Below, piece by piece: positions 1 through 37,525 of a stretch of DNA of 37,525 nucleotides. The notes below the pieces were generated by a model that was not told the origin of the DNA, made no database searches, and was given only the letters and a program-made list of their open reading frames with translations. The stretch is from an uncultured Mycoplasmatota bacterium (GTDB taxonomy: Bacteria > Bacillota_I > Bacilli_A > RF39 > UBA660), in NCBI GenBank assembly GCA_947643405.1, contig CANRVY010000016.1, forward strand, positions 1-37,525. The letters are read 5' to 3'. Numbering within the stretch: position 1 is the stretch's first letter; every line of letters starts with the position of its first letter. Position numbers and translations under genes: made by a program.

Positions 1-7
1 TTATATC

Positions 8-34
8 AAAAAGCCGCACCTTTCTGGTGCGGTT
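8..34 (-). terminator. Rho-independent terminator, upstream gene unclear
   Basis: On the minus strand, arms at 26-34 and 12-20 form a GC-rich stem (core CCGCACC/GGTGCGG) with a 5-nt loop, followed by five T. The plus strand has no T run, so it works leftward. No ORF longer than a few codons lies between it and the kinase terminator at 192-224, so the transcript it ends is not identified. Confidence 0.75.
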
Positions 35-191
35 CAAATTTCAATTTAGGAATAGATACAAAATTCTATTTGTTTTTTTATGTTTTCATATGAATTCAGA
101 ATCTATTAGCCCTTTTTTATGACAATACTTTAAAACAACATCATTAGCTATTCGACAATATATATAATTGACTATTATAATATAAACACAA

Positions 192-224
192 TAAAAAAAA
201 GCTATGACTTTCCTGTTCATAACT
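192..224 (-). terminator. Terminator of the kinase/regulator operon
   Basis: Arms at 215-224 and 200-208 (AGTTATGAAC with GTCATAGCT, one bulged A and one wobble) precede eight T on the minus strand. It starts 7 nt after the stop codon of the sensor kinase gene. Confidence 0.8.
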
Positions 225-230
225 CTTTTC

Positions 231-1547
231 TCACTTTAGTTTAGAAACATCTACTATCAAGCGCTGCGTAAACTCATCACTTGAAACTCCCTTCTCATTT
301 TTTAACAACGAATTCCCATCCACTAATTTTTTCACCAAAGATAATCCATAGCCATGACCTTTTCCTTTGGTTGTGTATCCATGATTTTCTATTTCTTCTA
401 TTGGTATTGTTCCTTCATAATTATTAGATACAGAAATATAGAGTTTTTTATTTTCAATGCTCATTTCTAAATCGATAAATCTTTCATTTAAAGAACTAAC
501 TGCTTCTATTGCATTATCTAAAAAAACTCCTATAATTTTACAAATATCTAAAACAGTATGATCACCTAATTGAAGTAACTGAACTCTTTTTATTGCTTTA
601 TCAATACTTAAATCAAAATCAATATTATTTTCTTTCATTAATAACATTTTAGAATAAACCAAACCTCTAAGCCCGCCTTCTGGAATAATCGATGACTGCC
701 CCATCAATTGTTCATTATCTTTTAACTTATTTTCTACGATTTTATCAATATATTCGGGAATATTTTTTTCTTTATTTTTTATCATATTTCTGATTGTCAA
801 TAATTGATTTTTATTTTCATGATTACTTACTCGATATTGATCCAATATATCTTCGTACTCTTTCAAATTTGACAATGTAGTACTATATTTATCAAATACT
901 TTTAGATAATTATTTCGATTATAAAGTGAACTTACAATGATAATAAAATAAACAACCGTTACCAAAGTATTAAAAATTAACAAATATTTGAAATCAATTT
1001 TATAATATACATTCATTGCTGATACATTTGCGATTAAAATAACAACAAATACCAAAATAATTAAATATTCTGAATCTATTCTATCTGTTGCCTTTAATAT
1101 CTTTTGATATAAACTTGGTAAAAAAGTACAAAGTAAAAAAATTAATATAACAATAACAGCTACGGATGCATTAATCGCAAAGCCGCCAAATAAATTGCTT
1201 GCAATCAAATCTAAATTTACATCACACAATATTAATATCAATGCTAACGTAGTTTCTGCTATCATAATTACTATTTGAGTTATCGCTGGCATCAAAACAG
1301 TTCTTTTTATATTTTTCCTCATCAAAAAATAATTTAATAACATAGAAATAATTGTTGTACAAGCGATCTTTACAAATTTATCAACTATTGATACACTAAG
1401 CATTAATAAAAATACGTATAGAGCTAAAACAATATAAAACTTATAATCTTTAAAATCTATCTTTTTCTTTTCTAAACAATGCCATGCATATATATGAGAA
1501 AAACTAATAATAGAAATTCCTACTATATTACTAACTACCTCCATCAT
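231..1547 (-). CDS. AgrC-like sensor histidine kinase, GHKL family
   Basis: A membrane sensor kinase of 438 residues. Several hydrophobic helices fill roughly residues 1-210, followed by a linker/dimerisation helix with the H-box SNHENKNQLL (phospho-acceptor His243), an N-box FLDNAIEAV (Asn345) and a glycine box GKGHGYGLSLV near 395-405. This order is that of AgrC/ComD-type quorum-sensing kinases (HPK10), which normally detect peptides. The start overlaps the regulator stop codon (ATGA), so the two are translationally coupled; a second ATG follows directly. No agrB or agrD gene is visible in the window, so the ligand is unknown. Autophosphorylation and phosphotransfer to the adjacent LytTR regulator are inferred from the family. 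Confidence 0.88.
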   Translation of the reverse strand: MMEVVSNIVGISIISFSHIYAWHCLEKKKIDFKDYKFYIVLALYVFLLMLSVSIVDKFVKIACTTIISMLLNYFLMRKNIKRTVLMPAITQIVIMIAETTLALILILCDVNLDLIASNLFGGFAINASVAVIVILIFLLCTFLPSLYQKILKATDRIDSEYLIILVFVVILIANVSAMNVYYKIDFKYLLIFNTLVTVVYFIIIVSSLYNRNNYLKVFDKYSTTLSNLKEYEDILDQYRVSNHENKNQLLTIRNMIKNKEKNIPEYIDKIVENKLKDNEQLMGQSSIIPEGGLRGLVYSKMLLMKENNIDFDLSIDKAIKRVQLLQLGDHTVLDICKIIGVFLDNAIEAVSSLNERFIDLEMSIENKKLYISVSNNYEGTIPIEEIENHGYTTKGKGHGYGLSLVKKLVDGNSLLKNEKGVSSDEFTQRLIVDVSKLK

Positions 1548-2257
1548 ACTCCCCTAATCAACTCCTCTATTTTAAATCTAGTGGAAACAAGATCACTTTT
1601 CATACCATTGTCAAAGGTAACCAAATGTTCTTTCTTATTTACACTCATTATTCTTTCTTTATTCATTATACAAGCTCTATGAGTTTGGACAAAACTATCA
1701 TCCAATTTGGCACGAAAAAACGATAATGGTTTATGAACTTTAAATTCATTAAATTCGGTTACAATAATAGTTCCCCTACCTAAACTATCTTTTTCAATAT
1801 ATAAAATATCATGATATGGAAGAGCATAAAGAGTACTGCTATCTTCAAACCTTAAACATTTCCTTTTTTCTAATGCAGATATCGCTTTTCCTATATTATA
1901 TTGTAACCTATTCTTATAATCATCAAACTTGTTAATAAATGCTAAGAAAGTAATATCTTTTGATAGCAACCTTGGTCCTAATTCTTCATGACCTGTAATA
2001 AAGATAATCGCACTATCTTCATCTTTATGACGAATAATTCGTGCAACATCAATTCCAGTTCTAGTAGGAGCCTCAATATCTAAAATATAAATTTTAAACG
2101 AAAGCTTTTGATTAACGATTTTCATAAATTCATCATCGTAATCACTATATAAATGAGTTTTATATTCTATCTCTTTTGCCATCATAAACGTTGCGACAAC
2201 ATCTAGAATATTATCCCTCATCTCTAAATTGTCATCACAAATAATAAAATTAATCAT
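1544..2257 (-). CDS. LytTR-family response regulator (AgrA-like)
   Basis: Receiver domain with acidic pocket Asp8/Asp9 and phospho-acceptor Asp60 in the segment IYILDIEAP, followed by a C-terminal LytTR DNA-binding domain (about 135-235) with the typical stretch FVQTHRACIMN. Length (237 residues) fits AgrA. It is the first gene of a two-gene operon with the GHKL kinase, overlapping it by 4 nt. A promoter with a TTGCAC -35 and TAATAT -10 lies about 60-90 nt upstream and is covered by an inverted repeat, which suggests autoregulation. Regulated genes cannot be named from sequence. Confidence 0.9.
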   Translation of the reverse strand: MINFIICDDNLEMRDNILDVVATFMMAKEIEYKTHLYSDYDDEFMKIVNQKLSFKIYILDIEAPTRTGIDVARIIRHKDEDSAIIFITGHEELGPRLLSKDITFLAFINKFDDYKNRLQYNIGKAISALEKRKCLRFEDSSTLYALPYHDILYIEKDSLGRGTIIVTEFNEFKVHKPLSFFRAKLDDSFVQTHRACIMNKERIMSVNKKEHLVTFDNGMKSDLVSTRFKIEELIRGV

Positions 2258-2317
2258 ATTGTCACTCCTCCAAAATGATTACATCATCTCTATTGTTTAC
2301 TGTTTGCTATCTAATAA

Positions 2318-2346
2318 ATATTACCATAATTTGGTACATTGTGCAA
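2318..2346 (-). promoter_or_regulatory. Promoter of the LytTR/kinase operon
   Basis: Minus strand: -35 TTGCAC (2346-2341), 17-nt spacer, -10 TAATAT (2323-2318), about 60 nt upstream of the regulator start. Confidence 0.65.
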
Positions 2347-2359
2347 CCAATTTTCATGG
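2324..2359. repeat. Inverted repeat overlapping the LytTR operon promoter
   Basis: Arms CCATAATTTGGT (2324-2335) and ACCAATTTTCATGG (2346-2359) are imperfect inverted copies, sharing CCAT and TTGGT blocks. They flank and overlap the -35 element. There is no T run after it on the minus strand, so it is a better candidate operator than a terminator for the ATPase gene. Confidence 0.55.
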
Positions 2360-2367
2360 AGAAATAA

Positions 2368-4986
2368 CTAAACTCCTCCAATTTTTCCTTGATGTCTCAA
2401 ATATAACTTTCGAAGCCAATCTATAGGAACTACTGTTAAAGCTAATAGAATCATAATCTCAAACTCTTTAAATGTTAAACCTGCCGTTCTAAATAAAGAA
2501 CCTCCAAAATAAATCAGTAAAATTTGGACTACTAAAATAAAGAAAATGACAAACATAAATACTTTATTTTTAGCCAAATTAGCTAATAAATTAAGACGTT
2601 CTGTTCTAGCATTAAAACTATTAAAAATTCCCATAAAGATAAAAAGTCCAAAAAAAGCTGTCATTAAATATTTATCAGTTTCTGCAAACCTATAAAGATT
2701 ATGAACCCATGAAGATTTTAAAAAGAAAATACATAATAGTGATGAAAAACAACCTGTAAATAAAATTTCTCCCATCATATAAGAATTGATAATTGGTTCT
2801 TTTTTCTTCTTTGGATATTCACTCATATATTCTCTTAAAGGAGGTTCAAATGCAAACGCCAATCCTGCTAATGTATCCATAACCATATTAATCCATAACA
2901 TCTGTATAACTGTAACTGGAGTTTCAACTCCAATAAAAGGTCCAATAATTGATAAACTAATAGCACAAAAATTCATTGTTAATTGAAAAATAATAAATTT
3001 TCGAATACTTTTAAAGATTGTTCTTCCAAATAAAATTGCTTTAGAAATTGATAAAAAATTATCATCTAAAATAATAATATCACTTGCTTCTTTTGAAACT
3101 TCTGTTCCACTTCCCATAGAGAAACCAACATCTGCTCTTTTTAACGCGGGTGCATCATTAACGCCATCCCCTGTCATCCCTACAACCAACCCTAGCTCTT
3201 GTGAAATCCGAACCAGCCTACTTTTATCTTGTGGTAAAGCTCTAGCTACTACTCTTAAATTAGGCAACATTCTCTTCACTTCTTCATCACTTTTTGTTCG
3301 AAGTTCATCACTTGTTAAAACAATGTCATGCTCACTTTTTAATAACCCTACTTCTTTGGCAATCGAAGAAGCTGTATCTTTATTATCTCCAGTAATCATA
3401 ACAATCTCTATATGAGCATCATGTACTAACTTTACTCCTTCTATGGCTTCAGTTCTAATTTCATCTTTAATAAAAATTAGTCCTACAAAAGAAAGATCTC
3501 TAAAGCTCTCAGTTACAGAAGTTGCAAGTGCGATAACACGGATTCCCTTTTTTGTCATCTGATCTATTTCTGAATAAACCTCTTTTTTTGAATAAAAACC
3601 TCCTTTTTCTCCCTGTTCATTATAATATTTTGTACAAAAAGGTAATATCTTTTCTGGCGCACCTTTTATTAAAGTTAATCTACCATTATCCTCTATCGTT
3701 GTTAAAGCATATTTATTATTACTATCAAAAGGTATTATTTTTACTTTTTTCACTTTTCCACAAGTTTGTGATTTTACAAACTCCAATAATGCTCGATCTG
3801 TACTATTTCCTCCGATTACTTTATTTTTTTCCACATCATAACTACTAGCATTATTATAAAGGATTGAAGTTGTAACAATTTTATGCAGACTTGGATAATT
3901 TCTAAGTTCTAATTCTGTGGAAAATTTTTTTAAATTTCCTGATTCAAATCCAACCACTTCTAACTTTCCTTTTGTTAAAGTTCCTGTTTTATCAGTAAAA
4001 AGAATGTTCAAACTTCCTGCTGTTTCTATTCCAACTAATTTTCTTACCAGTACATTATTTTTAAGCATTCGTTTCATATTAGAAGATAATACTAATGTAA
4101 TCATCATAGGAAGACCTTCTGGAACGGCAACAACAATAATTGTTACGCTTAGTGTTAAGGCATATAAAATATGACCAAACATCACTGGAAAATTTGTAAT
4201 AGTTTCTATTACTTTACTCATCACAAATCCATTTTCAATAAAAATAACAGAAAACAAATAAGAAAGAGAAACTAATATTGCCCCTGCATATCCAATTTTA
4301 CTAATAAACTTGGCTAATTCATGAAGTTTTAATTTTAACGGGCTATCAGGCTGCTTTTCTTGCAGTTCACTAGCTAACTTACCATAAAATGTATCATTTC
4401 CTACATTCGTAACAATCATTTTTCCAGATTTAGAATAAACAACAGTTCCTCTATAAACAAAGTTTTTTTCTGTTCCTTTTTCCAATAATGATTTTACTGC
4501 TTCCTTATAAGCTTCTTTTGTTTCACCATTTAAAGCAGACTCATCGACTGTAATTTCGCCTTCTATCAATTTTCCATCGGCAGGAATTTTATCTCCAGAC
4601 TCTAATAACACAATATCGCCTACAACAATTTCATCAATTGGAAGTTCTACTATAGTTCCATTTCGAAGAACACGACATTTAATTTTAGAAGATTCTTCTT
4701 GTAACTTAGCAAAAGCCTGCTCACTCCCATATTCAGAAATTGTAGAAATAAAAGACGCTAAAAAAATGGCAATTACGATACCTACAGTTTCATACCAGTC
4801 AAAATTTTGAATTAAAAAAATTGTTTTAATAGCGAGTGCAATTAATAGAATTTTAATAATTGGATCTCCTAATGTTTCTAAAAGTAATTTCCAAAAGCTA
4901 TCTTGTTTTTTTGAAGTAATTTGATTACTACCATACTTACTACGATTCTCTGCTACTTGTTTTTCTGTAAGCCCTATTCTTTCCAT
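2368..4986 (-). CDS. Calcium-type P-type ATPase (P2, PMCA/SERCA-like)
   Basis: An 872-residue membrane cation pump with all P-type ATPase landmarks. These are the actuator motif LNGET, the M4 ion-binding motif PEGLP (near 289), the phosphorylation motif DKTGTLT (Asp near 331), a nucleotide-binding domain with KGAPE, and the hinge motif TGDGVNDAPAL (near 605), with helices grouped at the N-terminus, middle and C-terminus. The PEGLP sequence and a C-terminal cation-ATPase domain fit the P2A/P2B calcium group, so it probably expels Ca2+ from the cytoplasm; Mn2+ cannot be excluded. The start is supported by AGGAGG 7 nt upstream of ATG. It stands alone, upstream of the LytTR operon on the same strand with no clear terminator between. 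Confidence 0.93.
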   Translation of the reverse strand: MERIGLTEKQVAENRSKYGSNQITSKKQDSFWKLLLETLGDPIIKILLIALAIKTIFLIQNFDWYETVGIVIAIFLASFISTISEYGSEQAFAKLQEESSKIKCRVLRNGTIVELPIDEIVVGDIVLLESGDKIPADGKLIEGEITVDESALNGETKEAYKEAVKSLLEKGTEKNFVYRGTVVYSKSGKMIVTNVGNDTFYGKLASELQEKQPDSPLKLKLHELAKFISKIGYAGAILVSLSYLFSVIFIENGFVMSKVIETITNFPVMFGHILYALTLSVTIIVVAVPEGLPMMITLVLSSNMKRMLKNNVLVRKLVGIETAGSLNILFTDKTGTLTKGKLEVVGFESGNLKKFSTELELRNYPSLHKIVTTSILYNNASSYDVEKNKVIGGNSTDRALLEFVKSQTCGKVKKVKIIPFDSNNKYALTTIEDNGRLTLIKGAPEKILPFCTKYYNEQGEKGGFYSKKEVYSEIDQMTKKGIRVIALATSVTESFRDLSFVGLIFIKDEIRTEAIEGVKLVHDAHIEIVMITGDNKDTASSIAKEVGLLKSEHDIVLTSDELRTKSDEEVKRMLPNLRVVARALPQDKSRLVRISQELGLVVGMTGDGVNDAPALKRADVGFSMGSGTEVSKEASDIIILDDNFLSISKAILFGRTIFKSIRKFIIFQLTMNFCAISLSIIGPFIGVETPVTVIQMLWINMVMDTLAGLAFAFEPPLREYMSEYPKKKKEPIINSYMMGEILFTGCFSSLLCIFFLKSSWVHNLYRFAETDKYLMTAFFGLFIFMGIFNSFNARTERLNLLANLAKNKVFMFVIFFILVVQILLIYFGGSLFRTAGLTFKEFEIMILLALTVVPIDWLRKLYLRHQGKIGGV

Positions 4987-5047
4987 AAGTTCCCTCCTAA
5001 TCCACTATATTAGGCAACTCTTACAAATAGAAAATAAAAAAAACGAC

Positions 5048-5079
5048 AAAAAAAGAGAAATTATATTCTTTTCTCTTTT
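5048..5079 (-). terminator. Terminator with stop codon in its loop
   Basis: Perfect 10-bp arms at 5070-5079 and 5051-5060 (AAAAGAGAAA with TTTCTCTTTT), followed by a T run. The TAA stop of the small gene at 5061-5063 sits in the loop. Confidence 0.8.
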
Positions 5080-5492
5080 GGTAAACATTCTAATAAACGA
5101 TTCATTTCTTTTTCTGCTTCTAACACTTGATGCTTATAAACAGCCTCTATATATCCTTTTCCAAATCGTTTTGTCATAAATTCTCTCATACTAGCTGTAT
5201 AATCTGCTGCTGTTTCTCGTCCGCTTGCTCCTACATTATCAATTGCCATATCAAAATCTTTTACAACATAACCATCTAATACCCTAGCACCATCATAAGA
5301 ACAAACCCAAAAATATCGTTCTCCAGCCAAATCACTTCGATCTAGTTCATCATGTATTACAACACCACTTACTGTTGATTCTGAAGAAAATAATCCTCGT
5401 TCTATATTTTTTTTATTTTGCTTTGCAATACAGAAATTTATTAATTCTATAAAATCATTTTCTCCTAATCTTGTAATATATTCTAATTCCAT
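5061..5492 (-). CDS. Hypothetical protein, 143 residues
   Basis: I do not recognise this family. The protein is soluble and acidic-to-neutral, with no signal peptide or membrane helix, a C-terminal charged helix and a central stretch GERYFWVCSYDGARVLDGY that looks like beta strands. The ATG at 5492 is preferred over an upstream ATG at 5525, because GGGGG lies 9 nt before it and the upstream start would fall inside the promoter region. A promoter (TTGCTT, 16 nt, TATAAT) at 5515-5542 and a terminator in the gene's end make it a single-gene transcript. It lies next to a decayed TIGR04141-like gene, so it may be accessory. Confidence 0.75.
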   Translation of the reverse strand: MELEYITRLGENDFIELINFCIAKQNKKNIERGLFSSESTVSGVVIHDELDRSDLAGERYFWVCSYDGARVLDGYVVKDFDMAIDNVGASGRETAADYTASMREFMTKRFGKGYIEAVYKHQVLEAEKEMNRLLECLPKEKRI

Positions 5493-5514
5493 TATATCAG
5501 TCCCCCTTCTAGTT

Positions 5515-5542
5515 ATTATATACAAAAGCTAGGAAAAAGCAA
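5515..5542 (-). promoter_or_regulatory. Promoter of the 143-residue hypothetical gene
   Basis: Minus strand -35 TTGCTT (5542-5537), 16-nt spacer, perfect -10 TATAAT (5520-5515), followed by the ribosome site AAGGGGG before ATG at 5492. Confidence 0.65.
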
Positions 5543-5556
5543 GTAAAACTTTTACT

Positions 5557-7281
5557 TCATGATAAGTCCATAACTAAAAAATCATATTTTAACCACTTCA
5601 TTTTTTCTTTCAAAAGATTTGTTAAGAATTTTCCATAATTACTTTTAGCTGACAAATTATAATTTTGGATAAAACTTGCAATATAACAAATTTTTTTATT
5701 CAAAAACGATTCAACAAAATCATTTTCTGAGATTTGCAAAGTCTCTTTATATTCTTCCTCATACTTTGCTTTTATTTTCTGATAATAACCTTTTAAAAAC
5801 TTCCGTCTATTTTTAGTTGCCATTTGGCTATATAAATAATTTGCTGCTGTCTCCATCTGATTTGCTAAATCTCGTACTCCTAACCCATCAAAATAGCCTT
5901 TATTATGCATCAAATATATAGTTTCATCCGACTCACTCCAAAAAATAAAATCTGCTAATTCAATATATTTTTCCAGAACAGTGTGAGCTTCTATCATATT
6001 AAGCTACTTTCTCATAGCATTGTTATATCCGTTTTCATTATTAGCATATACATTTTTTAGCTTATAATCTTCTTTTAGATGTTTTATCCTATCTTCATTA
6101 GCAAGATAATTTATTTTAAAATCTTCATTAATTAATTAATTGTGAAGCATCTGAATTTAATTCCACCCACTGATTTTGATAAAGATAATATACCTCCTTT
6201 TCTTCTCCTATTTCTAAAAAGTCTTGCAAGCAAGAAAGAAGTGGACTTGGAAATAAAACATATTTCCCCTCTTCATCATACGTAGATAAAGACCATTCTT
6301 TTAACATTTTTGTTAAAAATGCTTTTGTTAGCTTTATCTTTTCTTGTTCTAAATAATGAAATAATTCTTCCAAAGAAATTGGACTTTCAGATTCATAAAC
6401 TGTTTTATTTCCATCTGAAATTCGATATTTAAAAGAATCTATACAGTAGCGCAAATAATCATCTCCTACAATCACAAAATTCCCGTATTTTAACTCTTGA
6501 AATTCGGCTACCATTGGGCTTCCATTTCTTGCTTTCTTACCTTTTTACTTTTCTTAATCGAAACAAATTGATTAATCATAAAAGTACTTTTTTTAGTTTC
6601 TATAAAATCCAAATTATGCAATAAAACTTTAAGCTCTTCCAATGTGATTGACCTTTTTACGACTAGCTGGTCAGTTACAGAAATTCCTGTTTTCCTTTTA
6701 GACGAAGAAGCTAAACCTAACTTACTAAGATAAGATGCATCTAATTCTAACAATATGGAACTAGATAATTTTGTAATGTCATAACTTCCAGTAAAATCAT
6801 CATTTTGACGGTTTATTTTCTGCTCTGATATTACTGTATACTGCTTTTTCTGACCTTAAGACAGCTGACGTTCTCTCTACTAATTTTGGAACTAGATTAA
6901 TTCCATAATTATCTTCCGTATATTCTTTTACCTATTTACTAGTATAATCTCCTGTCACTATATAAATATTATGCTCTGTAGAGTAAAATAATAAATAACT
7001 ATACCTAGCATTTTTCATTTCATCTAAATTTTCTATATTTTCAAGAATTAGTCCTTTAATTAAATCTGTCCATGGGGGTGCTGAATAAGAAATGATTAAA
7101 AAACCTTCAAAACCAGTTTTGGATAATATTACTTTTTATCTTTTGCATTCGTTATCTTTTTTCCAATTGTATCTAACAATTTTTCTTTTATTTGTGAAAC
7201 TTCTTTTTTATTAATTTCAAATATTTCTTCTACTTTTTCCAAATCAACTTTATAAATACTAAATTGACCAGTTTCTTTCAT
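5557..7281 (-). pseudogene. Decayed TIGR04141/DUF6119-like 'sporadically distributed' protein gene
   Basis: Stitching frames together gives one ancestral protein starting MKETGQFSIYKVDLE and ending LKYDFLVMDLS. Characteristic pieces of the TIGR04141 family survive in order: YSYLLFYSTEHNIYIVTG, DNYGINLVPKLVER, a long middle part, then IELADFIFW and DLANQMETAANYL near the C-terminus. At least six lesions break it. These are a frameshift near 7130, an in-frame TAG at 6932-6934, frameshifts near 6805 and 6510, a 4-nt excess in an ATTA repeat near 6127-6141, and an in-frame TAG at 6004-6006. The promoter (7328-7355) and ribosome site (GAAGG 6 nt before ATG 7281) remain. The family assignment is from motif memory. 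The function of intact members is unknown to me; they are sporadic and probably mobile. Confidence 0.75.
6127..6141. repeat. ATTA tetranucleotide repeat
   Basis: A run of four-base ATTA units inside the broken TIGR04141-like gene. Removing one unit would restore the frame QLIN-EDF, so one extra unit (slippage) explains this frameshift. Confidence 0.7.
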
Positions 7282-7327
7282 ACTACGCCTTCTTTCAATA
7301 AATCAACTAGTTTCTTTATAATTTTCT

Positions 7328-7355
7328 ATTATAACAAATCAAATATAAATTTCAA
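7328..7355 (-). promoter_or_regulatory. Promoter of the TIGR04141-like pseudogene
   Basis: Minus strand -35 TTGAAA (7355-7350), 16-nt spacer, perfect -10 TATAAT (7333-7328), about 45 nt upstream of the old start codon. Confidence 0.6.
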
Positions 7356-7365
7356 GTTTTTATAC

Positions 7366-7393
7366 AAAAAAACAAGAAAATCATTTTCCTTGT
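7366..7393 (-). terminator. Terminator with stop codon as its loop
   Basis: Arms at 7384-7393 and 7372-7380 pair with one bulge; the TGA stop of the HTH gene (7381-7383) is the loop itself, followed by seven T. Confidence 0.75.
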
Positions 7394-7728
7394 TCTTTAT
7401 CTAATAAACCATTTTTCTTTAAAATATAATAAATGCATGAATAACTACGTCTACCATAAAATTTACAGAAGCGTCTAACACTAGCATTACTTCTTCTGTA
7501 TAAACCAACAATCTTTTCCTCCTCCTCTTTTGAAATAGCTTTATAAGATGGCTTATTTTTATTTCCATGCTCTAATTGAATTGTATCATTTACAATTTCA
7601 CGCTTTAATCTCAAAATATACTTCGGATGATAACCCGTAATTTGCGCGATTTCTTCATAAGTTAACATTGATTTTCCATTTAATTTATCTTTAATTAAAT
7701 CAACTGTATCCTTTTTATTATATTTCAT
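7381..7728 (-). CDS. Small helix-turn-helix protein resembling an ISNCY-type transposase N-terminus
   Basis: 115 residues, basic. An HTH sits at about residues 20-45 (LTYEEIAQITGYHPKYILRLKREI). It is followed by the linker LEHGNKNKPSYKAISKEEEEKI and a second helical region ending YYILKKNGL, as in the DNA-binding front part of ISNCY-like transposases. No catalytic domain follows, so it is either a domesticated or truncated transposase piece or a free-standing regulator. ATG at 7728 is preferred over GTG 7737 because GGTGG lies 5 nt before it. Its promoter and terminator make it a single transcript with a leader of only about 15 nt. Confidence 0.7.
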   Translation of the reverse strand: MKYNKKDTVDLIKDKLNGKSMLTYEEIAQITGYHPKYILRLKREIVNDTIQLEHGNKNKPSYKAISKEEEEKIVGLYRRSNASVRRFCKFYGRRSYSCIYYILKKNGLLDKEQGK

Positions 7729-7746
7729 AAGAACCACCCAACTGGA

Positions 7747-7776
7747 TTATATCATAGAAGGTAATAAAATTTCAAG
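7747..7776 (-). promoter_or_regulatory. Promoter of the HTH gene
   Basis: Minus strand TTGAAA, 18-nt spacer, perfect TATAAT. It overlaps the 3' end of the sortase gene, so transcription of the HTH gene starts at the sortase stop codon region. Confidence 0.55.
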
Positions 7777-8257
7777 ATATCTTATTTTTAGAACATATCA
7801 CAATTAATCGCTTCTGATCATTCTCTGTACATGTAATTAATGTCAACTGTTCCTCTATAGAATCATACATATATTGTACTTCTGTCGGCTTTACACTTTT
7901 CTTATCAATGACAGTATATCTTACTACTTTATTACCTTTTTTCAAATATACTTTCATTCCTATTTGAATATTTTGTAATTGATGAAATACAATTGGAATA
8001 TCATGTCCGGCAATGACAATGTTATTTTTGTTTCCAGGAATATACGTTGCAAAGGAATCGTCAATATGATTGACAGTACCGATTTTAACAAATCGTTCAA
8101 AATCCCATTCTGGAATTTCTAGCCGTATTGTTTCTTCTTTCTCTAAAAACAATTTATCCTCATAATAAGAGTTCATTGTAATTGTTTCTTCATAAACATT
8201 TGCTGTTACAAGAAACAAACTGAAACATAGTAATAATCCTCCAAATAATTTTTTCAT
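7772..8257 (-). CDS. Compact sortase (cysteine transpeptidase)
   Basis: 161 residues with an N-terminal signal-anchor (about 5-20) and a minimal sortase barrel. The catalytic set is visible: His85 in IVIAGHD, Cys143 in TLITC and Arg150 in QKRLIV. Sortases cleave LPXTG-like signals after Thr and join the protein to the cell wall or to another pilin. The gene overlaps the upstream adhesin gene by 4 nt (ATGA) and that protein carries LPNTSG, so it is almost certainly its dedicated partner. The length is short for a sortase. Class assignment is uncertain; class D or an unclassified small type is most likely. Confidence 0.88.
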   Translation of the reverse strand: MKKLFGGLLLCFSLFLVTANVYEETITMNSYYEDKLFLEKEETIRLEIPEWDFERFVKIGTVNHIDDSFATYIPGNKNNIVIAGHDIPIVFHQLQNIQIGMKVYLKKGNKVVRYTVIDKKSVKPTEVQYMYDSIEEQLTLITCTENDQKRLIVICSKNKIS

Positions 8258-9702
8258 CGTAACAATTGTTTTGAAATAAATAATCCTACTAATCCAAATA
8301 AAAACTGAAATGAATATTCTTTTCCACTTGTATTTGGAAGTAACGGAACATTTACTTTTTCTAATAAAAGAGTTTGATTTTCTTCAATACTTATTTTTTC
8401 TTTTTCTGAATTTAAAATATACCCTTCTAAAGTCTTTAACTCTCGCACTTGATATTCTCCAACTGGTAACCGATTCCAAATGATTTTTCCCTCTTCATTT
8501 GTAACTTGTTCATCTAATTTTCTTCCATTTTTACTATAAAGACCAAAAACGACTCCAACCAAAGGTATCTTATCTTCATCCGTTTTAAAAATTTCTAGTT
8601 TTCCTGTGGATAACTCATTTTTAATTTCTAATACAGGCTCTTTTTCCACAGAACTGTTTATTTCAAATATGATAGGATCACCAACTTCATACCCTTCTTT
8701 TGGTTTCACTTCCACTAATCGATACTTGCCATCTGGAAGCTTTTTCGTTTCTGCATACCCTCTTTTTGTAATTATGTTTTCAATTAACGTTCCTTTTTGA
8801 TAAAGAACATTATCAAAATGACCTATAATATCTTCCTCTGCATAAAGTTCAAATTCTACTCCATTTTGATTTTCCCATTCTCCAGTATTTTTAATCCCTT
8901 GCCAAACTTCTCCTACTTTATGAATTTTCATAGATACACCTTCAATTTTAACAGAAAGTTCAAAAAATATCGGATCTGTAAGTCTTAAAGTAGCCATCTT
9001 TTGAGAATTTTCTTGGCGATATAAAAGAGTTTCTTCCTTATCATAAGTCTGTAATTTACCTTTCAAAACAGTATCTTTAGTAGCACCTTGACCGACTAAA
9101 TTCCCATTTATGATTCGAAAATGAGAATCTACCAGTTCAAAATTTTCTATTACCTGATTTTGATCATGTAATTCTAAAAATTCTTCTTCATAAATATGAA
9201 CGGTATCTAAATGAAATGATGGAAGTTTTTTATTCTCCTCTATTAGCTTCAAAATTTCATCTTTCTCTTTTTCCACATTAATTTCTTTTCCTCCACTTAA
9301 ACTTGTCATCCATTTTGCTTCATAAGAACCAACTGTTTCCCAAATTAATTCTTGTGCTGCCAAATAATATGCATTGCTTTGATGTCCAGGATACTCATAT
9401 CCATAATATCCAAATTCTTCTACTTTTCTTCGTTCTTCTTTAGAAAGATAAGAACCACTTAAACCTTTTGTTACTTGATACTCACCTGCTTTTGCAATCA
9501 CTTCTGGTTCTAAACAATACGCGATTTTACCATTAAGTCTAAAAATCGGCTGATGATTTTGTGATATGGTTCCATCTTTCGCTTCTACTACGTAATAAAT
9601 TCCTTTTAAATATTCTTCATCCAAAGTCACGCTCTCTGCACGACAAGCTAACAAAGGAAACATACTCATAAAAACTAATATAAATACGAAATACTTTTTC
9701 AT
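8254..9702 (-). CDS. Thioester-domain surface adhesin with Cna-B domains and LPNTSG anchor
   Basis: 482 residues, exported and wall-anchored. After a signal peptide (1-20) a thioester (TED) domain follows. Its Cys63 (IAYCLEP) and Gln117 (AAQELIW) are the residue pair that forms the internal thioester used by gram-positive adhesins to bond covalently to host surfaces. Two Cna-B/SpaA-like domains follow (about 257-363 and 366-450), each with the Lys, Glu (EVKP, RELK) and Asn pattern of isopeptide-bonded folds. The C-terminus is LPNTSG (455-460), a hydrophobic segment and a short basic tail. The signal peptide ends in LLAC, which resembles a lipobox. The gene is first in an operon with its own sortase. 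Start: GGAGGTG 5 nt before ATG. Confidence 0.9.
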   Translation of the reverse strand: MKKYFVFILVFMSMFPLLACRAESVTLDEEYLKGIYYVVEAKDGTISQNHQPIFRLNGKIAYCLEPEVIAKAGEYQVTKGLSGSYLSKEERRKVEEFGYYGYEYPGHQSNAYYLAAQELIWETVGSYEAKWMTSLSGGKEINVEKEKDEILKLIEENKKLPSFHLDTVHIYEEEFLELHDQNQVIENFELVDSHFRIINGNLVGQGATKDTVLKGKLQTYDKEETLLYRQENSQKMATLRLTDPIFFELSVKIEGVSMKIHKVGEVWQGIKNTGEWENQNGVEFELYAEEDIIGHFDNVLYQKGTLIENIITKRGYAETKKLPDGKYRLVEVKPKEGYEVGDPIIFEINSSVEKEPVLEIKNELSTGKLEIFKTDEDKIPLVGVVFGLYSKNGRKLDEQVTNEEGKIIWNRLPVGEYQVRELKTLEGYILNSEKEKISIEENQTLLLEKVNVPLLPNTSGKEYSFQFLFGLVGLFISKQLLR

Positions 9703-9722
9703 AAATTCACCTCCGAAAAGTA

Positions 9723-9750
9723 ATTTAACAAACTAAAAAAAAAAAAACAA
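9723..9750 (-). promoter_or_regulatory. Adhesin-sortase promoter with homopolymer spacer
   Basis: Minus strand -35 TTGTTT (9750-9745), 16-nt spacer containing most of a 13-T run, -10 TTAAAT (9728-9723), then GGAGGTG and ATG. The promoter call is moderate because both hexamers are imperfect. Confidence 0.5.
9735..9747. repeat. 13-nt A/T homopolymer in promoter spacer
   Basis: Thirteen consecutive A on the plus strand (T on the transcribed-direction strand) lie between, and run into, the -35 and -10 elements of the adhesin-sortase operon. Confidence 0.8.
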
Positions 9751-9808
9751 ATAACAAATTTTAAAAATATGTAACCCATTTTCAACTAATTTTTATAATT
9801 TTATATAC

Positions 9809-9837
9809 AAAAAAGAAAGATTCGTATTAATCTTTCT
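9809..9837 (-). terminator. Terminator of the desulfoferrodoxin-lipoprotein unit
   Basis: Perfect 9-bp arms at 9829-9837 and 9814-9822 (AGAAAGATT/AATCTTTCT) followed by T6. The TAA stop at 9827-9829 lies at the loop/stem edge. Confidence 0.85.
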
Positions 9838-10684
9838 CCACTACAGCTTCTTTTATAGTATTTAAAACTAATTGATTATCTTTAGAAACAATATAAATCA
9901 AATAACTTCCTATCTCTGTATCCATATGATTTTTCACAAGTTTATATTCATTAGGCAAATAGGTACTCCATTTTTTATCTAAAGTTTTCATATATTGATT
10001 CATTGATTTTTTTACATTTTCCACTTTTCCATTTTTAGGCCTTACAATGAGATAGAAACTAACATTTGCCTCATCATTCGGAGTAACTCCTTTAAATTCA
10101 GTAATGTCATTTGTAGAAAGCCCAAAATCTTCTAATTTAGCTTCTTTCGTATTTTCAAATAATAAGGAATGCGCGCTCTCTTTTATTTTTTCCCAAACAG
10201 CCTCATTATCATTAGATAAAATATAAACAAGATATCCTTCATATTGCTGCTTCATAACATTTCTTAAGCGCTCTTCTATTTCTTCATTTGCGTCTTCCTT
10301 TTCACTATACTCTTTTAATAAATTTTTATAATAAAGATCTATTTGTTCTTCTAATAAATCTTTTTTATCCTCTGAAGGTTTTACAATCAGATAAGAATAT
10401 AATGAAACAGAGTTCACATTACTTTTTTCTGTTCTAAATAAGTATTCATCAAAATATTCATGGTTAAAAGCATCTAATTCCATATCTTCTAATTCTGTAA
10501 ATAAACTAGAATCACTTTCAATTGTTTCCTTAATATTAGACAAATCCAATGTTCTAGTCTTTAGAGCCAATATTTCTGTGCCAGCTTTTTCCAAATCCAT
10601 TTTATCATAAACTCCACATCCTGAAAAAAGAGCCAAAAGTGAAAAACTTAGCATCACAAAAAAAATAATTACAACTTTTTTCAT
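9827..10684 (-). CDS. Lipoprotein with two DUF4358-like domains
   Basis: 285 residues. A signal peptide ends in the lipobox LFSGC (lipidated Cys23), so the protein is a membrane-anchored extracellular lipoprotein. The rest holds two diverged copies of the same domain (about 30-165 and 180-282). Each has the sequence pattern YLIV(K/R)P, a charged helix, then YLVYI or YLIYI followed by S-DN. This matches DUF4358, which is usually present once. Function is unknown. It lies 9 nt after the desulfoferrodoxin gene and shares its terminator, so both are probably one transcript. The ribosome site (GGATT) is weak. Confidence 0.8.
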   Translation of the reverse strand: MKKVVIIFFVMLSFSLLALFSGCGVYDKMDLEKAGTEILALKTRTLDLSNIKETIESDSSLFTELEDMELDAFNHEYFDEYLFRTEKSNVNSVSLYSYLIVKPSEDKKDLLEEQIDLYYKNLLKEYSEKEDANEEIEERLRNVMKQQYEGYLVYILSNDNEAVWEKIKESAHSLLFENTKEAKLEDFGLSTNDITEFKGVTPNDEANVSFYLIVRPKNGKVENVKKSMNQYMKTLDKKWSTYLPNEYKLVKNHMDTEIGSYLIYIVSKDNQLVLNTIKEAVVEKD

Positions 10685-10693
10685 AATAATCCG

Positions 10694-11056
10694 CTATACA
10701 TCTGCCTTCCATAGGCCATGTAAATTACAATATGCATACACTGTTTTTACTTTCTGATCAGTTTCAAAATTAACAATAGGCTTTTGATTTGGCTCTAAGT
10801 CAAAAACTTTAACTGCTCCTTTTTCTAATTCATATGCAATCCATTCAATATAATGTTCTTCTATCATAGGATGCTCTACTTCTCCAACAGTTACTAAATA
10901 ACCTTCATCATAAGATACTACTGGAATATGTTTTTCTTTTGCTGCTTCTACACTTCCTGGAATAAGTTCTTCCATTGGTTCTCCACAGCAGCTAGGAATT
11001 ATATCATCATTTATTATCATTACTTCATTACATTTTTTACATTTATAAAACTTCAT
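10694..11056 (-). CDS. dfx: Desulfoferrodoxin (superoxide reductase)
   Basis: 120 residues in two parts. The N-terminal desulforedoxin-like Fe(Cys)4 centre uses Cys6, Cys9, Cys23 and Cys24. The C-terminal superoxide reductase domain has the catalytic Glu41-Lys42 pair and His43, His62 and His68, with Cys110 and His113 (AYCNLHGLW) completing the His4-Cys iron site. It reduces superoxide to hydrogen peroxide without releasing oxygen, a defence typical of anaerobes and microaerophiles. A strong promoter (TTGACA, 17 nt, TAAAAT) lies directly upstream and a DUF4358 lipoprotein gene follows. Confidence 0.94.
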   Translation of the reverse strand: MKFYKCKKCNEVMIINDDIIPSCCGEPMEELIPGSVEAAKEKHIPVVSYDEGYLVTVGEVEHPMIEEHYIEWIAYELEKGAVKVFDLEPNQKPIVNFETDQKVKTVYAYCNLHGLWKADV

Positions 11057-11080
11057 ATAATCACTACTCTCCTATTTAAC

Positions 11081-11109
11081 ATTTTAAGAGAAATAAGAAA
11101 AAATGTCAA
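11081..11109 (-). promoter_or_regulatory. Promoter of the desulfoferrodoxin gene
   Basis: Minus strand perfect -35 TTGACA (11109-11104), 17-nt spacer, -10 TAAAAT (11086-11081). It starts just after the glucosaminidase terminator. Confidence 0.8.
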
Positions 11110-11110
11110 C

Positions 11111-11136
11111 AAAAAAAGAGTATCTTTTGATACTCT
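11111..11136 (-). terminator. Terminator of the glucosaminidase gene
   Basis: Perfect 8-bp arms AGAGTATC/GATACTCT (11129-11136 and 11118-11125), loop of three to four nt, T7. The stop codon TAG (11135-11137) overlaps the base of the stem. Confidence 0.87.
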
Positions 11137-11791
11137 AGGCTGCTTTTATTTTAGCAATATAATTATTTACTTTTGTTGCCCATGTTTTACTTTCTGCATA
11201 TTTAGGATTGATTTGCTCAGGCGTTCTTAATCCATATGCATAGTAATTACGAGCCAAATTATCTATAAATCCGATAATTCCCTCATCTAATGTTGGATAG
11301 GCACGATAAGACCCACCATTACATTTTACAGTTCCACCTTTTTGTCCTCCTACATTGTTGCACTGTTTTACTAAACTACTACAGTTCCATTTACAACCCG
11401 TTTCTTCTAAAACAATAGCAACTGCTAAATAAGGATCTACTCCTAACTCTAATGATGTCTTAGCAAATAAATAACCTTTTCCAGACAATGTAGAGTTTAA
11501 AGAACGATCTAATTTTGCAGATAATTCTTCAAGCGTCATACCATCATATACAATATTACGCTCTGATGCTTTGGGAGATTCTTCTACTACTGTTGTATCT
11601 TCTTCCACTTCCAAAGTTCTTTTTTCATTTGTTGTAGATACAACTTCTACTTTTTCTCTCTGATTTGTTTTTTTATCTTCTACAAGATATTTTTTCACAA
11701 CTATATTTGCTCCATAAATTATAGAAATAAATAAAAGCCAACCAGTGATTTGAAGTATTAGAAATTTCTTCCTACTCGAGTCTGTTTTCAC
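11135..11791 (-). CDS. Membrane-anchored glucosaminidase-like wall hydrolase
   Basis: 218 residues. One hydrophobic segment at about 10-30 anchors the protein with its bulk outside; a low-complexity Thr/Val/Glu linker follows. The C-terminal 130 residues are a lysozyme-like glucosaminidase domain with ELGVDPYLAVAIVLEETGC, where the Glu of EETG is the likely catalytic acid, then NNVGG and a YPTLDEG motif. Four Cys (in GCKWNCS, KQCN and VKCNGG) may form disulfides, which is unusual here. It should cut the peptidoglycan glycan chain. It is monocistronic with an excellent promoter and its own terminator. Confidence 0.85.
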   Translation of the reverse strand: MKTDSSRKKFLILQITGWLLFISIIYGANIVVKKYLVEDKKTNQREKVEVVSTTNEKRTLEVEEDTTVVEESPKASERNIVYDGMTLEELSAKLDRSLNSTLSGKGYLFAKTSLELGVDPYLAVAIVLEETGCKWNCSSLVKQCNNVGGQKGGTVKCNGGSYRAYPTLDEGIIGFIDNLARNYYAYGLRTPEQINPKYAESKTWATKVNNYIAKIKAA

Positions 11792-11828
11792 AAAAATTCA
11801 CCTCTATTTTTCTTAGGAAAACATATCA

Positions 11829-11857
11829 ATCATAACAAATTATGTTGTCCTTGTCAA
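11829..11857 (-). promoter_or_regulatory. Promoter of the glucosaminidase gene
   Basis: Minus strand perfect -35 TTGACA (11857-11852), 17-nt spacer, -10 TATGAT (11834-11829), about 35 nt upstream of the start codon; one of the best promoters in the window. Confidence 0.85.
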
Positions 11858-11905
11858 ACTGAGATGATAATTTTTGGGTGGTAATATATGGAATTGTTTT
11901 TTATT

Positions 11906-12690
11906 TTAAGGAATTCTAAGTGTTTGACCTACTCTTAAATCATTAGAAGTAAGACCATTCAATTCTCTTAATTTAGAAACAGTTGTATCAAATTCATTCG
12001 CAATTTTCCACAAACTATCCCCATTTTTTACTGTATAAGTTCTAGAAGTACCACTTTCACTACTTGGCACTTTTAAAACTTGACCAATTCTTAATATATC
12101 GCTTGTTAAATTGTTCAATCTTCTTAATGTATCAACCGTTGTATTATAAGTTCTTGCAATAGACCATAAACTATCTCCATTTTTCACTGTATATGTATTA
12201 TCAGAAGTAATGGCTCCGCCATTTTCAGATGGAATTTTTAAAGTTTGACCTACTTGCAAATTATCTCCAGTTAAACCGTTAACACTTTTTAATTCATTCA
12301 CTGTAATGCCATATTGATTCGCTATTTTCCACAAGCTATCTCCATTTTTTACTGTATAAGTATTGCTGTTATCATTTCCTGGAATCGTAAGTACTTGCCC
12401 AACTTGTAGATTATCATTTGTTAAATTATTTGCAGATTTTAAAGCATTAATTGTTGTTCCAAATTTATTGGCAATTTTCCACAAACTATCCCCATTTTGC
12501 ACAGTGTATGTATTTCCTGTTGATGGAGTCTCTGGGGTACTAGTAGTATTTGGGATTGTTAATATCTGACCAATTCTTAAAACATCACTGGTAAGGTTAT
12601 TTGCAGCTCTAATGGCAGCTGGCGTTGTTCCAAATTGATTCGCTATTTTCCACAAACTATCTCCACTTTTTACTGTGTAGGTATTACTTC
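11906..12690 (-). repeat. Five tandem LysM-coding repeats
   Basis: The 3' half of the amidase gene consists of five diverged direct repeats of roughly 150-165 nt. The block encoding GDSLWKIAN is the most conserved. Such a tract can gain or lose units by recombination. Confidence 0.75.
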
Positions 12691-13276
12691 CACTTCCTAG
12701 CCCATAAGTTTCTATGATTCCATCGATTACTGCATCTACATATTTTTTATAGTTTTGATTGACTCGATTAATATCATTCGCATTATCAATAAATCCATAC
12801 TCTACAATCACAGGAGTTGTATTTGCTGTATCTCTTAACATGAAATAATAATCTTTTGAGGGATTACTTGGTAATCTTCTCTGGTAATACTTTCTAGTAA
12901 TTTGTCCTGCATCTCCAATATTTTCTAAAATATTACGCGCTAATGTATCATTATTACGTAAAGCATAAATTACCTCTGCTCCTTCAGCTCCTGTTTGTTC
13001 ACTACCTGCTGCATTAATATGATTGGAAATAACCAATACATCTGGCGTATTTCCATATGCATTTTTAACTCTTGTTACTCTTTCACTTGGTGACAAAGTT
13101 TCGTCTGTTGCTCTTGTCAAAGTCACAGGAATTCCTAGTTTTTTTAATTCATCATACATGTATTGAGAAATTTTCAAATTTAAATCTTTCTCTTGGAATC
13201 CATTTCCAACAGCACCTGGATCACTTCCCCCATGTCCTGGATCTATTACTATACCTTTAAGGTTTGTATTATTCAT
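11906..13276 (-). CDS. N-acetylmuramoyl-L-alanine amidase with five LysM repeats
   Basis: 456 residues. An Amidase_3 domain (1-192) begins almost at the first residue with IVIDPGHGG; zinc ligands are His15, Glu29 and His86 (SNHINAA), and Glu159 is catalytic. Five LysM modules of about 45 residues follow (from about 199 to 456), each starting TYTV-(K/Q)-GDSLW and ending with GQ.L.IP, joined by short Ser/Thr/Gly linkers. LysM binds GlcNAc in peptidoglycan and the amidase releases stem peptides. No signal peptide precedes the catalytic domain, unlike most secreted autolysins. Start supported by AGAGGTG 6 nt before ATG. Confidence 0.93.
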   Translation of the reverse strand: MNNTNLKGIVIDPGHGGSDPGAVGNGFQEKDLNLKISQYMYDELKKLGIPVTLTRATDETLSPSERVTRVKNAYGNTPDVLVISNHINAAGSEQTGAEGAEVIYALRNNDTLARNILENIGDAGQITRKYYQRRLPSNPSKDYYFMLRDTANTTPVIVEYGFIDNANDINRVNQNYKKYVDAVIDGIIETYGLGSGSNTYTVKSGDSLWKIANQFGTTPAAIRAANNLTSDVLRIGQILTIPNTTSTPETPSTGNTYTVQNGDSLWKIANKFGTTINALKSANNLTNDNLQVGQVLTIPGNDNSNTYTVKNGDSLWKIANQYGITVNELKSVNGLTGDNLQVGQTLKIPSENGGAITSDNTYTVKNGDSLWSIARTYNTTVDTLRRLNNLTSDILRIGQVLKVPSSESGTSRTYTVKNGDSLWKIANEFDTTVSKLRELNGLTSNDLRVGQTLRIP

Positions 13277-13380
13277 AAATTCACCTCTAACTTACTATAT
13301 GACATTCGTCTAATTTTGTTGTTAGAGTTTTTTAAATAACACATCATTTTCATAATAAAATATTTAAGCTATTTGCTAAT

Positions 13381-13409
13381 TTTACTATCCTTAAAATTTG
13401 TGATATTAT
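13381..13409 (+). promoter_or_regulatory. Promoter of the DUF3883 gene
   Basis: Plus strand TTTACT (13381-13386), 17-nt spacer, TATTAT (13404-13409), about 25 nt before ATG with an AGAGG ribosome site. Confidence 0.5.
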
Positions 13410-13434
13410 AACAAACCAAAGAGGACGTGAAATT

Positions 13435-14457
13435 ATGACAGAAGCTCAATTTATACAATTGGGACAAGAAGTATTATATAAAATGCAACATATTTCTAGC
13501 ATAGAAGCAGCATGTGACTTATTTCCACAACTAGAAAAAATAAAATTATATATATACAATAACCCTGACAATCAATATGTAAAACAATTTATAGAAGTTT
13601 TTATAGAACTTTATGTTGAAGCATTTTTTAACAAAGATTTGATTAACTCTTTTGCGATACCAGAACAATACCATTACTATAAACAAATAAGAATCTATAT
13701 GAATTTACCATATACATTACATCCATTCTATGCTCAAGTACTACCAAAAACATTAGTTGTTCCAAGTGAAGTTTATGGGGATTTTTATCAAACTTTCTTA
13801 TGGGTATTACAAAAATATCGACCATGGCTTGCTGATCATCCAAATCTACAATCTATTTTAAATTTCGTAGGAGAAAACAAGAATATTATACGTGGTTCAA
13901 AAGATGACTTTAATCATTTATCAGTTGAAATAAATTCTTACCATCAAGCTATAAATGGACAACGTTTAAAAGAACTAGAAGATTTTGCTTTTATGGAACA
14001 ATGTATGGATATAGAAGAAGTAAGAAGAAAATTCATTAACAAAAAAATAGGAAATATTGGCGAACTTTATGTTTATAAGCTAATAAAAGATCAATACTTC
14101 CACTATTTTGTTTCTAGAGATATCAAAAACGGATTTGGTTATGATATTTATTACTTTGATAGTAAGTCTTCTATAGAAAATTTAGTTGAAGTCAAAACAA
14201 CCATGAATAATAGTGAAGATGACTATTTTAAAATGAGTGAAAATGAATATGATGTTATGAAAAAATGCTTTCATAATCCTTTCGCTCAATATTATATCTG
14301 TAGAGTTCATTTAGATAAACATCTAAATCCTACTTATACATTGCTTTCTATGCAAGATGATGATACGCTTTCAAATGCAGAAACAGAGTATAAACTTTAC
14401 CAATCATTAAATGGTGAACGATACTTTAGAAAACAAGAGCAAAAAAGAAAATCATGA
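13435..14457 (+). CDS. DUF3883-like protein with PD-(D/E)xK nuclease-like domain
   Basis: 340 residues, the only intact plus-strand gene of the window. The N-terminal 200 residues are helical and unrecognised. From about 203 a DUF3883-type restriction-nuclease-like fold begins: GNIGELYVY, then GYDIYYF (Asp near 236), then VEVKTT (Glu and Lys near 253-255), then a conserved SENEYDVM segment. Those Asp, Glu and Lys are the expected catalytic residues. Such domains appear in restriction and other DNA-targeting systems, but no methylase or helicase partner is adjacent. It is transcribed divergently from the LysM amidase and convergently with an ABC permease gene. Confidence 0.75.
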   Translation: MTEAQFIQLGQEVLYKMQHISSIEAACDLFPQLEKIKLYIYNNPDNQYVKQFIEVFIELYVEAFFNKDLINSFAIPEQYHYYKQIRIYMNLPYTLHPFYAQVLPKTLVVPSEVYGDFYQTFLWVLQKYRPWLADHPNLQSILNFVGENKNIIRGSKDDFNHLSVEINSYHQAINGQRLKELEDFAFMEQCMDIEEVRRKFINKKIGNIGELYVYKLIKDQYFHYFVSRDIKNGFGYDIYYFDSKSSIENLVEVKTTMNNSEDDYFKMSENEYDVMKKCFHNPFAQYYICRVHLDKHLNPTYTLLSMQDDDTLSNAETEYKLYQSLNGERYFRKQEQKRKS

Positions 14458-14539
14458 TAAGTTTATCATTGAAATCTTTTTACTTTTATTAGAAAATAAT
14501 ATATTAAAATTATATTCTTTCTTATATTTTTCTCATCAA

Positions 14540-16042
14540 TTAATTTCCTATATCTCTTTTTGTATAAATTATATAACTCATTCCACAACAAGCAATGATT
14601 GTTAAAATAGAAATCAATATTCCATAAGAAGCAGAAGTTGTTCCAATAGACTGCGCTAATAAATAATAGGAATGATTTCTAAGAATCAAGCCTAATATAA
14701 AATATGGAAATGGTGTATAAATTAAAAATCCAAGTTTAAATGTCACAATTAAAAACCACATAAATTGCGATACTAATAACAAAATAATGCTAAAGCCTAT
14801 TGTTACTGTTTTACTAAGTGTCACCACAGATATAAAACAAAAACAACTTATAAAACTAATCATTGGAATACTACAGAGTAGTATTTCTTTTAATAAATAG
14901 AATAAATAATTTACTTCTGCTACTTGATCTCCTTCTACAATTAACTTAGCAGTCAATAATTCACCAAATCCATATTTGATACCTGCATAAAATAATAAAA
15001 TTACAAAAGCTAAAAACCATATCATAAACATGTCTAAGATGAGATAAACAAATTTACCAAACAATATTTTCCACCTCTTATAAGGTGTTGTAAAAAGCAT
15101 CTTTTCTGTTTTATGAATATGTTCATTCACAATTACACCACCACTTGTGAAAATTACAATTAAAAGAACTAATAATGATAAAAGAACAATTTTATTCGTA
15201 ACCGTTTTGGCAGTTGGATAAACAAGATAACTATCTACTGTTCCCTCTGGAAAAGAAAAATCATGCTTTTTATCATTCCAAAAACTGTAATGAAGTATTA
15301 AGTCTGCTTTCCTGTCTACTTCCTTTATTGCAGCAGTATAATATTCTCCATTGATTCCTATTCCAACATGCATCTCTAGTTGATTCAAAGATAAACTATC
15401 AAACATATTCTCTATTTTTTTATCTACTAAAAATTGATACTCACCATCTACATCAAAATTTTTATCATGTTTTATTTGATACTCCAAATATTTATAATAT
15501 TGGTTTTGTTTTAGAAAAGCACGATAGTTAGTTGCTTGTTCTTTTAAGTTTTCTATTTCTCTTACTAATTCCTCCTTTGTTTTTCCATAATACTCTCTAA
15601 CAGTTCCTTCATAAAAATCGAACTGATGAGCATCAGATACTCCTATATCTGTAAAAAAAGAATTTCCATAGTTTTCTACCATTTGATTTATAATAAATAT
15701 TTTGTCTTCTATTGTCTCAATTTGAAATAATAAATAATCTTTCCAACTATTACTATAAATCTTTTCATTTGCAAACTCTTTTAATATTTTTAATTTTGTT
15801 TCATTTCTATAAGTTTCATACTCATTTAAAAAAGGTGAATGATATGTGTCAAGTTCATGCTCCAAAAATTTTGTATATTCTTCTATTTCATTTTGAATAT
15901 TATAAAGTCTTGGCTTACTTAGCTTTGCTTCTAGTTCCATCATACCAATAATTGTTGCTAATAAAGTTATAAGTACAATATAACTTTTTTTTACACTATA
16001 ATTTTTTATAAATTCGGCTTTTATCAAATTTACAAATTTCAT
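14540..16042 (-). CDS. ABC-2 type transporter permease
   Basis: 500 residues. One transmembrane helix near the N-terminus (about 20-38) is followed by a large extracytoplasmic region with coiled-coil character (about 40-275), then five or six helices in the C-terminal half. This is the ABC-2 topology seen in antibiotic-peptide or lipid exporters. The start overlaps the stop of the XRE-ATPase gene by 4 nt, so the two form a transporter. Substrate unknown; self-protection against, or export of, the product of the neighbouring peptide-modification operon is possible but not shown. Confidence 0.85.
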   Translation of the reverse strand: MKFVNLIKAEFIKNYSVKKSYIVLITLLATIIGMMELEAKLSKPRLYNIQNEIEEYTKFLEHELDTYHSPFLNEYETYRNETKLKILKEFANEKIYSNSWKDYLLFQIETIEDKIFIINQMVENYGNSFFTDIGVSDAHQFDFYEGTVREYYGKTKEELVREIENLKEQATNYRAFLKQNQYYKYLEYQIKHDKNFDVDGEYQFLVDKKIENMFDSLSLNQLEMHVGIGINGEYYTAAIKEVDRKADLILHYSFWNDKKHDFSFPEGTVDSYLVYPTAKTVTNKIVLLSLLVLLIVIFTSGGVIVNEHIHKTEKMLFTTPYKRWKILFGKFVYLILDMFMIWFLAFVILLFYAGIKYGFGELLTAKLIVEGDQVAEVNYLFYLLKEILLCSIPMISFISCFCFISVVTLSKTVTIGFSIILLLVSQFMWFLIVTFKLGFLIYTPFPYFILGLILRNHSYYLLAQSIGTTSASYGILISILTIIACCGMSYIIYTKRDIGN

Positions 16043-17016
16043 ACGTCACCTCCAATTTGATTTTTCGTTCCACTCGTAATTTTTAAAAATTCTTCTTCTA
16101 AGGAATGCTCTCTACTTTCTATTTCATCTAATTCAAAAATATCTATTAAATATCCATTATCTAGTATCATGATCTTATTACAAACCATTTCTATTTCAGA
16201 CAAAATATGGCTACTAATCAAAACTGAAACCCCCATTGTTTCACAGGCTTTTAAAATAATTTCTCTAAGTTCTTTCATGCCTAAAGGATCTAATCCATTT
16301 GTTGGTTCATCTAATATTAAAAGTTCTGGCTTTTTAATAAGAGCAAGTGCAAATGCTAAACGTTGCTTCATTCCAAGCGAATAATGCTTTACTTTATCCT
16401 GAAGACGATTATTTAATTTTACCATTTTAAGAATATTCTTGACATATTTCATATCAGTGATTCCATTTAACAAACAAGTAATTCTAACATTTTGATAAGC
16501 TGTCAAATGTTCATATAAATTTGGACTTTCTACAATAGAAGCAACTTTTTCCATTGCTTTCTCAAACTCTTTTTTGATATCGAAATTACAAATTGAAATA
16601 GTTCCGTTTGAAGCTTTATAAAGACCTAAAATTGTTTTAATCAGTGTTGTTTTTCCTGCTCCATTTGGGCCTATTAAGCCTACTATTTCCCCTTTATAAA
16701 TGGTTAGACTTAAATTGTGAATAATCTCTTTTGAACCAAACTTTTTACTCACATTTTGAATTTCTAATACTGGTTTCTGATTTTCTTTTTTTACTTTTTT
16801 CTTCCTTTTTCTTTCTCCATTTAATAGTTCTTTAATAGTGACTCCTAGTATTTCAGAAAGAGGTCCCAAATAATAAATATCTGGTGCATTAATTCCTCGT
16901 TCCCATTTTGAAACTGAATTATCAGTAATTCCTAATTTATCACCAATATCTTTTTGAGTGAAACCTTTTTCTTTTCTCAGTTCACTCATAAAATTCCCCA
17001 TCTTTATCTGATCCAT
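16039..17016 (-). CDS. XRE-type HTH fused to an ABC transporter ATPase
   Basis: 325 residues with two joined modules. Residues about 8-60 are a Cro/C1 (XRE) helix-turn-helix (KGFTQKDIGDKLGITDNSVSKWERG). After a very basic linker (KRKKKVKK) an ABC ATPase follows with Walker A GPNGAGKTT (about 116-124), signature YSLGMKQRLA, Walker B LLILDEPTNGLD and a switch His (SSHIL). ATG at 17016 is chosen because AGGAGA lies 6 nt upstream; the ATG pair at 17040 overlaps a TATGAT -10-like box. The gene is coupled to the permease. A DNA-binding ATPase could repress its own operon and respond to transport state; this is inference. Confidence 0.88.
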   Translation of the reverse strand: MDQIKMGNFMSELRKEKGFTQKDIGDKLGITDNSVSKWERGINAPDIYYLGPLSEILGVTIKELLNGERKRKKKVKKENQKPVLEIQNVSKKFGSKEIIHNLSLTIYKGEIVGLIGPNGAGKTTLIKTILGLYKASNGTISICNFDIKKEFEKAMEKVASIVESPNLYEHLTAYQNVRITCLLNGITDMKYVKNILKMVKLNNRLQDKVKHYSLGMKQRLAFALALIKKPELLILDEPTNGLDPLGMKELREIILKACETMGVSVLISSHILSEIEMVCNKIMILDNGYLIDIFELDEIESREHSLEEEFLKITSGTKNQIGGDV

Positions 17017-17055
17017 ATTATCTCTCCTTGCTTCCATCATAGCACAAATTTCCTC

Positions 17056-17083
17056 AAAAAAAACTGACTTATTCCGTCAGTTT
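17056..17083 (-). terminator. Terminator of the peptide-modification operon
   Basis: Perfect 8-bp arms AAACTGAC/GTCAGTTT (17076-17083 and 17061-17068) and T8. The TAA stop (17069-17071) of the methyltransferase gene lies in the loop. It is the only terminator seen between 17.07 and 22.86 kb. Confidence 0.87.
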
Positions 17084-17749
17084 ATATTCTAGTATTAAAA
17101 TGTGATGATTTACTTTTTCAGTTCTAATTTGACGACTAATTTGTTCTCCATAAATTTCATCAAATACAGTTCTCGCTTCTTCCAAACTAGAAAACCAGAA
17201 ATCCGTTTCTAATCTTTGACTGATTTGGAAACCATGTTTTATCAACCAATTATTATAATCTTTAGTTCTTTTGATATGACCTCTTAGTTTTTCAAATTCT
17301 CCTGTACTATCATTTTCAATTAAATAAATCGTTCCATCTGTTTTTAAAACTCTTTTTAATTCTTGAATTACTTTTTCTCTTTTTTCTTCTAAGATAACGG
17401 TTCCAAGCACCCAAGCAGAAACAATAAAATCAAAAGAATTATCTGAAAAATTTAATTTTTCTAAATCGCCTACTTGTAAAATAGAATTGCTTTTATTCGT
17501 CTTAGTTTTTGCTTTTTTGATTTGCTCTTCTGATAAATCAATTCCTATATATGTATTAGATAGTTCCTCTAATAAAGGTAAAAATTTTCCACTTCCACAT
17601 CCAGCATCCAATATTTTTTCACCTTTGATGTTTTTTTTTAAAAAAGTTTCTACTTTTTTCGGATAATCCTCTGCCCTACTAAATATCTCATAAACTTTCT
17701 GTTTTTCATAATAAGCTTTTGATTTACTATTTAACCCACTGCTTTCCAT
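17069..17749 (-). CDS. Class I SAM-dependent methyltransferase (UbiE/Methyltransf_11 type)
   Basis: 226 residues. A Rossmann methyltransferase with motif I ILDAGCGSGKFL, the acidic strand-2 end YIGIDLS, motif LNFSDNSFDFIVSAWVLGTV, and LKRVLKTDGTIYLIE after it. The target is not readable from sequence. ATG 17749 is preferred over ATG 17755, since GAGAGG lies 6 nt before it. The gene overlaps the end of the ATP-grasp gene by 23 nt and is the last of a seven-gene operon, so it probably methylates the same substrate that the ligase and radical SAM enzymes act on. Confidence 0.86.
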   Translation of the reverse strand: MESSGLNSKSKAYYEKQKVYEIFSRAEDYPKKVETFLKKNIKGEKILDAGCGSGKFLPLLEELSNTYIGIDLSEEQIKKAKTKTNKSNSILQVGDLEKLNFSDNSFDFIVSAWVLGTVILEEKREKVIQELKRVLKTDGTIYLIENDSTGEFEKLRGHIKRTKDYNNWLIKHGFQISQRLETDFWFSSLEEARTVFDEIYGEQISRQIRTEKVNHHILILEYKLTE

Positions 17750-18758
17750 ATACATCCTCTCTTTCTGCGGTTTCTGGAAACATCAAATCTACAATATAAC
17801 TTGCTACATTCTGACTTTTACCGAGGGCAGGTCTATGATGCATTTGTAAGCCTGGTACAGTATTGACTTCAATAATTCTGTATGTATCATCATTTTGCTG
17901 TAAAGCGATGTCATGCGTCATAAAGTCTATTCCAACATAAGGTAATCCTGGAAAAGCAGAAAGCACTTTCTTTCCAATTTCAATGACACTTCTATCTGTT
18001 TCATCTGTTTTATCTACACAAACGCCTCCCATAGCAACATTAGAATTTCTTCTAACATAAACTTTTTTTCCTAATAACGGAACAAATTTTCTAGAGATTC
18101 CTTTTTCAGTCAAATAACGATCCATCTCATCATCTATTAAAATCTCACATAACGCATTTGTCCTTGGATGCATTCTTCTATGGTTTTCTATTCCAATTAA
18201 TTCTTCAATTGTATGAATTCCATCTCCAATGACATAAGCTGGATCTCTATTTAATACAGCATATTTTCCCGCTGTTGTTACAAATACTCGATATTCTTTA
18301 GCATCAAAAAATTCTTCTATTAAAATTGGGGCTTCTGTTCCATATTTTTCTTCTAAAAATCCTAAAACTTTTTCGATATCTTCCAGTCTCTTTAAGTTTA
18401 AATAAACATCATAACCATGAGAACCATGTACAGGCTTTAATACAACTGGCCCATCTAGAATTTCAAAAGCTCTAATAATAGAAGCTTTTTCTTTTGCCTT
18501 AAAAACTTCCCCAATTGGTACTGAAATATGATTCTGTTCTAATATTTTTTTCGCAATTCCTTTATTCCCAGCAAGTACAGATACATGATAAGGGGTAATG
18601 GATGAATCTCGGTCATAAATTAATTCTTGATGTTCTTTGAACGTTGCTTTAATTAGTTCTAATTTTTCATCAATAACTTCAACATAAATTCCTCTTTTAA
18701 GTAATTCATAAATAAGTATCTTTTGATTGGTGTGCAAATTCTTAAAAACATTTTCCAT
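17727..18758 (-). CDS. ATP-grasp ligase, GshF/cyanophycin-synthetase-like
   Basis: 343 residues. The N-terminal 80 residues and ATP-grasp core resemble the C-terminal half of bifunctional glutathione synthetase GshF, but no glutamate-cysteine ligase half is present. Visible elements are VLKPVHGSHG (ATP-binding Lys108 and glycine loop), LIEEFF (148-150), PAYVIGDGIHTIEELI, VRRNSNVAMGG, and metal ligands Asp278 (GIDFM) and Glu297/Asn299 (IIEVN). ATP-grasp enzymes activate a carboxylate as acyl phosphate and join it to an amine, hydroxyl or thiol. It begins 3 nt after the charged small-protein gene, so that protein is the likely substrate, although free amino acids or thiols are alternatives. Confidence 0.87.
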   Translation of the reverse strand: MENVFKNLHTNQKILIYELLKRGIYVEVIDEKLELIKATFKEHQELIYDRDSSITPYHVSVLAGNKGIAKKILEQNHISVPIGEVFKAKEKASIIRAFEILDGPVVLKPVHGSHGYDVYLNLKRLEDIEKVLGFLEEKYGTEAPILIEEFFDAKEYRVFVTTAGKYAVLNRDPAYVIGDGIHTIEELIGIENHRRMHPRTNALCEILIDDEMDRYLTEKGISRKFVPLLGKKVYVRRNSNVAMGGVCVDKTDETDRSVIEIGKKVLSAFPGLPYVGIDFMTHDIALQQNDDTYRIIEVNTVPGLQMHHRPALGKSQNVASYIVDLMFPETAEREDVYGKQWVK

Positions 18759-18761
18759 AAA

Positions 18762-19190
18762 CTACCATCTAGACTCTCCACGAGATTCTCCACAACTATA
18801 TCCCCATCCATCATAGGAATGATAGGTGCTTCTACTTTCACTACCTCTACTTTCTGAACTAAATCCAGAAGAAGTTCCACGTATTGGTTTTGAAACTTCT
18901 TGTTTTTTAGTTTTTACTAACTGCTTTGCTCTATTGAACGCCTTTTCGATCGCATCATTTTCTTTCTTTACTGCTTCCGCTTCTTTTTTTAATTCTTCTT
19001 GTCTTTGAACTTCTTCAGCTTCTTTTTTCAAACTTCTTAATTCTTGTAACATTTTTTGTCTACGACTTAACTCATCTGTCATAAATTGATTTTGTTTATT
19101 TGGATTTTCTGGAATTTGTTCTATTGCTTCAATCAATTTATCAATATCTTCTATACTATTAAATTTCAGACTTATAAAATCTGATTTCAT
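18762..19190 (-). CDS. Small charged protein with Ser/Glu/Arg/Gly tail, candidate modified peptide
   Basis: 142 residues, no recognised family. Residues 1-30 look like a small folded segment, 38-95 form a highly charged coiled coil (runs of Lys and Glu), and 103-142 are a low-complexity tail. The tail contains the repeats SESRG, SESRS, GESRG and ESRW around the aromatic piece YHSYDGWGYSCG and ends in Trp. It sits between a DUF3419-like transferase (4 nt after its stop) and an ATP-grasp gene (3 nt before its start). A leader-like front with a repetitive modifiable tail next to modifying enzymes fits a RiPP-type precursor or a protein scaffold. Function is unproven. Confidence 0.72.
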   Translation of the reverse strand: MKSDFISLKFNSIEDIDKLIEAIEQIPENPNKQNQFMTDELSRRQKMLQELRSLKKEAEEVQRQEELKKEAEAVKKENDAIEKAFNRAKQLVKTKKQEVSKPIRGTSSGFSSESRGSESRSTYHSYDGWGYSCGESRGESRW

Positions 19191-19194
19191 ATAA

Positions 19195-20085
19195 TCACTC
19201 CTCTATATATAAGATTTTATCTTGTTTCTTCTTTCCAATTACACTTGGAAATGTAATTTCTTTCACATTTGAAAATACACTTTTTACTTTTTCCATATCA
19301 TCTACAACACTTCTAATATTTCCTACATCATACTGATAAACAAAAAATAATTTTCCATTTTTTGATAGTTTTTTCTTTAGCGGATTTATAATCTCATCTT
19401 GATAATTTTCTAACAAATTTTTATTAAACATAGAACTTAAATAATCAGAAATATTAGATAGAAATATAAAATCATAGTGATTCCCACAATGATTCTTTAA
19501 ATCTAATAAGGAACTTTCTAAAAATGTAATCTGAACTCCTTTTATATTCTGTTTTAAACTTTGAAAAAAATTTTCATTTAAATAAAGATTGCTCATCAAT
19601 TTTTTTTCATTTGTATCATATAAATTATGAAATAATGGACTATTTCTAAGCACATTCCCATTATAATGAACCTCTTTATATAATTCTTTCCAAAAATTAG
19701 AAACTGTTTTATTTAAATATCTTGAAAGTTTTACATATAACTTGTAGTCCATTGCATGACTATTATTTTCTAACAAAAAATAATTTAAGAAGTCTTGATA
19801 AGATAACTCTTTTACAGCAGCTATTTTTAAATTCAAAAAATAATATGTGAAAACATTAATATCAAAAGTTTCTATATTTTTACTTCCTAACAATATTGCA
19901 TTTAAAACATGGTCTCCTGATCCACATACTGTCAATATTTTTTTATTTTGAAATTCAATCTTAGAATAATATCCAGCTACATTTTCTGTTGTAAAAGAAT
20001 ATAACTTAGAATAAGTACCATACTTTTCTTTTAAAGGGATACCATTTATTAATTCTTTTGCTTTTTTAATATGGATGTTTTCCAA
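19195..20085 (-). CDS. DUF3419/BtaA-like SAM-dependent transferase
   Basis: 296 residues. A Rossmann core with ILTVCGSGDHVLNAILLGS, ETFDINVFTYYFLNLKIAA and then SYQDFLNYF closely follows the pattern of DUF3419/BtaA proteins, which transfer the 3-amino-3-carboxypropyl group of SAM rather than methyl. A later strand YDFIFLSNISDYL and GKLFFVYQYD complete the fold. No ATG is available. TTG 20085 is chosen because GGTGA lies 5 nt upstream; GTG 20097 is the alternative. It overlaps the end of the upstream radical SAM gene. Whether it moves methyl or aminocarboxypropyl, and onto what, is open. Confidence 0.72.
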   Translation of the reverse strand: MENIHIKKAKELINGIPLKEKYGTYSKLYSFTTENVAGYYSKIEFQNKKILTVCGSGDHVLNAILLGSKNIETFDINVFTYYFLNLKIAAVKELSYQDFLNYFLLENNSHAMDYKLYVKLSRYLNKTVSNFWKELYKEVHYNGNVLRNSPLFHNLYDTNEKKLMSNLYLNENFFQSLKQNIKGVQITFLESSLLDLKNHCGNHYDFIFLSNISDYLSSMFNKNLLENYQDEIINPLKKKLSKNGKLFFVYQYDVGNIRSVVDDMEKVKSVFSNVKEITFPSVIGKKKQDKILYIEE

Positions 20086-20974
20086 TACATTCACCACATT
20101 TCTGTTTTTGTAAAAATTCTCTCCAATTAGAATCTTGAAATAATTCTTCTAGTGTATGATTTTTTAAAGTTCTCTTTGTCAAATAAGAAGAAGATTTTGT
20201 TACTAACCAACTACAAGGAGCAATATTTCCTTTATCATTAATATATATAAATTTGTTACCTGCTGGACAAGCTTCAATATGCTCATCAATTTTCTTGCTC
20301 CAATTATAATTAATTTTTATACTGTCTACATATTTCTTTTGATAAAATTCTATTTCTTCTTCTATTTCTTTTAATGATTTTGTGATAACAAAAGATTTAT
20401 CTCCATCCATTCTACCAACTGGTTCCATAACTGAAAAAATAATTTCTGATACTTCTAATTCTTTTGCTTTTTCAATAATCTTTAAAATTCTATCTTGATT
20501 GCCTTTATATAAAACAGTCCCAATTCGAATATATTGATTGCTTTCTTTTAAATTCTTAATTCCTTCTACTGTTCTATCATAAGTGTTTTTTCCTCTTACT
20601 TGCTCATGAATTTCTTTTATATCACCATCCAAACTGACATGAACCATTTCTAATGTTATATTTCTGAACTCTTTAGCTTTTTCTTTCGTTATTAAAGAGG
20701 CATTTGTAGAAACATCTACTTTCATTCCTAGAGCAACGGCATATTTTAAAAGTTCTATTAAATCATTTCTTATAAAAGGTTCTCCTCCTGTTATCTTTAA
20801 ATATTTAAAATCATGATTCCACAAATCATCAATCACTTTTTTGCACTCTTTTAGTGTTAGTTCACTCTTTTTTGAACCACATCCTGAACTAAAAATACAA
20901 TATTTACAAGCATAATTGCACCGATTTGTAATTTCCCATAATACCCTTCCACTATTTCTTGGAATTCGGAACAT
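20066..20974 (-). CDS. Radical SAM enzyme with SPASM/twitch C-terminus (peptide-maturase type)
   Basis: 302 residues. The cluster motif CNYACKYC (Cys19, Cys23, Cys26) follows VLWEITNR, and the SAM-binding GGEPF motif follows. The C-terminal part has Cys236, then a GNIAPCSW strand pair (Cys254), then Cys293 and Cys296 in CGEC, a twitch/SPASM arrangement for an auxiliary Fe-S cluster as in PqqE, AlbA or anSME-like enzymes that act on peptides. ATG 20974 is preferred (GGTGGAGAG upstream); upstream ATG 21004 is possible and would deepen the overlap with the kinase gene. It probably modifies a peptide in this operon. Confidence 0.86.
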   Translation of the reverse strand: MFRIPRNSGRVLWEITNRCNYACKYCIFSSGCGSKKSELTLKECKKVIDDLWNHDFKYLKITGGEPFIRNDLIELLKYAVALGMKVDVSTNASLITKEKAKEFRNITLEMVHVSLDGDIKEIHEQVRGKNTYDRTVEGIKNLKESNQYIRIGTVLYKGNQDRILKIIEKAKELEVSEIIFSVMEPVGRMDGDKSFVITKSLKEIEEEIEFYQKKYVDSIKINYNWSKKIDEHIEACPAGNKFIYINDKGNIAPCSWLVTKSSSYLTKRTLKNHTLEELFQDSNWREFLQKQKCGECIGKHPY

Positions 20975-21533
20975 ACATTGCACACTCTCCACCTTCTTCC
21001 TCATTTGTTATTTTAAAATATAAGAATGTTGGATTTTCTTCTTTGTATTGTTTTAAAATTTCATCTATATTTTCTTGTTCTTGTAACAGCATTCTATTTT
21101 TTATTTCATCTTCTCTTAAATCAATACCACTAACTCTTTTTAGTCTTGTTTTAGAACTTGCTTCTACAATAATGAGTGCATCTAAAAACGGTAATAAATG
21201 GTCTTGTATGAGAAGTGCCCATTCTATCAAAACATAATCATAAGGACATCGCTTTAATTCTCGAATTAAAAATTCATATAATATTTTTTTATATTTTGTC
21301 ATCGCTTCTGGATTTTTATAAATAATGTCATTTAGGTCTTTTCCAGTCCAATTACCTTTTAAATTTAAAATTGTTTCTAAACGATTTCGATATTTATAAT
21401 TACTTTTGATTAAATTTCTTCTAAACTTATCTACTTCTAAAAAATAGCAATTTTTTAATTTTTTTTGAATTTGATTTCCAATATAAGTTTTCCCAGCACC
21501 CATATAACCAGTAATTCCAATTATTTTACTCAT
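20952..21533 (-). CDS. P-loop kinase related to dephospho-CoA kinase
   Basis: 193 residues. Walker A GYMGAGKT (9-16), a DKFRRN substrate-side motif, VLIEWALL in place of the CoaE 'PLLFE' strand, then ALIIVEASSKTRLKR and an NRMLLQEQ helix: the overall CoaE/NMP-kinase plan with diverged substrate residues. ATG 21533 overlaps the stop of the B12-radical SAM gene; ATG 21548 is an alternative. A housekeeping CoaE would not be expected inside such an operon, so it may phosphorylate a pathway intermediate; this is inference. Confidence 0.75.
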   Translation of the reverse strand: MSKIIGITGYMGAGKTYIGNQIQKKLKNCYFLEVDKFRRNLIKSNYKYRNRLETILNLKGNWTGKDLNDIIYKNPEAMTKYKKILYEFLIRELKRCPYDYVLIEWALLIQDHLLPFLDALIIVEASSKTRLKRVSGIDLREDEIKNRMLLQEQENIDEILKQYKEENPTFLYFKITNEEEGGECAMYVPNSKK

Positions 21534-22860
21534 ACCAACACATCCCATACTTCATTGGAACCATAGATACAAATTTTTGATTTTGATTAAAATCATTATA
21601 AATTCTCCAATCCTGATCTTCTATAAAAACCAAATAATTTTGTTTTTCTAACTGGTGCAAAAATAACAAGATTTCCTTTTGATAGTACAAGTTCTTAGAA
21701 CCACTTGTACTATGAATATAACCACTTACTTGTTCTTTTGGATTTTCATATGTCACTGGCGTTCCTGGACGATATGCCAAATAATGAAGCCGTATTTCAT
21801 GTGGCAACAAATCTAAAATTAAATTTTTTGTCTGGTTAAAATCTTCTAATGTACATCCTGGATAATCTAAAATAAAACTTGTTCGAACACGAAAACCAAT
21901 TTCTTTCACCTCCTTTATTACTTGTCTTATGTAAGTAATGCTCATGGGCTTTCCCATCTTTTTTAAAATTTCTTCACTTCCAGATTCAATTCCAAAATGA
22001 ATCCAGCGAAATCCAACTTCATACATCAGTTTAAACAATTCTTTGTCATAATGAGCAATGCTTGATAAACATCCTAATAAAATAGATAGTTTTCTTTTTT
22101 TAATCTCTATACAAATATCTCTCATTCTTTCTTTAGAAATTGTCATATTATCATCTAAAAAGATAACTTTCTTCTTATGATATTGTGTAACTAAAATTTC
22201 TAATTCGTCCACTACATCTTTCACACTTCTACTTTGAAATTGGTGAAAAAAGTAGGGTGTACTACAATATTTGCACTTGCCATCACAACCTCTTGAAGTA
22301 ATCATACTAGCAGTATCCATATAATTATGAAAATCAATCATTGAATAATCTGGTATAGGTAAACTTTTATAATTTCCTTGGGTAAATTTTCTTTCTGTTT
22401 TAAATATACGATTATTTTCACAAATGACTAAATTAGGTATTTGCTTTAAAGTTTTTATATTAAAAATATTCTCTAATACAGGAATCAAAATTTCATCATA
22501 AATTCCACATATAATGATGCTTGCTCCTGCATTTATAAATCGCTCTGGAAAATAAGTAGGCGTTTTTCCAATTAATACAAACTTTTTTTCAGCCCCATAT
22601 TTTTTGATTAGCTCTAATAAATATTCAGCTGCTTCAGTTGTGTGAAGTGGAATTTGATAATCAATAAGAACAACAGCAATATCTATGTTTTGATAAATAT
22701 TATTTGGAATTTCTTTTACGTTTAAAGCGTCCATATCTAAAAATGTTGTTTTAAAATGTTTTTTTATTAAAGTAGCAACTTCTAAAACATCTAAAGGAGG
22801 AGCTAATAATGAACTATTTGTAAATGGTATATTGGGTGGATTAATAACTAAAACATTCAT
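21526..22860 (-). CDS. B12-binding-type radical SAM enzyme (class B / BchE-like)
   Basis: 444 residues. The N-terminal 140 residues resemble a cobalamin-binding domain (MNVLVINPPN, then IGKTPTYFPE), but the DxHxxG motif that supplies the cobalt-ligating His is not visible, so B12 may bind base-off without it or not at all. The radical SAM domain has SRGCDGKCKYC (Cys192, Cys196, Cys199), FLDDNMT and HFGIESGSEEILKKMGK. Such enzymes often methylate unactivated carbons or rearrange them. It is the first gene of the operon, with AGAAGG before ATG and a promoter upstream overlapping an inverted repeat. Confidence 0.87.
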   Translation of the reverse strand: MNVLVINPPNIPFTNSSLLAPPLDVLEVATLIKKHFKTTFLDMDALNVKEIPNNIYQNIDIAVVLIDYQIPLHTTEAAEYLLELIKKYGAEKKFVLIGKTPTYFPERFINAGASIIICGIYDEILIPVLENIFNIKTLKQIPNLVICENNRIFKTERKFTQGNYKSLPIPDYSMIDFHNYMDTASMITSRGCDGKCKYCSTPYFFHQFQSRSVKDVVDELEILVTQYHKKKVIFLDDNMTISKERMRDICIEIKKRKLSILLGCLSSIAHYDKELFKLMYEVGFRWIHFGIESGSEEILKKMGKPMSITYIRQVIKEVKEIGFRVRTSFILDYPGCTLEDFNQTKNLILDLLPHEIRLHYLAYRPGTPVTYENPKEQVSGYIHSTSGSKNLYYQKEILLFLHQLEKQNYLVFIEDQDWRIYNDFNQNQKFVSMVPMKYGMCWYE

Positions 22861-22883
22861 AAGATTTCCTTCTTTCTAAATTC

Positions 22884-22912
22884 ATTTTATTATTTGTAAC
22901 TTTATAAGTAAA
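22884..22912 (-). promoter_or_regulatory. Promoter of the seven-gene operon
   Basis: Minus strand -35 TTTACT (22912-22907), 17-nt spacer, -10 TAAAAT (22889-22884). The -35 lies inside one arm of the 22903-22950 inverted repeat. Confidence 0.6.
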
Positions 22913-22950
22913 ATATATATTGTTTATTTTAGTTATAATTTTTACTTATA
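22903..22950. repeat. Perfect 11-bp inverted repeat, candidate operator
   Basis: Arms TATAAGTAAAA (22903-22913) and TTTTACTTATA (22940-22950), 26 nt apart, between the divergent operon promoter and the deoxyribosyltransferase promoter. No T run follows, so a regulator site is more likely than a terminator. Confidence 0.65.
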
Positions 22951-22955
22951 TGACG

Positions 22956-22984
22956 TTGTTTTTATAATTGATTTGAGATAAAAT
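22956..22984 (+). promoter_or_regulatory. Promoter of the deoxyribosyltransferase-like gene
   Basis: Plus strand TTGTTT (22956-22961), 17-nt spacer, TAAAAT (22979-22984), then AGGAGG and ATG at 23003. Confidence 0.65.
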
Positions 22985-23002
22985 GTAAATAGGAGGAAAT
23001 CT

Positions 23003-23373
23003 ATGAAAATTTATATTGCACATTCAAAAAAATCCCTTATCAAAAGGAACTATATGAACCAATTATAAATAGTAATTTATATCAAAACCACACTTTTATT
23101 TTTCCACATCTTAAAACAGAAAAAAGTGAAAACACACGTGAATTTTATAAAACTTTAGATATTATTTTTGCTGAAGTTTCACTTGCTGGAACAGGTCTTG
23201 GCATTGAACTTGGTTGGGCATTTGATGATAATACACCTATTTATTGTTTTTATAAAAAAGGCTCTAAAATTGCGAATTCTTTACAATGTATAACTTCAAA
23301 CTTCTTTGAATATGAAACAGAAGAAGAAATGATAAAACTTATGGAAAATATATTAAATGAAATAGAACAATAA
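23003..23373 (+). pseudogene. Nucleoside 2-deoxyribosyltransferase-like gene, one-base frameshift
   Basis: Starts with a strong AGGAGG and MKIYIAHSK, then leaves frame in a run of seven A (about 23026-23032). One more A would restore the frame through IPYQKELYEP, FIFPHLKTEK and the signature TGLGIELGWAFDDNTPIYC to a natural TAA. Restored length is about 123 residues, as in small nucleoside 2-deoxyribosyltransferases, which exchange bases on deoxynucleosides; the Glu of GIELGWA is the expected nucleophile. A single homopolymer change may be true inactivation, slippage rescue, or an assembly error. It is divergent from the radical SAM operon. Confidence 0.78.
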
Positions 23374-23376
23374 ATT

Positions 23377-23398
23377 AAAAAAAAGAATATCCTTTTTT
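23377..23398 (+). terminator. Possible terminator after the deoxyribosyltransferase gene
   Basis: Weak all-A/T stem AAAAAAG/CTTTTTT with a 6-nt loop and the arm itself as T run, 4 nt after the stop codon. Confidence 0.4.
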
Positions 23399-23761
23399 GC
23401 TAGATACTCTTATAATATATTAAGTGTATAATAAATACCAATCTAATAGTTAGTTTTCCACTCTATTCTTCAGCTTTGAGAATTGAAAAGAGTAAATTTC
23501 TATGTTGCAAAACATTATAGATATTATATATTCACTTGGAATTAGTAGTTATATTTACTATTTGCGCAATACACCAATCAACAACGAAAGGTGTTTTTTG
23601 TTTAAAAAAATATTTAGAGACTACACCTCGTAAAAAGCATCAGCGTAAATCTCATTCTTATTATAGAATGAAATATCAGATATAAGTACTCTACTATATA
23701 CTTTTGTTTGAAAAATTATAAATTTATATCTTAAAATTCAATCCAATATTATAAAAAAATT
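23399..23761. other. Intergenic region, possible degraded coding remnant
   Basis: About 360 nt without a convincing gene. Two short overlapping plus-strand frames exist. One from ATG near 23502 encodes 34 residues and has no clear ribosome site. The other reads KYLETTPRKKHQRKSHSYYRMKYQ near 23610-23680 in split form and looks like the broken end of a basic protein. I cannot assign either. Confidence 0.35.
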
Positions 23762-24382
23762 TTATTTAATGTCCTTCAATTGATATTTCAAATCATCTAG
23801 AAGTTTTCCCTTTTCATCTATATTTAAAAACCCTTCCCATTTATAAATAATATTACCATTTTTAACCACTATTAAAGATGGCAATATAGAAATAGAATAC
23901 TTTTTTAAACCATCAATATTTGAAACATTTACTTTTCTAAAAGAAATTGAATCAGAAATGTTCTCTATAATTTCTTTAACAGGAATAGAATTAATCAAAC
24001 ATTTTGCTTCGTCTTCGTTATAAAACTCAATCAAAAGTGGTTTATTACTATCTTCAACAATTTGTTCTAGTCTTTCTAATTCTAAAACATATTTTTCTGC
24101 TATTGAAGCTGCCCCATATCTATCCTGGAATAATTCTTCTGTTGTCATAATGTCTTCATCATATTCTGTTTTTGTTTTTCGATATTCTTCTTCATCACGT
24201 GCTACTTTTACAGCACCCGCTTCACAAGAAATCATACAATTTCTACAATTAATACAAAGATTATTATCAACAGCCACGGTCTGGTTTTCTTCATCCCAAT
24301 AAAACGCTTTTGTTGGACATTCTTCAATACAAGAACAAGCATCTGCATTGTCACATCTTTTTTTGTTAATTAAAACGCTCAT
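23762..24382 (-). CDS. Dicluster ferredoxin fused to a thioredoxin-fold domain without CxxC
   Basis: 206 residues. Eight Cys in the N-terminal 55 residues (10, 16, 18, 22 and 43, 46, 49, 53) fit two 4Fe-4S clusters, the second canonical (CINCRNCMISC), the first with altered spacing. After a linker, residues about 105-206 have thioredoxin-fold features (LLIEFYNEDEA, FRKVNVS, a cis-Pro segment ILPSLIVV, GFLN) but no CxxC redox motif. ATG 24382 is chosen because AGGTG lies 5 nt before it; the upstream ATG at 24430 has no such site. It follows rdgB by about 56 nt, probably in the same operon. It likely carries electrons between partners; the partner is unknown. Confidence 0.83.
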   Translation of the reverse strand: MSVLINKKRCDNADACSCIEECPTKAFYWDEENQTVAVDNNLCINCRNCMISCEAGAVKVARDEEEYRKTKTEYDEDIMTTEELFQDRYGAASIAEKYVLELERLEQIVEDSNKPLLIEFYNEDEAKCLINSIPVKEIIENISDSISFRKVNVSNIDGLKKYSISILPSLIVVKNGNIIYKWEGFLNIDEKGKLLDDLKYQLKDIK

Positions 24383-24438
24383 AATATCACCTGTTAATAT
24401 TATACTATAAAATCTACCACAAAATAGCAAAAAGTACT

Positions 24439-25014
24439 TTATTTCTTAAGTACTTTTAATTTTTCTTTTAAATCTAAAGTTGCCAAATAACGAGCACTCA
24501 CTTTATTTTTTTCTTCAGGCGATAATTCTGCTAATGTTTTTCCATTCTCAAGTTCAAAAATATTATCGAAACCAAATCCACCTTCTCCTCTAGATTTTAA
24601 AGCTATCTTACCAACTAATTCACCTATTCCAACTACTTCTGTTTTTCCATCATAATAAACTAAATAACACATAACTCTGGCTGTTCTATCCTGAACTTTT
24701 GAATCAATAAACCGATTTAAAATAGCCTGATTACGTTCTTCTCTAGTAGAATCTTCTCCTAAAAATCTAGCTGTATAAACTCCAGGCCAACCATTAAATG
24801 CATCTACACAAAGACCACTATCATCTGCTATGGTAGGTATTTTAGAAATCTCATAAATTTCATATGCCTTCTTAGAAGCATTTCCATAAAAGCTATCTTG
24901 ATCTTCCTCTACTTCATGATCAATCCCGGCCTCTTTCAAAGATACAATATCAAAATCTTCTAGTATTTTCTTTATTTCTCTTAACTTTCCTATATTATTT
25001 GTAGCTAGTATCAT
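24439..25014 (-). CDS. rdgB: RdgB/HAM1 non-canonical purine NTP pyrophosphatase
   Basis: 191 residues with the family start MILATNNIGKLREIK and the signatures ADDSGLCVDAFNGWPGVYTARF, GEGGFGFDNIF and KNKVSARYLA. It hydrolyses dITP, XTP and ITP to monophosphates, keeping deaminated purines out of DNA and RNA. ATG 25014 matches the usual family N-terminus; ATG 25023 lies only 2 nt from the AAAGGA site. A strong promoter (TTGACA, 18 nt, TATACT) precedes it. Confidence 0.94.
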   Translation of the reverse strand: MILATNNIGKLREIKKILEDFDIVSLKEAGIDHEVEEDQDSFYGNASKKAYEIYEISKIPTIADDSGLCVDAFNGWPGVYTARFLGEDSTREERNQAILNRFIDSKVQDRTARVMCYLVYYDGKTEVVGIGELVGKIALKSRGEGGFGFDNIFELENGKTLAELSPEEKNKVSARYLATLDLKEKLKVLKK

Positions 25015-25040
25015 AAAAAGCATCGTCCTTTCTAATAGTG

Positions 25041-25070
25041 AGTATACATAAATTCATAGATATTTGTCAA
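25041..25070 (-). promoter_or_regulatory. Promoter of rdgB-ferredoxin operon
   Basis: Minus strand perfect -35 TTGACA (25070-25065), 18-nt spacer, -10 TATACT (25046-25041), about 25 nt upstream of the start. Confidence 0.8.
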
Positions 25071-25279
25071 CTAAATATTATAAGAAAACAACATTACTAG
25101 AACCCATTCTTAATTATATTAATGATTTCAGCAAATACTTATTTACGATCTCTTCCTGTATCAGAATAAAAAAATCCATACTTTTCTCACTCTTCTTTCA
25201 AATAGTAACTAAATTCAATATTAGCTTAAACAAGATTCTTACACTCTATTAAATTATTAGACTAATAATAACTATTATC

Positions 25280-25504
25280 CTATAATCTCAAGTTGTTCAT
25301 TTTTTCTTCTAATGTAACATCTGTATATCCTAGAAAAGTAATCGTACGATCATTTAATGCTAAGAGCAGTGCATCTTTTGGAAATAAATGACAAGTATCA
25401 ATCAAATAGCGTTCTTTTGTTAATAACATTATGTGCATAATAAAACTTTTCGTCAATATGTCTTTAATAGTTTGTTTATTTTGAAATACTAATGAAAAAG
25501 ACAC
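25280..25504 (-). CDS. Hypothetical protein, 74 residues
   Basis: Unrecognised. It starts with GTG, with AAGGG 10 nt upstream, 14 nt after the stop of the large Ig-like protein gene, so it could be its cotranscribed follower. The sequence is mixed hydrophobic and charged without a clear membrane helix, and the N-terminus has no signal peptide. Its ending ITFLGYTDVTLEEKMNNLRL looks like real protein. It could be a cytoplasmic small protein or the remnant of a longer gene. Confidence 0.45.
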   Translation of the reverse strand: MSFSLVFQNKQTIKDILTKSFIMHIMLLTKERYLIDTCHLFPKDALLLALNDRTITFLGYTDVTLEEKMNNLRL

Positions 25505-25518
25505 ATTTCTGTATCCCT

Positions 25519-27564
25519 TTAATTTTTAATATATTCTTTTGTTGTCACACTTTTATGTCCTTCAGAATCTATCACAGTTATTTCTGCATAGTAATTTCCT
25601 TTTAGATCAGTCGGATAAAAAAGTTCTGATGTTGTACTTTCTTTTACCAAGTTATGATTATAATATAATTTAATTTGATAACTTGTATAAATGCCACTTC
25701 CTCCAGAAGGCGTAACGTTTACATTCACTCCATTTACATAATCACCATTTAATGATTTTCTTGTATATGTCATTGCTGTTGCAACATTTAATGTAATATA
25801 TTTCACATTTACAACACAACTTGCTTTCTTAGATCCATCTTCTGTTGATACTGTAATTGTCGTTTTTCCTTCTTTTAGAGCTTGAACCTGACCATTGCTA
25901 TTAACAATTGCGACCTCAGGGTTTGAACTTGACCAAGAAAGACTTTGATTAGAAGCATTGGAAGGAGTGATAATCGCTTTTAAAGATTCCAAATTCCCAA
26001 CATAAATCGTTGTTTCTCTTTTATTTAAACTGATTGCATTGACTGCAATTTCTGGAACTGTAATTTTACTTGTCGCAATATGATTTCCATCTAGAGTTCT
26101 TACTGTAATTGTTGCTGTTCCAGCCTTTTTAGCTGTTACTATTGCTGAATATCGAACTCCATCCGCACTTGATGTAATAATATTTGGATTGCCTTCTACA
26201 GTAGCAATACTAGCATCTGAGGTCTCCCAAACTACTTTAGTATTATTTGCTTCTCTTGGCATAACGGTTGCTGATAATGTAACTTTTCTACCATTTTCTA
26301 AAACAACGCCTACTTTATCCAATTTCACTCCTGTTACTGTTCCTATCTCCGCTACTCTATTGAGCGTAAAATGTTTTACTCCATATTCATTTTCAATCGT
26401 CATAACATCATTATCAATTTTTATTTTTAGATTTTTAAACAAGGATTCATCATAAGCTTTTCTACATCCATATTCCATGGAAGATCCTAGTTGCAATGTA
26501 CCCAAATTAATATTTGTAGTATTGATGCAATAAGTATCATAATCCAATACATCTTTTGCTTTCTCATTTGTAATATCAATATAAGAACTATAAGAGTTTT
26601 CTAAAAACCATCTTCCTACAGAGTGTTCATAAATCGTCTCTGTATAACGATTTCTTGAACCCTGGGTCTTGGTAAATACATATTCTTTTCCATTGTTCTC
26701 CATAATTAATTCTTCATTTTCTAGATTGAAATGAAATCCAATTAATTTCTGATAAAATTCAGCCTTTTCTGTAGTAAAAGATCGTTGGTAATTTCCCCTT
26801 ACATAAAATTTAAAATTATGAAGTAAATCAATATTATACCACTTTAAGAAATACCAAGTTTCATCAAACCCATTGTTTTCCTCAGTAAATGTAATAAATA
26901 TATCTTCATATTCTTTCAAATACCAAGTACCAGAAAGTTGTTCAAATAAAGACTTGCTTCTTTTTAAGTCTTTTTCTGTAAAAACGATAGGATCTATTCT
27001 TTCCCATTTTGCTTTTAAAGTAACATCGTCTGAAACTGCTGTCTTCATAAAGTTATATGGTTCTTCTCCTACATACCAACCTAAAAATTTATATCCTTCT
27101 TTTTCAGGATTTAAAGGTTTTGAGAAAGTTCTTCCTTCGCTTACTTCAATAGGATCTATTGTCGTTCCTCCATAGGTTTCAAAAGTTACAGTATGAGTTA
27201 ATGCTGCACCTGTTTTTTCCCATTTAGCATGTAAAATCATATCTTTTTTGATTGGCTTTGATGTATCAAATATCTCTCCTTCATATTCCCAACCTTTAAA
27301 TTCAAAACCTACTTTTTCTGTTTTTATATTTTCGCCTAACTTTCTTCCCTTTCTTACTTTCGATGAATTAACGATTGTTCCACCATTTGTGTTAAATGTA
27401 ATTTCTACATAGACAGCAGTTGCTTTATCAATTGCTGAAGTAACAGTGGATAAGACAGATATAAAAATTAATATACCAGCTAATATTGCTGTTCCTATTA
27501 AAAAAGGTTTTTTATATTGTTTCCATATATCTTGAATTGGTTCTAAAAAATCTTTCATATTCAT
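25519..27564 (-). CDS. Membrane-anchored surface protein with InlB repeats and Big_2 Ig-like domains
   Basis: 681 residues. One transmembrane helix (about 21-43) follows a short cytoplasmic start; the rest is outside. Two Listeria-Bacteroides (InlB B) repeats come first (about 52-115 and 122-187: FNTNGGT, then GWEYEG or GWYVGEE, then AKWE). A middle region (about 195-395) rich in aromatic beta strands, of lipocalin-like appearance but unassigned, follows. Then come two Big_2 bacterial Ig-like domains (about 405-500 and 505-590, with SSSNPEVAIV and GKTTITV), and a C-terminal beta domain. There is no sortase signal, so it stays anchored by its N-terminus. An adhesive or wall-facing role is inferred. 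Start: AAAGGAG 8-9 nt before ATG. Confidence 0.87.
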   Translation of the reverse strand: MNMKDFLEPIQDIWKQYKKPFLIGTAILAGILIFISVLSTVTSAIDKATAVYVEITFNTNGGTIVNSSKVRKGRKLGENIKTEKVGFEFKGWEYEGEIFDTSKPIKKDMILHAKWEKTGAALTHTVTFETYGGTTIDPIEVSEGRTFSKPLNPEKEGYKFLGWYVGEEPYNFMKTAVSDDVTLKAKWERIDPIVFTEKDLKRSKSLFEQLSGTWYLKEYEDIFITFTEENNGFDETWYFLKWYNIDLLHNFKFYVRGNYQRSFTTEKAEFYQKLIGFHFNLENEELIMENNGKEYVFTKTQGSRNRYTETIYEHSVGRWFLENSYSSYIDITNEKAKDVLDYDTYCINTTNINLGTLQLGSSMEYGCRKAYDESLFKNLKIKIDNDVMTIENEYGVKHFTLNRVAEIGTVTGVKLDKVGVVLENGRKVTLSATVMPREANNTKVVWETSDASIATVEGNPNIITSSADGVRYSAIVTAKKAGTATITVRTLDGNHIATSKITVPEIAVNAISLNKRETTIYVGNLESLKAIITPSNASNQSLSWSSSNPEVAIVNSNGQVQALKEGKTTITVSTEDGSKKASCVVNVKYITLNVATAMTYTRKSLNGDYVNGVNVNVTPSGGSGIYTSYQIKLYYNHNLVKESTTSELFYPTDLKGNYYAEITVIDSEGHKSVTTKEYIKN

Positions 27565-27605
27565 TTAAGAACACTCCTTTATTCTATTATTAGTATAACA
27601 CAAAA

Positions 27606-27650
27606 TAAAAAAAGTAAAAAAAGAGAACAGCTTAGTTTACAGTCCTCTTT
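27606..27650 (-). terminator. Terminator of the deacetylase gene
   Basis: Arms 27642-27650 and 27620-27628 (AAAGAGGAC with GTTCTCTTT, one G-T pair), a 13-nt loop, then a T7 run. The stop codon TAA (27649-27651) overlaps the stem base. Confidence 0.75.
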
Positions 27651-28737
27651 ACTGAATGTCTCTAACAAGTCCAAATGAATATCCTAAATTTTTCATGTGT
27701 TTTATAAAACTATCCATTGCTTCATAGTTTCCTTTGTTCTTTGGGTGTATCAAGTATATTGCACCATTATGATACTTTTTTTCTAGTTCATTAAATGCTT
27801 TTTCTTTTGATACATCATAATCAAAATCATAATGATCAGCACTCCAGAAATAGGATTTATAGCCTAAATCGTGAACAATTTGTAAACTTCTATAGCTATA
27901 TTCTCCTTTTGGTTCTCGGTACACTTTATCCATGTTGACTCCTGTGATTTCTTTATATACTTTTTCATTTTCTTCTATTTCATTTAAGTATTTTTGAAAA
28001 TTTGTTCTAGTTGCTAAACTTGGCATGGAATAATGATTGGCAGTATGATTACCTACAGAATGTCCAGACTCCGCTATTTTTTTCATTAATTCTGGATTAT
28101 CTTTCATAAACCCTTTGCAGAAAAAGAAAGTCGCTTTTACATCATTCTCATTTAAAATATCTACAATTTCTTCTGTATAAGTATCATTACTTCCTTCATC
28201 AAAGGTTAGATAAATGATTTTTTCATCTGGTCCCATATAGTAAGCTCCATATTGTTTCAACATATCTTCCGTATTTCCAGCACCCTCTACTGGTCTTGTA
28301 TGATCTTTTTTATTTCCACTCCACCAAGTTTTAAGAGTATTGTCAATGTTGTCATAAGTACCTTGATATTTTACAATTTTATTACCTTCTACGGTTACAA
28401 ATCTTTTTAGTTCTTTTTTGATTCCTTTTTTATTTGTTATAGTATATGTAATTTGATATGTTCCTGGAATGTCAACATTTAAAGTACTTTTTACAGAGAC
28501 TTTACTCGTAATATTTCCTTCTTCTTTATCAATAGCTTCATATCCTGGTTCTTGGTATTTTTCTCCTACTTTTATAGTCGTCATATTTTGTCCCTTTAAA
28601 GTAAATGTTAAAGTTTCTTGTGTTTTTTTAGGAAATTTTATTTCTTTTTCTGATATAGTTTGATAACAAATAAAAATGATAGAAATAAAAATGAAAATCG
28701 TAATTCCTAAAATAATTTTTTTATGTTTTGATTCCAT
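27649..28737 (-). CDS. PdaA-like polysaccharide deacetylase with N-terminal Ig-like domain
   Basis: 362 residues. Transmembrane helix at about 6-27, an Ig-like DUF5011-type domain (about 50-117, GEKYQEPGYEA...PGTYQITYTI), then a NodB deacetylase domain. The metal and catalytic motif is TFDEG (Asp180), with Glu instead of the usual second Asp, as seen in PdaA-type enzymes; HTANH supplies His231 and His235; REPKGEY and YLIHPK follow. It should remove acetyl groups from peptidoglycan sugars outside the cell. No spore gene is seen nearby, so a cortex role is not indicated. ATG 28737 has AGAGGTG 6 nt before it; GTG 28746 would overlap that site. Confidence 0.88.
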   Translation of the reverse strand: MESKHKKIILGITIFIFISIIFICYQTISEKEIKFPKKTQETLTFTLKGQNMTTIKVGEKYQEPGYEAIDKEEGNITSKVSVKSTLNVDIPGTYQITYTITNKKGIKKELKRFVTVEGNKIVKYQGTYDNIDNTLKTWWSGNKKDHTRPVEGAGNTEDMLKQYGAYYMGPDEKIIYLTFDEGSNDTYTEEIVDILNENDVKATFFFCKGFMKDNPELMKKIAESGHSVGNHTANHYSMPSLATRTNFQKYLNEIEENEKVYKEITGVNMDKVYREPKGEYSYRSLQIVHDLGYKSYFWSADHYDFDYDVSKEKAFNELEKKYHNGAIYLIHPKNKGNYEAMDSFIKHMKNLGYSFGLVRDIQ

Positions 28738-28776
28738 TTGTAACACCTCTTCATTTTACTATATGAAAGATAGTAT

Positions 28777-28802
28777 AAAAAAAGAAGAGATTGTCCCTTC
28801 TT
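28777..28802 (-). terminator. Terminator of the SDR-PLP enzyme operon
   Basis: Arms 28794-28802 and 28782-28790 (AAGAAGGGA with TCTCTTCTT, one G-T pair), 3-nt loop, T7. Confidence 0.78.
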
Positions 28803-28809
28803 ATCATCA

Positions 28810-30054
28810 CTATTTAACATTTAATAGTCTTTCTATCGCCTTTATTACTCCTAATTTTCCATATTCATAAGTAAGTCCACCTTGTTGATAAGCGATAAAA
28901 GGTTCTCTCATTGGGCCATCACAAGATAATTCTATAGAAGATCCTTGTGTAAAAGCTCCTGCTGCCATAATAACTTTATCTTGATATCCTGGCATATCCC
29001 AAGGTTCAGGAATTGCATTTGAATCGATTGGAGAACCGATTTGAATTCCTTGGCAATATTTTACTAAGTCATCTGGATTTCTAAAGATAACGTTTTCTAC
29101 AATGTCTGCTCTTTCTTCATTCCATTTTGGTTCTACATCATATCCTAATTCTTCTAACAGGGCACTTGTGAAGATTGCTGTTTTTAATGCTGAAGCAACA
29201 ACGGATGGGGCTAAAAAGAGACCTTGATACAGTGATTTGTTAATTCCTAATGTTGGCCCCACTTCTCTTCCTTCTCCTGGGAGTGTTAATCTTTCAGCAC
29301 ATAATTTAATTAAATATTTTCTTCCAGCAATATAAGCTCCGTTAGGAGCAATTCCTCCACCTAAGTTTTTAATTAATGACCCTACCATGATATCTGCGCC
29401 TACTGCAGTTGGTTCTTTATCAGACACCATTTCGCAATAGCAATTGTCTACCATGATAATGGTGCTTGGAGATATCTTTTTAATAAGTCTTATTACTTTT
29501 TCTACTTTGTCTATGGTAAGACTTTTTCTCGTAGAGTATCCTTTGGAACGTTGGATTTCGATTACTTTGATTGTTTTTTGTTTTAATGTTTCTTTAATTT
29601 TGTCATAATCAAAGTCGTCATCTATTAAATCGATTTGTTCATAATTTATGTGGAATGATTTTAAGGAACTTTGATTTTCTGTAATTCCAATTACTTCATC
29701 TAATGTGTCATATGGTTTGCCTGTAATACTGAGTAGAGTATCATTCGGTCTTAAAAGTGCAAATAAAGTTACTGTAAGAGCATGACTACCAGAAATCATT
29801 TGGGCTCTAACGAGTGCATCTTCAGCATCTAAAACCTCTGCGAAAACTTTTTCTAGCGTATCTCGCCCCATATCACTATATCCATATCCTGAAGTGCTTC
29901 CAAAGTGAGCTTCTGTAATTTTGTTATTTTGAAATGCATTTAACACTTTTTCGCTGTTTTTTTGACATTGTTTTTCTACTTCTTGTAGTCTTGTTTCTAT
30001 TTTTTGCTCTACTTTTTTGATTAATTCATGTAGCTGTTCTCTTGTTTCTATCAT
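28810..30054 (-). CDS. PLP enzyme of the aluminium-resistance / methionine gamma-lyase family
   Basis: 414 residues, the usual length for PF06838. Recognisable pieces are AHFGSTSGYGYSDMGRDTLE, RAQMISGSHALTVTLF, GKPYDTLDEVIG, MVDNCYCEMV and VGSLIKNLGGG, whose Lys (about 230) should bind PLP. Members are annotated as aluminium resistance or methionine-gamma-lyase-like proteins; the true reaction (C-S lyase on a sulfur amino acid is the usual guess) is not settled. The start overlaps the SDR stop by 4 nt (ATGA). Confidence 0.9.
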   Translation of the reverse strand: MIETREQLHELIKKVEQKIETRLQEVEKQCQKNSEKVLNAFQNNKITEAHFGSTSGYGYSDMGRDTLEKVFAEVLDAEDALVRAQMISGSHALTVTLFALLRPNDTLLSITGKPYDTLDEVIGITENQSSLKSFHINYEQIDLIDDDFDYDKIKETLKQKTIKVIEIQRSKGYSTRKSLTIDKVEKVIRLIKKISPSTIIMVDNCYCEMVSDKEPTAVGADIMVGSLIKNLGGGIAPNGAYIAGRKYLIKLCAERLTLPGEGREVGPTLGINKSLYQGLFLAPSVVASALKTAIFTSALLEELGYDVEPKWNEERADIVENVIFRNPDDLVKYCQGIQIGSPIDSNAIPEPWDMPGYQDKVIMAAGAFTQGSSIELSCDGPMREPFIAYQQGGLTYEYGKLGVIKAIERLLNVK

Positions 30055-30791
30055 ACTCTTTTTCCACCATCCACTCTAATAATACTACTATTAATATAGT
30101 CTGCTTCTTTAGTTGTTAAAAAATAAATAACAGAAGCAATTTCTTTAGGTTCTGCAAATCTTTCAAGTAAAATCCGCTCTTTTTCTTTTTCTATCAAAGT
30201 AGTATCCATTTCTTTTATCATATCAGTATTAACCCAACCTGATGCAATTGCATTTACTTGGATATAAGGAGCAAATAAAGTAGCTAAATTTTTTGTTAAT
30301 GAAATAAGTCCTGCCTTTGAAGCATCGTAATCCATACTTTCTGGATAATAAGTATCTATTCCATTTGTAGATGATACATTAATAATTTTTCCATATCCTT
30401 GTTCTTGCATTCTCATTCCTACTTCTTTAGACATTAAAAATGGTCCTATTAAATTTACATCTAATACTTTTCTAAATTCTAATTCTGTTTTATCTTCGAA
30501 TGTTTGGTCAATTGCAATGCCAGCATTGTTCACTAAAACATCAATATGACCAAATGTATCAATTGCTGTTTGAACCATTTTCTGTACTTCTTCTTTATTT
30601 GATACATCGGCTTTAATTCGTAATACTGATACAGAATATTGAGATTCTATTTCTTCTTTGACTTTTTTTGCTGATTCATCATCATGTGCATAATTGAGTA
30701 CAATATTATAATCATGTTGGGCGAAAACTTCTACTGTAGCCGCTCCTATTCCCTTGCTTCCACCTGTTACTAATACTACTTTTTTATCCAT
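30051..30791 (-). CDS. Short-chain dehydrogenase/reductase, FabG-like
   Basis: 246 residues. Cofactor motif TGGSKGIG (about 9-16), NNAG at about 88, catalytic Ser in NVSSTNG and YDASK Tyr/Lys. The ADVS motif and downstream residues fit NAD(P)H enzymes of the 3-oxoacyl-ACP reductase type. No other fatty acid genes are adjacent, so a different ketone substrate is as likely. AAAGGAGTG lies 7 nt before ATG. The extended -10 (TGTTATAAT) of its promoter overlaps the stop codon of the gene upstream. Confidence 0.9.
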   Translation of the reverse strand: MDKKVVLVTGGSKGIGAATVEVFAQHDYNIVLNYAHDDESAKKVKEEIESQYSVSVLRIKADVSNKEEVQKMVQTAIDTFGHIDVLVNNAGIAIDQTFEDKTELEFRKVLDVNLIGPFLMSKEVGMRMQEQGYGKIINVSSTNGIDTYYPESMDYDASKAGLISLTKNLATLFAPYIQVNAIASGWVNTDMIKEMDTTLIEKEKERILLERFAEPKEIASVIYFLTTKEADYINSSIIRVDGGKRV

Positions 30792-30817
30792 GTTTTTACA
30801 CTCCTTTGTCTTACTCT

Positions 30818-30823
30818 ATTATA
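30818..30823 (-). promoter_or_regulatory. Extended -10 promoter of the SDR-PLP operon
   Basis: TGTTATAAT on the minus strand with no good -35; it overlaps the TAA stop (30819-30821) of the upstream hypothetical gene. Confidence 0.5.
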
Positions 30824-31463
30824 ACACTATTCCATCGGACTTCTTTATATTTTTTCGTTGTTTTTTCCACGCCTTATAATCTTTACTATTTTTTAATTCT
30901 GGATAGACAAACCATTTTTCTAATTGATAATCATGAGTTTCTTTCTGACCATTTAAAACTCTTATTCTTTTATTTTTAAAATCAACTTCTAACTCAAATT
31001 TTGTACTATAAAGATTGCAATTTACATCTTCAAAAAATACAATCATATATGTATTACTATTATTTAAATGATTATATAAAAGCTCCACATCAATTGATAA
31101 AATTTCTTGTACTTCTAAAACATGATTATAAAAATTTTCTTTTTGAATTCTTTTCTTGTCAGTAGGAAAAAATACCATCAGTCTATTTGCAATCCCATTT
31201 CCAACATTCTTAATAGTTAATTTAAAAAATACTTTTTTATTTTTGCAAATTTTTTTATTATTATCTACAGTTACCAATTTTATACTATTTCTTGGAATTA
31301 TTCTTGGAAAAAAATGTAAATGACCTATAGATTTTATTTTGAGAAAAGGTCTATAACTTTGCTTATTTTGATTATTTATTGATTTATTAGTAGACCATCT
31401 TGTAACCCATGCTGTTGTAATTACACCAAACAAACTAACTCCAATTGCTATCCATTCCACCAT
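30819..31463 (-). CDS. Hypothetical membrane-anchored protein, 214 residues
   Basis: Not recognised. One N-terminal hydrophobic helix (VEWIAIGVSLFGVITTAWV, about 2-20), then a basic Asn/Gln-rich linker and a soluble domain with alternating strands (KVFFKLTIKNVGNGIANRLMVFF) typical of an Ig-like beta sandwich, ending in a strongly basic tail. Such single-helix proteins occur in accessory regions and could be membrane-linked sensors. ATG 31463 has AAGGGGAAG 4 nt before it; the longer ORF to 31505 would run into the promoter. Confidence 0.7.
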   Translation of the reverse strand: MVEWIAIGVSLFGVITTAWVTRWSTNKSINNQNKQSYRPFLKIKSIGHLHFFPRIIPRNSIKLVTVDNNKKICKNKKVFFKLTIKNVGNGIANRLMVFFPTDKKRIQKENFYNHVLEVQEILSIDVELLYNHLNNSNTYMIVFFEDVNCNLYSTKFELEVDFKNKRIRVLNGQKETHDYQLEKWFVYPELKNSKDYKAWKKQRKNIKKSDGIVL

Positions 31464-31493
31464 AAGACTTCCCCTTATAAACATTTTTACTTT

Positions 31494-31517
31494 ATTATAG
31501 CACAATATCTAAGATTT
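31494..31517 (-). promoter_or_regulatory. Promoter of the 214-residue membrane protein gene
   Basis: Minus strand extended -10 TGCTATAAT with TATAAT at 31499-31494 and a TTATTG -35 at 18-nt spacing (or TTGAAA at 15). Confidence 0.6.
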
Positions 31518-31647
31518 CAATAAGATTTAAAATGGATTTTCTAACTATCAATCTATCCATTCTAAAATAATACTATAAGTATTTTATCATTACACTTTAT
31601 GTTGCTAATAAGCTATCTATTTGTTATAAACTTCATCAGAAACATAA

Positions 31648-31677
31648 CAAAAAAGCAAATAGAAAATTTCTATTCAC
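31648..31677 (-). terminator. Terminator of the helicase gene
   Basis: Long A/T-rich arms 31667-31677 and 31655-31665 with T6; the stem base touches the TAG stop (31677-31679). Confidence 0.75.
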
Positions 31678-34034
31678 TATTTTATTTCTACACTTGTATG
31701 CCAAATAATTTCTTTAATAAAATCTGATTGATAACTAATCTCTTTTGGACACATAATATAAACTTTATTCTTTGTTCTAGTGAGTGCTACATAGAAAAGT
31801 CTTCTTTCTTCTGGATAATCTACAGAACTTTTCTCATCTTTGCTACGAATAAATTTTATAATTTCATGGTCTTCTATTTTGCTTGGGAAACCATAGGAAG
31901 CATCCAATGCATTTAATAATACAACCTGATCGTATCCTAATCCTTTGGCACTATGAACTGTTAAAAATTCTAACTTCATATCTAGAGCATCTTTCAATAT
32001 AATAGAATCATAGGAACCCTTTTTAAAGTGTTTTGACTCTAAGACAACATCGATATCTTTTTTATATCTCCCTAACAATAATACTCGATGCTCTGGATTT
32101 TCTTCATGGATTCTAAGCAATATATCATGCAATCGGTCTGCTAAATTGTTGACTTCATTTTCTAAGTCTTCATCATATTCTACCAACTCTACTGGTTTTT
32201 CCATATGTTTATCAGAAGACAACTCTTTTTGGAATTGTTCAATATTTTGTCCTACGAACTCTCCTGCTAAGTCAATTAGTTCTTGACTATTTCGATATGT
32301 TTTTGTAATTTTTACAATTTCAGCATATCCCATCAATTCATAAAATTGTGTAAACAATTCAACATCTGAACCTGAGAATGAAAATATTGCTTGCCAGTCG
32401 TCTCCTACTGCGACAATTTTCGCATCAAATAAATCAGACAATCTTTTGGCGAAATGATATCTCCCAATAGAAATATCTTGATATTCATCAATGATAACAT
32501 ATTGATAGTTTAAGTCTTTATATTGTTCTTTTAAAGTTTCCATATTGTGATATGCGAAATTAATCATATCTGGAAAATCAATTTTATTTTGTGTGCGAAT
32601 ATCCAATTCATATTGTAAGTAAAATGCTCTCACAACTTGAAGTTGCTTTCTTAATTTTTCATCTTCTACTTCTTCTATCATTTTTTCTAGATCTTCTTTT
32701 TGGTAATTTTGTTCTTTAAATAAGGATATAAATTTCATTACCAAATGCAGAAAGCTGAAAAATAGAGAGTCTTCTGATGTTTCCATTAAGCGATAAAATA
32801 ATTCTTTATCACTAAGTTTATGCTTATGTATATATTTTTGATCTAACTGTTTAGATAGTTCTGGTAAGTAACTCGTTTTGTCTTCATATTGTCCATAAAG
32901 CTCAATTAGTTCGGTTTGATATTCATTATGAACTGCTCTTTTTCTAAATATTCCTAATCTATAATCGTTATCAGAAGAACTAATTTGATTGTCTTTTAAA
33001 AGTTTGGCTAATCCATAATATTCTATATAAATGGAATCTCCTCCATCATGGATTGTAAAATCTGGCTTATATGTTCTATTATAATTTAATTTTTCTGGGT
33101 ATAATTCTTCATAAACATAATTGATGTTATTTTTATATAAATAGTTTGCAATTTTAACTTCACCTTCGGATTTGACATATTCGCCATTTATTGTTTTATT
33201 ATATTTCATCCTACTTCTTGTTCTTTTGACTACTTCTTTGGCTAAATTATCTTTACATTGTTCATATTTTAATTCAGTATAGTAATTCCAATAGTCGTCA
33301 AAGGATTCGTAATCTAAACATTTTTCATCAAAATGAATTTCATTAGGAAAGGCCTCCATTAGAGATTTTAGTAATTGTTTATTTGGAAAAACTTTGGTTT
33401 TTACATAACTCGCCAATAGTTGATATTGCCCTGCATTGGCAATGATGGAAACTTTTTCTTTTTTGATTTTTCGGATAAATTCTGCTCCAAGTTTATGGAA
33501 CGTTAAAACAGATACACCAAGTTTAAAGTCTCCGTTAATTCTTTCATCTAGTTCATCTGCGGCTTTGTTTGTGAATGCTAAAAGAATAATTTGTTTTGGG
33601 TCTACATTTTTCTTCTCTACTAAGAATTTTACTTTGGCTGCCATTGTTGTGGTTTTTCCACTTCCTGCTCCTGCTATTATAAGGGAATAGTCTTCGTCAA
33701 CTAGAATAGCTTTTCTTTGCTCCTCGTCTAATTTAATATCTGCATCTACTTCGTCAAACATATGGTCAAAGTAGTCTTTGTATTCTTCTAGTTTTTTTTG
33801 AACAAATTTCTGATTATGTTTTTCAATCATTTTGTATCCACTTTGACTTAATGCTTTCATTCTTTGATATAAATGAGAATCTTCTTCTGAATATTTTGGA
33901 AAGTTTTCAAAATAGTCTTGATATTTGTCTGCAAATTCGTCATATCGCTTTTTAGAAATATACTCATCTTTCCTATTTAATTCTTCAAATTCTTTTATGC
34001 AAGTTTCCATATTTTCTGTAATCATTTCTATCAT
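31677..34034 (-). CDS. UvrD/HelD-like superfamily 1 helicase with nuclease-like insert
   Basis: 785 residues. A charged N-terminal helix region (1-100) is followed by the Q-motif and Walker A AGAGSGKTT (121-129), AFTNKAADEL (Ia), DEYQDIS (near 518, Walker B), GDDWQAIFSFSGSD (III), and LTVHSAKGLGYDQVVLL and FYVALTRTKN (V-VI). Between 280 and 350 lies an insert with EGEVKIANYL, YEELYPE, YKPDF and IYIEYYG, the pattern of a PD-(D/E)xK-like domain found in several helicase IV-like proteins; the last Lys is replaced (YYG), so cleavage is uncertain. It should translocate on single-stranded DNA 3'-5'. Start: AGGGTG 7 nt before ATG. Confidence 0.9.
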   Translation of the reverse strand: MIEMITENMETCIKEFEELNRKDEYISKKRYDEFADKYQDYFENFPKYSEEDSHLYQRMKALSQSGYKMIEKHNQKFVQKKLEEYKDYFDHMFDEVDADIKLDEEQRKAILVDEDYSLIIAGAGSGKTTTMAAKVKFLVEKKNVDPKQIILLAFTNKAADELDERINGDFKLGVSVLTFHKLGAEFIRKIKKEKVSIIANAGQYQLLASYVKTKVFPNKQLLKSLMEAFPNEIHFDEKCLDYESFDDYWNYYTELKYEQCKDNLAKEVVKRTRSRMKYNKTINGEYVKSEGEVKIANYLYKNNINYVYEELYPEKLNYNRTYKPDFTIHDGGDSIYIEYYGLAKLLKDNQISSSDNDYRLGIFRKRAVHNEYQTELIELYGQYEDKTSYLPELSKQLDQKYIHKHKLSDKELFYRLMETSEDSLFFSFLHLVMKFISLFKEQNYQKEDLEKMIEEVEDEKLRKQLQVVRAFYLQYELDIRTQNKIDFPDMINFAYHNMETLKEQYKDLNYQYVIIDEYQDISIGRYHFAKRLSDLFDAKIVAVGDDWQAIFSFSGSDVELFTQFYELMGYAEIVKITKTYRNSQELIDLAGEFVGQNIEQFQKELSSDKHMEKPVELVEYDEDLENEVNNLADRLHDILLRIHEENPEHRVLLLGRYKKDIDVVLESKHFKKGSYDSIILKDALDMKLEFLTVHSAKGLGYDQVVLLNALDASYGFPSKIEDHEIIKFIRSKDEKSSVDYPEERRLFYVALTRTKNKVYIMCPKEISYQSDFIKEIIWHTSVEIK

Positions 34035-34061
34035 ATGGTATCACCCTATCCTACTATTAGT

Positions 34062-34090
34062 AGTATAACATTTACAAAGAAAGAAGTAAA
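34062..34090 (-). promoter_or_regulatory. Promoter of the helicase gene
   Basis: Minus strand TTTACT (34090-34085), 17-nt spacer, extended -10 TGTTATACT (TATACT at 34067-34062). Confidence 0.7.
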
Positions 34091-34185
34091 TTGATAGATG
34101 AAGGAAATGAGTTAGGGAAGCGTAAAATCAAAGTACTAATCACATAATGCAGCACCTGGCGATAATCGATGTGTAACCATTTAAT

Positions 34186-35226
34186 TTACTTAATATAATC
34201 TATTTCTTTTTCTAAATAATTTTTTTGAAAATCTTCCCACATTTTCTTTTCCCTTTTAAATTCGATTTCATTTATATATCTTGGCTTTATCTTAGTCACA
34301 TCATCGTCCTTAAACTTTGAAATTACCTTCCTATGAGAATGTTCAACTATCATTTTTTTTAATAATAAACTCATTTGATAATCTGCATTTATTCTAGGTT
34401 TTAATTTAATACCAATTTGTGTAAATAAAACTTTTTGAGGTGATATAGGAAATATTATATTACCATTTTCTTTACCCCAACCTCCACCAAAATCATAATT
34501 ATTTTCTTTGTAATAATTTAAACAAATTACTGGATCATCGCTAGTTGGTAAAGTTACTCTCGCATCTACAGTTATAATAGACCATTTATGTTTATGAAGT
34601 ATCTTTGATGTGTTTTCCAATAAATTTTTAACATGCCATAAATAAAATTGCTTTCCTATTATACTCTCAACTTTGAAAAGTACATTATCTTTATCGCAAT
34701 CTCCTAAATTTGTCATTTTAAAAGGAAACATATCATCATTATTTTTATTATTATTTTGGGCTGATTCCAAAGGGATTTTTCTTTTTAAAAAATCTTCTTT
34801 CTTCATTTGTGAAATTTTAGCTAACGCTTCTTGAAAAACATTATCACATTTTTTACCAGAGTCTAATGTTTTAATTATAAAAGCAGGAGATCGAACTATA
34901 TGGCAAGCAAGAAAATCAATCAAAGAATGCCACTCATCAATAGTTATTCTTTCATCATTTATAGCATGGTCTAAAGCAATTTTAACCGGTGTTTCATATT
35001 TTTCATTAAACCATTTTTCAATATCGTCTGTTTCTTTACCATTTTTTAAACGTACAAAAATATTATCTAAACTTCCAACGCTTCTTATTGATTTTGATTG
35101 CCACAGTGGAGCTTTAATGTTTGGAACTAATAATTCATATACTTCAACTTTATTATTTTCATTTTTCCATGCTTCAAGATACATCTGTGATAAATAATGA
35201 TTATTTCTACTTAAATTTTCACTCAA
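34186..35226 (-). CDS. DUF4238 domain protein
   Basis: 346 residues. The family opening NNHYLSQMYLEAW is clear, followed by strands around VEVYELL and a helical IDFLACHIVRSPAF segment; a later ISPQKVLF and C-terminal helices also fit. DUF4238 proteins are common in accessory and defence-rich regions, but their activity is unknown. The start is TTG with GGAGG 7 nt upstream. The gene lies 23 nt after a HEPN-like unknown and downstream of a serine recombinase, all in one direction, so they may travel together. Confidence 0.8.
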   Translation of the reverse strand: MSENLSRNNHYLSQMYLEAWKNENNKVEVYELLVPNIKAPLWQSKSIRSVGSLDNIFVRLKNGKETDDIEKWFNEKYETPVKIALDHAINDERITIDEWHSLIDFLACHIVRSPAFIIKTLDSGKKCDNVFQEALAKISQMKKEDFLKRKIPLESAQNNNKNNDDMFPFKMTNLGDCDKDNVLFKVESIIGKQFYLWHVKNLLENTSKILHKHKWSIITVDARVTLPTSDDPVICLNYYKENNYDFGGGWGKENGNIIFPISPQKVLFTQIGIKLKPRINADYQMSLLLKKMIVEHSHRKVISKFKDDDVTKIKPRYINEIEFKREKKMWEDFQKNYLEKEIDYIK

Positions 35227-35249
35227 AATAGTTCCTCCAAATCATAAAG

Positions 35250-35864
35250 TTATTCCTTAATCTCATAAGTTTTTCCAAACGTATCATGTTTTAATAATTT
35301 TAACAACTCATTACCAACATATCTACATTCAAAATAAAAGATTATTGCATCTTCATAGTCAAAAGTATTATCTCTATTAGGATCAGTATCATGCTTTGCG
35401 TAATTTAATATTCGTCTCAAATAATCTAATCTTTCATACAACGCATCATCAATTATACTTTCCTTGTATAATTGAGATATATTTTTTCCTAATTCCCTAT
35501 GATTATAAATAAATTTCATAATTTTATTATTAGAAGCTACAAGTTTTACTAACGTTTCAATATGTAAGGCAGTATCAATTATAATATGTCTTGATCTTGT
35601 ACAATAAAACATATCACTTCTAGCATATTGAAGACTTCTAAATACATTTCTATAATCTCCCCATGAGTTGAAAGGATTCACTGTCGGATTTAATGGGGCT
35701 GCATATCCACCTAATCCTCCAATTGATTGATCATATTTCCAAATTTCTCTTTGTGTTTCCTTATTCTGATAATCTTTTTCTATTATTTTAGCAAATTTAG
35801 TAAAAATATCTTTATCTTTTTTATCGTAATAACTGTTAACTATTATTCTTGTTTCTGCTCTCAT
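35250..35864 (-). CDS. Hypothetical all-helical protein, possibly HEPN-like
   Basis: 204 residues, family not recognised. Helices dominate after about residue 75. The segment LRRILNYAKHD contains Arg and His six residues apart, similar to but not identical with the R-x4-6-H motif of HEPN ribonucleases, and is followed by an EDAIIFYFECRYVGNELL helix. The N-terminal part has a Gly/Pro-rich stretch GGLGGYAAPLNP. GAGG lies just before ATG. It sits between a recombinase gene and DUF4238. The HEPN reading is speculative. Confidence 0.7.
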   Translation of the reverse strand: MRAETRIIVNSYYDKKDKDIFTKFAKIIEKDYQNKETQREIWKYDQSIGGLGGYAAPLNPTVNPFNSWGDYRNVFRSLQYARSDMFYCTRSRHIIIDTALHIETLVKLVASNNKIMKFIYNHRELGKNISQLYKESIIDDALYERLDYLRRILNYAKHDTDPNRDNTFDYEDAIIFYFECRYVGNELLKLLKHDTFGKTYEIKE

Positions 35865-35939
35865 TTTTTAACCTCAAATAATGTTTATATAAGTAGTTTA
35901 TCATTTATGTATTACTTCTTCCCAAATTGGGTAAAAGTT

Positions 35940-37487
35940 TTAATTATTTAATATACTAAATTTATATACTATTTCAACATTTCTATCTTTATCAATAATA
36001 ATTTTGTCTATTATTGCTTGTAAAAGCTCTCTTGATGGATTTTCGATATCTACAAGTTGCCTAATTTTATCTTCATATTCTTTTAAATCATTTTTATTTA
36101 CTTTTTCTTCTTTTTTATTATTTCGTAATTTCTCTATCTCATATCGTATCTTATTTAATGAACTTTCTGTATCTTTTGCTATTCTTGTATAAGTTTCTTC
36201 CGATATTATACCTTTAAACTTATCTTGATACAGCATATCTAATTTACTTACATATTCTTTTTCACGTTTTCTAAATTCATTAATTTGTTCGTTAACTTGA
36301 TTATTTTTCTTCTTACTATTTATTGCATCCTTAGATAATTCGGTTATATCTAGGCTATCTATATATTGTTTACAAGTGTTTTTAATAACTTCTAACAAAG
36401 CTTCTTCTAGTTTATCATATGGGCTAAAATGTGGCTCACACATTCTTCTTCTAGGATCTCTAGAATACTTATTACAGTTAATAGTCCAATAATTATGATT
36501 TTTTCTATAAGATACTGTTAAAGTGTTACCACACTCTTTGCAATATAATAAGTTTTCAAATAATCTCTTATCACGATTAGTAATATTAGATTTAGTAGTT
36601 CTTTTAACATTGTTTTGTACACTTTCAAATATAAATCTATCAATTAATGCCTCATGAGTATTTGGAACTATATCCCAATTACTTTTTGGCAAAGCCTTTT
36701 TCTTTTTAGATTTATAAGATACTTTTGTCTGCGTACTTTGAACCATATCACCTACATACATCTGATTCTTTAATATCTTTTTAACAGAAGAAATAGTCCA
36801 CATTTCATTGTACTTACCTTTAGAATTAGGATTTTTCCTTTTTAAACTACTTGGTGTTTTAATTTTATTATCATTTAAATAAGTAGTTATGTCTGATAAT
36901 CCTACTCCATTATAAGCCATTTCAAATATCTTCTTAACAACGGGTGCATATTCTGGATCAGGTATTAGGTGTCCTTTGTCTTCTGGATCTCTTAAATATC
37001 CATAACTCGGCATACTGCCTATAAATTTACCATTTCTTCTTTTATCATTTAGAACATTACGAATTTTAATAGAATTTTTTTTACTATAATAATCATTACA
37101 AGCAAATATAAATGTTGATGAATCATTACTAGCTTGATTAATTGCGTTATCATATCCTTCCTGCATAGAAATAAATCTTATTCCATTTTCAGGAAAGAAA
37201 TTTTCTACATAATAACCTGTTAGGATATGATCTCTACCTAATCTAGACATATCTTTAACGATAACTAAATTGATTTTCTTACTTTTTATGTCATCAATTA
37301 ATCTTTGAAATCCAGGTCTATCAAAATTAGTACCTGAATAACCATCATCAACATATTCATCTATAAAGATAAAACCTTTCTCTTTTACATAATTCATTAG
37401 TATATTTCTTTGATTAAGGACACTCTCACTATCTGATTCGTAAGATTTCCCTTCATCTGCTTCAGATAATCTTGGATAGGTTATAAT
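35940..37487 (-). CDS. Large serine recombinase (resolvase-recombinase-zinc ribbon), 5' end irregular
   Basis: Resolvase domain with VKDMSRLGRDH and DDGYSGTNFDRPGF, then a Recombinase domain (YGYLRDPEDKGHL), a zinc-ribbon (YCKECGNTL, with later Cys pairs) and a C-terminal coiled coil: the plan of TndX-type transposon integrases. The first in-frame ATG is at 37397, but reading further gives TYPRLSEADEG...SESVLNQR, the normal N-terminus with the catalytic Ser (codon 37464-37466). No ATG, GTG or TTG precedes it before an in-frame TAA at 37491-37493, so the start would be ATT/ATA or the start has been lost by a small indel. It catalyses DNA integration and excision if intact. Confidence 0.85.
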   Translation of the reverse strand: MITYPRLSEADEGKSYESDSESVLNQRNILMNYVKEKGFIFIDEYVDDGYSGTNFDRPGFQRLIDDIKSKKINLVIVKDMSRLGRDHILTGYYVENFFPENGIRFISMQEGYDNAINQASNDSSTFIFACNDYYSKKNSIKIRNVLNDKRRNGKFIGSMPSYGYLRDPEDKGHLIPDPEYAPVVKKIFEMAYNGVGLSDITTYLNDNKIKTPSSLKRKNPNSKGKYNEMWTISSVKKILKNQMYVGDMVQSTQTKVSYKSKKKKALPKSNWDIVPNTHEALIDRFIFESVQNNVKRTTKSNITNRDKRLFENLLYCKECGNTLTVSYRKNHNYWTINCNKYSRDPRRRMCEPHFSPYDKLEEALLEVIKNTCKQYIDSLDITELSKDAINSKKKNNQVNEQINEFRKREKEYVSKLDMLYQDKFKGIISEETYTRIAKDTESSLNKIRYEIEKLRNNKKEEKVNKNDLKEYEDKIRQLVDIENPSRELLQAIIDKIIIDKDRNVEIVYKFSILNN

Positions 37488-37525
37488 AAATTAGACAGAA
37501 AAAATAAGGACATGGTAAAATAAAA

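Follow-up and report, generated by a model that had tools for sequence, protein, structure and literature searches.

A rare operon of gut bacteria, encoding six enzymes and a small protein with paired ESR motifs, has the pattern expected of an undescribed ribosomal-peptide decoration pathway

Introduction

In graspetide biosynthesis, an ATP-grasp ligase adjoins a small multi-core protein, and some of the loci also contain a SPASM radical SAM enzyme and a UbiE-like methyltransferase (PMC8939145). The SPASM/twitch maturases, such as PqqE, MftC of mycofactocin and the sactipeptide and ranthipeptide enzymes, have a radical SAM core, an auxiliary-cluster C-terminus and an adjacent small protein. 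In the synthesis of betaine lipids by BtaA/BtaB and of diphthamide, aminocarboxypropyl transfer is followed by methylation and, for diphthamide, by ATP-dependent carboxylate coupling. Cyanophycin synthetase and GshF/GshAB carry an ATP-grasp domain together with a Mur-ligase or glutamate-cysteine ligase partner domain. Prokaryotic viperins form pairs or fusions with nucleotide-type kinases, and PhpK, MCR glutamine C-methyltransferase and ApyD are cobalamin radical SAM C/P-methyltransferases.

The operon described here lies on a contig of an uncultured Mycoplasmatota bacterium, which was analysed over 37,525 nucleotides (the window). It resembles graspetide loci in that an ATP-grasp ligase adjoins a small, putatively multi-core protein, with a SPASM radical SAM enzyme and a methyltransferase nearby. 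However, its ATP-grasp enzyme belongs to the cyanophycin synthetase/GshF group, its putative core is the tripeptide Glu-Ser-Arg (ESR), a peptidase/ABC exporter is absent, and a kinase, a cobalamin radical SAM enzyme and a DUF3419 enzyme are added. Gene 3 is built like the SPASM/twitch maturases, but a P-loop kinase is fused to it in four genomes, there is no RRE/PqqD, and the putative core is ESR instead of Cys- or aromatic-based. The route proposed below follows the same sequence of ideas as betaine-lipid and diphthamide synthesis, except that the acceptor would be a peptide serine and that gene 4 is a diverged DUF3419 member of putative activity. Gene 6 is clearly homologous to cyanophycin synthetase and GshF/GshAB along the ATP-grasp domain but has neither partner domain. 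Genes 2 and 3 resemble the viperin-kinase systems, whereas the radical SAM enzyme has a predicted auxiliary-cluster domain, better matches to SPASM families and another operon around it. The cobalamin methyltransferases are among the best matches of gene 1 (1e-35 to 7e-27), but these stay well under every curated cut-off, and the CWYE tail of gene 1 is invariant. In the literature searched, no paper combined RiPP, radical SAM, ATP-grasp and aminocarboxypropyl, and 3-amino-3-carboxypropyl occurred together with ribosomally synthesised peptides only in a general SAM review. The DUF3419 literature found concerned algae, plants or fungi.

Results

The original prediction described seven coupled genes with one promoter and one terminator. 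The ORF check of the window placed all seven ORFs on the minus strand at the predicted positions (Table 1). Computed with the upstream-most start codons, four junctions are overlaps of 23, 53, 32 and 29 nt and the others are gaps of 4 and 3 nt; the start of gene 2 is likely at 21533. The terminator was confirmed as a hairpin with a T-run directly at the end of gene 7. The promoter was not, as its candidate (22912-22884) is a 9/12 match, and sites of this kind are about as frequent as expected by chance (64 versus 61.5). An Rfam search of the window gave no match. Therefore, no riboswitch hints at a ligand.

Table 1. Coordinates of the operon features in the window.
Feature	Position	Strand	Basis
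Gene 1, cobalamin-type radical SAM enzyme, 444 aa	21526..22860	-	profile matches, alignment
Gene 2, CoaE-like P-loop kinase, 198 aa	20952..21548	-	profile matches, Walker A
Gene 3, radical SAM enzyme with twitch/SPASM-like C-terminus, 312 aa	20066..21004	-	profiles, invariant Cys
Gene 4, DUF3419 (BtaA-family) SAM-dependent transferase, 300 aa, GTG start	19195..20097	-	Pfam, SAM-site residues
Gene 5, small protein, 142 aa, proposed precursor/substrate	18762..19190	-	ORF, alignment, structure model
Gene 5, helical, putative recognition module, aa 13-100	18891..19154	-	AlphaFold, alignment, dN/dS (about 0.2)
Gene 5, disordered tail, aa 101-142, two ESR pairs	18765..18890	-	AlphaFold, motif count
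Gene 5, ESR codons	18854-18846, 18839-18831, 18788-18780, 18776-18768	-	
Gene 6, stand-alone ATP-grasp ligase, cyanophycin synthetase/GshF group, 343 aa	17727..18758	-	
Gene 7, class I SAM methyltransferase, 228 aa	17069..17755	-	profile match
Intrinsic-terminator-like hairpin, then T-run, operon end	17061..17083	-	

The gene order recurs. It runs from the B12-type radical SAM enzyme through the P-loop kinase, the SPASM/twitch radical SAM enzyme, the DUF3419-like SAM transferase, the small protein and the cyanophycin-synthetase/GshF-like ATP-grasp enzyme to the methyltransferase. Among 386 genomes sampled from a single family of uncultured, Bacilli-like bacteria of the gut, 8 genomes, belonging to 6 genera, have this identical order; contig ends interrupt two of the copies. 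The flanking genes differ from genus to genus. No operon was found beyond the family in the sampled genomes; a search there with the ATP-grasp profile gave only domains of larger, GshF-sized proteins, and the B12-radical SAM profile found the operon only in the window among 346 genomes of the class. Viral contigs contained no operon, and the phage collection gave only ATP-grasp matches at 28-30% identity. Plasmids gave only a B12-radical SAM gene, 27% identical and in another context, and, separately, short weak DUF3419 matches. The DUF3419 proteins of the operons form one group (SH-aLRT 90), a grouping consistent with a single origin. Kinase and SPASM enzyme are a single fused protein in G190, G152, G271 and G259, the last interrupted by a contig end.

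Each of the eight operons encodes the small protein, always between the DUF3419-like and ATP-grasp genes. This excludes the outcome that was mainly to refute the original prediction, namely homologous operons that lack the protein throughout. The protein consists of a charged helix and a disordered segment bearing ESR tripeptides. In the AlphaFold model, helices span residues 13-25 and 30-100 and the tail is of low confidence (disordered). The repetitive tail that had been predicted is far above chance, as the eight proteins contain 38 ESR in total versus a mean of 2.1 and a maximum of 8 in 5000 shuffles. The motifs stand in tight pairs, with 1-4 residues within a pair and 9-30 between pairs. 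The gaps switch between short and long in 25 of 26 cases, a value that none of 20000 gap-order shuffles reached. The number of short gaps (21, where random expectation averages 15.1 and reaches 22 at most) is only moderately unusual by itself; the weight of the pairing rests on the alternation. Serine of ESR is encoded by both AGY and TCN codon sets, and the dN/dS of the gene is 0.20-0.30. Among 910 distinct ORFs, at least three ESR or any ESR pair occurred only in the eight small proteins. A DNA scan of ten genomes looked beyond the operon for ESR-like pairs with a 2-residue spacer; the leftovers were degenerate-code matches to other residues. The ESR segment is C-terminal to the helix in G000, G246 and G323, N-terminal in G271, G259, G152 and G120, and at both ends in G190. 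Three findings go beyond the original prediction: the paired ESR as the conserved part, the shift of the ESR segment relative to the helix, and the kinase-SPASM fusion in four genomes.

The profile matches agreed with the predicted families of the six enzymes, PF02310 and Pfam SPASM being sub-threshold. Gene 1 has a B12-binding-like N-terminus (PF02310, E=1.1e-3, 19.2 versus a cut-off of 32.1 bits), and B12-radical SAM families match it strongly; its best NCBIfam models are PhpK P-methyltransferase (1e-35) and MCR Gln C-methyltransferase (5e-31). Its CxxxCxxC is formed by C192/C196/C199, and the C-terminus KYGMCWYE is invariant across five aligned copies. Gene 2 matches CoaE-like kinases (2e-10) and has the Walker A motif GYMGAGKT. 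Gene 3 gave a radical SAM match of 9e-28 with CxxxCxxC at C29/C33/C36, and a Pfam SPASM match of 17.2 versus a cut-off of 21.5 bits. The alignment shows invariant C246, C264 and C306, the mark of an auxiliary-cluster domain and in line with SPASM/twitch membership. The heme b synthase AhbD model (3.5e-37) scores above the prokaryotic viperin (pVip) models (4e-24) and the viperin-kinase fusion model (4e-11). With these auxiliary cysteines, gene 3 was rejected as a prokaryotic viperin.

Gene 4 matches Pfam DUF3419 (4e-16) with 59.5 bits, exceeding the curated cut-off of 28.2, and retains the SAM-site residues S60/D62, D79/N81 and K91. A fold search found spermine synthase and methyltransferases alike, and a PDB sequence search with the DUF3419 protein found no match. 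It is a putative aminocarboxypropyl transferase by family only, which the fold search does not separate from methyltransferases. Gene 6 matches cyanophycin synthetase (1.7e-65) and GshAB ATP-grasp (4.5e-58) far better than the RimK family (7.5e-11), which places it outside the RimK/MvdC-type (graspetide) ligase clade. It covers only the ATP-grasp part (221 versus a curated cut-off of 850 bits) and is not a full-length multidomain cyanophycin synthetase or GshF. Gene 7 gave a methyltransferase match of 1e-24.

Discussion

The small protein is probably a RiPP-like substrate with several cores, its ESR pairs being the targets of the operon enzymes; we give this reading a probability of roughly 60%. 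In all eight operons a small putative precursor gene accompanies the putative modifying enzymes, and its putative core motif is conserved above chance, paired and unique to it among the 910 ORFs. The small protein of G152 contains a duplicated putative core unit, as multi-core precursors do. The RiPP-like pathway of the original prediction is supported in this respect; peptide modification as such and its chemistry we infer. The charged helical module would be the recognition element and the ESR pairs the cores. The enzymes would dock on the helix and then modify the pairs one after another. The modification sites, we infer, are the ESR residues, and each pair would act as one unit, such as a cross-link or a two-arm site. 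No RRE-like gene, leader peptidase, protease or transporter/exporter is conserved with the eight operon copies, whose flanks differ. Genes for leader removal and export are common, not obligatory, in RiPP clusters, and unlinked genes serve some RiPPs. With no conserved exporter or protease, the product may stay intracellular or use generic export.

Repetition of a short motif within a disordered tail would also suit a scaffold, with the motifs as docking sites. A scaffold whose helix oligomerises and whose ESR pairs recruit the pathway enzymes to make a small molecule is unlikely, although the modelled helix is coiled-coil-like, repeats in a disordered segment for which the side is indifferent are typical of docking motifs, and no protease or exporter is conserved. 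Operons with an unchanged enzyme set have anything from 3 to 9 ESR motifs, and a SPASM-type radical SAM enzyme, a cobalamin radical SAM enzyme near peptide-modifying families and an ATP-grasp enzyme are a typical peptide-modification set.

A small-molecule pathway, for instance to a metallophore, thiol or nucleotide-like metabolite, with gene 5 as an accessory protein and with kinase and radical SAM enzyme acting as in kinase-linked viperins, is improbable. The viperin-type matches of gene 3 and the small-molecule substrates of CoaE-like kinases speak for it, as does the aminocarboxypropyl transfer known in such pathways (PMC10491745). However, gene 3 scores better with other radical SAM families and has the three auxiliary cysteines, and the conserved repeat-bearing protein is left without explanation. 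No library model places the enzyme set in a thiol, lipid or defence pathway, the thiol and lipid routes being those that the original prediction had named against itself; defence-system models gave generic matches only. Graspetide-like ester or amide cross-links made by the ATP-grasp enzyme from Glu to Ser of paired ESR, with secondary changes by the other enzymes, are improbable as well, for although such ligases can join this acid and hydroxyl and graspetide loci can have multi-core precursors and SPASM or methyltransferase neighbours (PMC8939145), gene 6 groups elsewhere, no C39 peptidase/ABC pair is conserved and the Arg would have no role.

A tentative chemistry for the modification of a multi-core substrate, with a small chance of being right, is an aminocarboxypropyl side chain that the ATP-grasp enzyme lengthens. 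The DUF3419 enzyme might transfer 3-amino-3-carboxypropyl from SAM to Ser of ESR, giving a pendant alpha-amino acid, which the methyltransferase might then methylate. Relatives of the GshF-like ATP-grasp work on alpha-carboxylates of small peptides, and this one could conceivably join the carboxylate of the pendant amino acid to an amine. The two halves of the kinase-SPASM fusion might act consecutively on one ESR motif, and the cobalamin radical SAM enzyme may perform C-methylation or rearrangement of an sp3 carbon. It is doubtful that the complete proposal holds, namely a new RiPP class in which ESR pairs receive the SAM-derived group, a GshF-like ligase extends it, the kinase-radical SAM fusion reworks it and the side of the core is irrelevant to recognition. 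If true, it would be a peptide-modification class whose enzyme combination (kinase-radical SAM fusion, DUF3419 transferase and GshF-type ligase on a multi-core substrate) is without description in the literature searched. The DUF3419 family would gain its first peptide role, ESR would be a simple tripeptide tag for engineering, and the compact seven-gene system would allow stepwise reconstitution.

Results

Seven consecutive ORFs on the minus strand are joined by overlaps or gaps of 3-4 nt, as originally noted, and the single terminator expected after them was found as a hairpin with a T-run. The single promoter also proposed was not borne out, because promoter-like sites occur at chance frequency. 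The window is one complete contig of 37,525 bp with 28% G+C from a 1.55 Mb genome; in G+C content the operon (27.7%) hardly differs from the remaining contig (28.3%). A goat-rectum Bacilli MAG is one relative in the same family.

Positions of the operon and of other features noted in the family
Feature	Source	Position	Strand
Seven-gene operon	window	22860 to 17069	minus
Radical SAM gene (gene 1)	window	21526-22860	minus
Hairpin and T-run	window	17083-17061	
ABC transporter pair	window	14540-17040	minus
Frame starting MKIYIAHSKK	window	22984-23400	plus
N-acetylmuramoyl-L-alanine amidase-like protein	window	11906-13276	minus
Split B12-radical SAM gene	G152, L034	10994-12324	
DUF3419-like array, >20 genes	G160, C7 (L061/L062; JAFSEY010000011.1)	~34-57 kb	
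DUF3419-like array, at least 12 genes	G020, C25 (L063)		

Gene 1 encodes a radical SAM protein whose similarity to B12-binding domains is weak. Its nearest models include PhpK, MCR glutamine C-methyltransferase and ApyD, all under their curated cut-offs. The protein ends in KYGMCWYE, eight residues that do not vary among the five B12-radical SAM proteins aligned; this may partly come from overlap, because the C-terminus overlaps the kinase start region. The other enzymes are a CoaE-like P-loop kinase, a radical SAM enzyme of the twitch/SPASM type in which three C-terminal cysteines are invariant, a DUF3419 member scoring over the cut-off, a stand-alone ATP-grasp domain of the cyanophycin synthetase/GshF group, and a class I methyltransferase.

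An ATP-grasp profile search located the operon in 8 of 386 family genomes, covering six genera. Three carriers (the window's genome, G246 and G323) belong to one genus and five (G190, G152, G271, G259 and G120) to five others; by the same search it is absent from G142 and G381, congeners of the window's genome. Gene order is identical as far as seen; the operons of G120 and G259 end at contig ends, and genes past the cut are outside the comparison. The DUF3419-like query matched many paralogues in the family; beyond the window, its top three hits all come from copies of this operon. The operon DUF3419 proteins form one group (SH-aLRT 90) in a quick tree search of 85 sequences. The kinase and SPASM enzyme are a single ORF in G190, G152 and G271, and a truncated ORF of G259 starts inside the kinase part. 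Flanking genes differ between genera, so the operon as a whole acts as a self-contained unit. Beyond the family, the ATP-grasp profile matched only domains within larger, GshF-sized proteins, and the B12-radical SAM profile gave no further match in 346 class genomes. In G152, a frame break, either an assembly error or a real loss, splits the B12-radical SAM gene, and the small protein of this genome has several ESN (Glu-Ser-Asn) in place of ESR (Glu-Ser-Arg).

Homologous operons lacking the small protein, which would speak against the prediction, were not found: in all eight its gene sits after the DUF3419-like gene and before the ATP-grasp gene. In the AlphaFold model, helices 13-25 and 30-100 form a charged module and the tail is unstructured. 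The second part is a Gly/Ser/aromatic-rich segment with ESR repeats. ESR is the most frequent tripeptide and occurs in each protein, 38 times in total; shuffled sequences average 2.1 and never exceed 8 in 5000 trials. With ESR and ESN both counted, the two members of a pair are separated by 1-4 residues and successive pairs by 9-30, rising to 162 in G190, where the helix lies in between. Alternation of short and long gaps holds at 25 of 26 places, which none of 20,000 order shuffles matched; the short-gap excess taken alone is weaker (21, mean 15.1, maximum 22). Among 910 distinct ORFs from all the DNA retrieved, only these eight proteins contain three or more ESR or any ESR pair. The serine codons come from both the AGY and TCN sets, which no single synonymous change connects; this argues for selection on the peptide, not DNA repetition alone. 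Purifying selection acts on the gene, with dN/dS of 0.20-0.30 over its whole length and 0.25-0.61 in the tail. The ESR segment comes after the helix in the window's genome, G246 and G323, precedes it in G271, G259, G152 and G120, and lies on both sides in G190.

Discussion

The small protein is always present and combines a recognisable helix with a position-independent repeat, which is the look of a multi-core substrate; the operon is a candidate new RiPP-like class. The original RiPP-like interpretation is supported by the comparisons it proposed, in which the gene order recurred and the small proteins shared paired ESR repeats far over chance; the modification itself we infer. The enzymes would bind the helix and modify the ESR pairs. 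A scaffold bearing docking motifs should give the identical sequence pattern, and we consider it an unlikely explanation. We doubt more strongly a small-molecule pathway, for instance a viperin-like one with a linked kinase, since gene 3 matches viperin less well than auxiliary-cluster radical SAM families. A graspetide-like cross-link is the least probable, as the operon ligase falls in a different ATP-grasp clade.

Under the RiPP-like reading, a kinase fused to the SPASM enzyme suggests two steps on one intermediate, or on intermediates that follow each other. Knowledge of the DUF3419 family comes from BtaA, an aminocarboxypropyl transferase. BtaA is counted among such transferases (PMC10491745). 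The operon members retain SAM-site residues common to the wider group. The protein model is about as similar to spermine synthase as to ordinary methyltransferases, and so does not settle which group is transferred. Aminocarboxypropyl transfer onto serine would yield a pendant alpha-amino acid, whose carboxylate is of the type activated by GshF-type ligases. This chemical link to the ATP-grasp enzyme is tentative and rather improbable.

The ABC transporter pair, whose ATPase has an N-terminal HTH (XRE-like) domain, adjoins the operon 3' end and is probably unrelated, because it does not adjoin the operon in G246. The MKIYIAHSKK frame is divergent from the operon; no intact ORF is listed for it in the window, and it is intact in G246 (130 aa) and G323 (123 aa). 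The amidase-like protein carries five tandem LysM-like repeats, recognised by eye. Elsewhere in the family, divergent DUF3419-like genes form tandem arrays in G020 and in G160, the latter array lying between genes apparently for glyceraldehyde-3-phosphate dehydrogenase and phosphoglycerate kinase; the arrays look like a diversifying gene family.
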